Position numbers and translations under genes: made by a program | Shown here: in pieces, positions 1 through 64,000 of the stretch | Layout: each line of letters starts with the position of its first letter | How positions within the stretch are numbered: the first letter of the stretch is position 1 | The notes under the pieces: generated by a model | Told to the model about the DNA's origin: nothing | The model's input: only the letters and a program-made list of their open reading frames with translations | The model's database searches: none | Assembly: GCA_000708525.1 (NCBI GenBank) | Contig: JMRP01000004.1 | Span: 105,714 to 169,713, forward strand | Source of the DNA: Cyanobium sp. CACIAM 14 | Lineage (GTDB): Bacteria > Cyanobacteriota > Cyanobacteriia > PCC-6307 > Cyanobiaceae | Direction of reading: 5' to 3' | Length of the DNA stretch: 64,000 bases

Positions 1-524
1 TCGACGAGCGGCGCCCTGAGGGCTGGTGCAGCGAGCTCCATCCGGGACTCGGACCCTGGCTTGCGGCCTGCTCCGGGGCGTTGGCCGAGGGATTTCTGCT
101 GGTGATCGATTACGCCCATGAGGCGCGCCGCTATTACGCGCCCCAGCGTGCCCGCGGCACCCTGATGGCCTACCGCCGGCAGCAGGCCAGCGACGATCCA
201 TTGCGGGAGCCAGGCCACTGGGATCTGACCGCCCATCTCTGCCTGGAGAGCCTGGAGGCGGCGGCCCGCGTCGGAGGCTGGTGCCCTCTGGGCGGATGCC
301 GTCAGGGGGAGGCCCTGCTGGCCCTGGGCCTCGCCCAGCGACTGCATGCCCTGCAGGCTGGGGACCCCGCACGGTTGGCGGAGCTCCTGCATCGGCGGGA
401 GACCCTGCTGCGGCTGGTCGATCCGGCGGGCCTCGGGGATTTCCGCTGGATCGCCTTCTCCCGGGGCCTGAGCGCGCCGGAGACGGAAGCCGAGCCCCTG
501 TTTCTCAGCTCCCCGGAGGCTTGA
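1..524 (+). CDS. Class I SAM-dependent methyltransferase, MidA/DUF185 family (5' truncated by window start)
   Basis: In-frame C-terminal part with GFLLVIDYAHEARRYYAPQRARGTLMAYRRQQASDDPLREPGHWDLTAHL, typical of the MidA/NDUFAF7 family; no start visible in window. Confidence 0.75.
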   Translation, partial: DERRPEGWCSELHPGLGPWLAACSGALAEGFLLVIDYAHEARRYYAPQRARGTLMAYRRQQASDDPLREPGHWDLTAHLCLESLEAAARVGGWCPLGGCRQGEALLALGLAQRLHALQAGDPARLAELLHRRETLLRLVDPAGLGDFRWIAFSRGLSAPETEAEPLFLSSPEA

Positions 525-630
525 TCCGTCAGGGAGCATGCCCGCATCGACTGGATTGCTACTGAGCCCCTGGCGCCTCTCCGAAGCCCTCGACAGGGTG
601 GGGGCGCGAGGTGTCAGGCGAGGCGCCGGA

Positions 631-1770
631 TCAGAACCACTCGGGAACGGCCTCGTCGCTGGTGTTCACGTCGGCTTGCGGGGTGGAGCGCTGGAACTCC
701 ATGGTGATGCTGCGCTTCTGCTCCCCGTCGGCGGCGACCGCCTCGATCGGATAGAGCTGCTGGCCGTCGCGGAAGGGCACCTGCACCCGGAAGGTGCCGT
801 CGGCCGAGAGGGGCACCTCCTCGCCGCCGATGCTGAGGCGGGCGGCCGGATCGGTGGCTCCGTAGACGATCAGCTCGGCATCGGCCACCAGCCAGAAGGA
901 CCGCTGACGGGGGGCCACCCCACCGATGCCGGAAGCGCTGCGGCCGGAAGCCCAGGGGCCGGCGCCTGACTCCCAGGCGGCGGCACCGCCGTGGAGACCG
1001 GCGGCGGAGTCGATCTCATGGAAGGCCTCGGAGCCGCGGCCCAGCCGGCGCCACTGGCTGGTGGCCCTCTGGTAGAGCCGCTCGTGCAGATCGGTGCGGA
1101 GGCCCAGGTCGGTGGGAGGCGCAGGCATCCCTGCGGTCTCCTCCGGCAGGGAGAAGGCGGCGAAGGGGTCGGGCGGGATGACGCTCAGGCTGTCCACCGC
1201 GGGGACGTGAGCGGTGGCGGAGAACCCCAGGGAAATCCAGCCGCCGCTGCCGCTCTTGCGGAAGCCGAGCTCGACGCGGTAGTCGCGGCCCGAGAGAGGC
1301 ACCGGCAGGAACCACTCGCTGGCGTGGCTGTCCACCACCACCTCCTGCAGGGTGTGGGGATGGGTGGAGCCGCCATCGAGACCGGTCACGTCGGCTAGGC
1401 GGACGCACAGCTGGGTGGCTCCTTCGGCCAGGGCCCGGCTCCGCTCCTCAGGCGCGATGGACCAGCGCACCTGCGCCCACTGGGGATCCCGAGGCAGGAA
1501 GGCCACCCAGGTGCGCTCCTGGCCACCCGGTGCGCTGCCCGTGGCTGCGTCGGGAGCGCTGGCCTCGACGGCAGCCGGAGCCGATGCTCCGGCAGTGGTG
1601 CCTCCAGCCTCCGCGGGGACCGCTGCTGCGCGGTTCGCCTGCGGTTGGTCCTGCGTCGCGCCGGCACCCTCGGGCTGGCCGCTGCCGCCGCCCACGAGGG
1701 CTCTGGCCAGGGATCCGAGTCCTCGCAAGGGCTGGCTCAGGAAACTGGAGAACCGGCGAGGACGCGTCAT
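631..1770 (-). CDS. DUF4912 domain-containing protein
   Basis: Long ORF; likely start MTRPRRFSSFLSQPLRGL inside the 416-aa ORF; WVAFLPRDPQWAQVRWSI and AELIVYGATDPAARLSIGGEEVPLSADGTFRVQVPF resemble cyanobacterial DUF4912 proteins. Confidence 0.7.
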   Translation of the reverse strand: MTRPRRFSSFLSQPLRGLGSLARALVGGGSGQPEGAGATQDQPQANRAAAVPAEAGGTTAGASAPAAVEASAPDAATGSAPGGQERTWVAFLPRDPQWAQVRWSIAPEERSRALAEGATQLCVRLADVTGLDGGSTHPHTLQEVVVDSHASEWFLPVPLSGRDYRVELGFRKSGSGGWISLGFSATAHVPAVDSLSVIPPDPFAAFSLPEETAGMPAPPTDLGLRTDLHERLYQRATSQWRRLGRGSEAFHEIDSAAGLHGGAAAWESGAGPWASGRSASGIGGVAPRQRSFWLVADAELIVYGATDPAARLSIGGEEVPLSADGTFRVQVPFRDGQQLYPIEAVAADGEQKRSITMEFQRSTPQADVNTSDEAVPEWF

Positions 1771-1904
1771 GGGCCGAGTGGGCGAGGCTTCCGGTGATGC
1801 TCCCCGATAGGGAGGGCTGGCGCTCCTCCTGTCAGCGAAAGGGCATTTCCCGACCCTACCGGCAGAGCCCAGCACGGGCAACAGGGGCGCGCCGTTGGAT
1901 CCCG

Positions 1905-3044
1905 TCAGGGGGAGCAGTCCGGCGTGCCGTTGGCGATGGCCGCGCGGACCGCGGCAGATTCGACGTCGTCCCGGATCGTCACCGATCCGATGCCGGTGGG
2001 CAGCACGAAGCGGACCCGACCGTCACGCACCTTCTTGTCCGACTGCAGGCAGGCCAGCACCGCCTCGGGATCCAGACACGGCCAGTGAAGGGGCAGCCCG
2101 GCGGCCGCCAGCAGCCGCCGCTGCCTCTCCTGATCGGCCTGGCTCCAGAGTCCCATGGCAACGGCGATGTCTCCCGCGGCCAGCATGCCCAGGGCCACCG
2201 CTTCCCCGTGCAGCCAGGTGCCGTAGCCCGAGAGGGTCTCGAGCGCATGGCCGAGGGTGTGGCCGTAGTTGAGGATCGCCCGCAGCCCCCCTTCCCGTTC
2301 GTCGGCCGCCACCACCCGGGCCTTCGCCGCGGCCGAACGCTCCAGCAGCCGCTGCAGCAGCAGCGGACCCACGGCCTGGCGGCTGGCCAGGCCGCCGGCG
2401 GGATCCCGGTTCGCGGCGGCTTCCAGATCCTGGAACAGCACCCCGTCGCCGATGACGGCGTACTTGATCACTTCCGCCATCCCGGCGCGGAACTCCCGCT
2501 CCGGCAGGGTCGCCAGCACGTGGGGATCGACCAGCACCAGCCGGGGCTGATGGAAGGCGCCGATGAGGTTCTTGCCGCCGGGATGGTTCACCCCCGTCTT
2601 GCCGCCGATGGCGGCGTCCACCATCGCCAGCAGGGTGGTGGGGACCTGGACCACCGCGATGCCCCGGAGCCAGGTGGCGGCGGCGAACCCGGCCATGTCG
2701 CCCACCACCCCGCCCCCCAGGGCAATGATCAGCGAGCCCCGCTCCAGCTGGTGCGCGAAGGCCGCGTCATGGATCTTCGCCACGGTGGCGGGGGTTTTGT
2801 GTTCCTCCCCGGCGTCCACGACAAGCGTCCGCACGTCGAAGCCGGCGGCCTCGAGGCTCGTCAGGGCCTTGTCTCCGTGATGGCCGCGCACGTCCGGGTT
2901 GGTGACCGCCAGCACCCGGGTGCCGGCCCGGAACCCCTGCTCCAGCAGCAGGGAGCCGAGGGAAGCCAGAAGCCCCTCGCCGATCAGGATCGGATAGGGA
3001 TCGGCGGCCAGGGAAACCGTGATGGTGCGGTGGTCCTGTGGCAC
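1905..3044 (-). CDS. aroB: 3-dehydroquinate synthase
   Basis: [70 protein letters not shown]; probable GTG start ([12 protein letters not shown]). Confidence 0.95.
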
Positions 3045-3070
3045 GGACGAGGCGGCGACGGGTGGCGAGG

Positions 3071-4909
3071 CTAGGTCGCGGCGCCATGGCGCTGGACCAG
3101 ATCCAGCACCGCGCCGCCATAGCGGCTCAGCTTGGCCTGTCCGATGCCGGGGACTTCCGAGAGCTCCTCCAGGCTGGTCGGGCGCCGTTCGGCGATGGCG
3201 ATCAGGCTGCGGTCGTGAAAGACCAGGTAGGGCGGCAACCGCTGCTGCCGCGCCTGTTCCAGCCTCCAGAGCTTGAGGGTCGCCAGCAGTTCCGGGTCGG
3301 CGCCGCCCGTGGCCGTGGTCCCCGGGGTCGCACCCGGCACGGCGACTCCATCCCCCCCACCACGGCGGCGCTCCCGGGCCGCCGGCGGCAGGCGCACCTC
3401 CAGACGGGCCTGCCCCCGCAGGAGGGGCCGCACCCGCTCCTCGGGGCCGAAGCAGAGCCCCCCATGGCCGTCCGGGGCGGCAAGGAGATACCCCCGCGCG
3501 ATCAGCTGGCGGAACAGAGCGCGCCACTGGCCGCGGTCCAGTTCCCGGCCGATGCCATGCACCCCCAGCCGGTCGTGTCCCAGGCTGCGGATCCGCTCGG
3601 AGCCGCTGCCCAGCAGCACGTCCACCAGGTGGGCCGCACCGAAGCGGGCCCCTGTGCGGTAGACGGCCGAGAGGGCCTTGCGTGCTGCTTCGGTGACGTC
3701 CATGCCGGGGTTCGGCTCCAGGCAGATGTCGCAGTTGCCGCAGTCGGCAGCCATCGGATCGCCCAGGTAGTGCAGCAGGATCCGCCGGCGGCAGCTGGAG
3801 GCCTCGGCGTAGCCGATCAGGGCATCGAGCCGGCCATGTTCGATGCGTTTCTGGAGGGAATCGGCGCCGGAGTCGTCGATGAAGCGCCGCAGCTTGGGCA
3901 CATCGCCGCCGCCGTGCACCATCCAGGCCACGGCGGGGAGGCCGTCACGGCCGGCGCGCCCGGTCTCCTGGTAGTAGGCCTCCAGGCTCCTCGGCAGATC
4001 CACGTGGGCCACGAAGCGCACGTCCGGCTTGTCGATCCCCATGCCGAAGGCGATCGTGGCCACCACGATCACGCCGCTGTCGTGGCGGAAGCGCTCCAGA
4101 GCGGCGGCGCGCTCACCCGGGCTGAGCCCCGCGTGATAGGGGATTGCATCGTGCCCTTCGGCGGCGAGGACCGCCGCGAACTGCTCCACCCTGCGGCGGG
4201 AGCGGGCGTAGACGATGCCGGCGTGACCGCGCTGTCTGGCGAGAAAGGCCAGCAGCTGGCGCCGCGCATCCTGCTTGTCCTGCACCAGGTAGCGGATGTT
4301 GGGCCGATCGAAGCTGGCGAGGAATACCCCCGCCTGCTCCAGCTTCAGGCGGCTGACGATCTCGGAGCGGGTGCGGGGATCGGCCGTGGCGGTGAGGGCG
4401 ATCCGCGGCACCGCGGGGAAGCGCTCCGCCAGGAGCGCCAGGTGCAGGTACTCCGGCCGGAAATCATGCCCCCACTGGGAAACGCAATGGGCCTCGTCGA
4501 TGGCGAACAGGGCCAGGGGCAGCCCGGCGAGTCTCTCGATCAGATCGCCCCCCAGCAGCCGCTCCGGCGACACGTAGAGCAGATCCAGCCGGCCCTCCCG
4601 CAGTTCCCGCCAGGTGCTGGCCAGGGCTTCGCGATCTTCGCCGGAATGCAGGGCGGCGGCGCGCACCCCCGCCTGGCGCAGGGCGGCCACCTGGTCCTGC
4701 ATCAGGGCGATCAGGGGCGATACCACCACCGCCGTTCCCTGCCGGCAGAGGGCGGGGATCTGATAGCAGAGGGATTTGCCGCCGCCGGTGGGCATCAGCA
4801 CCAGGGCCGATCCGCCGCCCACCACGTGCGCGACGATCGCGGCCTGGGGACCGCGGAAGGCGTCGTAACCGAAGACCTGGCGAAGAACCTCCGTGGGATC
4901 GGGCGTCAT
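3071..4909 (-). CDS. recQ: ATP-dependent DNA helicase, RecQ family
   Basis: [73 protein letters not shown]-terminal HRDC-like segment. Confidence 0.95.
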
Positions 4910-5003
4910 GGCGCAGCTGGTGCGGGCGGCATCGGCGGGGGCCGGCGATCAGGACGATTGTCGATCGTGTGCCCCTCCGCAGCCGTTCCGGCAGGATGCA
5001 CCC

Positions 5004-5900
5004 ATGCCCCAACCCCCCGCACCGGCACCGCCTGCCAGCCGCTCTCCCTGGGCGTTCCTGGCGCCGGCGCTGCTGCTGCTGGCGGTCTCGGTGCTGATCC
5101 CGGCCGCCATGGCCCTGGTGATCAGCTTCTCCCGCACCGGACTGGATGTGAGCGAGCCCCTCACCTTCGTGGGCCTGGCCAACTTCCGTCGTCTCCTGGC
5201 GGATCCGATGCTGCTCAAGGTCACCGGCACCACGTTCCTCTACCTGGTGGGGGTGGTGCCGCCGATCGTTCTCGGGGCCCTGACCCTGGCGGTGCTGGTG
5301 AACCGCCGTCTGCCCGGGATCCACTGGTTCCGCGGCGCGTTCTACACGCCGGTGCTGGTGTCGCTGGTGGTGGCGGCGATCGCCTTCCGCTGGCTCTACG
5401 CCGAGAACGGCCTGATCAACGGCTGGCTGTCGGCGCTGCTCGGGGATCGCTTCACCCCGATCGGCTTCCTCACCTCCGCCGCCCTGGCCCTGCCCTCGGT
5501 GATGCTGGTGACCCTATGGAAGGGTCTGGGTTATTACATGATCATCTTCCTGGCCGGACTGCAGGGGATCTCCGCCGATCTCTACGAGGCGGCGGCCCTC
5601 GATGGCAGCGAGGGATGGCGCCGCCACCTCGACATCACCCTGCCCCTGCTGCGTCCGTACATCACCCTGGTGGCGGTGATCTCGGCCATCGGGGCCACCA
5701 AGGTGTTCGAGGAGGTCTACCTCATGACCCAGGGCGGCCCGGCCGACAGCACCCGCACGATCGTCTACTACGTCTATGACCAGGCCTTCTCCGAACTGGA
5801 GATCAGCTACGCCTGCACGGTGGGGCTGGCCCTGTTCCTGATCGTCCTGCTGCTCAGCCTGATCCGCTACGCCTTCGCCGCCGACAACCCCCTCCAGTGA
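5004..5900 (+). CDS. Sugar ABC transporter permease (MalF/UgpA-like)
   Basis: ATG at 5004; multiple TM segments and EAAALDGSEGWRRHLDITLPLLRP permease loop. Confidence 0.88.
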   Translation: MPQPPAPAPPASRSPWAFLAPALLLLAVSVLIPAAMALVISFSRTGLDVSEPLTFVGLANFRRLLADPMLLKVTGTTFLYLVGVVPPIVLGALTLAVLVNRRLPGIHWFRGAFYTPVLVSLVVAAIAFRWLYAENGLINGWLSALLGDRFTPIGFLTSAALALPSVMLVTLWKGLGYYMIIFLAGLQGISADLYEAAALDGSEGWRRHLDITLPLLRPYITLVAVISAIGATKVFEEVYLMTQGGPADSTRTIVYYVYDQAFSELEISYACTVGLALFLIVLLLSLIRYAFAADNPLQ

Positions 5901-5973
5901 GGCTTGACCCCCCGGTGGCAGGCTGGTGCGCTGAGGTGAACGATCCTCCAGGGTGCAGACCGGCGCGGACCCC

Positions 5974-7247
5974 ATGAGCCAGGCCTCCCACGCTCCCCCA
6001 GGAGCCATCGGCATCGTGGGGGGTGGCCAGCTGGCCTGGATGCTGGCCGAGGCGGCCGAAGACCTTGGCGTGCCCCTGCACGTGCAGACCCCCGGCGCCG
6101 ATGATCCGGCCACCCGCGGTGCCGCCAGTGTCGTGCTGGCGCCGGTCGACGATGTGGTCGCCACGCGGGAGCTGGCCAACCGCTGCAGCGCGATCAGCTT
6201 CGAGAACGAGTGGATTCCCGTCGATGCCCTCCGGGCGCTGGACGGCCCGTGGATCGATTTCCGCCCCAGTCTCGATGCCTTGCAGCCCCTGCTCAGCAAG
6301 GCCTCCCAGCGCCGGCTGCTCAATGATCTGCATCTGCCCGCCCCGCACTGGTGTGCGCTGGCCGAGGTGCTCCGGCCCAGCGCACCTGCCCGTCCGGAGG
6401 GAGCGCAGGCCGCGGTGGCCGCCGGATCGCCTGTGCCATTGCCCCTGCCGGAAGCCCCGCCATCCCCTCCACGGCTCCCGGACGGTTTCACCTTCCCCCT
6501 GATGGCCAAGGCCAGCCGGGGCGGCTACGACGGCCGGGGCACGATCCCCCTGGCCGACCAGGCTGCCCTCGAGGAGCTGCTGGGCAGGGTCGATCCCGGC
6601 GACTGGATCCTCGAGGAGTTGGTGAGCTTCGAGCTGGAGCTCGCCCTGGTGGCCTGCCGGAACAAGCTCGGGCAGGTGGACTGCTTCCCCCTGGTGCAGA
6701 CCCATCAGCACCGCCGCGTCTGTGACTGGGTGCTGTTCCCTGCTCCGGTGGATCACCGGGTCGAGGTGTTCGCCCGCAACGTGGCCGCGTCCCTGCTCAC
6801 CGCCCTGGACTACGTGGGGGTGCTGTCGATCGAATTCTTCTACGGTCCCGGCGGACTGCAGGTCAACGAACTGGCGCCCCGCACCCACAACTCCGGCCAC
6901 TTCAGCATCGAGGCCTGCCGCACCAGCCAGTTCGCCCAGCAGGTGCGCATCGTTGCCGGCCTGCCCATGGGGCCCACCGATCCGGTGGTCCCCGGGGCCC
7001 TGATGGTGAATCTGCTCGGTCCCGACGACGGCGACCCCGAGCAGCTGGAACGTCGGCGCGCCCTGGCAGCCCTCGAGGGGGCCCACCTGCACTGGTATGG
7101 CAAGAAGGGGGGCGGGCGGGCCGCAAGCTGGGCCATCTCACCATGCTGCTGGAGGGCGGCACGGCGGCCGAGCGGGAGCGGGAGAGGCGCCGCAGGCTGG
7201 CCGAGGTGCGGGCCATCTGGCCGCTTCCCAGCGGAAACACCCCTTAG
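5974..7247 (+). CDS. purK: 5-(carboxyamino)imidazole ribonucleotide synthase, apparent frameshift near the C-terminus
   Basis: GIVGGGQLAWMLAEAA, AKASRGGYDGRGT, VNELAPRTHNSGHFSIEA, LHWYGK; the expected C-terminus GRKLGHLTMLLEGGTAAERERERRRRLAEVRAIWPLPSGNTP* lies in the -1 frame after a G6 run at 7107-7112. Confidence 0.88.
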
Positions 7248-7487
7248 GATGAACTCGGACTGCTGTGTTGGTGACTGCCTTTCACAGTTTTCTGATCTGA
7301 CTTCCTTTCGACGCGGGGAGTCTTCAGCGACGGCAACGTATACCGGCTTCCCTGCCGGAAACGAAGCCCCGCCCCTGACACCCCATCTGGTTCTTCCAGG
7401 TCGAACACTGGGGCAAGACGGCATGGTGGTCCACCCTCTTTCCCTGGCGTCCCCGATGGCCGTCGGTCGGCCGATGGACGCCACTCC

Positions 7488-8162
7488 TCAACGGATCTCG
7501 ATCAGGCTCTCCGGCGCATAGCGGACCTTGGCCAGGGAGGCGTAGCGATCCTCGTGGTGGCGGTAGCCGGCCGCGCACACCACGCAGCTCCGGTAGGGAC
7601 CGCCTTCCAGGTGCAGGATCCGGTCGTAGTCGGCGGGGGAGAATCCCTCGATCGGGCAGGCATCCACCGCCATCAGAGCCGCCGCGGTGAGAAAGGTTCC
7701 CAGGGCGATGTACACCTGGTTGCTGGCCCAGCGATCGATCGCTCCGCTGCGGGGTCCGTCGATCAGGTCCTTCTGCATCAGCGAGCGGTACGGTTCGAGC
7801 TGCTCCGCCGTCAGTCCTCTGGCCTCGGCGGTGGCCTGGATCAGGCGGTCCAGATCCTCCGGGCCGATGGCGGTGCGGGCCAGGAACACCACCAGGTGCG
7901 AGCAGTCGGTGATCTGGGGCTGATCCCAGGAATGGGGCCGCAGCGCCGCGCGCAGCTTGGGATCCTCGATCAGCAGGAACTTCCAGGGCTGCAGTCCGTA
8001 GCTGGATGGGCTCTGCACCAGGGCGTCCTCCAGGGCCGCCCAGATCGGCGCCGGGATGCGGCGGCCGGCATCGAAGCGCTTGGTGGCATAGCGCCAGCGC
8101 AGGGCACCGGCCAGATCGGCGGGCGTACAGGCCATGCTGTCGGGGAGAGGGATCCGCATCAT
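7488..8162 (-). CDS. Nitroreductase family protein
   Basis: LRWRYATKRFDAGRRIP..SPSSYGLQPWKFLLIED..WASNQVYIALGTFLTAAALMAVDACPIEGF. Confidence 0.88.
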   Translation of the reverse strand: MMRIPLPDSMACTPADLAGALRWRYATKRFDAGRRIPAPIWAALEDALVQSPSSYGLQPWKFLLIEDPKLRAALRPHSWDQPQITDCSHLVVFLARTAIGPEDLDRLIQATAEARGLTAEQLEPYRSLMQKDLIDGPRSGAIDRWASNQVYIALGTFLTAAALMAVDACPIEGFSPADYDRILHLEGGPYRSCVVCAAGYRHHEDRYASLAKVRYAPESLIEIR

Positions 8163-8209
8163 GGCGGCCGCTGGTGGCAGGCAAGCTGGAAGCAAGTCCG
8201 TTCGTCGCC

Positions 8210-8659
8210 GTGGCCAGCGATTCACCCAGCTTCCAGCACGCCTTCGAGCGGCTGCTCGCCCGCGCCCCGGGCCCCGTCTTCCCCCGCGCCCGGGCCCTCT
8301 ACCTGCAGAAATATTCACTGGAGGCGGAGCGGGACAGCGAATTCCGCACCTTCCTGCTCGAGGAGGAGATTCAGGAGAGTCCGGCCGGCGCCCTGAGGAT
8401 CAGGGCTCTGGCCCTGGCCATCGTGGCCTGGGGGCAATCCCGCATCGATGACGCCGCCGCGGCCGCCTACCTGACCCGCCGCTGGGGGCTGAACGCTCTC
8501 GAACTGCAGGTGGTGGAGGGCAGGGGATGGTTCCGCGATGGCGGGGCCTATGCCCGCTTCCGCGCGCCGGCGGTCTACGAACGCGCCGCCCCCACCACCC
8601 TGGTCAGCTCGCCAGCCGATCCAGCTGCTCCTGCAGTTGATCCCGACTCAGACGGGTGA
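8210..8659 (+). CDS. Hypothetical protein (start uncertain; GTG 8174 or 8210)
   Basis: Coding-like helical sequence FQHAFERLLARAPGPVFPRARALYLQKYSLEAERDSEFRTFLLEEEIQESPAGALRIRALAL; fits between neighbouring genes. Confidence 0.55.
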   Translation: MASDSPSFQHAFERLLARAPGPVFPRARALYLQKYSLEAERDSEFRTFLLEEEIQESPAGALRIRALALAIVAWGQSRIDDAAAAAYLTRRWGLNALELQVVEGRGWFRDGGAYARFRAPAVYERAAPTTLVSSPADPAAPAVDPDSDG

Positions 8660-8879
8660 CCACGAAGACCTCCTGGGCCGTGGTGCCCCGGCGGGCCAGC
8701 AGCTTGTGCCCTCCGGTGATCGGGCTCGACACCCGCAGCCGCAGCCCGTTGCTGCGTCCCCGCACGCGGGTGATCACCGCGGGGGTGATCGTGTCGATGT
8801 CCGCCAGCCTCGCCAGTTTCCTCAGGAGCGGGATCAGGCCCTCCACGTAGGTGCTGTGGGTGATGACCAGCCTGCCCAT
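8604..8879 (-). CDS. DUF2103 domain-containing protein
   Basis: MGRLVITHSTYVEGLIPLLRKLARLADIDTITPAVITRVRGRSNGLRLRVSSPITGGHKLLARRGTTAQEVFVVT. Confidence 0.75.
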   Translation of the reverse strand: MGRLVITHSTYVEGLIPLLRKLARLADIDTITPAVITRVRGRSNGLRLRVSSPITGGHKLLARRGTTAQEVFVVTRLSRDQLQEQLDRLAS

Positions 8880-8889
8880 GGCGGCCTGC

Positions 8890-9183
8890 TCAGCCCCGGC
8901 CCAGGGGTGCCATCGTCAGTCCCTCGGCCGCCAGCAGTTGGTGATAGAGCTCCCCCTGCTCGAGGGGACCGCTCCAGACCACCGCTGATCCCTCGGCATC
9001 GATCCGATGGGCCAGCTGCCAGGCCCGATCGGGCTGCATGCCGGGCAGATGGCGCACCAGGGCGTCCACCACATGCTGGAAGGTGTTGACATCGTCGTCC
9101 AGCACGATCACGTGAACGTCGGGGTAACGCTCCTGCAGACGCTGACCCGCCTCGGCGGTGCTTCGGGTGGGAGTGACGACCAT
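8890..9183 (-). CDS. clpS: ATP-dependent Clp protease adaptor ClpS
   Basis: YPDVHVIVLDDDVNTFQHVVDALVRHLPGMQPDRAWQLAHRIDAEGSAVVWSGPLEQGELYHQLLAAEGL. Confidence 0.9.
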   Translation of the reverse strand: MVVTPTRSTAEAGQRLQERYPDVHVIVLDDDVNTFQHVVDALVRHLPGMQPDRAWQLAHRIDAEGSAVVWSGPLEQGELYHQLLAAEGLTMAPLGRG

Positions 9184-9246
9184 GAACCTTCGGCGACTGC
9201 CGATCACCAGCGTAGGTAACATGCGCCCATCCCTGATGCGGGCTCG

Positions 9247-9348
9247 ATGTTGATCACCCTTGGCTGGTCCGCCCTGGCGGCCATGTTCACCTTCTCGATC
9301 GCCATGGTGGTGTGGGGCCGGAACGGTGACAACACCATCGGTTTCTGA
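9247..9348 (+). CDS. petN: Cytochrome b6-f complex subunit PetN (33 aa; too short for the supplied ORF track)
   Basis: Manual translation [47 protein letters not shown] is the PetN signature. Confidence 0.93.
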
Positions 9349-9496
9349 GCTGGCCCTCCCCTCCACCACCACCCTGCTGGCGGGTCTGGCCTCGGCCCTG
9401 CTGCTCTTCGTGACGGTCGGAGTGATCTATCTCTCCACGGTCGAATGGCGTGACCGGCGGCGCCGCAAGGCACAGGAAGCCCGCTCCCGTTCGTGA
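9326..9496 (+). CDS. Small single-TM hypothetical protein overlapping the petN 3' end (possible GTG start)
   Basis: [56 protein letters not shown]: one TM helix followed by a basic tail; ends at the cofH start. Confidence 0.6.
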
Positions 9497-10788
9497 GCCT
9501 CGCTCCCGACACCTGGGAGCAGGCTGGCCAACTGCTGCAGCCGCCTCCTCCCGCGGCTGCAGCCGAACGCTTCCGGGCCCTCTCGCTTGCAGACCTTCTC
9601 GACGCCCTGGAGGCCACGCATCAGCAGCTGGCCGCCCGGCCGGGCCTGCCCCTTCAGGACAGCGACCTGCCGGGGATAGCCCTCGCCCTGCTCGAGCGCC
9701 CCTTCCTCCCGCCGGCTGCCGGTCCGTCCCAGGAGCTGGGGAGCGAACGCGACCAGCTGCGCCACGCTGCCGACACCCTGCGACACCGTCTGGTGGGCGA
9801 CACCGTCACCTACGTCGTCAACAGGAACCTCAACACCAGCAACCATTGCGTGCTGCGCTGCCAGTTTTGTGCGTTCCGCCGAGAGGCCGGCGAGCCGGGG
9901 GCGTACCGCCTCCCTCCCGAGGAACTCGAGCGGCGCGCCGAGGAGGCCTGCCGCAGCGGCGCCACCGAGCTCTGCCTGCAGGCTGCGCTCGATCCTGATG
10001 CCCGGCTCGGCGGCAGCCATCTGGCCTTCGCCGCCGATCTCCTGCGCCGGCTGCGGCGGGCGGCCCCGGACCTCCACCTGCATGCCTTCTCACCCCAGGA
10101 GCTTCTCTTCATCGCCGAGCGGGATGGCGTTTCCCTCGAAACGGTCCTGGCGGAGCTCCAGGCGGCGGGGCTCGGTTCGGTGCCCGGCACCGCCGCCGAG
10201 GTGCTGAGCGACGCGGTGCGCCGCCTGATCTGTCCCGAGAAGCTCTCTGCCCGGGCCTGGGTGGCGGTGATCCTGCAGGTGCATCGCCGCGGCCTGGCCA
10301 GCACCGCCACGCTGATGGCCGGCCATGTGGAGGGTGCCGCCGACCGGGCCGCCCATCTGCTCAGCCTGGTGGCGATCCAGCGGCAGGCCCGTCGGCTCGG
10401 CCTTCCGGGTTTCAGCGAATTCGTCCTGCTGCCCTTCGTCGGCGCCATGGCCCCGGCGCCCCTGCGCCGCCGGGTTGGACGCGATCAACCCGATCCTTCC
10501 GCGATGCTCCTGCTCACCGCCCAGGTCCGTCTGCTGCTCGGTCCCGCGTTCCCCCATCACCAGCCCAGCTGGGTGAAGCTCACCCTGCCGGTGGCGGCGG
10601 AAGCCCTGCGCTGGGGTTGCGACGATCTGGGCGGAACGCTGATGGAGGAGCACATCACCACGATGGCCGGGGCCCTCGGCGGCATCCGTCAGACCCCCGC
10701 CGCCCTGCGGGCCGCCGCCGCCCGCCTGGGGCGGCCGGTGCGGGAGCGCACCACCCTCTACGGCCGCCCGTTGTCGGCGATCCCATGA
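9493..10788 (+). CDS. cofH: FO synthase subunit 2, radical SAM protein CofH
   Basis: NRNLNTSNHCVLRCQFCAFRREAGEPGAYRLPPEELERRAEEA (CxxxCxxC), FSPQELLFIAERDGVSLETVLAELQAAGLGSVPGTAAEVL. Confidence 0.93.
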   Translation: MSLAPDTWEQAGQLLQPPPPAAAAERFRALSLADLLDALEATHQQLAARPGLPLQDSDLPGIALALLERPFLPPAAGPSQELGSERDQLRHAADTLRHRLVGDTVTYVVNRNLNTSNHCVLRCQFCAFRREAGEPGAYRLPPEELERRAEEACRSGATELCLQAALDPDARLGGSHLAFAADLLRRLRRAAPDLHLHAFSPQELLFIAERDGVSLETVLAELQAAGLGSVPGTAAEVLSDAVRRLICPEKLSARAWVAVILQVHRRGLASTATLMAGHVEGAADRAAHLLSLVAIQRQARRLGLPGFSEFVLLPFVGAMAPAPLRRRVGRDQPDPSAMLLLTAQVRLLLGPAFPHHQPSWVKLTLPVAAEALRWGCDDLGGTLMEEHITTMAGALGGIRQTPAALRAAAARLGRPVRERTTLYGRPLSAIP

Positions 10789-12185
10789 GACCCCTGCCCG
10801 ACGTTCTGCGCAGCCCCCTGACGAGGCTGCCGCGGCCTGCCCTGCCCCCGCTGACGCTCACCTCGGTCGCGGTGCTGCTGCTGCTGCTCCTGCCGAGCCT
10901 GGCCCTGTGGCGCTGGCCCCGACCCAGGGCCCAGGGACTCGAGCAGCTGATGGCTGCCGCGAGCCTGCTGCAGAGCTTTCCGGCCAGTCCGGAGCGCCCT
11001 GTGCCGCCCCTCTGGAGGGAGCGTCTCGGTGACGCGCTGGCCTACCGGCTGTGGCGTGAGCAGCGCCGCTTCTGGTGGCAGTTCTGGGGCAGTCACGCCG
11101 ATGGCGGGGCCTATCTGGCCGTGCCGGTGATCTCCTCCGAAGACCGCCGCGGCCCCAACCCCGCCAATGCCCTGCGGGTGGGAAACCTTCTGGTGGTGGC
11201 GCCCGACCCCCTCTCTCGCCGTCTGCTCCAGGACCAGCTGCGGCCGGAGCAGCGGGCCGGCAGGGGTCTCTACAGCGCCTGTCTGCCGCGGCTGGAGAAG
11301 GGGCAGGGGGTGTTCTGGAACGCGACCGCGCTGGCGGTACTGGTGGGCCCGGTGGCTCCTCTGCTGGAGGCTTATCAGGAGGGTTGCCTCTCCCTCGCGC
11401 TGGACGGTGACGGTGTGCGCTGGCAGGGAGAGGCGGCGGCCCGGGCCGGAGGCCCGGGAGTGGCCGGCCCGCCGCCGGGGCGCGAAGACGAGGATCCCTT
11501 GCCAGCGCCGCTGCCAGTGGATGTGCTGCTGGAACTGAAGGGGTCCTCGCTGGAGCAGCTTTTCGGAGGGCTGCTCTCGCGTCAGCTGATCCGCGACCCT
11601 CTGGCGGCCCGCTACGGGATCGATTCGAAGGGCCTGGCCCTGCTGCGCCGTTCCCCCTTCCGCCTGCGCCTCCAGCCCCATCCGAGCGGTCCCTTCCAGG
11701 CCTCGCTCGAACTCCAGGTGGCGGTGGGCCGCGAACGGCAGGCCTGGAGGGGCCTTCTGGTGGGCCTGGCCCGCTCGCTGCAGGGGCAGGGTCTGAAGGA
11801 CGGGAGCGGTGCCGGCGCTCCCGCAGCCAGCGCGGCTTCCCAGGCGCAGTCGGCCACCTGGCGGCGTCAAGACGACGGGGTGGTGCTGGGGGGCTGGCGC
11901 TGGATCACAGAGCCTGGACCCTCGCCCCAGCTGCTCCTGTTCCTCGGCCCCGTCCCCTCCCGGAGGCCGCCCATGGAGCCCTCGGGAGACCCGGCTCTCG
12001 CTGCAGGGGAACTCAGGCTGCGGGTGAGGCCCCAGGCCCTCGATCTGCTGGGTCTGCTGCCCGAGCAGATGCCGGATCTGGTCCGCCGCTCGGATCAGCT
12101 CTGGATGAACGCCGCCCCCCTGCCCGAGGGGAACGCCACCGAGCAGGTCAGCCGGCTGAGGGGACGCCTTCGGTTGAACCGCTGA
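10785..12185 (+). CDS. Hypothetical membrane-anchored protein
   Basis: ATG at 10785 overlapping cofH stop; N-terminal TM segment LTSVAVLLLLLLPSLALW; long coherent ORF. Confidence 0.7.
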   Translation: MRPLPDVLRSPLTRLPRPALPPLTLTSVAVLLLLLLPSLALWRWPRPRAQGLEQLMAAASLLQSFPASPERPVPPLWRERLGDALAYRLWREQRRFWWQFWGSHADGGAYLAVPVISSEDRRGPNPANALRVGNLLVVAPDPLSRRLLQDQLRPEQRAGRGLYSACLPRLEKGQGVFWNATALAVLVGPVAPLLEAYQEGCLSLALDGDGVRWQGEAAARAGGPGVAGPPPGREDEDPLPAPLPVDVLLELKGSSLEQLFGGLLSRQLIRDPLAARYGIDSKGLALLRRSPFRLRLQPHPSGPFQASLELQVAVGRERQAWRGLLVGLARSLQGQGLKDGSGAGAPAASAASQAQSATWRRQDDGVVLGGWRWITEPGPSPQLLLFLGPVPSRRPPMEPSGDPALAAGELRLRVRPQALDLLGLLPEQMPDLVRRSDQLWMNAAPLPEGNATEQVSRLRGRLRLNR

Positions 12186-12843
12186 CCGCCTGGCGCTCGC
12201 GGCGGCGGCGCTCGGAAGCCACGGTCTCCTCCATCAGTTCGACGGCCATGGACATCTTCTCCAGGTTGCTCGCGTAGAGGGAGAGGTCCTTGTCGAGCCG
12301 GTCGCGCAGCAGGCCCATCGACTCTCCGATGTCGTGGGCGAGCTGGCGCAGGGCCTGGGGTTCCATGGCGTCGTCGTCGATGGCCTGCTCCAGCAGGGTC
12401 AGAAGGCCGACCGCCATCAGACGGGAATAGTGGAAGTCGGGCCGCCGGATGCTGGCGAGGGCCTCCGCCACCGGCGGGGGGGCGCCTTCTCCCTGTCGCT
12501 CGATCCACTCGCGCACCTCCTGCTGGCTGTGACGGCCCATGGCGGCCAGGGCTTCGTCGCACTGACGTTTCAGCTGAGGGCCGTCGAACCCGGAGGAGGC
12601 ACAGAGCGCCTCGAACAGGGGACCCTTGTGTTCCTCCGGCCGGTAGCCTCGGGCGAAGCCCTCGAAGACCTGAAGGAGGCCCACGGCGAAGAGGGGGTTG
12701 GTCTGGAAGCCCTTCTGGCGGCTGAGCAGGTGGAGCTCCACCAGCAGCTCGTCGACCATCCGCCGGTACAGCGGGCCGATGACATGGGGAAAGGCGCCGT
12801 GGAAGGCACGCTTGCTGTCGGCAACGGTGAGAGCGGCGCTCAC
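12148..12843 (-). CDS. psb29: Photosystem II biogenesis protein Psb29/THF1
   Basis: [78 protein letters not shown]. Confidence 0.95.
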
Positions 12844-12938
12844 GCGGTTCGGATCTTCAATGCTGCGACCTTAGCGCTGCAGGCACTCACCCCGATCGGC
12901 GCCTCGGTAAGATCGTTTCACTCGCCTGCATTGAGCCC

Positions 12939-13529
12939 ATGATCCCGATCGTCATCGAGGAGTCGGGCCGTGGAGAGAGAGCCTTCGACATCTACTCCCG
13001 CCTGTTACGGGAGCGGATCATCTTTCTGGGGGAGCCGGTGACGGCCGAGTCGGCCAATCGCGTGGTGGCCCAGCTTCTCTTTCTCGAAGCTGAAGATCCC
13101 GACAAGGATATCTTTCTCTATGTGAATTCACCGGGAGGTTCGGTCTACGACGGCCTGGGGATCTTCGACACGATGCAGCACATCAAGCCCGACGTCCAGA
13201 CAGTCTGCGTCGGCCTCGCCGCCAGCATGGGCGCCTTCCTGCTCTGTGCCGGCGCGAAGGGCAAGCGCAGCAGCCTGAGCCACTCCCGGATCATGATCCA
13301 CCAGCCCCTGGGTGGCGCCCGCGGCCAGGCCAGTGACATCCGGATCCAGGCAGATGAGATCCTCTACCTGAAGGATAAGCTCAACAGGGAGCTGGCTGCG
13401 CGCACGGGGCAGGACCTCGAGAAGATCCAGATCGACACAGACCGCGATTTCTTCATGTCGCCCGCCGAAGCGATGGCCTATGGCCTGATCGACAAGGTCA
13501 TCGAGAAGAGGCCGGTACGGCCTGTCTGA
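12939..13529 (+). CDS. clpP: ATP-dependent Clp protease proteolytic subunit
   Basis: [76 protein letters not shown]. Confidence 0.97.
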
Positions 13530-13583
13530 ACTCAACGGATCTAACCGGAACAACATTACCCTTCGGTCTTCGGCGGAACGACC

Positions 13584-13613
13584 AACAACAAAGGGCCTGG
13601 GAGATCCAGGCCC
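13584..13613 (-). terminator. Rho-independent-like terminator downstream of ftsH
   Basis: Perfect 8-bp stem GGGCCTGG-GAGAT-CCAGGCCC (13593-13613); followed on the - strand by TTTGTTGTTG. Confidence 0.7.
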
Positions 13614-13658
13614 CGATTGTGATAAACAATTTTGCTGAACAATCTGCCCAGCCGGGCT

Positions 13659-15653
13659 TCAGGAGGCGTCCGCAGTATCCGGAACGGGGAAAGTCTGAGG
13701 GGTGGACTTGGTGGATTCGGTGGATCCCTCCTTGTCTGAGGAGGTGAGCAGAGGAGAGAACCGTTCCTTCTCGGGGATGGTGGCGAACTCGGACACGATG
13801 AGGCGGAATTCATCCCCGTCCAGACTTTCCTTCTCGATCAGCAGTTCCACCAGCCGGTCCATGCAGGCCCGGTGCTCGGCCACAAGTTTCACCGTGTCTG
13901 CATAGCAGCTCTGGACGATGTGCCGGATCGCCGCATCGATCTTGTGGGCGATGGCATCGGAGACATCGCTGCGGGTCATCAGATCGCGCCCGAGGAAGAC
14001 CTCCTGATTGCCGGCCTCGAGCGACATCGGACCCAGCTCGCTCATGCCGAAGCGGGTCACCATCTGACGAGCCATCGAGGCCACCTGCTGGATGTCACCA
14101 CCGGCACCGGTGGTCACTTCCGCATGGCCAAACACCACATCCTCGGCGGCCCGGCCCCCCAGGGCCCCCATGATCCGGGCACGAAGCTGGGCCCGACTGA
14201 CCAGCATCTGCTCCTCGTCGGGGGCGAACCAGGTGAGGCCCTGGGCCTGGCCGCGGGGGATGAGAGTGACCTTCTGGACGGGATCGTGGTGCTTCACCAG
14301 GGTGCCCACCAGGGCGTGGCCCACTTCGTGATACGCGATCAGCCGCTTGCTGCGCCCATCGGTGAGGGGCTTGCCCTCCATGCCCGCGATGATCCTGTCG
14401 ACGGCGTCGTCGATCTCGGCCAGGCCGGTGGCCTCCTTGCGACGCCGCGCTGTGAGGATGGCCGCTTCGTTGAGCAGGTTGGCCAGGTCGGCACCGGTGA
14501 ACCCCGGGGTCCGGCGGGCAATCATCTCGAGCGAGACATCGTCCGCGAGTTTCTTGTTGCGGCTGTGGACCTTGAGGATCGAGAGACGTCCCTTGATGTC
14601 GGGGGCATCGACGGTGACCTGGCGATCGAAACGGCCCGGGCGCATCAGGGCCGAATCGAGCACATCGGGACGGTTGGTGGCGGCGATGATGATGATGCCG
14701 CTGTTGCCCTCGAAGCCATCCATCTCCGTGAGGAGCTGGTTCAGGGTCTGCTCCCGCTCGTCGTTGCCGCCGCCGATGCCGGCGCCGCGCTGGCGGCCGA
14801 CGGCGTCGATCTCATCGATGAAGATCAGACACGGGCTGTTTTCCTTGGCCCGTTTGAACAGGTCCCTCACGCGGCTGGCGCCGACACCCACGAACATCTC
14901 CACGAACTCCGATCCGGAGAGCGAGAAGAAGGGGACACCCGCTTCTCCGGCGATCGCCTTGGCGAGAAGGGTCTTGCCGGTGCCCGGAGGACCCACCAGG
15001 AGGACTCCACGGGGGATCTTGGCACCCACGGAGGTGAATCGTTCGGGAGTCTTGAGGAAGGTCACCACCTCCTGAAGGTCCTGCTTGGCCTCCTCCACAC
15101 CCGCCACGTCGTCGAACATGACGCCGGTCTCGGCTTCCATGGCGAAACGGGCCTTGGACTTGCCGAACTGCATGGCCTGTCCGGGGCCACCTGGCATGCC
15201 GGAGGAGCGACGGGCGAGGAAGACAAGCGAGCCAATCAGCAGCAGTGGGAACAGCAGATTGCCGAGAAGACCGATGGCGGGAGGGGTGGTTCTGGGGGGA
15301 TGGACATCGAAGCTGATGCCCTGGCCCTTGAGCTTGTTGATCAGCTCGGGTGCCACGCCGGGAAGATCGACCCGCAGGCGCTGCACCCGGTTGTCGAGGT
15401 CAGGATCCACAGCCTCGATCACCGCCGAGCGACCGCCGTCGAAGATGTCGACGGCGGTGACCCTGCCGGCATCGACGTAATCCAGGAACCGGCCGTAACT
15501 CATCCGGGCCACGGCGACGTTGCGCGAACTGCCGCTGGTGCCGGCACCACCGGGAACCAGCCGGCCTCCGGAACTCAGCAGCTGCCAGCCGAGAAACACG
15601 GCCACGGCGACGGGCAGGAGCCAGAGAGCGAGGACACGCCAGCGCTGGTTCAT
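13659..15653 (-). CDS. ftsH: ATP-dependent zinc metalloprotease FtsH
   Basis: [62 protein letters not shown] zinc motif; start [10 protein letters not shown]. Confidence 0.97.
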
Positions 15654-15726
15654 GGTTGAGACGCTTTTTAACAACCTTAGGGGCGAGAGGCCCGTCTCCG
15701 GGAGGCTGCCGGCGTCCCAACGGGAC

Positions 15727-16029
15727 TCAGCTGGCCAGCCACCATGGGTTGGACTCCGGGCTGCCGGCGGTGGGCTCGGCAGCGGGGGCCGAGGCCACGA
15801 TCAGCTCCCGGGCCCCGATCGACTCGAGCAGTTCCGGACCGCCCAGGCCATGGGTCCAGATCTCCACCTCGCTGCTGCCGGGGCATACGAAGGCCAGCAC
15901 TTCGAAGGGAAAGACGACCCGTTCCAGGAAGAAATGATCGGGTCCGATGCAGCGCAGGATCACCATGCGGTCGGAACCGTTGCGATAGCCGCAATCGATC
16001 TGTTCCACCCGGGACAACTGGTCCAACAC
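15727..16029 (-). CDS. DUF1830 domain-containing protein
   Basis: [61 protein letters not shown]. Confidence 0.85.
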
Positions 16030-16229
16030 GTTTGCTTGAGCTGCGTCCAGACCATGAAGCCACTCCAGCCTGTGGGGGTTTGGTGACCGACGCGACCGAT
16101 CACCAGACTTAATGTTTTCTTCCGGTGACCAGGCTCCGATCTCCGTTTAGGCGCAGGCGCCTCCTTTTCGACGTCTGCCTCTGGACGTCTGCCTCTGGGG
16201 GTCCGGCCGGTGCTCAGGGCGTAGGCCGC

Positions 16230-17459
16230 TCAGAGGCTCCGGAGAGCGGCGATCGGATCCAGCCGGGCGGCCCGGCGTGCCGGCACCACCCCGAAGAACA
16301 GCCCGATCGATCCGGAGAGCCCCACCGTCAGCAGCACCGTTCCGGCCTCGATCGTGGCCGGCAGGGGAGTGAAGCTGGCCACCAGGGCCACCGTCCCCAG
16401 CCCCATGGCACTGCCGATGACGCCCCCCAGACCGGCGAGCACCAGCGACTCCACCAGGAACTGCAGCAGGACGTCGCTGCTTCGGGCCCCGAGGGCCTTG
16501 CGCAGACCGATCTCCTCGGTGCGCTCGCTCACCGACACCAGCATGATGTTCATGATGCCGATCCCGCCCACCAGCAGGGAAACGGCTCCGATGGCCCCCA
16601 GCATCAGGGTGAGTCCACCGGTGATGGTGCCGACGATGGTGAGAGCGTCCTTCTGGGACCGCACGGCGAAGTCGTCCTCCCGCAGCAGGCGATGGCGCTG
16701 GCGCAGCAGGTTGGTGATCTGGAAGGCCGCCGCGCCGGTGCTCGCCTCGTCGCGCGCTTCCACGCTGATGAAGCTGAGGCTGACGCCGTAGGTGGGATCA
16801 CGGCCGCTGATCTGGCTCACCATCGTGGTGAGGGGGATGTAGGCGCTCTCGTCCTGGTTGGAGCCGAACACGGCACCCTTGGCCGCCAGCACCCCGATCA
16901 CCTCGAAGGACTTGTCACGGATGCGCAGGCGGCGGCCGAGGGCCTCGCCGGTGGGCATCAGCTTGTCCCGCAGGTCCGGCCCGATCACCACGACGTTGCG
17001 GGCGGCCTGGAGATCCCGCTCATCGATGAAGCGCCCGCGGGCCACCTCGAAGCTGCGTACCGGCAGGAACTCGGGCGTCACTCCCGACACGGGTGCCGAG
17101 GCACTGAAGCCGTCGGCTTGGATCACCGCGTTCTGGGTGATCTGGGGGGCCACCCGTCGCACGCTGGGCACCTGCTCGGCGATCGCTCTGGCGTCCTCCA
17201 GAACGAGGGTGCGGGGCGTCTCGATGCCCTGGCGACGGGTGTCGTTGTTGCCCGGCACGACGAACAGCACGTTGGCCCCCAGGGTGCTGAGCTGGCTTTC
17301 CGCCAGGTTCTGGGCGCCCCGCCCGACCCCCACCAAGGTGATCACCGAGGCGTTGCCGATGACGATGCCGAGCATGGTGAGCAGGCTGCGCAGCCGGTTG
17401 GAGCGCAGGGTGTGCAGCGCCATGGCCACCGTTTCGCTCAGGGGCAGCTTGGGGGCCAT
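16230..17459 (-). CDS. ABC transporter permease, MacB/FtsX-like
   Basis: ALHTLRSNRLRSLLTMLGIVIGNASVITLVGVGRGAQNLAESQLSTLGANVLFVVPG and C-terminal EEIGLRKALGARSSDVLLQFLVESLVLAGLGG. Confidence 0.92.
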   Translation of the reverse strand: MAPKLPLSETVAMALHTLRSNRLRSLLTMLGIVIGNASVITLVGVGRGAQNLAESQLSTLGANVLFVVPGNNDTRRQGIETPRTLVLEDARAIAEQVPSVRRVAPQITQNAVIQADGFSASAPVSGVTPEFLPVRSFEVARGRFIDERDLQAARNVVVIGPDLRDKLMPTGEALGRRLRIRDKSFEVIGVLAAKGAVFGSNQDESAYIPLTTMVSQISGRDPTYGVSLSFISVEARDEASTGAAAFQITNLLRQRHRLLREDDFAVRSQKDALTIVGTITGGLTLMLGAIGAVSLLVGGIGIMNIMLVSVSERTEEIGLRKALGARSSDVLLQFLVESLVLAGLGGVIGSAMGLGTVALVASFTPLPATIEAGTVLLTVGLSGSIGLFFGVVPARRAARLDPIAALRSL

Positions 17460-17485
17460 GACGGCGAGTTGTGGGGATCCCGGTT

Positions 17486-19270
17486 CTAGAAGAACGGTGG
17501 CACCGTCGAGGGGTAGGCGCTCTTCGGACCGCGGTGGACCACCCCCTCCTGCAGTTCCAGGGTGACCACCTCACCCATGCGGAGTTCGGCGGTGGCGTTG
17601 GCCACACCCACGATCACGGGCACCCCGAGGCGCTCGGCGATCACGGCCGCGTGGCTCTGGCGGCCCTCCTCCTCCGCGATCACCCCGCGGGCCTTGCGGA
17701 TGGCCTCCAGATAGGCCGCGCTGGTTTCCCGCACCACCAGGATCTCGCCGGGCTCGAGGCGGGCCGCATCCTCCGGGGTGCTGGCCAGCCGCACCTTGCC
17801 GCTGACGGTGCCGCTGCCGATGCCAACGCCGCGACCCATCACTGCCGACACGATGCCCACCTTCACCAGGTCGGTGGAGCCACTCACCCCTTCCAGAGTG
17901 CCGGCGGTCTGCACGACCAGATCCCCGGCGCTCAGCAGTCCCTTCTCCTGAGCCGCTGCCATCGCAACGCTGAAGGTGCGGCTGCTGGTGGCCTCGTCGT
18001 GGATCAGCAGGGGGTTGACCCCCCAGACCAGCTGCAGCTGGCGGGCCACGGCGACATCGCCGGTGATGGCCAGGATCGGGGTGCTCGGGCGGAACTTGCT
18101 GACGTTGCGGGCGGTGGAACCGGTCTTCGTGAGCGGCAGGATCGCCGCGGCGTTGAGCTGGCGGGCGATGCTGCTGACCGCCTGGCAGATGGCGTTGGGG
18201 ATGGTGGTGGCCATGTGGCTGTCCAGCACCCGCTGGGGGTAGTCGCGCTCGATGCGGCGCGCGATCTGGTCCATCGTGGCCACCGCCTCCACCGGGTAGT
18301 CGCCCACGGCGGTCTCGTTGGAGAGCATCACCGCGTCGGTGCCGTCGAGGATGGCATTGGCCACGTCGCTCACTTCGGCCCGGGTGGGCCTGGGGCTGGA
18401 GGCCATCGAATCGAGCATCTGGGTGGCCGTGATGATCGGGATGCCGAGGCTGTTGGCCTTGCGGATCAGCTCCTTCTGCAGCAGCGGCACCTCCTCGGCG
18501 GGCATCTCCACGCCGAGGTCGCCCCGGGCCACCATCACCCCGTCACAGAGGGGCAGGATGGCGTCGATGGCGTCGATGGCCTCGAATTTCTCGATCTTCG
18601 CCACCACCGGGGTGTTGTGGCCCTGGCTGCGGATCAGCTCACGGATCTCCAGCATGTCGGAGGGATTGCGCACGAAGCTGAGGGCCACCCAGTCGACCCC
18701 CTGCTGCAGGCCGAAGGCCAGGTCGCGGCGATCCTTGGGGGTGAGGGCACGGATCGAGAGCTGCACGTCGGGGAAGTTGACCCCCTTGTTGTTGGACAGC
18801 ACCCCCCCGACCGTGACCCGGCACTTCAGGGTCTGGGCCGGCCCGTCGACCTCCGTCACCACCATCTCCACCCGACCGTCGTCGAGCAGGATGCGGCTGC
18901 CGGTGGTCACCTCCTCCGCCAGGCGCTCATAGGTGACGGTGGCGATGGCGTTGTCGCAGTTGACCGAGCGGGACGTGAGCGAGAAGGTGTCTCCCTTGGC
19001 CAGGGTGATCGGACCGGCCTGGAAGCGCCCCAGCCGGATCTTGGGGCCCTGCAGATCCTGAAGGATGCCGATGTGAACGCCCAGCTCATGGGCCACCTGG
19101 CGGATGGTGGCGATCCGCTCGGCGTGGTCGCTGTGGTCGCCGTGGGAGAAGTTGAGCCGGAACGTGGTGGCACCGGCCCGGATCAGCTGCCGCAGCACCT
19201 CCGGGGATTCGGTGGCGGGTCCGATCGTGGCCACGATCTTAGTGCGACGCATGAGATCGTTGGGGGCCAT
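17486..19270 (-). CDS. pyk: Pyruvate kinase
   Basis: RRTKIVATIGPATESPEVLRQLIRAGATTFRLNFSHGDH, VMVARGDLGVEMPAEEVPLLQKELI, C-terminal PEP-utilising-like domain. Confidence 0.96.
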   Translation of the reverse strand: MAPNDLMRRTKIVATIGPATESPEVLRQLIRAGATTFRLNFSHGDHSDHAERIATIRQVAHELGVHIGILQDLQGPKIRLGRFQAGPITLAKGDTFSLTSRSVNCDNAIATVTYERLAEEVTTGSRILLDDGRVEMVVTEVDGPAQTLKCRVTVGGVLSNNKGVNFPDVQLSIRALTPKDRRDLAFGLQQGVDWVALSFVRNPSDMLEIRELIRSQGHNTPVVAKIEKFEAIDAIDAILPLCDGVMVARGDLGVEMPAEEVPLLQKELIRKANSLGIPIITATQMLDSMASSPRPTRAEVSDVANAILDGTDAVMLSNETAVGDYPVEAVATMDQIARRIERDYPQRVLDSHMATTIPNAICQAVSSIARQLNAAAILPLTKTGSTARNVSKFRPSTPILAITGDVAVARQLQLVWGVNPLLIHDEATSSRTFSVAMAAAQEKGLLSAGDLVVQTAGTLEGVSGSTDLVKVGIVSAVMGRGVGIGSGTVSGKVRLASTPEDAARLEPGEILVVRETSAAYLEAIRKARGVIAEEEGRQSHAAVIAERLGVPVIVGVANATAELRMGEVVTLELQEGVVHRGPKSAYPSTVPPFF

Positions 19271-19329
19271 CGGACGACCTGCTGGAAGGCCGGAAACTAC
19301 CATCCGGACTGGCCAGGGGCTCGCTAGCC

Positions 19330-19659
19330 ATGGACTTTCAGACCTACCAGCGGCGCTCCCGTGAGACCGCGCGCTATCCCGACGCGGGGGACAACCCCAT
19401 CTACCCCACCCTGGGACTCTGCGGCGAGGCCGGAGAGGTGGCGGACAAGGTGAAGAAGGTGCTGCGCGACCGCGGCGGCCAGTTCAGCCCGGAGGTTCGT
19501 GACGACCTGCTGCTGGAACTGGGAGACGTGCTCTGGTACGTCGCCCAGCTGGCCACCGAACTGGGCCTCGATCTGGAGACCGTGGCCAGCGCCAACCTCG
19601 CCAAGCTGGCCAGCCGGGCGGACCGTAACGTGATCGGAGGCAGCGGCGACCGGCGTTGA
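19330..19659 (+). CDS. MazG-like nucleotide pyrophosphohydrolase
   Basis: YPTLGLCGEAGEVADKVKKVLRD..DDLLLELGDVLWYVAQLATELGLDLETVASANLAKLASR. Confidence 0.88.
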   Translation: MDFQTYQRRSRETARYPDAGDNPIYPTLGLCGEAGEVADKVKKVLRDRGGQFSPEVRDDLLLELGDVLWYVAQLATELGLDLETVASANLAKLASRADRNVIGGSGDRR

Positions 19660-19724
19660 GGCAACGAAAGATCCGGCCGACAGAGACTGCGCCAACAGAG
19701 CCCCCCCTGCAGGAGACCCGGCCG

Positions 19725-20204
19725 ATGAACGGGCTGCTCCGGCTGCTCACCGCGCTCGCCCTGGGATTGGTCCTGCTGCTGGCCGCCCCAGCCCGGGCCC
19801 GGGCCGCCGATCTGCAGGTGTCGGACGTGGTGCTGGAGCTCTGCCCCAGCGGCGATCTGGCCACCCAGCCGGACCTGGCCAGGCCCATGGGTGCCAGCTG
19901 CTGGGCCCTGCGGGGGGTGGTGCTGAATCCAGGTTCCAGGCCCGTCGTGGACACCGACGTGTTCGGCCTGATCCTGGATGCCAGCGGCGAACCCGTGCTT
20001 CCCAACCGGAGCCGGGTGGGCTCCATCGGCGACATCCCTCCCGGCCGCTCCAGCTTTGCACTGCGGCTGGCGGTGCCCGCCGGAACCCCCGGTCCCCTGC
20101 GGTCGGTGAAGGTCCGTGCCAGGGGATTCAACGCGCCGGTGCGCAGCCGCGCCGGGGTTGACGACGAACTTCTGCCCCTGGAGCAGGGCCTCGCCGCGTC
20201 CTGA
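19725..20204 (+). CDS. Hypothetical secreted protein
   Basis: Signal-peptide-like MNGLLRLLTALALGLVLLLAAPARARAADL followed by a beta-rich domain. Confidence 0.65.
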   Translation: MNGLLRLLTALALGLVLLLAAPARARAADLQVSDVVLELCPSGDLATQPDLARPMGASCWALRGVVLNPGSRPVVDTDVFGLILDASGEPVLPNRSRVGSIGDIPPGRSSFALRLAVPAGTPGPLRSVKVRARGFNAPVRSRAGVDDELLPLEQGLAAS

Positions 20205-20237
20205 GGACAGCTCACGGCAGGCCCCGCCGGCGATGCC

Positions 20238-20528
20238 TCAGTAAGCCAGGCCAGCGGAGAGGGTGGCGATGGAGGCCCCCAGCAGGCTCTGCATCAGCTG
20301 CAGGGCGATGAAGGCCAGCAGGGCCGAGAGATCCAGGCCCCCGAGGGGAGGAATGATGCCGCGGAAGGCGTTCAGGTAGGGATCGGTGATGGCGCTCACG
20401 CTGGAGAGCACCGGGTTGCTCCAGTCGAGGTTGGGAAACCAGCTCAGCAGGACCCTTGCCAGCAGCACCACGAGATAGATGCTCAGGGTCTGGGCCAGCA
20501 CCTGGAGCAGAAAGATGAGGATGTTCAT
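20238..20528 (-). CDS. YggT family membrane protein
   Basis: MNILIFLLQVLAQTLSIYLVVLLARVLLSWFPNLDWSNPVLSSVSAITDPYLNAFRGIIPPLGGLDLSALLAF. Confidence 0.9.
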   Translation of the reverse strand: MNILIFLLQVLAQTLSIYLVVLLARVLLSWFPNLDWSNPVLSSVSAITDPYLNAFRGIIPPLGGLDLSALLAFIALQLMQSLLGASIATLSAGLAY

Positions 20529-20569
20529 CGAGAAGGTCGGGTGGGTGAGGCAGCGGCCGCCCGCCAACT

Positions 20570-21182
20570 CTATGGAGAGGGTTCCTCGTCGGCGGCTCCG
20601 GCGGCTCCGGCGGCCTGCAGGCGGGCGTCCAGGGCGGCCAGATCCTCCGCCTGCAGGGAGAAGGTGCGGTGGAACTTCTCGCTGAGGCTGAGCCAGTAGG
20701 AGCGGCCGTCACTCTGGCGACGGCGCTCGATGAAATCCTGTGCCAGCAGCTCCTTGATGTGGTCATAGGCGCCGGAGCCCCGCAGCTCCACCAGTTCCGA
20801 CTGCAGCAGCCGCTTCTTGAGGGCGATGGTGGCCAGCGTCCGCAGGGCGGCAACGGAGAGATCCACCGGCAGTAGGTCCTGCACCAGATCCCCCAGGCCC
20901 GAGCGCAGCTGCAGGCTGTAGCGCCGGCCTTCCTGGTGGATCTCCAGGGCGGTGTCCCTGTGGGCGTAGTCGGCCATCAGGGTGATCAGGCCCAGCTCCG
21001 CCTCCTCCCTGCCGATGCCTGCGATGGCGGCCAGCTCGTCCAGGTCGAGGGGCCTGCCCTTGAGATACAGGATCGCCTCCAGCCGCGCCGGCAGGGAGAG
21101 GCCGGGAACGGCGCCGATCGCAGCCGCCGGCGCACCGTTCTCAGGGGAGGGTGGCGGGGCGTCGTGGTCGGGCCCGGGCATG
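20570..21182 (-). CDS. scpB: Segregation and condensation protein B
   Basis: LPARLEAILYLKGRPLDLDELAAIAGIGREEAELGLITLMADYAHRDTALEIHQEGRRYSLQLR; winged-helix pattern. Confidence 0.9.
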
Positions 21183-21224
21183 GTGACGTCCGGCACACGG
21201 TCTGGCGGCAACGTATCGCAGGGC

Positions 21225-22835
21225 TCAGACGCCCACCAGCCCGCCCGGGCTGGCCAGGGGCCGCTCCATCTCGCCCAGGAACAGGCGATAGGCGGGGTTG
21301 TCGGTCTCCTCCCAGTGCTGATAGGGAAGATCGGCCAGAAAGGCCTCCCACTCGTCCCGCTCCGCCGGCGGCACCTGCACTCCCACCACGATCCGCCCCA
21401 CGTCGGCACCGTGATTGCGGTAGTGGAAGATGCTGATGTTCCAGTTGGGATGCAGGGCGTTCACGAAGGCCATCAGTGCCCCGGGCCGCTCCGGGAAGAC
21501 GAACCTGTAGAGCCTCTCCACCCCCTGCTTGCGCGCATCGCCGGCGCTGGCCGGCAGGCGTCCCCCCACCATGTGGCAGAGGTGCAGCTTGGCCAGCTCG
21601 TTGCCGCTCAGATCGAGGCAGGGAAACCCCTGGGCCTCCAGATCGGCCATCAGCCGGCCGGTGTCCTGATGGCCGCTGATCTGCACCCCCACGAAGATGT
21701 GGGCCAGGCGGGGATCCGCCAGCCGGTAGCTGAATTCGGTGAGGCTGCGCTGGCCCAGGACGGCGCAGAACCGGGCGAGACTGCCGGGACGCTCCGGGAT
21801 CTCCACCGCCAGCAGGGCCTCCCGCTCCTCTCCCAGTTCGGCCCGTTCGGCCACGAAGGCCAGCCGGTCGAAGTTCATGTTGGCGCCGCAGGCCACCGCC
21901 ACCAGGGAGCGGTCCCGGAGGTGCCGCTGTGCCACATCCTTCTTCATCCCGGCCACCGAGAGAGCGCCGGCCGGTTCGAGGATCGAGCGGGTGTCCTCGA
22001 AGACGTCCTTGATGGCAGCGCAGATCTCGTCGGTGTCCACCGTGACCATGCGGTCGACGTAGCGCCGGGCCAGGGCGAAGGTGTGCTCGCCCACCTGACG
22101 CACGGCGACGCCATCGGCGAAGAGGCCCACCTGCTCCAGCCGCACCCGCTCTCCCGCCGCCAGGGAGCGGGTCATGGCATCGGCATCGCTCGGCTCCACA
22201 CCCACCACCTCCACCCGGGGCCAGAGGCTCTTCACGTAGGCGGCGATCCCGGCGATCAGGCCGCCACCGCCCACCGCCACGTAGATCGCGTCCGGGGGAT
22301 CGGAGCACTGGCGGAGGATCTCCAGGCCGATCGTGCCCTGTCCGGCGATCACGTCCGGATCGTCGAACGGGTGGATGAAGGTGAGGCCACGCTGCCGCTG
22401 CAGCCGGTGGGCCTGCTCGCAGGCCTCGTCGTAGGTGTCTCCGTGGAGCACCACCTCGGCGCCGCGGGCCGCCACCGAGCGCACCTTCATCTCCGGGGTG
22501 GTCACCGGCATCACGATCACGGCCGTGCAGCCCAGACGCTGGGCCGCCAGGGCCACCCCCTGGGCGTGGTTGCCGGCACTGGCGGCGATCACCCCCCTCT
22601 CCAGGTCCGCCCTCGCCAGGCCGGCCATCTTGTTGTAAGCCCCGCGCAGCTTGAAGCTGAACACGGGCTGGAGATCCTCCCGCTTGAGCAGCACCCGGTT
22701 GTGGAGCCGGCGGGAGAGGTTGGGAGCCGGATCGAGGGGGGATTCGATCGCCACGTCGTACACCCGGGCCCGCAGGATCCTCTGCAGGTAGGGGCTGGCC
22801 TCGGGAAAGGCGTTGTCGCAGGCGGCCTCGGTCAT
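21225..22835 (-). CDS. ilvA: Threonine ammonia-lyase, biosynthetic
   Basis: LLKREDLQPVFSFKLRGAYNKMAGL, SAGNHAQGVALAAQRLG, C-terminal regulatory ACT-like repeats. Confidence 0.96.
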   Translation of the reverse strand: MTEAACDNAFPEASPYLQRILRARVYDVAIESPLDPAPNLSRRLHNRVLLKREDLQPVFSFKLRGAYNKMAGLARADLERGVIAASAGNHAQGVALAAQRLGCTAVIVMPVTTPEMKVRSVAARGAEVVLHGDTYDEACEQAHRLQRQRGLTFIHPFDDPDVIAGQGTIGLEILRQCSDPPDAIYVAVGGGGLIAGIAAYVKSLWPRVEVVGVEPSDADAMTRSLAAGERVRLEQVGLFADGVAVRQVGEHTFALARRYVDRMVTVDTDEICAAIKDVFEDTRSILEPAGALSVAGMKKDVAQRHLRDRSLVAVACGANMNFDRLAFVAERAELGEEREALLAVEIPERPGSLARFCAVLGQRSLTEFSYRLADPRLAHIFVGVQISGHQDTGRLMADLEAQGFPCLDLSGNELAKLHLCHMVGGRLPASAGDARKQGVERLYRFVFPERPGALMAFVNALHPNWNISIFHYRNHGADVGRIVVGVQVPPAERDEWEAFLADLPYQHWEETDNPAYRLFLGEMERPLASPGGLVGV

Positions 22836-22930
22836 CGATCCAGTGTCGCAAGCCGACCCCGAACGGTGGCATCCGCCGCCGTACGGCTGGGGGAACCCCG
22901 TAGATTGGCCGTCTGGAACCAGGGAACGGC

Positions 22931-24850
22931 ATGCATCTGAGCGAGCTGAGCCATCCGAATCAGCTGCATGGTCTGAGCACCGCCGAACTCGAAGCCATCG
23001 CCCGCCAGATCCGCGAGAAGCACCTGGAGGTGGTCTCCACCAGCGGCGGACATCTGGGTCCGGGTCTGGGGGTGGTGGAGCTCACCCTCGCTCTCTACCA
23101 GACCCTCGATCTGGATCGCGACCGGGTGGTCTGGGACGTGGGGCACCAGGCCTATCCCCACAAGCTGGTCACCGGCCGTTACAAGGATTTCCACACGCTG
23201 CGCCAGCAGGGCGGCGTGGCGGGCTACCTCAAGCGCAGCGAGAGCCGCTTCGACCACTTCGGCGCAGGCCACGCCTCCACCAGCATCTCCGCGGCCCTGG
23301 GCATGGCCCTGGCCCGCGACCGGCGCGGCGAGGATTTCCGATGCGTCGCCGTGATCGGCGACGGGGCCCTCACCGGAGGCATGGCCCTGGAGGCCATCAA
23401 CCATGCGGGCCACCTGCCGCGCACCCGCCTTCTGGTGGTGCTGAACGATAACGACATGTCGATCTCCCCGCCGGTGGGTGCTCTCTCCACCCACCTCAAC
23501 CGCATGCGGCTCAGCAAGCCGGTGCAGTTTCTCTCCGGCAGCGCCGAGGAGGCCGTGAAGCATCTGCCGTTCCTCCACGGCGAACTGCCCAGCGAGCTCA
23601 AGACCCTCAAGGAGAGCATGAAGCGGCTCGCGGTCCCCAAGGTCGGAGCGGTGTTCGAGGAGCTGGGTTTCACCTACATGGGCCCGATCGACGGTCACGA
23701 CATCCCCGAGATGGTGCGCACCTTCCAGGCGGCCCACCGCTGTGACGGCCCGGTGCTGGTGCATGTGGCGACCACCAAGGGCAAGGGTTACCCCTATGCC
23801 GAAGCCGACCAGGTGGGCTATCACGCCCAGTCGGCCTTCGACCTGGCCACCGGCAGGGCCTACCCCTCGAGCAAGCCCAAGCCGCCCAGCTGGAGCAAGG
23901 TGTTCGGCCAGACCCTGGTGAAGATCTGCGAGCAGGACTCCCGCGTGGTCGGCATCACGGCCGCCATGGCCACCGGCACCGGCCTCGATCTGCTCGAGAA
24001 GGCCTTGCCCAACCAGTATTTCGACGTCGGCATCGCCGAGCAGCACGCCGTCACGATGGCTGCGGGCATGGCCTGCGAAGGCCTCCGGCCGGTGGTGGCC
24101 ATCTACAGCACCTTCCTGCAGCGGGCCTACGACCAGCTCATCCACGACGTGGGCATCCAGAAGCTGCCCGTCACCTTCGTGCTCGATCGGGCCGGGATCG
24201 TCGGTGCCGACGGCCCCACCCACCAGGGCCAGTACGACATCAGCTACCTGCGGGCCGTTCCCAACTTCACGGTGATGGCTCCGAAGGACGAGGCCGAGCT
24301 GCAGCGCATGCTGGTCACGGCGATCGCCCACGACGGGCCCTGCGCCATCCGCTTCCCCCGTGGGGAAGGGGAAGGGGTGCCCCTCATGGACGAAGGCTGG
24401 CAGCCCCTCGAGATCGGCCGCGCAGAGCTCCTCACCGACGGCGACGATCTGCTGATCGTGGCCTATGGCGCCATGGTGGCCCCTGCCATGGCAACCGCCG
24501 GGTTGCTGCAGGAGAAGGGCCTGCGGGCGGCGGTCGTCAACGCCCGCTTCCTGCGTCCCCTCGACGAGGCCCTGATCCTGCCCCTGGCGCGTCGCATCGG
24601 CCGGGTCGTGACGATGGAGGAGGGAGCCCTGCCCGGTGGCTTCGGTGCCGCGGTGGTCGAGAGCCTCAACGACCATGCGGTGCCGGTGCCCGTGCTGCGC
24701 ATCGGCATCCCCGACGTTCTGGTGGACCATGCCAGCCCCCAGCAGAGCAAGGAGAGCCTCGGGCTCACGCCAGTCCAGATGGCCGACCGGATCCTGGAGC
24801 GCTTCGGACCGGTCTCCCGGGCCACCGTTCCTGCCGCCGTTGCGGTCTGA
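22931..24850 (+). CDS. dxs: 1-deoxy-D-xylulose-5-phosphate synthase
   Basis: [70 protein letters not shown]. Confidence 0.97.
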
Positions 24851-24860
24851 CGCCGACCTC

Positions 24861-26084
24861 CACTGCCAGGTCCTGGTGGTGGGGGCCGGTCCCTCCGGAG
24901 GGGATCTGGCGCGTCGTCTGGCCCGCGAAGGGGTGGATGTGCTGCTGGTCGACCGGCTCGCCGATCTGGGCCGCTCCGCCTTCAGCAGCGCCGCCCTGCC
25001 GATCGAGACCATGGACGCCTTCGGTCTGCCGGCGGAGGTGGTGGGGAGCCGCTGGCGGGAATGGCAGCTCATCGGCCCTGGGAGCGCGACCCGACGCTGG
25101 GCGTCCCGGCAGCCCCTGGGTGTCGTGCTCGACTTCGGCGCCCTGCGCCGCTGGCTGGCCGGTCAGTGTCGCCAGTGGGGCGGGCGGGTGGAACTGGGGC
25201 TCCAGGCCTGCTCCAGCCACCAGGATGGCGAGCGGATCACCACGCTGCTGCGCCGCGCCGATGGCAGCCTCCTGCGGGTCAGCAGCGCCTGGGCGGTGGA
25301 CGCCAGCGGCCAGGCCAGGTCCCTGCTGGGGGATCCCCCTCCGGCCCTCCGGCGGGGGGACGAACTGGTGCGGGCCGCCGGCCTCGAGTGGCTGCTGCGG
25401 GTGCCCCTCGAGTGCTGGCAGGCCTGGGCGGAGCGGCTCAGCTTCTGCCTCGGCAGCGACTGGGTACCGCAGGGCTACGGCTGGATCTTCCCGATGGAAC
25501 CCGGAGTGCTCAAGCTCGGCGTCTGCCGGCTGGTGGATCCGGGCCGCCGCCAGCCTCCGCTCGGGGGCCTGATGAACGATCTGGGCCGGCGTCTGCTCGG
25601 GCTCGGATCGGACGGCACCGGCATCGAGGTGCTGGACCGCCACGGCGGTCTGGTGCGCAGCACGATCCGGCGGCGCGAGGCCCATCAGCGTGGCCGGCTG
25701 CTGGGCCTCGGGGACGCGGTCAGCACCGCCAACCTGCTTGGCGGCGAAGGCATCCGCCACGCCCTGACCAGCAGCGCGGTGCTGGCCCCTCTGCTGGTGC
25801 GGGCCCTGGACGAGGACCTGAGGAGTCCGGCTGCTCAGGAGCGCACCCTGAAGGCCTACGCGCCGCTGCTGCGGCGTGCCCTGGGCTGGCGCTGGTCACT
25901 GAGCGGGCGGCTGGCCCGGCACACCTGGCTGGGGCTGCACGGGCCGTCGATGGATGGCCGTCTGGACCTGGTGCTGCGGCAACTCGAAGGTCGCAGGGCC
26001 GAGGATCTCTCGGCCCTCTTGTTCGGCTATCGCTTCGAGCGCTACGGCCTCAGGGCGATGCCCTACCTGCTCGGCTGGCGCTGA
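24861..26084 (+). CDS. FAD-dependent oxidoreductase (geranylgeranyl reductase/lycopene cyclase-like); start approximate
   Basis: QVLVVGAGPSGGDLARRLAREGVDVLLVDR Rossmann motif; GYGWIFPMEPGVLKLGV; GLGDAVSTANLLGGEGIRHAL. Confidence 0.8.
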   Translation, partial: HCQVLVVGAGPSGGDLARRLAREGVDVLLVDRLADLGRSAFSSAALPIETMDAFGLPAEVVGSRWREWQLIGPGSATRRWASRQPLGVVLDFGALRRWLAGQCRQWGGRVELGLQACSSHQDGERITTLLRRADGSLLRVSSAWAVDASGQARSLLGDPPPALRRGDELVRAAGLEWLLRVPLECWQAWAERLSFCLGSDWVPQGYGWIFPMEPGVLKLGVCRLVDPGRRQPPLGGLMNDLGRRLLGLGSDGTGIEVLDRHGGLVRSTIRRREAHQRGRLLGLGDAVSTANLLGGEGIRHALTSSAVLAPLLVRALDEDLRSPAAQERTLKAYAPLLRRALGWRWSLSGRLARHTWLGLHGPSMDGRLDLVLRQLEGRRAEDLSALLFGYRFERYGLRAMPYLLGWR

Positions 26085-26099
26085 GGGCCCGAGGTCCGG

Positions 26100-26357
26100 T
26101 CAGAGGACGCCGCGGGAGGAGAGGCCGAGGATCGTGCCCATGCCCAGGATGTGGCCCAGCGCGGTGGTGCCGAGCATGGCGCCGTGGCTGAAGCCGCCGA
26201 AGAAGCTGTCGTTGGGCAGCTTCAGCCCCACGTTGGGCTGCTGGATGGTGGCCTTGCCGATGGCGATGGCGATGACGTTGCAGACGATCATGACCAGGGC
26301 CACCTTCGGAGACCAGCTGATCGAAGCGGGAGCCATGGCCAGGAGAGGAGCGATCAT
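26100..26357 (-). CDS. psaK: Photosystem I reaction center subunit PsaK
   Basis: WSPKVALVMIVCNVIAIAIGKATIQQPNVGLKLPNDSFFGGFSHGAMLGTTALGHILGMGTILGLS. Confidence 0.95.
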   Translation of the reverse strand: MIAPLLAMAPASISWSPKVALVMIVCNVIAIAIGKATIQQPNVGLKLPNDSFFGGFSHGAMLGTTALGHILGMGTILGLSSRGVL

Positions 26358-26423
26358 GTTGGACTTGCCGACGCCCCATCTTCCGGGCGAAGGCCTCCGG
26401 CGCCCCGCCCCCTTAAGACTTGT

Positions 26424-26819
26424 TCACCTTGCCGCTGTCGGCTGGGCGGGCGATTCGACGGCGGGGCGGGTGCCCGGGGGGATGCCTGATGTCGATGCTC
26501 CTGTCTGCCGCGTCCGGAAACCGAGCAGCACCAGCAGATTGCTCAGGGTCAGGAAGGCTTCGGCCCCCCCGTGCAGGGGATCCACGTCGGCCAGCTGCCG
26601 TCCATAGAGCGCCTTCGCCACCACGGCGGCGGCGATCGTGACCGCCACGAACACCAGGGTGAGGCGGAATCCCTGCAGGGCCAGTCGTGGGAAGGCCCGC
26701 ACCTGGCGGGCCCACCAGAGAAAGGCCAGATAGGGCACCAGGGAGAGCACGAAGAACGGGGCCGGATCCACCCCACCGAGCCGCTCGAACCACTCCGCCC
26801 ATGGAAGGGTTGCGCTCAC
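26424..26819 (-). CDS. DUF3593 domain-containing membrane protein (GTG start)
   Basis: DPAPFFVLSLVPYLAFLWWARQVRAFPRLALQGFRLTLVFVAVTIAAAVVAKALYGRQLADVDPLHGGAEAFLTLSNLLVLLGFR. Confidence 0.85.
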   Translation of the reverse strand: MSATLPWAEWFERLGGVDPAPFFVLSLVPYLAFLWWARQVRAFPRLALQGFRLTLVFVAVTIAAAVVAKALYGRQLADVDPLHGGAEAFLTLSNLLVLLGFRTRQTGASTSGIPPGTRPAVESPAQPTAAR

Positions 26820-27133
26820 GGGGCCTGTTCCTCGCCGCTGAGCCGCTGCAGGCGCAGCAGATTCCAGGCGGCCAGGGCGAGGGCCACGTTGCCCAGGCCG
26901 GTGAGAGCCGCCTGCAGCACCACCAGTCCCCTGAGGTCGGGGCTGTTGTCGAAGAGGTGCCAGGTGCAGGCGGCCATGGCGCTCACCAGCGCGGGCACCA
27001 TGGCCAGGGACAGCCAGCGCCAGCCCCCTTCCCGCCGCCGGCGGCCGAAGGCCTGCACGGCCAGGATCGCCAGCACCCATTCGAGCACCGAGGTGATGTG
27101 GATCCACCAGGTGGGCAGCGACAGCGCGTGCAT
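26816..27133 (-). CDS. DUF2499 domain-containing membrane protein
   Basis: MHALSLPTWWIHITSVLEWVLAILAVQAFGRRR..ACTWHLFDNSPDLRGLVVLQAALTGLGN. Confidence 0.85.
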   Translation of the reverse strand: MHALSLPTWWIHITSVLEWVLAILAVQAFGRRRREGGWRWLSLAMVPALVSAMAACTWHLFDNSPDLRGLVVLQAALTGLGNVALALAAWNLLRLQRLSGEEQAP

Positions 27134-27188
27134 GAAGAGGACCTGGTGTGATCCGTAATGTACGGAGCCATCACCGCCGCTGCGTCGG

Positions 27189-28220
27189 ATGCGAGCTCTG
27201 ATCTGCGGCTATTACGGAGAGCACAACCTCGGGGACGATGCCCTGCTGCAGGTGCTGCTGGGGCAGCTCCCGCGCCACTGCCAGCCCCTCGTCACCGCCC
27301 ACGACCAGCGCCTGGTGCGGGAGCGTTTCGGGGTGGAGACCACCGACCGCCGCCGCCTGGGGGCGGTGCTGGCCGCCCTCGGGCGCTGCGAGGCCCTGGT
27401 GTTCGGGGGGGGCAGCCTGTTGCAGGACACCACCAGCTTCCGCAGCCTCCTCTACTACGGCGCCCTGATCCTGGCGGCCCGGCTCCGGGGCAAGCCCGTG
27501 ATTCTCTGGGGGCAGGGGCTCGGCCCCCTGCGCCGACGCCGCAGCCGGGCCCTGGTGAGGGCCCTGCTGCCCCTGGCCACCGCCATCAGCTGGCGCGACG
27601 CGGCTTCGGCAGAGCAGGCACGGACCTGGGGAGTGACCGCTCCGGTCGGCAGCGATCCGGTCTGGGCCCTGCCGGCCGAGCTGTGGCGCGGGCGTGGCGG
27701 GCCGATCGTGCTCTGCTTCCGGCCGGTACAGCAACTGCGGGGGGGCGCCTGGAGGCCCTATCTGGAGGTCCTCGAGCGGCTGGCTGTCTCGGCGGATCGG
27801 CAGGTGCTCTGGCTTCCCTTCCATCAGGACCAGGATCGGGGTCTGATGGAGCAGCTGGCGCGGCAGGGACTGATCGGGCCAGCCCTCGCCGGCCGCTGCC
27901 GGGAGCTGCCGGTGGCGACCCCACGGGAAGCCCTGGACGTCTTCTCCCGGGCGGGGCTGGTGCTGGCCATGCGCCTGCATGGACTGATCCTGGCGGCCCT
28001 GGCCGGCAGCCCCTGCGCCGCCCTCAGCTACGACCCCAAGGTGGCCGCCGCCGCGGCCGGCATCGGCTGCCCCTGCCATGATCTGGACGCCCCCGCTGCC
28101 GCCGCTCTGGAGGCCCTCTGGACCGCCGTGCTCGACAGGCCCCCCGACCCGGCCGGCATCGTTGCCCTGCAGCAGGCCAGCCAGGTGCATCGCGGCGTGC
28201 TGGCGGCTCTGCAGGACTGA
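27189..28220 (+). CDS. csaB: Polysaccharide pyruvyl transferase CsaB
   Basis: MRALICGYYGEHNLGDDALLQVLL, LVFGGGSLLQDTTSFRSLLYY, LILAALAGSPCAALSYDPKVAA. Confidence 0.92.
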   Translation: MRALICGYYGEHNLGDDALLQVLLGQLPRHCQPLVTAHDQRLVRERFGVETTDRRRLGAVLAALGRCEALVFGGGSLLQDTTSFRSLLYYGALILAARLRGKPVILWGQGLGPLRRRRSRALVRALLPLATAISWRDAASAEQARTWGVTAPVGSDPVWALPAELWRGRGGPIVLCFRPVQQLRGGAWRPYLEVLERLAVSADRQVLWLPFHQDQDRGLMEQLARQGLIGPALAGRCRELPVATPREALDVFSRAGLVLAMRLHGLILAALAGSPCAALSYDPKVAAAAAGIGCPCHDLDAPAAAALEALWTAVLDRPPDPAGIVALQQASQVHRGVLAALQD

Positions 28221-28238
28221 GGGACCGGCGTGCAGCCG

Positions 28239-29096
28239 TCAGCCGCCGCGGTTGAGCTCGGCCTGATCGATGCGGTTCCCCTTGCTGTCCCAGGCGTCGA
28301 TCCGCAGCCGATCGGGGCTGACGCTCACCTCGACGAAGCCGTGGGTGCTCACGGCCCGGGCGGTGTTCCCGTTGGGCACCACCGCCCTGAGATGGGCGCC
28401 GCCGTTGCCCACGGTCAGATAGGTGGTGCCGTCGATGACGCGGGTGCGCTCGTAGTTGTGCTCGTGGCCGTTGATGTACAGCTGCACGCCGTAGCGGCGG
28501 AACAGGGGCGTGAGCCGGGCGATGGCGGCAGGATCGTCTCCGTAGAACCCCGCCGAGCGGATCGGGTGGTGACCCACCACCACCTTCCAGGGCGCGGTGC
28601 TGGCCGCCAGGGCCGTCTTCAGCCAGGGCAGCTGGTGCTGCCAGGAGGCGTTCACGTTGGTATCGAGCATGAAGAATTCCACCGGGCCGCGCCGCAGGCT
28701 GTACCAGCGGCCCTTCATGCCGAAGGGGGCGTAGGCGATCTGCCGGACCCCGTTCTCGGTACGGATGTCATGGTTCCCGAGCACCGCATGGAAGGGGACT
28801 CCCGCCTGCAGCAGGCCGCGGTAGGGCCTGAGGAAGGCGCTGTCCACCAGGGCCAGGCTGCCGTCGTTGTAGATGTTGTCGCCGGCCATGATCACCAGAT
28901 CCACCGGCTCCCTCCGATGGGCTTCGGCCATCCGCTGCCCCACCGCCATCTGGTTGGCATCGCCGCTGCCGCTGTCGGCGGTGGCCAGAAAGCGGAGACG
29001 TTCCCCGGTAGGAGCGCTTCTGCCCTGCAGGGCCAGCAGCGGAGCGGCCAATGTTGCCGCGACGATCCAGCGCAATACGCGACGGCGCCGGATCAT
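28239..29096 (-). CDS. Metallophosphoesterase (purple acid phosphatase-like), exported
   Basis: N-terminal RRRRVLRWIVAATLAAPLLAL; VIMAGDNIYNDG, VLGNHDI, VVGHHPIRSAG, INGHEHNYER. Confidence 0.9.
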   Translation of the reverse strand: MIRRRRVLRWIVAATLAAPLLALQGRSAPTGERLRFLATADSGSGDANQMAVGQRMAEAHRREPVDLVIMAGDNIYNDGSLALVDSAFLRPYRGLLQAGVPFHAVLGNHDIRTENGVRQIAYAPFGMKGRWYSLRRGPVEFFMLDTNVNASWQHQLPWLKTALAASTAPWKVVVGHHPIRSAGFYGDDPAAIARLTPLFRRYGVQLYINGHEHNYERTRVIDGTTYLTVGNGGAHLRAVVPNGNTARAVSTHGFVEVSVSPDRLRIDAWDSKGNRIDQAELNRGG

Positions 29097-29662
29097 GGGG
29101 CCTCCTCCTGCTGCAGCCGGACCAGCGTCTCGAGCACCTCGCCGCTGTGGCCGGCCGGCCACACCGCGAGCCAGCGCTCCCGCAGCACCCCGTCAGGGTC
29201 GATCAGGAAGGTGTGGCGCGCCGAGAAAGGGGGAAGCCAGGACCCGTAGCGGCGGCTGACCGTCCCGCCCGGATCGGACAGCAGGGGATAGGCCAGACCT
29301 TCGCTGCCGCAGAAGGAGAGGTGGTCCTCGGTGGCGTCGGCGCTGACGCCCACCACCTCGGCATGGAGGGCGTGGAAGCGATCCAGATCGCGCTGGAATC
29401 CCCTCGCCTCGAGGGTGCAGCCGCTGGTGAAATCCTTCGGATAGAAATAGAGAACCAGCCAGCGCCCCAGGAAATCCTCCTTGCCCAGGTGGGCCCTGCC
29501 CACCTCGCCATCCGCCGCCGGGGCCACACCGTCGAGGTCGAAGGAGGGAGCCGCCGTTCCTGTGTCGGGGAGGATTCCTCCGATGGCAGCGGCCTGGGGC
29601 GGCCGGCCCAGCAGGGCCAGGGAGGCGAGCACGACTCCTCCCAGAAAGTCACGTCGCTGCAT
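29093..29662 (-). CDS. Peroxiredoxin (BCP/AhpC-TSA family), exported
   Basis: LVLYFYPKDFTSGCTLEARGFQRDLDRFHALHAEVVGVSADATEDHLSFC; signal-like N-terminus. Confidence 0.9.
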   Translation of the reverse strand: MQRRDFLGGVVLASLALLGRPPQAAAIGGILPDTGTAAPSFDLDGVAPAADGEVGRAHLGKEDFLGRWLVLYFYPKDFTSGCTLEARGFQRDLDRFHALHAEVVGVSADATEDHLSFCGSEGLAYPLLSDPGGTVSRRYGSWLPPFSARHTFLIDPDGVLRERWLAVWPAGHSGEVLETLVRLQQEEAP

Positions 29663-29777
29663 GGAAGGGCGAGGGACCGAGGAAGCGATTGGGGCGACCG
29701 TAGCGATGTTCAGGCAGTGACGGTCGCGCAGGAACGTTGGGGCTCGTGGACTCCCTGGGAAGGGGGACGGGATGGAT

Positions 29778-30014
29778 TCAGATCTTCGCCAGATCCACTC
29801 CCAGTTCGCGGGCATAGGCGCCCAGCCCTTTCTTCTGGATCGTCTTGAGGGCGCGGGTGGAGACGCGCAGCTTCACGAAGCGCTTGCCCTCCGCCCACCA
29901 GAGGCGTCGCTCCTGCAGGTTCACCTGCTGCAGCTTCTTGGTGCGCACGTGGGAATGGCTGACGGCCATGCCGTTGTTGGCGCGCTTGCCGGTGAGCTGA
30001 CAGACCCGGGACAT
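29778..30014 (-). CDS. rpmB: 50S ribosomal protein L28
   Basis: [56 protein letters not shown]. Confidence 0.97.
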
Positions 30015-30114
30015 GGTGGTGGAGCGAGGTGAAACAGTGCGGGCCGGAGCCAGTGGTGGACTTTACCAAAGGCACTGCGACTCCAGAGGGCGCAACGGCA
30101 GGGTCCGGCGGTGT

Positions 30115-31107
30115 TCAGGGGGCCAGCCGGGCACCGCTGTCCGCGTCGAACCAGAGCTCGTGCCGCCGCTGCCAGCTCAGACGCGGCTGGGGGGGCATCG
30201 CCGCCGCGGCCGACGTCAGCAGTCGCAGGGGGCCCTGGTCGCTCTCGAGCCACAGCAGCTGCTGATGTCCCCACCACTCCCGGCGCAGCAGCCGGGCCGC
30301 CAGCGGCCCCTCCTCGCCCAGGATCAGGTGCTCCGGCCGCAGGCCGAGCTGGCGCCGGTGCGCCATCGGCAGCAGGTTGATCGCCGGCCGGCCCAGGAAG
30401 GAGGCCACGAACCGGTTCGCGGGGTTCTCGTAAAGCTCCCTCGGGGTGCCCACCTGCTGCAGACGTCCGCCCTCCAGCAGGGCGATGCGATCGGCCATGC
30501 CGGTCGCCTCCTGCTGGTCGTGGGTCACGTAGATCACCGGCTGTTCGCCGCCGCAGAGCAGCCGCCGCAGTTCCGGCCGGAGCTCCTCCCGCAGCTGGGC
30601 GTCGAGGTTGCTCATCGGTTCGTCCAGCAGGACGATCCGCGGCTGCCGCAGCAGGGCGCGGGCCAGGGCCACCCGCTGGCGCTGGCCCCCGGAGAGCTGG
30701 GCGGGCCGGCGATGCCGCAGGCTGCCCAGCTGCAGCAGGTCGAGGATGGCGTCGATGCGCTGGCGCCGTTCGGCGGCGGGAACGCCTCGGACCTTCAGGC
30801 CCAGCTCCAGGTTGCCCTGCACGCTCAGGTGGGGGTAGAGGGCGTAGCTCTGGAAGACCATCGCCACCTGCCGCTCGCCCGGTTCCCGCAGGGTCAGATC
30901 CTCCCCATCCAGCAGCACGTTCCCTTCGCTGGCCGGATCCAGTCCCGCCACCAGCCTGAGCGTGGTCGACTTGCCGCAGCCGCTCGGTCCCAGCAGGGCC
31001 ACGCACTCCCCCGGGGCGACTTGCAGGTCGAGCCCGTCCAGCAGCCGCCGGCCTTCCAGCTCACGGCTCAGCTGCCGCAGTTCCAGACCCGGGGCGGTGA
31101 TGGTCAA
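30115..31107 (-). CDS. Sugar-type ABC transporter ATP-binding protein (MalK/UgpC-like)
   Basis: [57 protein letters not shown]-terminal TOBE-like region. Confidence 0.93.
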
Positions 31108-31898
31108 CCCTTGATCGCCCCCTGGGTGAGCCCCGAGACGATGGCACGCTGGGCCAGAAGCACCAGGAGCAGCAGCGGCAGGCTGCCCAGCACGGTGGCG
31201 GCGGCGAAGGCGCCGTAGGGGATGGTGAACACCGAGCTGCCGCCGATCCGGGCGATGGCGATCGGGAGGGTGAGCAGGTCGTTGCGGCTGATCCAGGTGA
31301 GGGCGATGGCGTACTCGTTCCAGCTGGCCAGGAACACCAGGATCGCCGTGCTCGCCAGGGTGGGGGCCAGCAGTGGCAGCAGCACGTGCCGCAGCCGCTG
31401 GCCCAGCCCCAGCCCCTCCAGCCGGGCCGCATCCTCCAGTTCGCCGGGCAGATCGGCGAAACCCGCCCGCAGCAGCAGCACCGCCAGAGGCAGGGACAGG
31501 GCCGTGTAGGGCAGGCTCAGGGCCAGCAGGCTGTTGGCCAGGCCGAGGCTGCGGGCGATCTCGAGCAGGGCCAGGAACAACAGCACGGTGGGGAACATGG
31601 CCGCCGCCACCAGGGCGACGCTGGCTCCCCAGCGCCAGGCGCCGCGATGGTGCTGGAGGGCGTAGGCGCAGGGAACCGCCAGCAGCAGGGTGAGCAGGGT
31701 GGTGGCCAGACCCACCAGGCCGCTGTTCGTCAGATAGCGCCAGAAGGGAGGATCGCCCGAGAGGACCAGCTGGTAGTTGGCCAGGGTCCAGGGGTTGCTG
31801 CCCGCCATCGGCGCCACCAGGGCCTCGGGACGCAGGAGGGAGGTGCGCAGCTGCCAGAGCAGGGGACCCAGGCTCCAGAGCAGCACCAGCAGCCTCAT
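31104..31898 (-). CDS. Carbohydrate ABC transporter permease (MalG-like)
   Basis: Multiple TM segments; ELEDAARLEGLGLGQRLRHVLLPLLAPTLASTAILVFLASWNEYAIAL. Confidence 0.92.
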   Translation of the reverse strand: MRLLVLLWSLGPLLWQLRTSLLRPEALVAPMAGSNPWTLANYQLVLSGDPPFWRYLTNSGLVGLATTLLTLLLAVPCAYALQHHRGAWRWGASVALVAAAMFPTVLLFLALLEIARSLGLANSLLALSLPYTALSLPLAVLLLRAGFADLPGELEDAARLEGLGLGQRLRHVLLPLLAPTLASTAILVFLASWNEYAIALTWISRNDLLTLPIAIARIGGSSVFTIPYGAFAAATVLGSLPLLLLVLLAQRAIVSGLTQGAIKG

Positions 31899-32782
31899 GC
31901 CGGACCCCCTGTGGTGCGCGCGATCCTCGCGCGCCGCAGCAGCAGCCAGCCGACCCCGAGGAGCACCGCCAGCAGCAGGAACGTGGCCAGCATCACGGTG
32001 GCGGCATAGCCGAAGTCGAGGAAGCGCATGGCATTCAGGTAGGCATAGAGGGACAGGCTCTCCGTGCTGCCTCCGGGCCCGCCACCCGTGAGCACCTGGA
32101 TCAGGTCGAACACCCCCAGGGCCTGGGCGAGCCGGAACAGCAGCGCCAGGCTGAGATAGGGCACCAGCAGGGGCAGGGTGAGACGACGCAGGATCTGGAT
32201 CCGGCTGGCTCCCTCCAGCCGCAGGGTCTCCTCCAGATCCGCCGGGATCGACTGGAGCCCGGCCAGGAGCAGAAGGGCCACGAACGGCATGGTCTTCCAG
32301 ACGTCCGCCAGCACGGCGAAGAACCAGGTGGTGGCCGGCGTGGTGAGGAAGCCGTAGCTGGGGGCGCCCAGCGATCGCAGAGCGGCGTTGAGGGGGCCAT
32401 GGGGATCGTTGAGGATCCAACGCCAGCCCAGGGCCATCACGGTGGTGGGCAGGGCCCAGGGCAGCAGGGTCAGGGCCCGCAGGGTCCCCCGTCCCCGCAG
32501 GGGCTGATGCAGCAGCAGGGCCACGCCCAGGCCGCCCGCGAGCTCCAGGGCCACCGAGCAGAAGGCGAAGCGGAGCGTCTGCCCCGCATCCTTCCAGAAC
32601 CGGACATCCTCGATCAGCCGCTGCCAGTTGGCGCCGCCGTTGGGCACCGGCCGCAGGCCGGTGAGCACGGAACTGGCGTGGCCGCTCAGCCAGCCGTAGC
32701 GCAGCAGGGGATAGAGGAACACCGCCACCAGCAGCAGCAGGGCGGGGAGCATCAGCAGGGCCTTGGCGCCGGAGAGTTTCAC
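31895..32782 (-). CDS. Sugar ABC transporter permease (MalF-like)
   Basis: Multiple TM segments; DLEETLRLEGASRIQILRRLTLPLLVPYLSLALLFRLAQALGVFDLIQVLTGGGPG. Confidence 0.92.
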   Translation of the reverse strand: MKLSGAKALLMLPALLLLVAVFLYPLLRYGWLSGHASSVLTGLRPVPNGGANWQRLIEDVRFWKDAGQTLRFAFCSVALELAGGLGVALLLHQPLRGRGTLRALTLLPWALPTTVMALGWRWILNDPHGPLNAALRSLGAPSYGFLTTPATTWFFAVLADVWKTMPFVALLLLAGLQSIPADLEETLRLEGASRIQILRRLTLPLLVPYLSLALLFRLAQALGVFDLIQVLTGGGPGGSTESLSLYAYLNAMRFLDFGYAATVMLATFLLLAVLLGVGWLLLRRARIARTTGGPA

Positions 32783-34128
32783 GGGCCCGTCCCCGCCGCT
32801 GCCGGGGTTCCCACCATCGACCGCAGCACCTGGAGGCTCTGGCGCTGGGCGGAGGCCATGGCGGCGGCGGGAGCCTCCTGGCCGGTGAGCATGCCGTTCA
32901 CCTGGCGTGTGAGCAGATCGCTCAGCTGGGCATAGGCGGCGGTGAGGGGGCGCGGCTCCGGGTGCTGCAGGGCGGCACGCTGCACCACCAGCAGAGGGGC
33001 CTGGCGCTGCAGCTCGGGATCGTCGTAGAGACGGCTCCAGGTGGGGGCATAGCCCTGCTCCAGGGCCAGCTGACGCTGCACCGTCTCGCCGGTCAGCCAG
33101 CGGATCGCCGTCACCGCCTCCTCGGGATGGGGGCTGCCCCTGATCAGGGAGAGGCCCCAGGTGCCGAGGGTGCCCCCTGCCTGCCGGCCGGGAGCGGCCA
33201 CCACGGTGGTAACGCCCACCTTGCCCCTGATCGGGCCGTCGGCCTTCTCGATCTCCCGCCAGGCGTAGGGCCAGTTGCGCAGGAACGCCGCTTCACCGGC
33301 GGCGAACATCTGCAGGGCGTCGTTTTCCGTGAACCCGGCCACCGACGCCGGACTCACCCCATGGCGCAGCAGTCCGTCGAGCCAGCTGGCCGCCGCCACC
33401 GCCTCGGGACTGTCCAGCGCCGTGGCGCCGGAAGCACCATCCCACCAGCGGGCCCCGAAGGCCTGCAGCACCTCCACCATCACGCAGCTGAGGCCCTCGT
33501 ACTGGCGCCCCTGCCAGAGATACCCCCAGGGCACCTTGCCGCGGCGCTGCAGATCGCGGGAGATGGCCACCAGCTCGTCGGTGTCGCGCGGCGGCCGATC
33601 CATCAGATCGGTGCGCCAGTAGAGCAGGCCGGTGTCGCCGGTGAGGGGCATGCGCCAGAGGTGGTCGCCGATGCTGTTGCCGAGCCGGGCGCCGGGTTCC
33701 ATGGCAGCCAGCACCTCGGGGCCGAACCAGCCGTCCAGGGGGGTGAACCAACCGGCGGCCACATACTTCGCCAGCCAGCTGACATCCACCAGCAGCAGGT
33801 CGAAGGGGGCCTCCCCCAGCAGCAGGCTGCTGATGGCCAGATCGGAGATGGCCTCGGTGTCCAGCGGGCCGCGGATCACCTCCAGCCGCACGCCGGGGTT
33901 CTTTGCATTGAAACGGGCCACCGGGCCGGCCACCGCATCGGCCAGGGGTGCCGGCATCAGCGCCCGGATCGGCACAGGCTGCGGAGCCGCCCCCTGCAGG
34001 CGGCCCAAGCCGGGGGCAACCCCCAGGGCCAGCAGCATCGCTGCCAGCAGTGCGGACAGGCCCACGGCCAGCGGGCCCGGGATGCCCGGCGGCCGGCGCA
34101 GGCCGGCACGGAGGCGGCGGAGGGGCAT
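32779..34128 (-). CDS. Extracellular solute-binding protein of a sugar-type ABC transporter
   Basis: AMEPGARLGNSIGDHLWRMPLTGDTGLLYWRTDLMD, WPYAWREIEKADGPIRGKVGVTTV; N-terminal hydrophobic anchor. Confidence 0.9.
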   Translation of the reverse strand: MPLRRLRAGLRRPPGIPGPLAVGLSALLAAMLLALGVAPGLGRLQGAAPQPVPIRALMPAPLADAVAGPVARFNAKNPGVRLEVIRGPLDTEAISDLAISSLLLGEAPFDLLLVDVSWLAKYVAAGWFTPLDGWFGPEVLAAMEPGARLGNSIGDHLWRMPLTGDTGLLYWRTDLMDRPPRDTDELVAISRDLQRRGKVPWGYLWQGRQYEGLSCVMVEVLQAFGARWWDGASGATALDSPEAVAAASWLDGLLRHGVSPASVAGFTENDALQMFAAGEAAFLRNWPYAWREIEKADGPIRGKVGVTTVVAAPGRQAGGTLGTWGLSLIRGSPHPEEAVTAIRWLTGETVQRQLALEQGYAPTWSRLYDDPELQRQAPLLVVQRAALQHPEPRPLTAAYAQLSDLLTRQVNGMLTGQEAPAAAMASAQRQSLQVLRSMVGTPAAAGTGP

Positions 34129-34173
34129 AGGCCAACGTTACGCGGCCCGCCCGGTTCCTCCGCCTCGGGTCGA

Positions 34174-36093
34174 TCAGAGGCTCCGCTGCATCAGCTGGCC
34201 CATCAGGTCGGCGCTGCGCTGCTGGAAGCCCGCCAGCTGGTTGGGCTCCAGACCTCCCACCGCCAACCGTGCCATTTCATAGATGTGACGGCTGAGCTCT
34301 TTGGCCAGTAGCTGACTTGGGGAGGTGCCGGAGCTGCCAGTGATCACGGCGCCGGAGGAGAGCCTGAGCAGCCCTTCCACCAGAGGATGGCGGCGGTTGA
34401 CCAGCAGCACATGGTGCTCGGGCAGTCCCGGCAGCCGCTGCTCCATCAGGGCCCCCATGTCGTTGAGGCGCCGCATCTGCTCGGGCAGCAGGATCAGGGC
34501 GGCCGGTGATCCCTCGCCCTTGAGCGACTGAACCTGGATGGTGACCCTGCTGTCGCCGAGAGCCGACCGGAACAGCTCGCGCAGTTTCTCGGCGCTGTCC
34601 TTGCCGTCGGCATCGGCCAGCTCGCTCTCCGGTTCGTGCAGGCTGGCGTCGAGTTCGGCGTCGACCCGCTGGAACTTGAGCTCCCCGTGGCGGGACTCCA
34701 GCCAGGGGATGAACTGGGAATCGATCAGGGTGTCGGCGAGCAGCACTTCCGCCCCCTGCCCTTTCCACAGGGCCAGGGCTCCCGCCTGGGCGGCCTCATC
34801 GGTGCAGTAGAGGATGCGGCTGGCGTGCTCCGCCGACAGACGACCGCGGTAGCCCGCGAGGGTGGTGAAGGCCTTGCCGTTCTCGCCGGGAATGGGATCG
34901 AGGCTCTGCCCCTCCGCCGGTTCCCCCTCCTGCGCGGGCGCCGTGGTGCCGAACAGCACCAGGTCGGCCACCTGATCGGCAAACTTCTCGTCCTCCATCG
35001 CGCCGATCTTGATGAACGGGGCCACCGAGTCCCAGATGGCGGCGTAGCGGGCCGGCTCGTCGCGGTGCAGCTCCTTGAGCCGGTCGCCCACCTTCTTGGC
35101 CACGAAGCCGCCGATGGAGCGCACCCTGCGGTCGGTCTGGAGGGCGCTGCGGCTCACGTTCAGGGGGATGTCGGGCGAGTCGATCACGCCCCGCAGGGGC
35201 AGCAGATAGCGGGGCACCACCTCCTTGATGGAATCGCTGACGAACACCTGGTTGCAGTAGAGACGGATCTCGCCTTTCTCCCAGTCTGCGCGACCGGTGA
35301 TCCTGGGGAAGTAGAGGATGCCCTGCAGGTTGTAGGGATAGTCGGTATTCAGATGCACCCAGAGCAGGGGATCTCCCTGGAAGGGGTAGAGATAGCGGTA
35401 GAGAGCGATGTAGTCGTCGTCGCTGAGATCCCTCGGGCTCTTGCGCCAGGGTGCCTCCCGCTTGTTGACCGTTTCGCCTTCCAGTTGCACCACCACCGGC
35501 AGGAAGTCGCAGTAGGTGGTGATCAGTGTCCGGATCCGGGAGGGCTCGATGTATTCGAGCTCCTCTTCCATCAGATGCAGGATCACGTCGGTGCCCGGCT
35601 CGGCGCGCTCCGCAGCTTCGAGGCTGAAGTTGGGGGAGCCGTCGCAGCTCCAGCGCACCGCTTCGGCATCGGGGCGGGCACTCAGGCTCACCAGCTCGAC
35701 CCGGGAGGCCACCATGAAGCTGGAGTAGAAGCCGAGGCCGAAATGGCCGATGATGGCATCGCTCTCGCTCTTGTACTTCTCCAGAAAATCCTCGGCGCTG
35801 GAGAATGCCACCTGGTTGATGTAGCGCTTCACCTCATCGGCAGTCATGCCGATACCGTTGTCGGAGATGGTGAGGGTCTTCGCCTCCCGGTCGATGCGGA
35901 TCTGGATCGTCCCTTCCGGTCCCTCGCTGCAGTCGCCCGCCATGGCGGCCATGCGGCGCTTGCTGATCGCATCGACGCCGTTGCTGACCAGTTCCCTCAG
36001 GAAGACCTCATGGCCGGAATAGACCGCCTTCTTGATGATCGGGAAGATGTTCTCGGTGTGGATCTGAATCTGGCCTTGTTCCAGCACCGTCAT
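34174..36093 (-). CDS. htpG: Molecular chaperone HtpG (Hsp90)
   Basis: LRELVSNGVDAISKRRMAA, LTISDNGIGMTADEVKRYINQVAFSSAEDFLEKYK, GHFGLGFYSSFMVA. Confidence 0.97.
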   Translation of the reverse strand: MTVLEQGQIQIHTENIFPIIKKAVYSGHEVFLRELVSNGVDAISKRRMAAMAGDCSEGPEGTIQIRIDREAKTLTISDNGIGMTADEVKRYINQVAFSSAEDFLEKYKSESDAIIGHFGLGFYSSFMVASRVELVSLSARPDAEAVRWSCDGSPNFSLEAAERAEPGTDVILHLMEEELEYIEPSRIRTLITTYCDFLPVVVQLEGETVNKREAPWRKSPRDLSDDDYIALYRYLYPFQGDPLLWVHLNTDYPYNLQGILYFPRITGRADWEKGEIRLYCNQVFVSDSIKEVVPRYLLPLRGVIDSPDIPLNVSRSALQTDRRVRSIGGFVAKKVGDRLKELHRDEPARYAAIWDSVAPFIKIGAMEDEKFADQVADLVLFGTTAPAQEGEPAEGQSLDPIPGENGKAFTTLAGYRGRLSAEHASRILYCTDEAAQAGALALWKGQGAEVLLADTLIDSQFIPWLESRHGELKFQRVDAELDASLHEPESELADADGKDSAEKLRELFRSALGDSRVTIQVQSLKGEGSPAALILLPEQMRRLNDMGALMEQRLPGLPEHHVLLVNRRHPLVEGLLRLSSGAVITGSSGTSPSQLLAKELSRHIYEMARLAVGGLEPNQLAGFQQRSADLMGQLMQRSL

Positions 36094-36184
36094 GGCGAAA
36101 GAGAAGAATCGCCCCGAACCTAGGTGGGGCCACCAGCCGGCTCAAGGGCCCGGAGGTTGGGGTGACCGAACCGGCGCTGCAGGC

Positions 36185-36412
36185 TCAGAGGCCGGGCTTC
36201 TGCAGGTCGGGGCGTTCCTCGGGCAGGATCGCCCCCTCCACGGGGCACACCTGCAGGCAGATGCCGCAGTCGATGCAGGTGTCGAAGTCGATCCAGTAGA
36301 AGGCCGTGCCCTTGCTGTTCGCCCCCTTGCCGGGATGGATGCAGGCCACGGGACAGGCGTCGACACAGTCGGCCACGCCTTCGCAGACGTTGGTGACGAT
36401 CGTGTGGGCCAT
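36185..36412 (-). CDS. 4Fe-4S ferredoxin family protein
   Basis: Manual translation MAHTIVTNVCEGVADCVDACPVACIHPGKG..YWIDFDTCIDCGICLQVCPVEGAILPEE; two Cys clusters. Confidence 0.92.
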   Translation of the reverse strand: MAHTIVTNVCEGVADCVDACPVACIHPGKGANSKGTAFYWIDFDTCIDCGICLQVCPVEGAILPEERPDLQKPGL

Positions 36413-36441
36413 CGACGCGGCTGGGCGGCAGAAGGCGGATC

Positions 36442-37632
36442 CTAGGCAGCCAGCCAGACGGCTCCGCGGCAGCCCCGCTCCCGGGCGAGCCGCTCCGCCT
36501 CGGCCTGGTCGGCACAGGGGCGGGTGCAGAGCTCGGCCGCCTCGCCGTTGCGGTGCAGCTCCCCCATGCGGCTGAGAGCCAGCCCCAGCCCGGCGGGGGT
36601 GGCGCAGGCCACCAGCCAGGGGCCCGAGGTGTCGCCTTCGCCGGCCTGGCCGCGGGCACCGGATTCCAGCAGATCGCGGATGGCTTCCACGTCGAAGCCG
36701 AAGCCCGTGCCGGCCGCCTGGGCCGGGTCGGCGCAGAAGCGCCCCACCAGGGCGTCGTAGCGACCACCGCTGGCGATCGCCACCGGCGCCTCGCTCCCCT
36801 GGCAGACGAGCTTGAACACCAGGCCGTCGTAGAGATCGAAATGGGGCTGGAAGGTGGGATCGAGCTGCACCCTCACTCCCAGGGCCGCGGCGGAAGGCCC
36901 GACGCTGGCCAGGGTGCCGGCCAGCGTCTCCAGCAGCGGCACCGGGCCCAGCCACTGCTCCAGCTGGTAGAGCACCCGGACCGGTTTGCCGCGCAGAGCG
37001 ATCAGAGCCATCAGCCGCTGGCGCTGGCCGTCGGGCAGCAGCATGGCGCCCAGGGCCAGGGGGTCGAAGTCGGTGAGGGCATGGCGGGCCGCGGAGCGCT
37101 GCTCGGCCGGCACCTGGCCGAGCAGGGCGTTGAGGAGTCCGTGGTGTCCCACCAGCAGGGTGGGCTGGTGCTGGGGACGCAGTCCCAGGGTGGCCACCGC
37201 CGCCAGCAGCAGGTGCACCAGTTCGGTGTCCGCCGCCGGGGAGGGTTCCCCCAGCAGTTCCACGCCGCTCTGCAGTTGCTCGCTGATCCGCTGACCGCCG
37301 CCGTCGCCGGTGACGCTGCGGAAGGTGGTGCCGCTGGCCCAGAGCCGCAGGGGGCGGGGATGGGCCAGCAGGCGGGTGCTGGCGGCCCGGGCGATCGGGG
37401 CGGTCAGCTCGGGCCTGAGCCCCAGCGGATCGTCCGACGCCAGACGGACCACCTCCCGTTCGGCGATGGCGCCTCCGGCCTCGAGGGTGTCGAGGCGCTC
37501 GATGGTGGGCGGTGCCACCTCCTGGTAGCCCCAGAGGCGGTACACGCCGGCCAGCAGATCGCAGAGGCGCCGGTTGCTGTCCACCTGGCCGGGGTTCAGA
37601 TCCCGTGCGCCGGCAGCAGGTTGCAGGGCCAT
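36442..37632 (-). CDS. hisZ: ATP phosphoribosyltransferase regulatory subunit
   Basis: HisRS-like RLCDLLAGVYRLWGYQEVAPPTIERLDTLEAGG..LRPELTAPIAR; SGGRYDALVGRF. Confidence 0.9.
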   Translation of the reverse strand: MALQPAAGARDLNPGQVDSNRRLCDLLAGVYRLWGYQEVAPPTIERLDTLEAGGAIAEREVVRLASDDPLGLRPELTAPIARAASTRLLAHPRPLRLWASGTTFRSVTGDGGGQRISEQLQSGVELLGEPSPAADTELVHLLLAAVATLGLRPQHQPTLLVGHHGLLNALLGQVPAEQRSAARHALTDFDPLALGAMLLPDGQRQRLMALIALRGKPVRVLYQLEQWLGPVPLLETLAGTLASVGPSAAALGVRVQLDPTFQPHFDLYDGLVFKLVCQGSEAPVAIASGGRYDALVGRFCADPAQAAGTGFGFDVEAIRDLLESGARGQAGEGDTSGPWLVACATPAGLGLALSRMGELHRNGEAAELCTRPCADQAEAERLARERGCRGAVWLAA

Positions 37633-37667
37633 GGAATCAGTCGCAGGGGGCGGGAGCGCTGGGGATC

Positions 37668-38567
37668 CTATGGAGCGTCGGCGCCGCAGCCGTCGTCATC
37701 CAGCTCGGGGGCCCCGTAGCTGGCACCCCTGAGGGGACGGCAGCGGGCCAGCCCCTCGATCAGCGGCTGCCGCAGGCCGGAACCGCAGGCGATCACCCGA
37801 CCGGCACTCAGATCCAGCGAGCCGCCGTCATAGGCGCACACTTGTCCGCCCGCCTCCTCCACCAGCACCACTCCGGCCGCCAGATCCCACGGGGCCAGGC
37901 CCCGCTCCCAGTAGCCGTCCACCCGGCCGGCGGCCACGAAGGCCAGATCCACGGCGGCGGCACCGGCACGGCGCACCCCGTGGGTGCGGTGCGTGAACCA
38001 GGCGAACTCGGCGTAGTTGTTGTCGCGGCGCTCTGTGCGGTCGTAGGAGAAGCCCGTGGCCAGCAGGGCATCGTCGAGCCGGTCGCAGGCGGTCACCTGC
38101 AGCCGGCGGCCGTTGCACCAGGCGCCCTGCCCCGGCGCCGCCCAGTAGTGCTCCTCCAGTACCGGCAGCTCCAGGGCGCCCAGCAGGGGAAGCCCTCGCC
38201 AGCAGAGCCCCACGGAGGTGGCGAAGACGGGAAAGCCGTGGGCGTAGTTGGTGGTGCCATCGAGCGGGTCGACGCACCACTGCAGCTCGCCGTTGCCCTC
38301 CCGCCGGCCGCTCTCCTCGGCCAGCACCGCCAGGCCGGGGGTGCGCTGTTCCAGCACCGCCAGAACGGCCGCCTCGGCGGCCAGGTCGGCCTCGGTGACC
38401 AGATTGCCCGCCGCACCTTTCTGGCGCACCTGCTCCAGCCGGCCGAAGTGGCTGCGCAGCTGCCGCCCGCCGGCCACGGCAGCCTCGCGGGCCACCCCCA
38501 GCAACCGTTCCAGCTCGGCCTGATCCAGCCCCGCTCCGGCGCGGGCCTGCTCGCAGAGGGAGCTCAT
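37668..38567 (-). CDS. Inositol monophosphatase family protein
   Basis: NLVTEADLAAEAAVLAVL, EESGRREGNGELQWCVDPLDGTTNYAHGFPVFATSVGL, RAGAAAVDLAFVAAGRVDGYWERGLAPWDLAAG. Confidence 0.92.
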   Translation of the reverse strand: MSSLCEQARAGAGLDQAELERLLGVAREAAVAGGRQLRSHFGRLEQVRQKGAAGNLVTEADLAAEAAVLAVLEQRTPGLAVLAEESGRREGNGELQWCVDPLDGTTNYAHGFPVFATSVGLCWRGLPLLGALELPVLEEHYWAAPGQGAWCNGRRLQVTACDRLDDALLATGFSYDRTERRDNNYAEFAWFTHRTHGVRRAGAAAVDLAFVAAGRVDGYWERGLAPWDLAAGVVLVEEAGGQVCAYDGGSLDLSAGRVIACGSGLRQPLIEGLARCRPLRGASYGAPELDDDGCGADAP

Positions 38568-38932
38568 TCGTCGTCCAGGGGCAGACCGGCGCGCACCCGA
38601 CCGCGGCCGAAGAAGCGGCCGAACTGGCGGTCGTAGACCTCGTCCTCGTCCTGGGTCTCCACCTCCAGCGGGCCGGTGGCCCGGGCCACGCACAGAAGGC
38701 CGTAGCCCTCCTGCCGCAGCTCCCGCGACAGGCCCAGGGCCTCCCGCTGGTCGATGGCGCCGGAGAGCACCCGCACGGCGCAGGCGGTGCAGCAGCCGTT
38801 GCGGCAGCTGAAGGGAAGGGGTTCGCCCTGGGCTTCGAAACTGCGAAGGATGTACTCCCCCTCCGGCACCTCCAGACGGATCACCCGGTTGGCCTGGCGC
38901 CAGTGGACCGTGATCGGGAAGGTGCGGGGCAT
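38564..38932 (-). CDS. 2Fe-2S ferredoxin-like protein
   Basis: EVPEGEYILRSFEAQGEPLPFSCRNGCCTACAVRVLSGAIDQREALGLSRELRQEGYGLLCVA (CxxxxCxxC..C). Confidence 0.9.
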   Translation of the reverse strand: MPRTFPITVHWRQANRVIRLEVPEGEYILRSFEAQGEPLPFSCRNGCCTACAVRVLSGAIDQREALGLSRELRQEGYGLLCVARATGPLEVETQDEDEVYDRQFGRFFGRGRVRAGLPLDDE

Positions 38933-39018
38933 GGGTGCGCAGGGCATCGGAAGGGCACGGCAGGGGCTGGGGGCCGGTGGTGCCCCTGCTACATTGCCAC
39001 CTGCCCCATTTCGGCGCT

Positions 39019-39105
39019 GGAGAGGTGGCCGAGTGGTCGAAGGCGCAGCACTGGAAATGCTGTATAGGGGCAACTCTATCGAGGGTTCGAATCCCTCCCT
39101 CTCCG
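39019..39105 (+). tRNA. tRNA-Ser (anticodon GGA)
   Basis: GGAGAGG...CCTCTCC acceptor, GGCCGAGTGGTCGAAGGC D-arm, anticodon loop CTGGAAA, long variable arm, GGTTCGAATCC T-loop. Confidence 0.96.
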
Positions 39106-39113
39106 TTGCATCC

Positions 39114-39138
39114 ACCGGTCCCCAGGGCCGGTTTTTTT
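39114..39138 (+). terminator. Rho-independent terminator after tRNA-Ser
   Basis: ACCGGTCCCCAGGGCCGG stem-loop followed by T7. Confidence 0.8.
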
Positions 39139-39567
39139 GTGGAGGATCGCAACAGCACCCCCGCCGAACCCGTCGCGGTTCCGAATGGAAACCTGTCGCG
39201 GGTTGATTCACCCCGAGCCGCCGACGATTGGATCGGCGGCCGCTCGTGAGGAACGACCCATGATCGTTCAGCCGATCCCTGGCATTGCTTCGGTTCGGTG
39301 CAGGTGAACGACTGGTGGCTGCCGTCGATCGTGCGTGCCGTCACGCGGTGGTCGGTGCCGGGTTGCACTCTGAAGATGAACGCGCCGGCCACCTTCATGC
39401 CCGCCAGCGAGCCGGTGGTGGCCTTCTGCGGAGGATCATCGAAGGTTGCCTCCGGGCTCTCGATCTGATCGAGCGTCACCACGCAGGAGTCCTTTGCGGC
39501 TGCGGACCCGTGCTTGAAGGTGCTGTGGCCGTTGAAGGCGTCAAATCACCGCTGGGCAGCGCAGGTC

Positions 39568-39792
39568 TCAGCCGCGCTGCCCACCCAGGTCCTTGATCGC
39601 TTCACCAATCGCGCCGGCAGCCTCCCTGGCCTTGTCCTTGAGATCCCCGGCGGCTTCCATCACCTTCGCCTCCAGTTGCTTGGCTTCGCCTTCCGCCTGG
39701 AGGCGCTCGTCGCCACTGAGTTCACCCGCAGCGGCCTGGAGTTTGCCTTCGGCGCCCTTGACGGTGGCCCTGATCTTGTCTTCGAGGCTCAT
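39568..39792 (-). CDS. CsbD family stress protein
   Basis: MSLEDKIRATVKGAEGKLQAAAGELSGDERLQAEGEAKQLEAKVMEAAGDLKDKAREAAG. Confidence 0.9.
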   Translation of the reverse strand: MSLEDKIRATVKGAEGKLQAAAGELSGDERLQAEGEAKQLEAKVMEAAGDLKDKAREAAGAIGEAIKDLGGQRG

Positions 39793-39872
39793 GGTCGTTC
39801 GGCAAAGGAATGGAGAGGCTCAGACGGGAAGACCCGTGAACCCCTTCTGGAACCGTAGCCGGACTGATCCGA

Positions 39873-40118
39873 TCAGGCTCTCTTGAGCACCCGCAGCACC
39901 ACCAGCAGGAGTACGGCGCCGAGGGTGGCCACCAGGAGGCTGCCCAGCAGCCCTCCTCCGGCGGCACCCGCCAGGCCACTGAACAACAGCCCCCCGATGA
40001 GGGCCCCGATGATCCCCACCACCAGATCGCCGAACAAGCCGAAGCCACCGCCTTTCACGAGCACACCCGCCAGCCAGCCGGCGATCACGCCGACGAGAAG
40101 AAACAAGAGAACGTTCAT
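39873..40118 (-). CDS. GlsB/YeaQ/YmgE family stress response membrane protein
   Basis: VGVIAGWLAGVLVKGGGFGLFGDLVVGIIGALIGGLLFSGLAG. Confidence 0.9.
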   Translation of the reverse strand: MNVLLFLLVGVIAGWLAGVLVKGGGFGLFGDLVVGIIGALIGGLLFSGLAGAAGGGLLGSLLVATLGAVLLLVVLRVLKRA

Positions 40119-40573
40119 GGTCAGATCCCTCGGATTTTTTGATGGGACACGGTTGCCAACCTATGGGGCGTTTCCCCGGAGACCTTCTTCGGAGACGAAG
40201 ATGTTGCCAAACGGCGGACAGGAATTCTTCACAAATCTTGGTGCGGCTTATCGTTCGTGGAATGCCAGGACAACGACCTGCGTCTCGGTGGCGGTCGACA
40301 ACCGAGGGGTGGCAGTGCTCCTCACGTCTCCAGCAAGGGACTGCTCCTTGTCCTGAGGGGTGTGGCGCTGGCTGGAGCGCACCAGCCAACACCGTGGCTC
40401 CGATGGCCGCTGACGGGATTCTCCAGGCTCTCGGTATGGCCAGGCTCGGATTGCAATGCTTCCTTTCCAGTCGCCGCGGGTCCGGAGGTGGACAGGAACG
40501 CGCGGTCGCGTTCCAGGGGTGGCGCGCCGCAGGAACCGCAGCCTTCGGCACTCGACCGCTCGCTCCATCGCGC

Positions 40574-41311
40574 TCAGCGATCCCGCGCCTCGGCGGTGGC
40601 CCCACAGGGGAGGGGATGGGTGCGGGGATCCTTGTCATCCCATGCCAGATAGGCGGTGCCGGCTTCGGGGCGGCGCAGGGGGATCGCCGGCGGCACGCTG
40701 GGGTTGGTGGGATAGGTGCGGCCGTCGAAGGGGAGCTCGGCGTGGTAGCCGTGGCCGGCATCCACCCGCACACGGGTGATCAGTTGCTTCCAGCCGTTGT
40801 GGCGCCGCTCGGTCACGATCAGCGGATCCTTGAACAGGCTCATCCGGGTGATCAGCTGCAGATGGCCGGGGCTGGGCTCGCGGAAGATCAGCAGCGGGCA
40901 GCCGCCGGTGCCGCAGACCATTGGCCCCACCACCTGGGCCACCAGCTCAGGCCTGCCGTCGCCATTGAGGTCCACCTGGCTCCAGGTGTAGCGAACGGCG
41001 GGCATCTGTTCGCATTCCGCCCTGATCCTGTGGCGCTTCACCCTCTCGCCCTCGGCGCTGCCTGGATCGGGGCCGTGGCCGTGGCCATCGTCGATGCGCA
41101 CCGGGAAGAGAACCTCCCGCAGGGCCGCCTCCAGGGTCGGGTTGGGCTTCGGCTCCGGTGGCACCGAGCGCACCACCATGGGGCTGGCGCTGGTGATGGG
41201 CTGGGCCTGCAGTCGCGGAGAGGCCAGGACGGAGCCCGCCGCCAGGGCCAGCAGCGGCAGCGACAGGGCGCGGCGCTGTGGCAGCGGGGCGTGGTGGCAA
41301 GCGCGATCCAT
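40574..41311 (-). CDS. Hypothetical exported protein
   Basis: Signal-like N-terminus LSLPLLALAAGSVLASP; QVDLNGDGRPELVAQVVG. Confidence 0.65.
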   Translation of the reverse strand: MDRACHHAPLPQRRALSLPLLALAAGSVLASPRLQAQPITSASPMVVRSVPPEPKPNPTLEAALREVLFPVRIDDGHGHGPDPGSAEGERVKRHRIRAECEQMPAVRYTWSQVDLNGDGRPELVAQVVGPMVCGTGGCPLLIFREPSPGHLQLITRMSLFKDPLIVTERRHNGWKQLITRVRVDAGHGYHAELPFDGRTYPTNPSVPPAIPLRRPEAGTAYLAWDDKDPRTHPLPCGATAEARDR

Positions 41312-41390
41312 CCGTGACGGCGGGCGTCATTCCCCTTCCTAGCCATTGCGCCCTGCGCGTAGCGTTCTGAGGGTCCGGCGCTTCGTTCCG

Positions 41391-41765
41391 ATGACAAGGA
41401 CAAGGCGCGTTACTCGTCTTGTCGATCCGGCGCTGCTTTTCGCTGCTTTGCTTGCGGCCGGGCTGACCGGCCCGGCGCAGGCGGGACCCCAGGCCAAGGG
41501 CAGTCCGCTGCGGACCCTGCTCGAAGCGGGCCAGGGCCGCGTGCTGTGGATCTACGACGGGATTCGCCACGTGGAACTGCCCCTCGCCGGTGGCAGGGCG
41601 GTGATCGGTCTGAACTGCGAGCGTCAGACCTGGACCCTGTTCACGTTCACGCGCCAGGGCCGGGAGGTGTACAGCTTCCGCAGCGATCCCGGCTGGGCGT
41701 ATCTGCCCGCAGGTCCGATCGCCAGGTCGCGGCTCTGCACGCAACCGGTGCGCGTGGCGGAATGA
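41391..41765 (+). CDS. Hypothetical exported protein
   Basis: MTRTRRVTRLVDPALLFAALLAAGLTGPAQA signal-like sequence followed by a small beta-rich domain. Confidence 0.6.
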   Translation: MTRTRRVTRLVDPALLFAALLAAGLTGPAQAGPQAKGSPLRTLLEAGQGRVLWIYDGIRHVELPLAGGRAVIGLNCERQTWTLFTFTRQGREVYSFRSDPGWAYLPAGPIARSRLCTQPVRVAE

Positions 41766-41793
41766 TGCGGCCCCGGGTCCGGTAGCCCGGCCT

Positions 41794-42657
41794 TCAGCCG
41801 AAGCGGCCGCTGACGTAGTCGAGGGTGGATTGCTGGCTGGGGGAATTGAAGATGTTCTCGGTGTTGTTGAACTCCACCAGATAGCCCACCTTGCCGGAGC
41901 CGCCTTCCACCGCCTCGGCATTGAAGAAGGCCGTCATGTCGGCGACGCGCACCGCCTGCTGCATGTTGTGGGTGACGATGATGATCGTGTAGCTGCGCTT
42001 GAGTTCGTGCATCGTCTCCTCGATCTTCAGGGTCGAGATCGGGTCGAGGGCCGAGCAGGGTTCGTCCATCAGGATCACCTCCGGTTCGGTGGCGATGGCC
42101 CTGGCGATGCAGAGGCGCTGCTGCTGGCCGCCGGAGAGGGAGAAGCCGCTTTCCTGGAGTTTGTCCTTGCATTCGTCCCACACGGCGGCCTTGCGCAGGG
42201 AGCGCTCCACCAGCTCGTCCATGTCCCCCCGATAGCCGTTGATGCGAGCCCCGAAGGCGATGTTCTCGTAGATGCTCTTGGGAAAGGGATTGGGCTTCTG
42301 GAACACCATGCCGATGCGCCTGCGCACCTCCACCGGGTCCACCCGTTTGTCATACAGATCGTGCTGATCGAAGATCACACGGCCCTTGAGGGTGCAGCCC
42401 GGGATCAGATCGTTCATGCGGTTCAGCGCCCGCAGGACGGTGGTCTTGCCGCAACCGGAGGGCCCGATGAAGGCCGTCACCCTGCCCCTCGGCAGGTCCA
42501 TGTAGACGTTCTTGACCGCTTCGAAGCTGCCGTAGGAGATGGTCACGTCCTGCAGCGACATGCAGACGTCGGTCGCCACGGTGGTGCTGGAGGTGGTCAT
42601 ATCGGGAGCGGAGGGTGGAAGGGAAGTCGGGCGGCCTGGAGGCAGAAGGCTGATCAT
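41794..42657 (-). CDS. pstB: Phosphate ABC transporter ATP-binding protein
   Basis: [71 protein letters not shown]. Confidence 0.96.
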
Positions 42658-42666
42658 TCCTTGCGA

Positions 42667-43575
42667 TCAGGCTTTGGTCAGATGGCTGATCCAGCGGGCC
42701 AGCAGGTTGGCGGCCAGGATCAGGATCACCAGCACGAACGAGGCGGCCCAGGCCAGTTCGTTCTGGGCCTCGTAGGGCATGATCGCGAAGTTGTAGATCA
42801 GCACCGACATGGTGGCGATCGGGTTGAACACTCCTTCGGGCCAGAAGGGGGAGAAGAGGGCGGTGAAGATCAGCGGTGCCGTCTCCCCGGCGGCCCTGGC
42901 GATGGCGAGCACCACGCCGGTGGCGATGGGCGTCAAGGCCGCGGGCAGGGTGATCCGGGTAATGGTCACGAAGCGGGAGGCGCCTACGCCATAGGCGCCC
43001 CAGCGCAGTTCCTGGGGCACCAGCTTGAGCCCCTCGTCGGTGGTCTTGATGACGGTGGGGAGCATCAGCACCGCAAGGGCGATGCCACCGGCCATGGCGC
43101 TGTAGCTCTGATCGAAGAAGAAGCGGGTGGCCACGATCAGGCCGTAGATGAAGACGCCGCTGATGATCGAGGGCACCCCCGCCAGCACGTCATTGCCGAA
43201 GCGCACGAACTGGGCGAACCAGCCCCTGCTGGAGTACTCGGCCAGGTAGACGCCACCGCCGACGCCCACGGGAACGGAGATCGCCGTGGCGATCACGGTG
43301 ACCAGGATCGTGCCGAGGATGGCGTTGCCGATGCCGCCGCCGCTCAGACCAGGCGCCGGCGGCAGTTCGGTGAAGAGGCGGGGGCTGATCAGCCGGCCGC
43401 CCTGGATCAACACGTAGAAGAGCACCAGGAACAGGGGGAGGATCGCGATCAGGGCGAAGGTCGCGGCGATGGCGTTGCAGATCCTGTTGAACCGGTTTCG
43501 CTTCAGGCCCGGCTGGTACAGGAGGGTCCGCCGTTCCTGGAACTGACTCGAAGGGGGCGGGAGGGTGACGGTCAT
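42667..43575 (-). CDS. pstA: Phosphate ABC transporter permease PstA
   Basis: GIGNAILGTILVTVIATAISVPVGVGGGVYLAEYSSRGWFAQFVRFGNDVLAGVPSIISGVFIYGL; start MTVTLPPPSSQFQ. Confidence 0.95.
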   Translation of the reverse strand: MTVTLPPPSSQFQERRTLLYQPGLKRNRFNRICNAIAATFALIAILPLFLVLFYVLIQGGRLISPRLFTELPPAPGLSGGGIGNAILGTILVTVIATAISVPVGVGGGVYLAEYSSRGWFAQFVRFGNDVLAGVPSIISGVFIYGLIVATRFFFDQSYSAMAGGIALAVLMLPTVIKTTDEGLKLVPQELRWGAYGVGASRFVTITRITLPAALTPIATGVVLAIARAAGETAPLIFTALFSPFWPEGVFNPIATMSVLIYNFAIMPYEAQNELAWAASFVLVILILAANLLARWISHLTKA

Positions 43576-43592
43576 GACGGGACGCAGGACGT

Positions 43593-44546
43593 TCAGTAGC
43601 GCAGACTCAGCCGCCGGACGATCCACTGGGCCATCACGTTCACGATGAAGGTGAGCACCATCAGGATCAGGGCCGCATACATCAATGCCGAGACCTGGAT
43701 GCCGTCGGCTTCCCCGAACTGGTTGGCGAGCATCGAGGAGATCGTGTTGCCGGGCGCCAGCAGGGAAAAACTGAAGTTGAGCGAATTGCCGATGATCATC
43801 GTCACCGCCATGGTCTCCCCCATCGCCCGCCCAAGGGCGAGCATGACGCCGCCGGTGATGGCGGAGACCGCCGCCGGCAGGATCACGTTGAAGATGGCCC
43901 CCCAGCGGGTGGTGCCCACGCCGTAGGCCCCCTGGCGCAGTTCGACAGGCACCTGATTGAGGGCGTCCCGGGAGATGGCGGTGATGATCGGCAGCACCAT
44001 CACCACCAGGATCAGTACCGCCGGGGCGGTGCCCGGGCCCTGGGGTTCGGTGCTGAAGAAGGGCATCCATCCGAGGGTCCGATGGAGAAGCGAGAGGGCC
44101 GGGCGAATGGCGGGCTCCATCACGAAGATCGCCCAGAGGCCGAGCACCACCGAGGGAATGGCCGCCAGCAGCTCCACCATCAGTCCGATCACCTCCCGCA
44201 GCCGGCGGGGGATCAGGTCCTCCGTGATGAAGATCGCCGTGCCAAGCCCCAGGGGCACGGCGATCAGAAGAGACAGGATCGAGGTGACGAGGGTGCCGTA
44301 GATGGCGACGAAGGCCCCGTACTGGCTGTTGACCGGATTCCAGGAGGAAGACGTCAGGAACCTGAGGCCGAAGGTGGCGATGGCCTCATGGGCTCCCTGG
44401 AAGACGGTGAGGAAGATCGCCAGCAGGATGACGGCCACCGAGCCGGCCAGCACCAGGGTGAGCTGGCGGAAGCCGATGTCGGTGAGTTTCTCGGCGGGCG
44501 GTCGCCGCCGCAGGGTGAAGGCGTCGATGGTGGATGGGCTCCGCAT
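43593..44546 (-). CDS. pstC: Phosphate ABC transporter permease PstC
   Basis: YGTLVTSILSLLIAVPLGLGTAIFITEDLIPRRLREVIGLMVELLAAIPSVVLGLWAIFVM. Confidence 0.95.
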   Translation of the reverse strand: MRSPSTIDAFTLRRRPPAEKLTDIGFRQLTLVLAGSVAVILLAIFLTVFQGAHEAIATFGLRFLTSSSWNPVNSQYGAFVAIYGTLVTSILSLLIAVPLGLGTAIFITEDLIPRRLREVIGLMVELLAAIPSVVLGLWAIFVMEPAIRPALSLLHRTLGWMPFFSTEPQGPGTAPAVLILVVMVLPIITAISRDALNQVPVELRQGAYGVGTTRWGAIFNVILPAAVSAITGGVMLALGRAMGETMAVTMIIGNSLNFSFSLLAPGNTISSMLANQFGEADGIQVSALMYAALILMVLTFIVNVMAQWIVRRLSLRY

Positions 44547-44607
44547 GCGGGAAAGGGTCGATGGACGCGATCAGCCCAGTGGAATTCCCAATCATGCTCG
44601 GCCACGC

Positions 44608-44626
44608 CGTTTAAGCTCGGTTTAAC
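44608..44626 (-). promoter_or_regulatory. Putative Pho box in the pstC/dnaK intergenic region
   Basis: On - strand GTTAAACC-GAG-CTTAAACG: two 8-bp TTAA-containing units with 3-bp spacer (11-bp period), about 60 bp upstream of pstC. Confidence 0.55.
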
Positions 44627-44682
44627 GGTGGACGGGCTCCGGTAGCGTTGGGCCCCCAACAGCCTCCAGCAGAAGACCTTTC

Positions 44683-46842
44683 ATGGGGCGCATCGTCGGC
44701 ATCGATCTGGGCACCACCAATTCGGTGGTGGCCGTGCTCGAAGGCGGGCGTCCCCAGGTGATCGCCAATGCCGAGGGGGGGCGCACCACCCCCTCGGTGG
44801 TGGGGTTCAGCCGCGATCAGGAGCTGCTGGTGGGCCAGCTGGCCCGGCGTCAGCTCGTGCTCAACCCCCGCAACACCTTCGCCAACCTCAAGCGCTTCGT
44901 CGGCCGCAGCTGGGACGAACTGGACGAGGTGAGCCTGGGGGTCCCCTACAGCGTGCGGGCCAACGACCAGGGCAACGTGCGCGTGATCTGCCCAGCCACC
45001 GAAAGGGAGTACGCCCCGGAGGAGCTGGTGGCCTCCATCCTGCGCAAGCTGGTCGACGATGCCACCACCTATCTGGGGGAGCCGGTGGAGGCGGCGGTGA
45101 TCACCGTGCCGGCCTACTTCAACGACGCCCAGCGCCAGGCCACCCGTGACGCGGGCCGCCTGGCCGGCATCGCCGTGGAGCGGATCCTCAACGAGCCCAC
45201 CGCGGCGGCCCTGGCCTACGGCTTCGACCGCAGCACCGTGAAGCGGGTGCTGGTGTTCGACCTCGGCGGCGGCACCTTCGACGTGTCGGTGCTGCGCATC
45301 GCCAACGGCGTCTTCGACGTCATGGCCACCAGCGGCGACACCCAGCTCGGCGGCAACGACTGGGACCGGCGCATCGTCGACTGGGTGGCCGAAGCCTTCC
45401 TCAAGGAGCACGGCATCGACCTGCGCCGCGACCGGCAGGCCCTGCAGCGGCTCACCGAAGCCGCCGAGAAGGCCAAGGAGGAGCTGTCGGGCGTGCAGAG
45501 CACCCCCATCTCCCTGCCGTTCATCGCCACCGGCCCCGAGGGGCCGCTGCACATCGAGACCACCCTGGAGCGGGGCACCTTCGAAAGCCTCTGCCCCGAT
45601 CTGCTCGACCGGCTGCTGCGCCCCGTGCAGCGGGCCCTGAGGGACTCGGGGCTGAGCGCCGATGCCATCGACGACGTGGTGCTGGTGGGGGGCTCCACCC
45701 GGATGCCCATGGTGCAGGAGATGGTGCGCACCTTGATCCCCAGGGAGCCCTGCCAGTCGGTCAATCCCGACGAGGTGGTGGCCATCGGCGCGGCGGTGCA
45801 GGCCGGCATCCTCACCGGCGAACTGCGCGACCTGATGCTGAACGACGTCACGCCCCTCTCCCTCGGCCTGGAGACCATCGGCGGTGTGATGAAGGTGCTG
45901 ATTCCCCGCAACACCCCCATCCCGGTGCGCAAGTCCGATCTGTTCAGCACCTCAGAGGCGAACCAGTCGTCGGTGGAGATCCACGTGCTGCAGGGTGAAC
46001 GCCAGATGGCCGAAGGCAACAAGTCGCTGGGGCGTTTCCGGCTCTCCGGCATCCCGCCCGCCCCGCGCGGGGTGCCCCAGGTGCAGGTGTCCTTCGACAT
46101 CGACGCCAACGGTCTGCTGCAGGTCTCCGCCACCGACCGCACCACGGGCCGTCAGCAGAGCGTCTCCATCCAGGGAGGCTCCAACCTCAGCGAGGAGGAG
46201 ATCAATCGGCTGCTGGAGGAGGCGGAGCGCAAGTCGGTGGAGGACCGCCGCAAGCGGGCGGCCATCGACCGCCGCAACCGCGCCCAGACCCTGGTGGCCC
46301 AGGCGGAACGCCGACTGCGGGATGCCGCCCTGGAGCTGGGGCCCTACGGGGCCGAGCGCCAGCAACGGGCCGTGGAGCTGGCCCTGCGGGATGTCCAGGA
46401 GGTGCTGGCCGAGGAGGATTCCCCCGACCTCGACCTGGCCGTGAGCCAGCTCCAGGAGGCGCTCTTCGGTCTCAACCGCCGCCTGCTGGGAGAACGCCGC
46501 TCGGAGGGGGGCCCCCTCAAGGGTCTGAAGAACACCCTGGGCTCCCTCAAGGACGAGCTCTTCTCCGACGACGACTGGGACGACTGGGGTGGATCGGGCC
46601 GTGCCGATCCCTGGGCCAGCCCTCCCCGGCTGCCCCAGCGAGACCCCTATCCGCTCAATCGCTTCGCCGAGCGGGAAGCCCGCTATGACGACGACTACCC
46701 CTCGCGGCGCTCGGAGAACGGCCGCTCCTGGGATCGGCCGGAGTCCACCGGGCGGGATGCCGGCAGCTGGGAGCCTGCCGAACGGCACCGCCCGCGGCGG
46801 GGTGGCGGCATCGATCGCGATGATCCCTGGGCCGACGTCTGA
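44683..46842 (+). CDS. dnaK: Hsp70 chaperone DnaK with divergent C-terminal extension
   Basis: [50 protein letters not shown]; unusual Asp/Trp/Arg-rich tail. Confidence 0.96.
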
Positions 46843-46847
46843 GCGAC

Positions 46848-47834
46848 GTGAGCCACACCCCCGCTGCGGATTCGCCGGCGACCGCCTTTCCCGATCACTG
46901 GGCGGTGCTCGGGCTCAGGCCCGGCGCCGATGCGGCCACCATCAAGCGCGCCTTCCGCCAGCAGGCCCGCCGCTGGCATCCGGATCTCAACGGCAACGAT
47001 CCGGTGGCGGAGGCACGCTTCAAGCAGGTCAACGAGGCCTATGCCGTCCTCTCCGATCCGGCCCGGCGCCGGGCCTGGGAAGCCGGCGAGGGCCAGGACG
47101 CCGCCGGCGGCGACGTGGATCCCTTCGCCAGCGGCTTCCCCAGCTTCGAGGACTACCTGGAGCACCTCTTCGGCCACGGCCGCCGCAGCGGGCCGCCATG
47201 GGAGGAGGACAGCGTGTCGCCGGCGGATCACCGGGGCTTCGTTGACGACGCGGTCGCCCCGGACCATGCCGCCGCGGCCGGGGTGACCACCACGGCGGCG
47301 ACGCCGCCACCGGTGGTGGCGGCCGCGGACGAGGAGACCCTGGTGCCCCTGACACCCGAGCAGGCCCTCGCCGGCCAGCGGCTGGAGCTGGAGCTCCGCG
47401 ACGGCACGGTGGTGGAGGTCTGGACGCCGCCGCTGGCGGGGGATGGCTGGCGGTTGCGACTGGCGGGGGTGGCCGCCGGCGGGGCGGACCATTTCCTGCA
47501 GCTGCGGGTGCGCACGGAGGAGGGGCTGCGCATCGACGGACTGCGGGTGCATTACCAGCTCGATCTCCATCCCGCCGATGCCGCCCTCGGCTGCCACGTG
47601 GTGGTGCCCACCCTGGAGGGACCGGTCCGGCTTCGAGTGCCACCGGGGTCCTCCAGCGGCCGGCTGCTGCGGCTGCGGCACCGGGGTCAGGTGCTGGGGG
47701 AGCGGCGCGGCGACCAGCTGGTGGAGGTGCGCATCGTCGTGCCCGCCCACCCCACCGAGGCGGAGGAGGCCCTGTTCCGGCGACTGCGGGAACTCGACCT
47801 GGAGCGCTCCGCCACCGCCGTTGACGATGGATGA
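46848..47834 (+). CDS. J-domain protein (DnaJ-like, no zinc finger seen)
   Basis: N-terminal J-domain HWAVLGLRPGADAATIKRAFRQQARRWHPDLNGNDPVAEARFKQVNEAYAVLSDPARR (HPD present); C-terminal DnaJ_C-like region. Confidence 0.9.
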   Translation: MSHTPAADSPATAFPDHWAVLGLRPGADAATIKRAFRQQARRWHPDLNGNDPVAEARFKQVNEAYAVLSDPARRRAWEAGEGQDAAGGDVDPFASGFPSFEDYLEHLFGHGRRSGPPWEEDSVSPADHRGFVDDAVAPDHAAAAGVTTTAATPPPVVAAADEETLVPLTPEQALAGQRLELELRDGTVVEVWTPPLAGDGWRLRLAGVAAGGADHFLQLRVRTEEGLRIDGLRVHYQLDLHPADAALGCHVVVPTLEGPVRLRVPPGSSSGRLLRLRHRGQVLGERRGDQLVEVRIVVPAHPTEAEEALFRRLRELDLERSATAVDDG

Positions 47835-47864
47835 GACACTGGCCTGCACTCCACCCCTGACGCC

Positions 47865-48305
47865 GTGACAGCCAGCGGTCCTCCACCCAAGCCGGTGCAC
47901 GTGCTGCTGTTCGATCCAGGCAGCGAGCAGGAAGGGATCCACTCCCTCGAGCTCGGCGGGCGCACGGTGGTGCTGCTGTTCGAGGACCCGGACGACGCGG
48001 AGCGCTACGCGGGCCTGCTCGAGGCCCAGGATTTCCCGATGCCCTGTGTCGAGGCCCTGGATCGGGAGGAGCTGGAGCGCTTCTGCGCCCAGGCGGGCTA
48101 CGAGGCCCGCTTCGTGCCGGCCGGTTTCCTGCCCAGAAGCGAGGAGGACAGGCTGCTGATCGCCCCCCCCGAACGCAACATGGACTTGAGCGGCTGGAAG
48201 GAGGAGCCGGCGGCGGCCGTCCTCCCCGGCGACGACGAGCCGGCGGAAGCACTCCCCGATCCCGAGCTGGAGGCCTTTCGCCGCCGCCTGGAAGGCCTGC
48301 TTTGA
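47865..48305 (+). CDS. DUF3110 domain-containing protein
   Basis: VHVLLFDPGSEQEGIHSLELGGRTVVLLFEDPDDAERYAGLLEAQDFPMPCVEALDREELERFCAQAGYEARFVP. Confidence 0.85.
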   Translation: MTASGPPPKPVHVLLFDPGSEQEGIHSLELGGRTVVLLFEDPDDAERYAGLLEAQDFPMPCVEALDREELERFCAQAGYEARFVPAGFLPRSEEDRLLIAPPERNMDLSGWKEEPAAAVLPGDDEPAEALPDPELEAFRRRLEGLL

Positions 48306-49288
48306 GCGATCCCTCCGGCCGCCCTTCCGGATTGGACTCCGGCGACCGGGGCCACCTGCTGACCGAGCGCCCCAACCCGGCCAGCGAGGAGCTGGACCGA
48401 CTGGCGACGGCGGACCTGGTGGACCTGTTCTGCCGCAACGATCTGCTGCCTCAGCAGGCGGTGGCGGCCGCCGCGCCGGCCCTCACGGCCGCGATCGACG
48501 CCATCGCCGCGCGGCTGGCGGCCGGCGGCCGGCTCTTCTACCTGGGGGCGGGCACGTCCGGCCGGCTCGGCGTGCTGGATGCCGCCGAGTGTCCGCCCAC
48601 CTTCTGCAGCCCGCCCGAGCTGGTTCAGGGGGTTCTCGCCGGCGGGGCAGCCGCCCTGCTACGCAGCTCCGAGGGGCTCGAGGACCTGCGTGAGGCGGGC
48701 CGTGACGATCTCATCGCCAGGGGGTTCTCTGCAGCCGACGCCCTGGTGGGCATCGCTGCCGGCGGCACCACGCCCTACGTGCTGGGGGGGCTGGAGCATG
48801 CCCGGGCCATCGGCGCCCTCGCCATCGCCCTGGCCTGCGTGCCCGCCGATCAGGCGGCCATGCCCTGCGACATCGACATCCGCCTGATCACCGGCCCCGA
48901 GCTGCTCACCGGCTCCACCCGGCTGAAGGCGGGCACGGCCACCAAGATGGCCCTCAACATCCTCTCCACCGGCGTGATGGTGCGGCTCGGGAAGGTGTTC
49001 GGCAATCGGATGGTGGATGTGGCGGTCACCAACAGCAAGCTGGAGGACCGGGCGCTGCGCATCCTGCGGGACCTGGCCGGAGTCCCCCGCCAGGAGGGCA
49101 CCGACCTGCTGCGGCGGGCGCAGGGATCGGTGCGGCTGGCGCTGCTGATGGCGGCCTCCGGTCTGGAGGCGGCGGAGGCCCGGGCGGCCCAGGAGCGGCA
49201 TGGTCCCGGGCTGCGCCGCACGCTGGAGGCCCTCGGCGTCAGCCTGCCACCGGCGTCTCCCCCTGCTTCGCCGTCTCCATTGCCTTGA
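48302..49288 (+). CDS. murQ: N-acetylmuramic acid 6-phosphate etherase (TTG start)
   Basis: LTERPNPASEELDRLA, RLFYLGAGTSGRLGVLDAAECPPTF, GIAAGGTTPYVLGGLEHAR, ATKMALNILSTGVMVRLGKVFGNRMVDV. Confidence 0.95.
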   Translation: MSDPSGRPSGLDSGDRGHLLTERPNPASEELDRLATADLVDLFCRNDLLPQQAVAAAAPALTAAIDAIAARLAAGGRLFYLGAGTSGRLGVLDAAECPPTFCSPPELVQGVLAGGAAALLRSSEGLEDLREAGRDDLIARGFSAADALVGIAAGGTTPYVLGGLEHARAIGALAIALACVPADQAAMPCDIDIRLITGPELLTGSTRLKAGTATKMALNILSTGVMVRLGKVFGNRMVDVAVTNSKLEDRALRILRDLAGVPRQEGTDLLRRAQGSVRLALLMAASGLEAAEARAAQERHGPGLRRTLEALGVSLPPASPPASPSPLP

Positions 49289-50225
49289 ACGGGCCCCAGT
49301 AGGTCGCGGTGAACAGCTCGGTGCGCTCCCGGGTGGCGGGCGGCACCTGCTCCGCCGGTGTCATCAGGGCGTCCTGGAGCGCGTGATGGGCGGTGCTGCG
49401 GGGGCGCAGGGCGGCCACCCGCTCGGCGGCCAGTCGCACGATCTGCTGGGCCAGGGCGGCATTGGCGCGGAGGTTGTCGATCACCAGATCCACGGTGACC
49501 GCATCATGCATCGCGTGCCAGCAGTCGTAGTCGGTCACCATCGCCAGGGTGGCGTAGGCCATCTCCGCCTCCCGGGCCAGCCGTGCTTCGGTGTGGTTGG
49601 TCATGCCGATCACGGCGCAGCCCCAGGAGCGGTAGAGCTCCGATTCGGCCCTGGTGGAGAAGGCGGGCCCCTCCATGCAGAGATAGGTGCCGCCGCGGTG
49701 CAGCTGGCGGCCCTGGGGCATGAGGCTGTCGCTGACGTCGGCGAGAATCCGCGACAGGACCGTGCAGTAGGGATCGGCGATGCCCACGTGGGCCACCAGT
49801 CCGTCGCCGAAGAAGGTGAGGGGCCGCTGGTGGGTGCGATCGATGAACTGATCCGGCACGAGCATGTCGAGCGGCCGCACCTGCTCCTGGAGCGAGCCGA
49901 CGGCCGAGACCGACAGGATCCAGCGTACGCCGAGGGAGCGCAGCGCCCAGAGGTTCGCCCGGTAGGGAACCTCGCTGGGGGTGAAGGTGTGATGACGACC
50001 ATGGCGGGCCAGGAAGACCACCTCCAGATCGCCGATGCGACCGATCCGCAGGCTGTCGGAGGGGGTGCCGTAGGGCGTCTGGAGCGTCACTTCGCGTACC
50101 TCCTCCAGACCGTCCATGGCGTAGAGCCCGCTGCCTCCGAGCACTCCGAGGCGGGCACGGGCCAGATCGGGACCCGGCCGGGCTGGAGCCTGGGCCGAGG
50201 GGGAGGTGGGCTCGTGGATGGCCAT
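49239..50225 (-). CDS. mtnP: S-methyl-5'-thioadenosine phosphorylase
   Basis: [89 protein letters not shown]. Confidence 0.94.
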
Positions 50226-50274
50226 GGAGGAGGGCTGCCCCGCAGGAATACAGTCGAAGTTTGCCTTCCCGCCC

Positions 50275-50715
50275 GTGACCAAGGCCCTGATGGACACCGA
50301 TGCCGGCCTGATCCGCATCGATCTGTTCGACGGCGACGCCCCCGGCACCGTGGCGAACTTCGTGAAGCTCTCCAAGGACGGCTTCTATGACGGCCTGGCC
50401 TTTCACCGGGTGATCGATGGCTTCATGGCCCAGGGAGGCTGTCCCAACACCCGCGAGGGCGCCCGCGGCATGCCCGGCACCGGCGGGCCTGGGTACACCA
50501 TCCCGTGCGAGATCAACGCCCGCAAGCACGAGGCCGGAACCCTCTCGATGGCCCATGCCGGGCGCAACACCGGTGGCAGTCAGTTCTTCCTCTGCCATGC
50601 TCCCCAGCCCCACCTCGATGGCCAGCACACCGTCTTCGGCCACACCGAGGACATGGACGTGGTGCTGGCGCTGAAGAACGGCAGCCGCATCCGCAAGGTC
50701 ACCATCGAGGCCTGA
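50275..50715 (+). CDS. Peptidylprolyl isomerase, cyclophilin type (GTG start likely)
   Basis: [83 protein letters not shown]. Confidence 0.95.
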
Positions 50716-51215
50716 AGCCTGGAGAGTCCATGGCGCCCATGGACTCCGTCGCCGGCCGGGAGGCCCGAACGAACGATCGGATCGTCCGCAACGACCCCAC
50801 AGATCGATCAGTTCTCCTTAACCAGTCGGGGGATGCCGCAACCCCCTGAAGCGTTATTTACGTAATTGTTCACATTGGCTGGGTGTTCCGCTTGAGGGTT
50901 CGCCAACCCGGACTGGCTGGGCTGCGCGGTCCAGCCTGTCCGTGCGACGAAACTGAACCAATCCCGAACGTCCTCGTCGGGACTTGGATTTGGTAGCAAT
51001 CAAGACAGCGTAAGGGTATTGGACGCTCACTTCTTGGTGATCCCGGTCACGTCTGGGGGTAAGCAACGACACTCCTCCCGGCGAAGGTTTCGGGCCTGTC
51101 CGGCCTCGAGTGATGACGATCTGCGGCCATTGGATGAACATCTTTTTACTCATATTTACGCATTATGCTTGCAGAATATATGCGGTAACCGACAGTCGTG
51201 TGAAGCACGTGTAAT

Positions 51216-51250
51216 GCAGATCCGCTGCAGATCAGAAACATCTTTATACT
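51216..51250 (+). promoter_or_regulatory. Candidate promoter/regulator site: direct repeat plus -10-like element upstream of the repeat protein
   Basis: GCAGATC-CGCT-GCAGATC (51216-51233, 11-bp period), then TATACT at 51245-51250. Confidence 0.35.
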
Positions 51251-51375
51251 AAGTCGGGTAAAGGCTTAAAGCGGCTTGAGCGGATCGATGTAGGTATGGA
51301 GCACGGCCCGGCTGAGGAATCTCCGCCTCGCCCTCCTGGGATTACAGGACTTTTCGTACCTTCATCCTCAGAAAC

Positions 51376-54081
51376 ATGACTGCCAACAACACCACCCGCA
51401 CCGTCGGGATCGAGAAGACCAAGATCGAGGTGGGCACCAGCACGACGGTGACGGCCTCGGCGGCATCCACCACGCCGGCCAAGGACGACGTGGTCTCCGG
51501 GGATGCCAGTGCCTCGGCGAACACCACCGCTCAGGCCGCCATCCTCAATAGCCAGATCAAGATCGGCACGGCCGGCACCCTGAACGCCACCGAGACCGGC
51601 TCGGTGGCCGCCACGGCCACCACCACCACCGGCGACGCCACGGCCAGCGCCAGCAATGACGGCCCCACCGGCGGCATCATCGGCCACCATCCCATCCAGA
51701 TCGGCACCGATGCGAAGGTGACGGCGATCGTCAACAACGACGCCTCGGCCGAGGCGACGGCGGTGGACGGCGCCACCAGTGCCACCGCCAACACCGGCAA
51801 GGTCTTCGGCATCAAGAACGTCGGACTTCAGGCCGGCAACGGCACGAGCCTGTCCGCCGATGCCACGGGCACCAACACCGCCACCGCCACCTCGGTGGGG
51901 CTTCCTCCCGGCACGGGTGCCGCCACCGCCACGGCCGGTGACTCCGGCGCCAAGGTGGTGGGCATCTACGGGAGCGGCGCCAAGATCATTTCACCCCCTC
52001 CAACGGACGGTGAAGCCTCCGCTGCGGCTGCGCCCTCAAGCGACAGCAGCAGCATGGATTCCTCCGGTCCCCTGAAGATCTCCTTCGGCAACAGCGGCAC
52101 CCTTTCGGCCTTCGGCACCGGAGGGTTCGACTCGAAAGCCAACAGCGTCACGGGCACCGCCGAGGCGTCGAGCCTGGCCAAGCTGGTGGCCGGCATCGCC
52201 GTGGGCGCGACCAAGGTCAAGATCGATGAGGGTGCTCCGGCCGATTCCACCCCGATCGTGAAGTCCCCGGGTGGCATGGCCATCAGCTTCGGCGAGAACG
52301 GCACCGTCGCCGCCCAGGGGCAGGCGGATGGCAGCGCCGCTGCCAGCACCACGACCGGCCATGCGGATGCCACCGTCGGCATCGACACGATCGGCGGCAT
52401 CGTCGATGTGAACAAGCTTCCCGGCGCCCCCACTCCCCCGGTGCCGGTGGGCGACACGACCCTCAGCATCGGCAAGAACGGTGACGTCCAGGCGGCAGCG
52501 GTGGGCACCGGCACCGCCGAGGCCACCTCGGTGACGGCACCTCCAGGCCTGGACGTGAGGGCCACCACCAACAACAGCAACGTGGTGGGCATCGCCATCG
52601 ACAAGCTGGCCATCGGTGCGGACGCCACCCGCCTCTATGCCGGCGCGGGCAGCACCCAGACCGCCACCGCCAAGAGCACCACCTCCGGCGGCGATCCGGT
52701 GGCCAGTGCGGCCAATGGCGACTTCGTGGCCGGCATCCACGGCACCACGGTAAAGGTGGGCCAGAACGCCACCGATCCCACCACCGAGGCCGTGCTTGGA
52801 GCCTCCGCCACCGCCACCGGCGTCACCACCACGGTGGGCAGCACCGCGAATGCCGGTGTCGGCTCCAAGGTGGTGGGCTTCAACCAGGGCAGCCTTTCCA
52901 TCGGAGAGAGCATCAAGGGCACCGGTGTGTTCAGCACCACCGGCACCTCCAACCTCGATGCCAGTGCCTCGGCGGTGACCGGGAACTCCACCGCCCAGGC
53001 CGGGGGCAGCGGCTCCAAGGTGATCGGCCTCAACCAGGCTCCCGTCGCCATCGGCAAGGCTGGCAGCGTCGATGCCTCCGGCAGCGGCAGCGTGGCCGCC
53101 ACCGCTCAGTCCGTGACGGGGGATTCCACCGCCGGCGCCGAGCAGAAGGCCCTGGGCATCAAGGACAGCAAGATCACCATCGGTACGGATGGCAACGTCA
53201 GCGGCGCCGCCGCCCTCACCGGTCAGTCCTCGGCGACCACCACCACCGGCAACGCCACGGCCAGCACCGACCTGGCGAGCAAGGGGATCGACAACGACGT
53301 GAAGATCGCCATCGGCCAGAAGGGCAACGTGACCGGCACGGCCGACGCCAAGGACCTCGGCACCCAGGCCTCCGCCGTGACGGGGGATGCCGACGCGAGC
53401 TCCCAGCTCAAGGCGATCGGCATCCATCTGGGTGCCGGCATCCCGATCTCCATCGGCACCACCGGTGACACCACCGGCACCGCCACGGCCTCGGCCCCCA
53501 GCGTGCTGGCCACCACCACCACCGGCAATGCCAGCCTCTCGGTGGACCAGAAGGTGGTGGGGATCAAGGGCAGCGGTGAGGACTACGGCATGTCCTCGCT
53601 CACCAAGGATGGGGGCAGCTCCATCGGCGCCGGCCTGTCCGGCAACATCGCGGGCTCCGGCACCGGCAGCGCCACCGGTAAGGCCAACACGGTCACCGGC
53701 GACGCCTCCGCCAGCACCGATGCCTTCATCGCCGGCATCAAGAAGGTCAACCTCTCCGCCGACAACGTCACGGCGAACGGGAGCGGCACCTACAGCACCT
53801 CCGCGACCGCGGTCACCGGGGATGCCAGCGCCGATTCCCACGTGAAGCTGGCGGGCCTGCTGGGCGACCACAACACCGCCAGCCTCGGCGGGAATCTCAC
53901 CGCCTCGGCGATCCTGAGCAACACCGTGCTGGCCACCACCGTGACCGGTGCGGCCACCGCCAACGCCTGCAGCGATGCGGTGGGCCTCAGCGGGTACCAC
54001 GTGAACATCCTGCAGAGCGGCAACATCACGGCCTCGGCGGTGAACACCTCCAGCGCCAGCGCGCAGACCGTGACGGTCTGA
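51376..54081 (+). CDS. Large low-complexity repeat protein (about 17-18 degenerate 42-60 aa repeats); putative secreted/surface beta-solenoid
   Basis: Recurring unit [KPS]-[IV]-x-IG-xxGxVxAxAxGx..AxATTVTGDATASxxxKVVGIKxS; Ala/Thr/Gly/Ser-rich; one Cys and no Trp noted by eye. Confidence 0.8.
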   Translation: MTANNTTRTVGIEKTKIEVGTSTTVTASAASTTPAKDDVVSGDASASANTTAQAAILNSQIKIGTAGTLNATETGSVAATATTTTGDATASASNDGPTGGIIGHHPIQIGTDAKVTAIVNNDASAEATAVDGATSATANTGKVFGIKNVGLQAGNGTSLSADATGTNTATATSVGLPPGTGAATATAGDSGAKVVGIYGSGAKIISPPPTDGEASAAAAPSSDSSSMDSSGPLKISFGNSGTLSAFGTGGFDSKANSVTGTAEASSLAKLVAGIAVGATKVKIDEGAPADSTPIVKSPGGMAISFGENGTVAAQGQADGSAAASTTTGHADATVGIDTIGGIVDVNKLPGAPTPPVPVGDTTLSIGKNGDVQAAAVGTGTAEATSVTAPPGLDVRATTNNSNVVGIAIDKLAIGADATRLYAGAGSTQTATAKSTTSGGDPVASAANGDFVAGIHGTTVKVGQNATDPTTEAVLGASATATGVTTTVGSTANAGVGSKVVGFNQGSLSIGESIKGTGVFSTTGTSNLDASASAVTGNSTAQAGGSGSKVIGLNQAPVAIGKAGSVDASGSGSVAATAQSVTGDSTAGAEQKALGIKDSKITIGTDGNVSGAAALTGQSSATTTTGNATASTDLASKGIDNDVKIAIGQKGNVTGTADAKDLGTQASAVTGDADASSQLKAIGIHLGAGIPISIGTTGDTTGTATASAPSVLATTTTGNASLSVDQKVVGIKGSGEDYGMSSLTKDGGSSIGAGLSGNIAGSGTGSATGKANTVTGDASASTDAFIAGIKKVNLSADNVTANGSGTYSTSATAVTGDASADSHVKLAGLLGDHNTASLGGNLTASAILSNTVLATTVTGAATANACSDAVGLSGYHVNILQSGNITASAVNTSSASAQTVTV

Positions 54082-54175
54082 CCCCCCCAGCAAGGGGGTT
54101 CTCTCCGCGGGGGCCGGATCTTCGGAGCCGGCCTCCCTCCCTTCCACCGTTTGGTTCCCGCGCCCGTAGGTCACC

Positions 54176-56332
54176 ATGGCGTTCCAACCCATCACCACCG
54201 CCCTGTCGCGGGCCCTCGCACTGCGGCTCGATCCGGGCACCATCCATCTCGGCGGTGGCCTCAGTGGACTCAATCTCACGGTCTCCCCCGCCGCCCAGGC
54301 GAGCAACCGGGTGGTCCTGCCGGCCTCTCAGCCCGTCGGCTCGGTGGCCACCGCCCTGGGCCTGGGTCTCGGCTCCAGCCGGTTCCTCGCCGATCCAGCC
54401 AACGCCGACTTCTTCAACAGCCCCGGCCTCTCGATCGTCACCGGCGGTGGATCCATCGGCGGAACAGCCGCCGCCACGGCCAGCACCACCGGCCGCAACG
54501 ACAACACCGCCGACGCCAGGGCGGTCAACATCGGCCTGGCCAATCTCGATGTGGTCACCCGTGGAGCAACTGGGGATCTCCTTGGCGTGGGCCCCCTGCA
54601 CATCGGCACCCTCCTCAACCCCTTCACAGCCACGGCCTCGGTGGCGACGCGCTCACTGCAGGCTCCCCAGAGCACACCGCTCAACACGGCCCAGCTGAGC
54701 GCTCTGGCCACGGTTCGCGGACTGGAGGGCGCCCCCCCGGCCGGGCCTGCGCCTTGGCAGGCCGTCGCAGCCGCTCCACTGACGCTCGGCGGGATCCTGC
54801 CCAGCTTCTACGGCCAGCCCAACGCCGCCGTGCTGGCCGCCGCATCACTCGATGCGGACCCCGGGCCGACCACTACCACCTCCCGTGCCGTAGCCGATGC
54901 CAAGGGCATCGAGGGCTACCGGGTCATGGCCCTGACGCCGGCTGGGGGCGGTACCGCCCAGGTGAGCGGCCTGGCCGCCGCCACCCTCACCCTCAACGGC
55001 GCCCCGCCCACACCCGCCCAGCCGGCCGACCTGACGGCGAGCGCCATCGGCATCGATCACTCGGCCCTGCGGGGCCCTGGCAGCGGGTCCGTGGAGTTTC
55101 AGGGTTCCGGCCTGGCCCTGCTCGATGCCGCCCCCCCTCAATCCCCCCCTCCGCCGGCGGGCTCCCTGAAACTGAACAGCCTGCAGGGGATCGGTATCCT
55201 CGCCAGCGACATCCAGACCAACGGTTCCAACGCCACCGTGATCGGCACAGGTGGCTTTGCGGCACCGAAGGCCGGCGGCCTCCTGAGCGGCATGGATGCG
55301 GCCGGCATCGACAACTCCAGGATCTACTCCGGCTCCGGGACTCTCACGGTGGAGGGCCGGATCCTCACCGAGCAGGACGCGAAGGTGGATGCCAACGGCG
55401 ACGGGGTGCTTTCCCCGACCACCTTCCTGGATGCCTCGGCGCTCACGGGGGGCCAGGGCGGCTTCGATGGCATCCGCAACAGCACGATCCTCACCGCCGG
55501 CTCCGGGAACGCCCAGGTCTACGGCTCCTCCAACAACAGTCGGATCGACCTCTCCAATGGTTCGATCAACCTCGATCGGGCCAAGGGTTCCACCCTGGCC
55601 GTCAACAGCGGCGACGGCGTCAAAACCGGCTCAATAACAGTTGGCCTGGCGCTCGACAACAGCCTCAAGGGCGGGTTCGGGAGCAACCGCGTGCAGGTGG
55701 GTGCCGGCAGCGGCAACCAACTGGATGGCGGCTTCGGCCAGGACCTGGTGATCGGCCCGACGAGCGGGAGCGGCAGCAACACCTTCAGGCAGTCCAATGC
55801 CGGTGCTGCGCTGGATGCCGCGACCCCGAGCGCCACCCCGCTGCCCGGCAGCTCCTTCGCCGAGCGGCTCACCGATCCCGGCTTCTGGGCGAGCCTCAGT
55901 GCTTCTGACAAGCAGACCCTGTGGACGACCGGCAGCCTGCAGCAGGGTGGCCAGACCTTCCGCGAGGACACGTTCAGCAACCTCAGAACCGGTAGTGGCG
56001 GTGACGTCCTCGAGGTGAGCAGCTCCCTGGGCTCGCTCACCCAGGGTCTCTGGGAGAGCCAGGGCGCCCTGTTCGGCGTGCAGGGCGGGCAGCTGGTGGT
56101 GCGCGACGGTCCGGCGAACAGCCAGCTGGGCCTGGTGGTGGGCACCCTGGCGGACATCCGCTCGCTGGGGATCGGCGCCCCTTCGCTGGCCTACGCCACG
56201 GACACCCGCCAGCTGATGTTCGATGCCGACGGCGACTGGAAGGACGGCGGCAGCCGCAGCCTCGGCACGGTGACGATGAGCGACCCGGCTGCCCTCACCA
56301 AGGCCAACATCCACTTCGGCAGCGGCGCCTGA
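54176..56332 (+). CDS. Repeat-rich putative T1SS-exported surface protein with RTX-like C-terminal segment
   Basis: Repeats related in style to the preceding ORF; VDANGDGVLSP; C-terminal DTRQLMFDADGDWKDGGSRSLGTVTMSDPAALTKANIHFGSGA resembling RTX-protein C-termini (YDADGxGxG..FATL..). Confidence 0.7.
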   Translation: MAFQPITTALSRALALRLDPGTIHLGGGLSGLNLTVSPAAQASNRVVLPASQPVGSVATALGLGLGSSRFLADPANADFFNSPGLSIVTGGGSIGGTAAATASTTGRNDNTADARAVNIGLANLDVVTRGATGDLLGVGPLHIGTLLNPFTATASVATRSLQAPQSTPLNTAQLSALATVRGLEGAPPAGPAPWQAVAAAPLTLGGILPSFYGQPNAAVLAAASLDADPGPTTTTSRAVADAKGIEGYRVMALTPAGGGTAQVSGLAAATLTLNGAPPTPAQPADLTASAIGIDHSALRGPGSGSVEFQGSGLALLDAAPPQSPPPPAGSLKLNSLQGIGILASDIQTNGSNATVIGTGGFAAPKAGGLLSGMDAAGIDNSRIYSGSGTLTVEGRILTEQDAKVDANGDGVLSPTTFLDASALTGGQGGFDGIRNSTILTAGSGNAQVYGSSNNSRIDLSNGSINLDRAKGSTLAVNSGDGVKTGSITVGLALDNSLKGGFGSNRVQVGAGSGNQLDGGFGQDLVIGPTSGSGSNTFRQSNAGAALDAATPSATPLPGSSFAERLTDPGFWASLSASDKQTLWTTGSLQQGGQTFREDTFSNLRTGSGGDVLEVSSSLGSLTQGLWESQGALFGVQGGQLVVRDGPANSQLGLVVGTLADIRSLGIGAPSLAYATDTRQLMFDADGDWKDGGSRSLGTVTMSDPAALTKANIHFGSGA

Positions 56333-56346
56333 GTCGCGACGGAACC

Positions 56347-57149
56347 ATGCTTGCCGTTCCCCAGCTTCACGATGCTCTCCTCGGTGCCGTCGACGCCATG
56401 GCGCGGCGGCCCCTCCACGCGCTGCTCGAAGAGCAGGGCATCCTCCAGGGGTTGGCCCGTGATCTCGCGCTCGAGGCGCTTCGGCAGGAGGCCCGCTTCA
56501 GCCCGGAGGAGAGCCGGGAAGTGCTCGCGCAGGTCTGCGCCGGACTCCCCTGTGCCCCTCCCGACCACCTCGAGGGCGACTGGATCGCCGCCCTGCCGGA
56601 GACCCTGCGCGCCACCGTGCGGCAGCGCTGGGACCATCTTCGTCTCCAGAAGGTTCTGGAGGACCGCTACGGGGAGCGGGTGGAGGCCCACTTCCTCGAG
56701 CGGCGGGCGGACCTCGAGCAGGTGGTCTTCCGGCTGATGCGGCTGCCGCAGCAGGGGCTCGCCGAGGAGCTCTATCTGCGCCTGATCGACGACGACGCCA
56801 GCTTCGGTGATCTGGCCAGCCGCCATTCCCTCGGGGAGGAGAGTCTCACCCGGGGGATCGTGGGCCCGATCGAGATCTCCCAGCTGCACCCCACCCTTCA
56901 GGGCGTCCTGCGTTTCCTGGCGCCGGGGGACATCCACCCCCCTTCCTGCTCGATCAGTCGATCCTGCTGGTGCGTCTGGAGCACCGCCGGCCCCCGAGCC
57001 TCAACGAGGCCCTGCGGCACCGCCTGCTCCAGGAACTGCTGCAGCCGGATCTTCAGGCCGTCATCGAGGCCGGCCTGACCGAACTGCGTCGTTCCCTCGC
57101 CCCCGCGGCCCCGCCGCCGATCCCTGCGCTGGCCATGGCCGGAGCCTGA
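56347..57149 (+). CDS. Parvulin-type peptidylprolyl isomerase/foldase, apparent frameshift at a C6 run
   Basis: DDDASFGDLASRHSLGEESLTRGIVGPIEISQLHPTLQGVLRFLAPGD; expected C-terminus PFLLDQSILLVRLEHRRPPSLNEALRHRLLQELLQPDLQAVIEAGLTELRR continues in the -1 frame. Confidence 0.75.
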
Positions 57150-57152
57150 TCC

Positions 57153-60100
57153 ATGACCACCACCACCCGGATCGACGATCTGCTGCGTTGCTTCCCCTTC
57201 CTGGCCGACCAGCCGGAGGATCTGCTGCAGCGGCTCGCCGACCAGGCCCAGCTGCAGCGGTTCCAGCAGGGCCAGCCGATCTGCCGCGTCGACCAGCCGC
57301 CGGCCCGGATCTTCTTCCTGCTGGAGGGCACGGCCCGAGCGGTCGTGTTCTCGAAGCGTCTCCCGCGGGGGGTGGCCACCCTGCAGCGACTCGGCCCCGG
57401 CACCGTGATCGGCTGGACCCTGGTGAGCTGCGGCCGCTGCTGGGAGACCCTCATCGCCTCCACCGATCTGGTGGTGGTGGCCCTGCCCCACGAGGCCCTG
57501 CAGCGGGAGATGGACCGGCAGCCTGCCCTGGGCGAGCGGGTGCGGGGCAGTGTCAGCCCGGCCGAGTTGTTCGCCGTTCTCGATGCCCATCTCCAGGACT
57601 ACCCGCGTCCCCTTGCCCAGGAGGTGCTGGAGGCGGCCACCGGGCTGGCCGATGGCAGCCTGGCGCTCACCTGGACGCCGGCCGATCCGCCCCTTTTCGA
57701 GCGCCCCGAGGAACGGCTCTGGCTGGTGGCGGCAGGACCGTTGCCCCTGGGCCGGGCCCTGGGGCGCTCGGAGCCCATCGAGGCCCAGGAGGCCGTGCGG
57801 CTGCTCGGCGTCGACCGCCAGGGGCTGGCGGCGATCCTGGAGCCTCCGGCGACGGAGGAGGGCGGGGATGCCGGCAACGCCTGGCATGCGCGGCTCCTGG
57901 CCCGCTGGGAGCAGGAGCGCCGGGCGCTGGAGCCCGCCGCGATCACGGCCGCCAAGCCCATCGACCTGACGGTGGCGGCGACACCGATCGATGCAGAGCT
58001 GAAGGGGCCCGAGGCCTACCCGTGGGTGCGGGGGGTCGGGCCGCTGGAGTCGCCGATCGCGGCCTTCCTGATGCTCAGCCAGCATCTCGATCTCCCCTTC
58101 CGGCGCGACCTGCTGCGCCGGGTGTTCGGGGATCAGGTGCAGCGGCACGGCGAGGCCTCCCTGGCCCTGGCCGGCGCGGTGGCCGAGTCGATGGGGCTGC
58201 AGACCCAGCTGCTCCAGATCCAGGCCGAGGCCCTGCCGCGGCTCTCGCCGCCCCTGCTGATCCGCTGGGGCAACGGCCTGGCCGTGGTCTACCGCTGCAC
58301 GGCACGGACGCTGCTGCTCGGCATCCCCGCCGTCGGCAACCAGGAGCTCAGCCTGGCCGACTTCCGCGAGCAATGGGGCCAAGCCGGCGAGGTGCTGACC
58401 CTGCGGGTGAATGACCTCACCCCGCGGCGGCGCTTCGGCTTCCGCTGGTTTCTGCCGGCCCTGCGCCAGCACCGCACCGTGCTGATGGAGGTGCTGCTGG
58501 CCAGCTTCTTCGTGCAGCTGTTCGGCCTGGTGAACCCCCTGCTGATCCAGCAGGTGATCGACAAGGTGATCATCAACAACAGTCCCGGTGCCCTCGGAGT
58601 GCTGGGGGTGCTGCTGGTGGTCTTCGCCCTGTTCGAGGGCCTGCTGCTCTGCCTGCGCACCTTCCTGTTCGTGGACACCACGAACCGCATCGACCTGAGC
58701 CTGGGGACCCAGATCATCGATCACCTGCTGCGGCTGCCCCTCAGCTACTTCGACCGGCGGCCGGTGGGGGAAGTGAGCAGCCGCATCGGCGAACTGGAGA
58801 AGGTGCGGGGCTTCCTCACCGGCACCGCCCTCACCACCATCCTCGATGCCATCTTCTCGGTGCTCTACATCGGGGTGATGCTGATCTACAGCTGGCAGCT
58901 CACCCTGCTCACCCTGGCGGTGGTGCCCTTCCTTGTGCTGCTCGTGCTGATGGTGTCGCCCATCGTGCGCCTCCAGCTGCAGAACCGGGCAGTGGCCAAT
59001 GCCCGCACACAGAGCCATCTGGTGGAGGTGCTCAGCAGCATGATGACGGTGAAGGCGCAGAACATCGAGCTGCGCAGCCGCTGGAAGTGGCAGGACCTCT
59101 ACACCGACTACGTGGCCGATGGCTTCGACAACACCCTGGTGGGTACCACGGCCAGCTCCATCAGCGGCTTCCTCAACAAGCTCTCCGGTCTGATCGTGAT
59201 CTGGGCCGGCGCCGGCATGGTGCTCTCCGGCTCTCTCAGCCTGGGGGAACTGATCGCCTTCCGCATCATCGCCGGCTACGTCACCGGCCCCCTGCTGCGG
59301 ATGACCTCCATCTGGCAGTCGGTGCAGGAGACGGCCCTCTCGCTGGAGCGACTGAGCGATGTGATCGACCATCCCCAGGAGGCTCCCGAGGACAACGCCA
59401 GCCGCCTGATCATGCCGCCGATCAAGGGCGACATCTGCTTCCGGAACATCTCCTTCCGCTACAAGGCCTCCTCGCCACTGTTGCTCAAGGGACTGAACCT
59501 CACCATCCCCCATGGCACCTTCGTGGCGATCGTGGGCACCAGCGGATCGGGGAAGAGCACGCTCACCAAGCTGCTCGCCAGGCTCTACAGCCCGGAGGAG
59601 GGGGTGGTGCTGGTGGACGGGATCGACGTGGCGAAGGTGGAGCTCCACTCCCTGCGCCGTCAGCTCGGCATCGTTCCCCAGGACACCGTGCTCTTCGATG
59701 GCTCCGTGGAGGAGAACATCACCCTCACCAATCCCGACGCCAGCACCGAGGAGGTGATCGAGGCCGCCCGCATCGCCGCCGCCCACGACTTCATCATGGA
59801 GCTGCCCGCCGGCTACTCCACCGAGGTGGGAGAGCGGGGCAGCAGCCTCTCGGGCGGCCAGCGCCAGCGGATCGCCATCGCCCGCACGATCCTGCAGAGG
59901 CCCCGGCTGCTGATCATGGACGAGGCCACCTCCGCCCTCGACTACCAGACCGAGCGGGTGGTGAGCGAGAACCTGATGCAGGCCCTGCGGGGCTGCACCG
60001 TGCTGTTCATCACCCACCGTCTCTCCTCGATCGTGAAGGCCGACATGATCGTCTGCATGGGCCAGGGAGCCGTGCTCGAGGTGGGCACCCATGACGAGCT

Positions 60101-60250
60101 GATGCAGGCCAGGGGCCCTTATTTCGTCCTCTTCCGGCAGCAGGGGCGCTCCTCTGCCAGCGGCTCGGCCCCCCCCTGGCCCCCTCACTGGCCGTCACCA
60201 CCGCGCAGGGGGCGGATCCGCTCATTCCCACCGGAGCCATCGAGCCATGA
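57153..60250 (+). CDS. Type I secretion ABC transporter (HlyB-like) with N-terminal cNMP-binding-like and degenerate C39-like domains; apparent frameshift near the 3' end
   Basis: ABC motifs AIVGTSGSGKSTLTKLLARL and [29 protein letters not shown] with FDRRPVGEVSSRIGELEKVR; N-terminal FQQGQPICRVDQPPARIFFLLEGTARAVV; -1 frame gives a stop overlapping the hlyD-like ATG (ATGA). Confidence 0.88.
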
Positions 60251-61725
60251 CTGCCTCCAGCAACGGCAACGGTTCCAGCCCTGGCAACGGCCTCGCCAAT
60301 GGCCATGGAAATGGCAATGGCAATGGCAATGGCAGCGGCTATGGCAAGGGCAAGGTCCACGCCATGGGCCAGGCCGTGGAACGCTTCGTCGGTCAGGACA
60401 CGGCCGGCCGCACCGCCACCCTGGCACCACCGGCGCCGGCCCCCCTGCCTCTGGTGCGCCTCTCCGCCAGTCGGCGCCGCACCCACCTGCCCCGGTCGAC
60501 CCGCGGCTGGAGCCGCGCCATCGTCTGGAGCCTGATCGGTCTGACCGGCTTCGGCGTGATCTACGGCTCGGTGGCCCGCATGGATTCCTCGATCACGGCT
60601 CCGGGAAAGCTGCGGCCCATCGGCGGCAGCTTCGAGGTCACCCCTCCCTTCGCGGCGCCGATCCTGAAGGTGCACGTGCACGATGGGGAGTTGGTGCGCG
60701 CCGGCCAGCTCCTGGTGGAGTTCGACGATCGCCAGGCCCTGCGCGAACGGAATGATCTGCTGCAGCAGGCGGATCTCTGGCGCAGCGACGTGAACCAGGC
60801 GGCGCGGCAGCTCGGTCTCCCGCCCCTCCCCGGCGGCAGCCGGGAGGAGAGGCAGGTGCTGGCGCTCGAGCGCAGGGACATCCAGCTCCGCCACCGGGTG
60901 GCCCTGCAGCGGTTGCGTCGCAGCAAGGCCGGGGAACGGGAGCAGGCCGATGTGCTGGAGGCCCTGCGGGCCCGCTATGCCCTCAACGCCAACATCCGCT
61001 CGCGCATGGCGACCCTGGCCCGGGAGGGGGCGATTTCCCACCTGGAGCTGGAGCGCCAGGATGAGCGCCAGATGGATCTGCTCAGCACCATCCGCCGCAC
61101 CGAGCAGCAACTGGCCGCCGCCGGCACCGGCGTGATCGAGAGCCAGCTCAACCGGGAGCAGGTGACCACCGAGAACGGCCGCCGGCTCTGGGATCGCTAC
61201 GACGAGGCTCGCCACCGCCTGCTCGACACCACCACCCGGATCGGCCAGGTGGAGGAGCGGCTGCGTCTCGGCCGCGTGACGGCGCCGCGCGACGGGCGCG
61301 TGTTCGATCTTCAGGCCAGGGCCGGCGAGATCGCCACCCCAGGGCGCCACCTGCTGAGGCTGGTGGGCCAGAGGGGGCTGGAGGCTGAACTGTCTGTCTC
61401 CAACCGGGACATCGCCTTCCTGCGCCCCGGAATGCCGGTGGACGTGCGTGTCACCTCCCTGCCCTTCACCGATTACGGCTCGCTCAAGGGCAGCGTGGTC
61501 CGGGTGGGAGCCGATGCCCTGCCGGCCGACCCGCGCACGGGCCAGGAAGCCTTCCCCGTGATCGTCAGCTTCGACGGCCGCAGCCTCGGCCGGCGCGGCC
61601 AGTCCTATCCCCTGCGGGCTGGCATGGCCGTGACGGGGCTGGTGCAGCAGGGATCCAGGCCCGTGCTGGCGCTGCTGAACGATCGCTTCACCGGTTTCTT
61701 CGACGCGGCCCGGACCATGCGCTGA
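60247..61725 (+). CDS. HlyD family type I secretion periplasmic adaptor subunit
   Basis: Single N-terminal TM, GKLRPIGGSFEVTPPFAAPILKVHVHDGELVRAGQLLVEFDD biotinyl-lipoyl-like motif, coiled-coil, VTAPRDGRVFDLQARAGEIATPGRHLLRL. Confidence 0.92.
   Translation: MTASSNGNGSSPGNGLANGHGNGNGNGNGSGYGKGKVHAMGQAVERFVGQDTAGRTATLAPPAPAPLPLVRLSASRRRTHLPRSTRGWSRAIVWSLIGLTGFGVIYGSVARMDSSITAPGKLRPIGGSFEVTPPFAAPILKVHVHDGELVRAGQLLVEFDDRQALRERNDLLQQADLWRSDVNQAARQLGLPPLPGGSREERQVLALERRDIQLRHRVALQRLRRSKAGEREQADVLEALRARYALNANIRSRMATLAREGAISHLELERQDERQMDLLSTIRRTEQQLAAAGTGVIESQLNREQVTTENGRRLWDRYDEARHRLLDTTTRIGQVEERLRLGRVTAPRDGRVFDLQARAGEIATPGRHLLRLVGQRGLEAELSVSNRDIAFLRPGMPVDVRVTSLPFTDYGSLKGSVVRVGADALPADPRTGQEAFPVIVSFDGRSLGRRGQSYPLRAGMAVTGLVQQGSRPVLALLNDRFTGFFDAARTMR
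60307..60336 (+). repeat. Hexanucleotide microsatellite GGAAAT-(GGCAAT)3-GGCAGC encoding Gly-Asn repeats
   Basis: Directly visible: ggaaatggcaatggcaatggcaatggcagc. Confidence 0.85.
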
Positions 61726-61741
61726 AGGTCCTCCCCTCAGG

Positions 61742-64000
61742 TCAGGCGGCCAGAACCGCTGGGCTGGCTTCCGCAGCGCCGTGATCGAGCGGGGAGCCGG
61801 CGGCATGCAGGGCCGGCAGGTCGGCGATCCCGGTGACGCTGCCCCCGGAGCCGAGCAGCACCAGGCTGCTGCCGGTGGCGCCGGTGGCGATCGCCAGCTG
61901 TTCGAATCCCGCGGGCCGCTCCCCGATGCCGGCCACGAGCTGGTCGAGGGGAGCGATCGGCAGCAGCCGGGCCTGTCCGATCCCCTCGACACCCGACGGC
62001 GTCAGGTCGATCAGCTGGCTCTGAGGGTTGCTGGCCGCCTGAATTCCGCTCAGGCGGAGGGAGAGCCGGTCCGTCAGACCCAGGCCACCACCACCGTTCT
62101 CCGGGCTCAGGGCCAGGTCGGCCAGCACGGGCAGGGCGCGGCTGCCGGTATCGCGGATCGTGCGGATGGCATCCACCCCCGCCAGAACGAACTGATCCCG
62201 CCCCGGGCCGCCGACGACGACGAGCGGCGGATTGCCGGAATCTCCGGTCGCGAAGATGGACGACAGATCCAGTTCAAGGCGATCGTCCCCTGCGCCGCCG
62301 TCCAGGCGGCGGGTGGTGGCGCCGGCTGTCAGCACATCGTCCCCCGCTCCGCCGCGCACCTCCTCGAAGCCGCTGACACCGCCCAGGATGCCGCTGGCCT
62401 CCCCCCGGGAGAGATCGACCTGCACAGGGTTCTGCCAGGTGGCGTAGTCGAGCCGGTCCTCGCCGCTTCCTGCGGCCAGGACCCCATCGAGCGTTCCCTG
62501 GCTGCCCACCGACACCACGGTGTCCCGCTCCCCCAGAGAAAGGTTCTCGATCCCTTGGAAAGCGAGGCCGCCGATGCTTCCCTCCCCCTCTCCAGCCAGC
62601 GTGACGGCCAGAGGCTCCGGCTCGGGGCTTCCCTTGGCAGGGTCGGCGCCGGTCACAACGGTGCTCACCTCCGCTCCGCTGCGGTCCTCCAGGGTGTCGA
62701 TGCCGGCACCGCCGTCCACCGATCCCGTCAGCGCTCCCATGGGCAGGCGGATCCTGTCATCGCCAGCGCCGCTGTTCAGCGTCAGGTCCGCCCCTCCGTC
62801 GCCCGTCACGCCGATCGTCACGGTGTTGCCGCCGTTCCCGAGCTGGATGGCATTGCTGGAACCGGCGTCCACCTGGACGTTGGCGTCCTGCACGGCCCCG
62901 CGCACCTGCAGCGCATTGACGCCGCCACCCAGATCGATACGCGAGCCGATCACGTCTCCATCCACCTGCAGCCGGTCGTCGCCTGCGCCCAGCCGAACGG
63001 TGGAGTCGAGCAGGGCGATCCGCTGCAGGCCGGCTCCAGAGGGGGTCGCGGCGCCTCCCTCCGGAGCGGTGGTGATGCTGACCTGATCGTTGCCGCCGCC
63101 CGTGTCCAGCAGGCTGTCCACCAGTGCGAGACTCCTGGCCTGAAAGGGCGGCGCTGGGGTCCCCGCGGTCTGCCCGGCGCCGGGGAGGTCGATCAGGAGG
63201 TCGGCTCCCGCCGGGTCCAGGGTGCGGAAGCCACTGGTGATGGTGACCCGGTCGTTGCCGCCCCCGAGAAGGATGGCGCTGTTCCGCATCGCCTCGGCCA
63301 GCAGGTCGATGTTCACCTGCCGCAGCTGCTGCGCTTCCGGCCCCTTGAGCTGAAAGCCGGTCAGGCTGCTCAGCTCCAGCGAGGCGTCGCCGCCGGCATC
63401 CTCCAGGCGGCTGTCCTGGAGGCCGATCAGGGACTGATGGATCTGCCCCCGGGCCGTGCCCCCCGCCAGCAGGGCCAGGTCGAGGCTGTCGTTGAACCGC
63501 AGCACGATGGTGTTGGCTTCGGAGCCCAGCAGCAGGCTCGCCTGCTGCAGGCCCGTGTGCTGGGTGTTCACCTTCAGCGCGGCATCGTTGAGCACCGAGA
63601 GGCTGAGCAGATGCAGATCCTGCTCGGAGTTCACGATCACCCGTGGGATGGGGGTCCCGCGCAGATCGATCACCGCGTCGGTGATGGCGCCGAGGGAGTG
63701 GGTGTAGTCGCTGCTGGCCACGCCCTCCACCGAACGGCTGGCGATCCCCTGGCTGCTGCGCAGCACCACCCGGAAGGTGGGGATCTCGGGCTCCGGCGCC
63801 CCGATGCTCGACGCGTCGGGGCCCTCGGCCCGGATCGTCTGCGCCGACACGCTCCGGTCGCTGCCCCGCCCATCCCGGCCGGACCGTTGGCCGGCCCCGG
63901 GGTCCGGCCAGGCCAGGGGGGAGGCTCCGGCGGCCAGGGAGCGAGGGCCGGCGACCGGCACCTCCGGGGCCTCCGCTGCGGGCGTCCGCCCCGCTCCGGC
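61742..64000 (-). CDS. RTX-like calcium-binding repeat protein (frame open to window edge, likely 5' truncated)
   Basis: About nine degenerate nonapeptides: GGGNDRVTI, GGGNDQVSI, GAGDDRLQV, GAGDDRIRL, GGAGIDTLE, GSGEDRLDY, GGAGDDVLT, GGAGDDRLEL, GGPGRDQFVL; no in-frame stop between the GTG at 63961 and 64000. Confidence 0.75.
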   Translation of the reverse strand, partial: AGAGRTPAAEAPEVPVAGPRSLAAGASPLAWPDPGAGQRSGRDGRGSDRSVSAQTIRAEGPDASSIGAPEPEIPTFRVVLRSSQGIASRSVEGVASSDYTHSLGAITDAVIDLRGTPIPRVIVNSEQDLHLLSLSVLNDAALKVNTQHTGLQQASLLLGSEANTIVLRFNDSLDLALLAGGTARGQIHQSLIGLQDSRLEDAGGDASLELSSLTGFQLKGPEAQQLRQVNIDLLAEAMRNSAILLGGGNDRVTITSGFRTLDPAGADLLIDLPGAGQTAGTPAPPFQARSLALVDSLLDTGGGNDQVSITTAPEGGAATPSGAGLQRIALLDSTVRLGAGDDRLQVDGDVIGSRIDLGGGVNALQVRGAVQDANVQVDAGSSNAIQLGNGGNTVTIGVTGDGGADLTLNSGAGDDRIRLPMGALTGSVDGGAGIDTLEDRSGAEVSTVVTGADPAKGSPEPEPLAVTLAGEGEGSIGGLAFQGIENLSLGERDTVVSVGSQGTLDGVLAAGSGEDRLDYATWQNPVQVDLSRGEASGILGGVSGFEEVRGGAGDDVLTAGATTRRLDGGAGDDRLELDLSSIFATGDSGNPPLVVVGGPGRDQFVLAGVDAIRTIRDTGSRALPVLADLALSPENGGGGLGLTDRLSLRLSGIQAASNPQSQLIDLTPSGVEGIGQARLLPIAPLDQLVAGIGERPAGFEQLAIATGATGSSLVLLGSGGSVTGIADLPALHAAGSPLDHGAAEASPAVLAA

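Follow-up and report, generated by a model that had tools for sequence, protein, structure and literature searches.

REP901, a 901-aa degenerate repeat protein, is encoded within the window (the whole 64,000-nt stretch analyzed, from Cyanobium sp. CACIAM 14), where its gene is the first of a conserved type I secretion cassette. Most likely, REP901 is secreted and represents an uncatalogued kind of surface protein. Its C-terminal module recurs at the extreme C-termini of multi-thousand-residue RTX giants, and its repeats are predicted to form a β-solenoid.

REP901 heads a conserved secretion cassette

The gene order is REP901, SEC718, PpiC, ABC exporter and HlyD on the plus strand, followed by a convergent RTX-like gene, and this order is kept in seven congeners. 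The features in and around the cassette are:

51304–51375, plus strand: conserved ~70-nt leader that immediately precedes the start codon of REP901, a candidate regulatory element (ortholog alignment)
51376–54081, plus strand: REP901, 901-aa degenerate repeat protein, predicted 18-rung β-solenoid (ORF, orthologs, AF2 model, unit HMM)
51976–52068, plus strand: predicted disordered loop, REP901 residues 201–231 (AF2; length varies among orthologs)
52210–52272, plus strand: predicted disordered loop, REP901 residues 279–299 (AF2; variable among orthologs)
53683–54078, plus strand: C-terminal module, REP901 residues 770–901, a candidate type I signal or cap (matches the extreme C-termini of RTX giants)
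54176–56332, plus strand: SEC718, 718-aa cargo-like partner (profile match to RTX β-roll modules; accompanies REP901-type genes in other genera too)
56347–57149, plus strand: gene for a PpiC/parvulin-type peptidylprolyl isomerase, with a frameshift in this assembly at a C-run near 56937
57153–60755, plus strand: type I secretion ABC exporter with cNMP-binding, C39-like, TMD and ATPase regions (homology ends near 60170–60250)
60247–61725, plus strand: HlyD-type membrane fusion protein (Pfam/NCBIfam, conserved order)
61742–63961, minus strand: RTX-like convergent protein with GGxGxD motifs (position conserved in the cassette)

The cassette, the SEC718 partner and the wider family were absent from an earlier note on this DNA, which had described the REP901 frame alone. 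Its coordinates, strand, length and start were right, and the orthologs share the same start Met. Full-length orthologs are present in six congeners (68–77% identical) and their differences pile up at third codon positions, which indicates that the ORF is real and coding; the orthologs include Synechococcus sp. CCY 9618 and Cyanobium sp. FGCU52, which fall in the same genus grouping as the window organism. REP901 has a mass of 84.6 kDa and a pI of 4.7. The composition bears out the description as Ala/Thr/Gly/Ser-rich (A+T+G+S 58%), with one Cys and no Trp. The N-terminus, MTANNTTRTVGIEKTKIEVG, is already repeat-like and carries no hydrophobic signal, so that the claimed lack of a classical signal peptide agrees with our own judgment by eye from REP901 and ortholog sequences that no N-terminal Sec signal is present. 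RTX motifs, likewise said to be missing, are indeed absent from REP901, which contains no GGxGxD and has no PF00353 match.

SEC718 contains one GGxGxD and has no Pfam match; its family profile matches the RTX β-roll modules of AlgE4 (2agm, E=1.9e-5) and LapA (9cse, E=7e-4). SEC718 was rejected as a carrier of the REP unit, since the unit HMM gives only 15.9 bits, though the N-terminus looks alike by eye. DUF4347 proteins lie downstream of SEC718-type genes in three loci (L032, L033 and L034). The PpiC gene is intact in seven orthologs; the frameshift near 56937 is either a sequencing error or a recent mutation in the draft assembly. Two OEP/TolC-type genes are located elsewhere in the genome, unlinked to the cassette.

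The exporter shows the features of a HlyB-type transporter, namely a C39 fold without the catalytic Cys, an ABC TMD and an ATPase. Its C39-like region (residues 295–412) has residue 382 as its only Cys. The score against TIGR01846 is 706.7 bits, just under the 725.6 cut-off. The exporter frame stays open past its usual end and into the HlyD gene (60160–60755), giving about 1200 aa as compared with 1011–1032 in most orthologs; the G022 ortholog is likewise extended. Of the 37 genomes of the genus, 14 have an exporter ortholog (E<1e-90), among them every one of the 12 that are REP-positive. As for the other two, G023 has the module upstream too, and the G032 contig breaks off within the exporter gene.

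The C-terminal module is common to REP901 and RTX giants

At about 23 loci in eight genera, PpiC-ABC is immediately preceded by a gene that ends in the REP901 C-terminal module. The module is sometimes the last ~130 aa of an RTX giant of more than 2–5 kaa, where it gives domain scores of 21–45 bits versus at most 1.7 in shuffled giants, and PF00353 RTX repeats are present in two giants. Two architectures therefore exist: a short REP protein accompanied by SEC718, or one giant that combines RTX repeats with a REP-type C-terminus. Longer variants ending in the module precede PpiC-ABC in G002, G007, G014, G016, G023, G024 and G040. In G002, G007, G014 and G024, the first search had placed REP-type genes on contigs other than that of the exporter; the exporter loci of these genomes hold a second, long REP-family gene directly upstream of PpiC, whose frame reaches at least 2.8–4.8 kaa in three of them, where it is ended by the contig edge. 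A REP-family gene also lies directly upstream of PpiC in G016. On one G014 contig (C25; L097, 1–14400), the frame of the giant with a REP C-terminus extends over at least 4,800 aa and runs off the contig.

The order was predicted beforehand for other genera and then seen in eight genomes from seven genera (G528, G530, G511, G525, G461, G484, G587 and G562). Each has at least one locus with a REP C-terminus, with or without SEC718, followed by PpiC-ABC, HlyD and the convergent RTX-like gene being present in most as well; PpiC immediately follows the REP gene in G562. Some extra REP genes of these genomes are solitary or accompanied by SEC718 only (L107, L110, L115 and L118). In another genus, a region of ~47% GC (L080–L081, G114:C1:1845000-1884999) encodes several REP-like proteins of 0.6–1.8 kaa and has a SEC718-like gene and its own HlyB/HlyD, a tandem expansion of the REP family. 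The genomes are related and their counts are non-independent, so the hypergeometric co-occurrence figure of 5e-8 was given no weight, and the argument is instead the recurrence over genera with cargo of differing lengths.

The earlier note had proposed that export would need an atypical signal. The absence of a Sec signal and of RTX repeats stands, and the proposal can be refined to a type I cassette plus a C-terminal module common to RTX giants. The C-terminal region, a feature of type I cargo, is conserved and common to the giants; its signal role is putative. Judged from the cassette, the C39-like domain that lacks the catalytic Cys and the C-terminus common to same-slot giants, a C-terminal, RTX-independent type I signal on REP901 is the likely answer to the export question.

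C39-like domains without the catalytic Cys go with large, C-terminally signalled RTX cargo (review, PMC8277102). That REP901 has no RTX repeats speaks against it as cargo, and the exporter might instead serve SEC718 and the RTX-like minus-strand protein, both of which have RTX-like features, with REP901 co-regulated but intracellular or otherwise exported. We regard this arrangement as improbable, because the REP901 module forms the C-terminus of same-slot RTX giants even where the cassette has no SEC718, and because the REP gene of G562 directly precedes PpiC.

REP901 is built of degenerate repeats

REP901 contains 18 degenerate units of ~44 aa each, with a mean pairwise identity of 29%. An ungapped self-comparison, which had been suggested as a check, places REP901 above its shuffles by a weak margin (120 versus a maximum of 98 in 40 shuffles), and a unit HMM was therefore used. 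This HMM (45 positions, built from seven regular REP901 units) gives 679.6 bits on REP901, while 200 composition-preserving shuffles reach a maximum of 97.7 (mean 62.7) and the reversed sequence reaches 110. The internal repeat statistics are thus significant. Twelve stretches score above the 20.7 bits of the best unit in shuffled sequence, and five of these twelve lie outside the units used for training. The repeats of REP901 are real but degenerate. The period and the motif read from the translation (IxIGxxGxVxAxAxG...TVTGDATAS...VVGI) proved correct, and the 18 rungs of the AF2 model accord with the 17–18 units claimed.

REP901 is predicted to form a β-solenoid

AF2 modeling with an input of three sequences only gave a mean pLDDT of 75.7 and a pTM of 0.77 for full-length REP901. 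For the C-terminal 354 aa (residues 548–901), the pLDDT is 89.1 and the pTM is 0.88, and all five models fall between 79 and 89. Each rung is composed of a long strand, a TGD/N turn, a medium strand and a short IxIG strand. The 18 rungs are mostly 40–58 aa apart, and the wider gaps of 62–83 aa coincide with the disordered loops. The check by AlphaFold that the earlier note had called for therefore returned a confident all-β model. Its proposal of a parallel β-helix holds, as a prediction, insofar as the model and the strand alternation described below point to an all-β, solenoid-like protein; parallel winding of the strands is putative.

AF2 yields confident but unrealistic β-solenoids for near-perfect repeats (PMC11795689), and support was therefore sought in the sequence. 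In the 16 long strands, core-type residues alternate with a mean even-odd difference of 0.52, compared with 0.19 ± 0.04 after shuffling; the strands were chosen by the AF2 model, which makes this test supporting and no independent proof. The whole-sequence autocorrelation also alternates (lag 1, z −5; lag 2, z +4.6). The alternation would fit strands with two faces, one carrying Ala/Gly/Val and the other Ser/Thr. In addition, the units are far from perfect repeats. REP901 is thus supported, as a prediction, as a β-solenoid and is probably rod-shaped.

The solenoid could be an artefact of that same bias if REP901 were a low-complexity, mucin-like and mostly disordered Ser/Thr-rich glycoprotein, as its content of A/G/S/T might suggest. 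TPR plus Glyco_transf_41 (OGT-like) genes adjoin REP genes at three distant loci, in G014, G024 and G040 (L029, L033 and L034). We give this alternative a low probability: apart from the low identity between units and the strong strand alternation, the five fragment models are confident, and the turns and hydrophobic positions are kept across the orthologs. Glycosylation and a solenoid are compatible with each other. O-glycosylation of the Ser/Thr faces is a hint that we have downgraded, since GT41 genes adjoin REP genes in these three loci only, none of the remaining loci examined has such a neighbor, and GT41 genes are widespread among relatives (77 of 100).

A Foldseek search of the PDB found no fold match at E≤0.001 for either the full model or the 548–901 fragment, with TM-scores too low to interpret, and the full-length model has no match at E≤0.001 among viral fold models. 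EtpA is among the non-significant PDB matches. The best, non-significant match of the fragment is CsgA of Pontibacter korlensis (E=0.019), which could be taken to indicate a curli-like functional amyloid subunit that polymerizes outside the cell. A TM-score of 0.08, the absence of any curlin repeat match in Pfam and of a significant CsgA fold match, and the linkage to type I rather than CsgG-type secretion genes make such a role highly unlikely.

REP901 has no match in Pfam, NCBIfam or PHROGs, the REP901 family profile finds no relative among PDB sequences, and no earlier description of a REP901-type protein was found in the open-access literature searched. With no PDB fold match either, its standing as an undescribed family is upheld. 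The suggested survey of family distribution was carried out with C-terminal profiles. The REP901 profile, giants left out, has matches in 5 of 391 genomes sampled from the class; a broader one that includes the C-termini of longer proteins detects 25 of 300 genomes in 10 of 59 genera, within the same bacterial family.

Comparison with known systems

SwmA and Sll1951, which are RTX proteins (PF00353), resemble REP901 in their HlyB/HlyD-type type I linkage, acidity and repeat-built sequence, and RTX-like repeats also occur in the giant variants and probably in SEC718; REP901 differs in lacking RTX nonapeptides and in having a different, ~44-aa unit. Cyanobacteria commonly have surface proteins of the RTX class (PMC3034196), and REP901, being linked to type I genes, acidic and nearly Cys-free, might be read as a classical RTX adhesin or S-layer protein of this type. 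In the absence of GGxGxD and of a PF00353 match, we attach very little probability to that assignment; REP901 may still serve in an S-layer. Like SwmB and the picocyanobacterial surface proteins of >3,000 aa (PMC9387257), several REP-family members are giants; they exceed 2–5 kaa, contain RTX repeats and come from the same bacterial family. REP901 itself has 901 aa.

The cassette exporter has the N-terminal cNMP-binding, C39-type, TMD and ATPase order of HetC-type peptidase ABC exporters (PMC10986499). HetC, a cyanobacterial exporter with an active C39 domain, binds ppGpp via its cNMP domain (PMC10986499), and by analogy nucleotide control of REP901 export is possible. The cassette exporter differs in its large cargo and in the absent catalytic Cys, for which reason no leader cleavage is expected. 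As an elongated, all-β surface protein of the predicted solenoid type, REP901 is similar to FHA and EtpA, the two-partner and autotransporter β-helices. However, its linked genes are type I and not type V, and it has no significant fold or sequence match to them. Pfam finds neither an FHA-like TPS domain of two-partner secretion nor a YadA head or anchor of trimeric autotransporters in REP901.

Proposed export and function of REP901

No part of the picocyanobacterial proteome is less understood or more variable than the surface proteins. In marine relatives, giant surface proteins have been tied to swimming and to grazer resistance (PMC9387257, PMC4949707). The cassette synteny, the recurrence of the module in the same slot, the C39-like domain without Cys, the exporter co-occurrence, the AF2 model and the strand alternation lead us to consider it quite probable that REP901 serves as dedicated type I cargo, which the cell either displays on its surface or releases from it, and that it is a Ca2+-independent β-solenoid; its export, localization and fold details are those we infer here. 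REP901 would carry no Sec signal and would remain competent for export while in the cytosol, perhaps helped by the linked PpiC. The cNMP/C39-like ABC exporter would recognize it via the C-terminal module, and the protein would leave the cell in a single step via HlyD and an unlinked TolC. Outside the cell, REP901 would fold without calcium into a long β-solenoid with an Ala/Gly core and Ser/Thr faces and, with its RTX-like partner SEC718, may have a structural role on the surface or in the extracellular space. By analogy with SwmA and SwmB, roles in a coat or S-layer, in adhesion and in grazing defence are all compatible with REP901 (PMC3034196, PMC9387257, PMC4949707).

One conserved, defined cassette unites cargo, partner, isomerase and exporter, and REP901 offers a compact 901-aa cargo, compared with giants of several thousand residues, for studying recognition and export without RTX repeats. 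A more far-reaching and rather doubtful idea is that REP901 represents a new class, in which a calcium-independent, Ala/Gly-cored β-solenoid with wide ~44-residue rungs would be exported by a C39-like exporter via an exchangeable C-terminal export/cap module common to multi-thousand-residue RTX giants. If true, such a class would run counter to the association reported between C39-like exporters and RTX cargo.

Conserved elements upstream of REP901

In an alignment of seven orthologs, the leader directly before the start codon (51304–51375) is far more conserved than the rest of the upstream region. It contains CCTGGGATTACAGGAC (a TCCTG/CAGGA dyad), which occurs in exact form nowhere else in the genome. 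The idea of a structured 5′ leader was rejected, as the leader folds no better than shuffles (z −0.7) and has no match in Rfam. A second conserved patch is seen in several orthologs at ~50990–51020, about 350 nt before the REP901 start, with the consensus GTAnCAACCGAGACAG; it is a possible promoter or small RNA.
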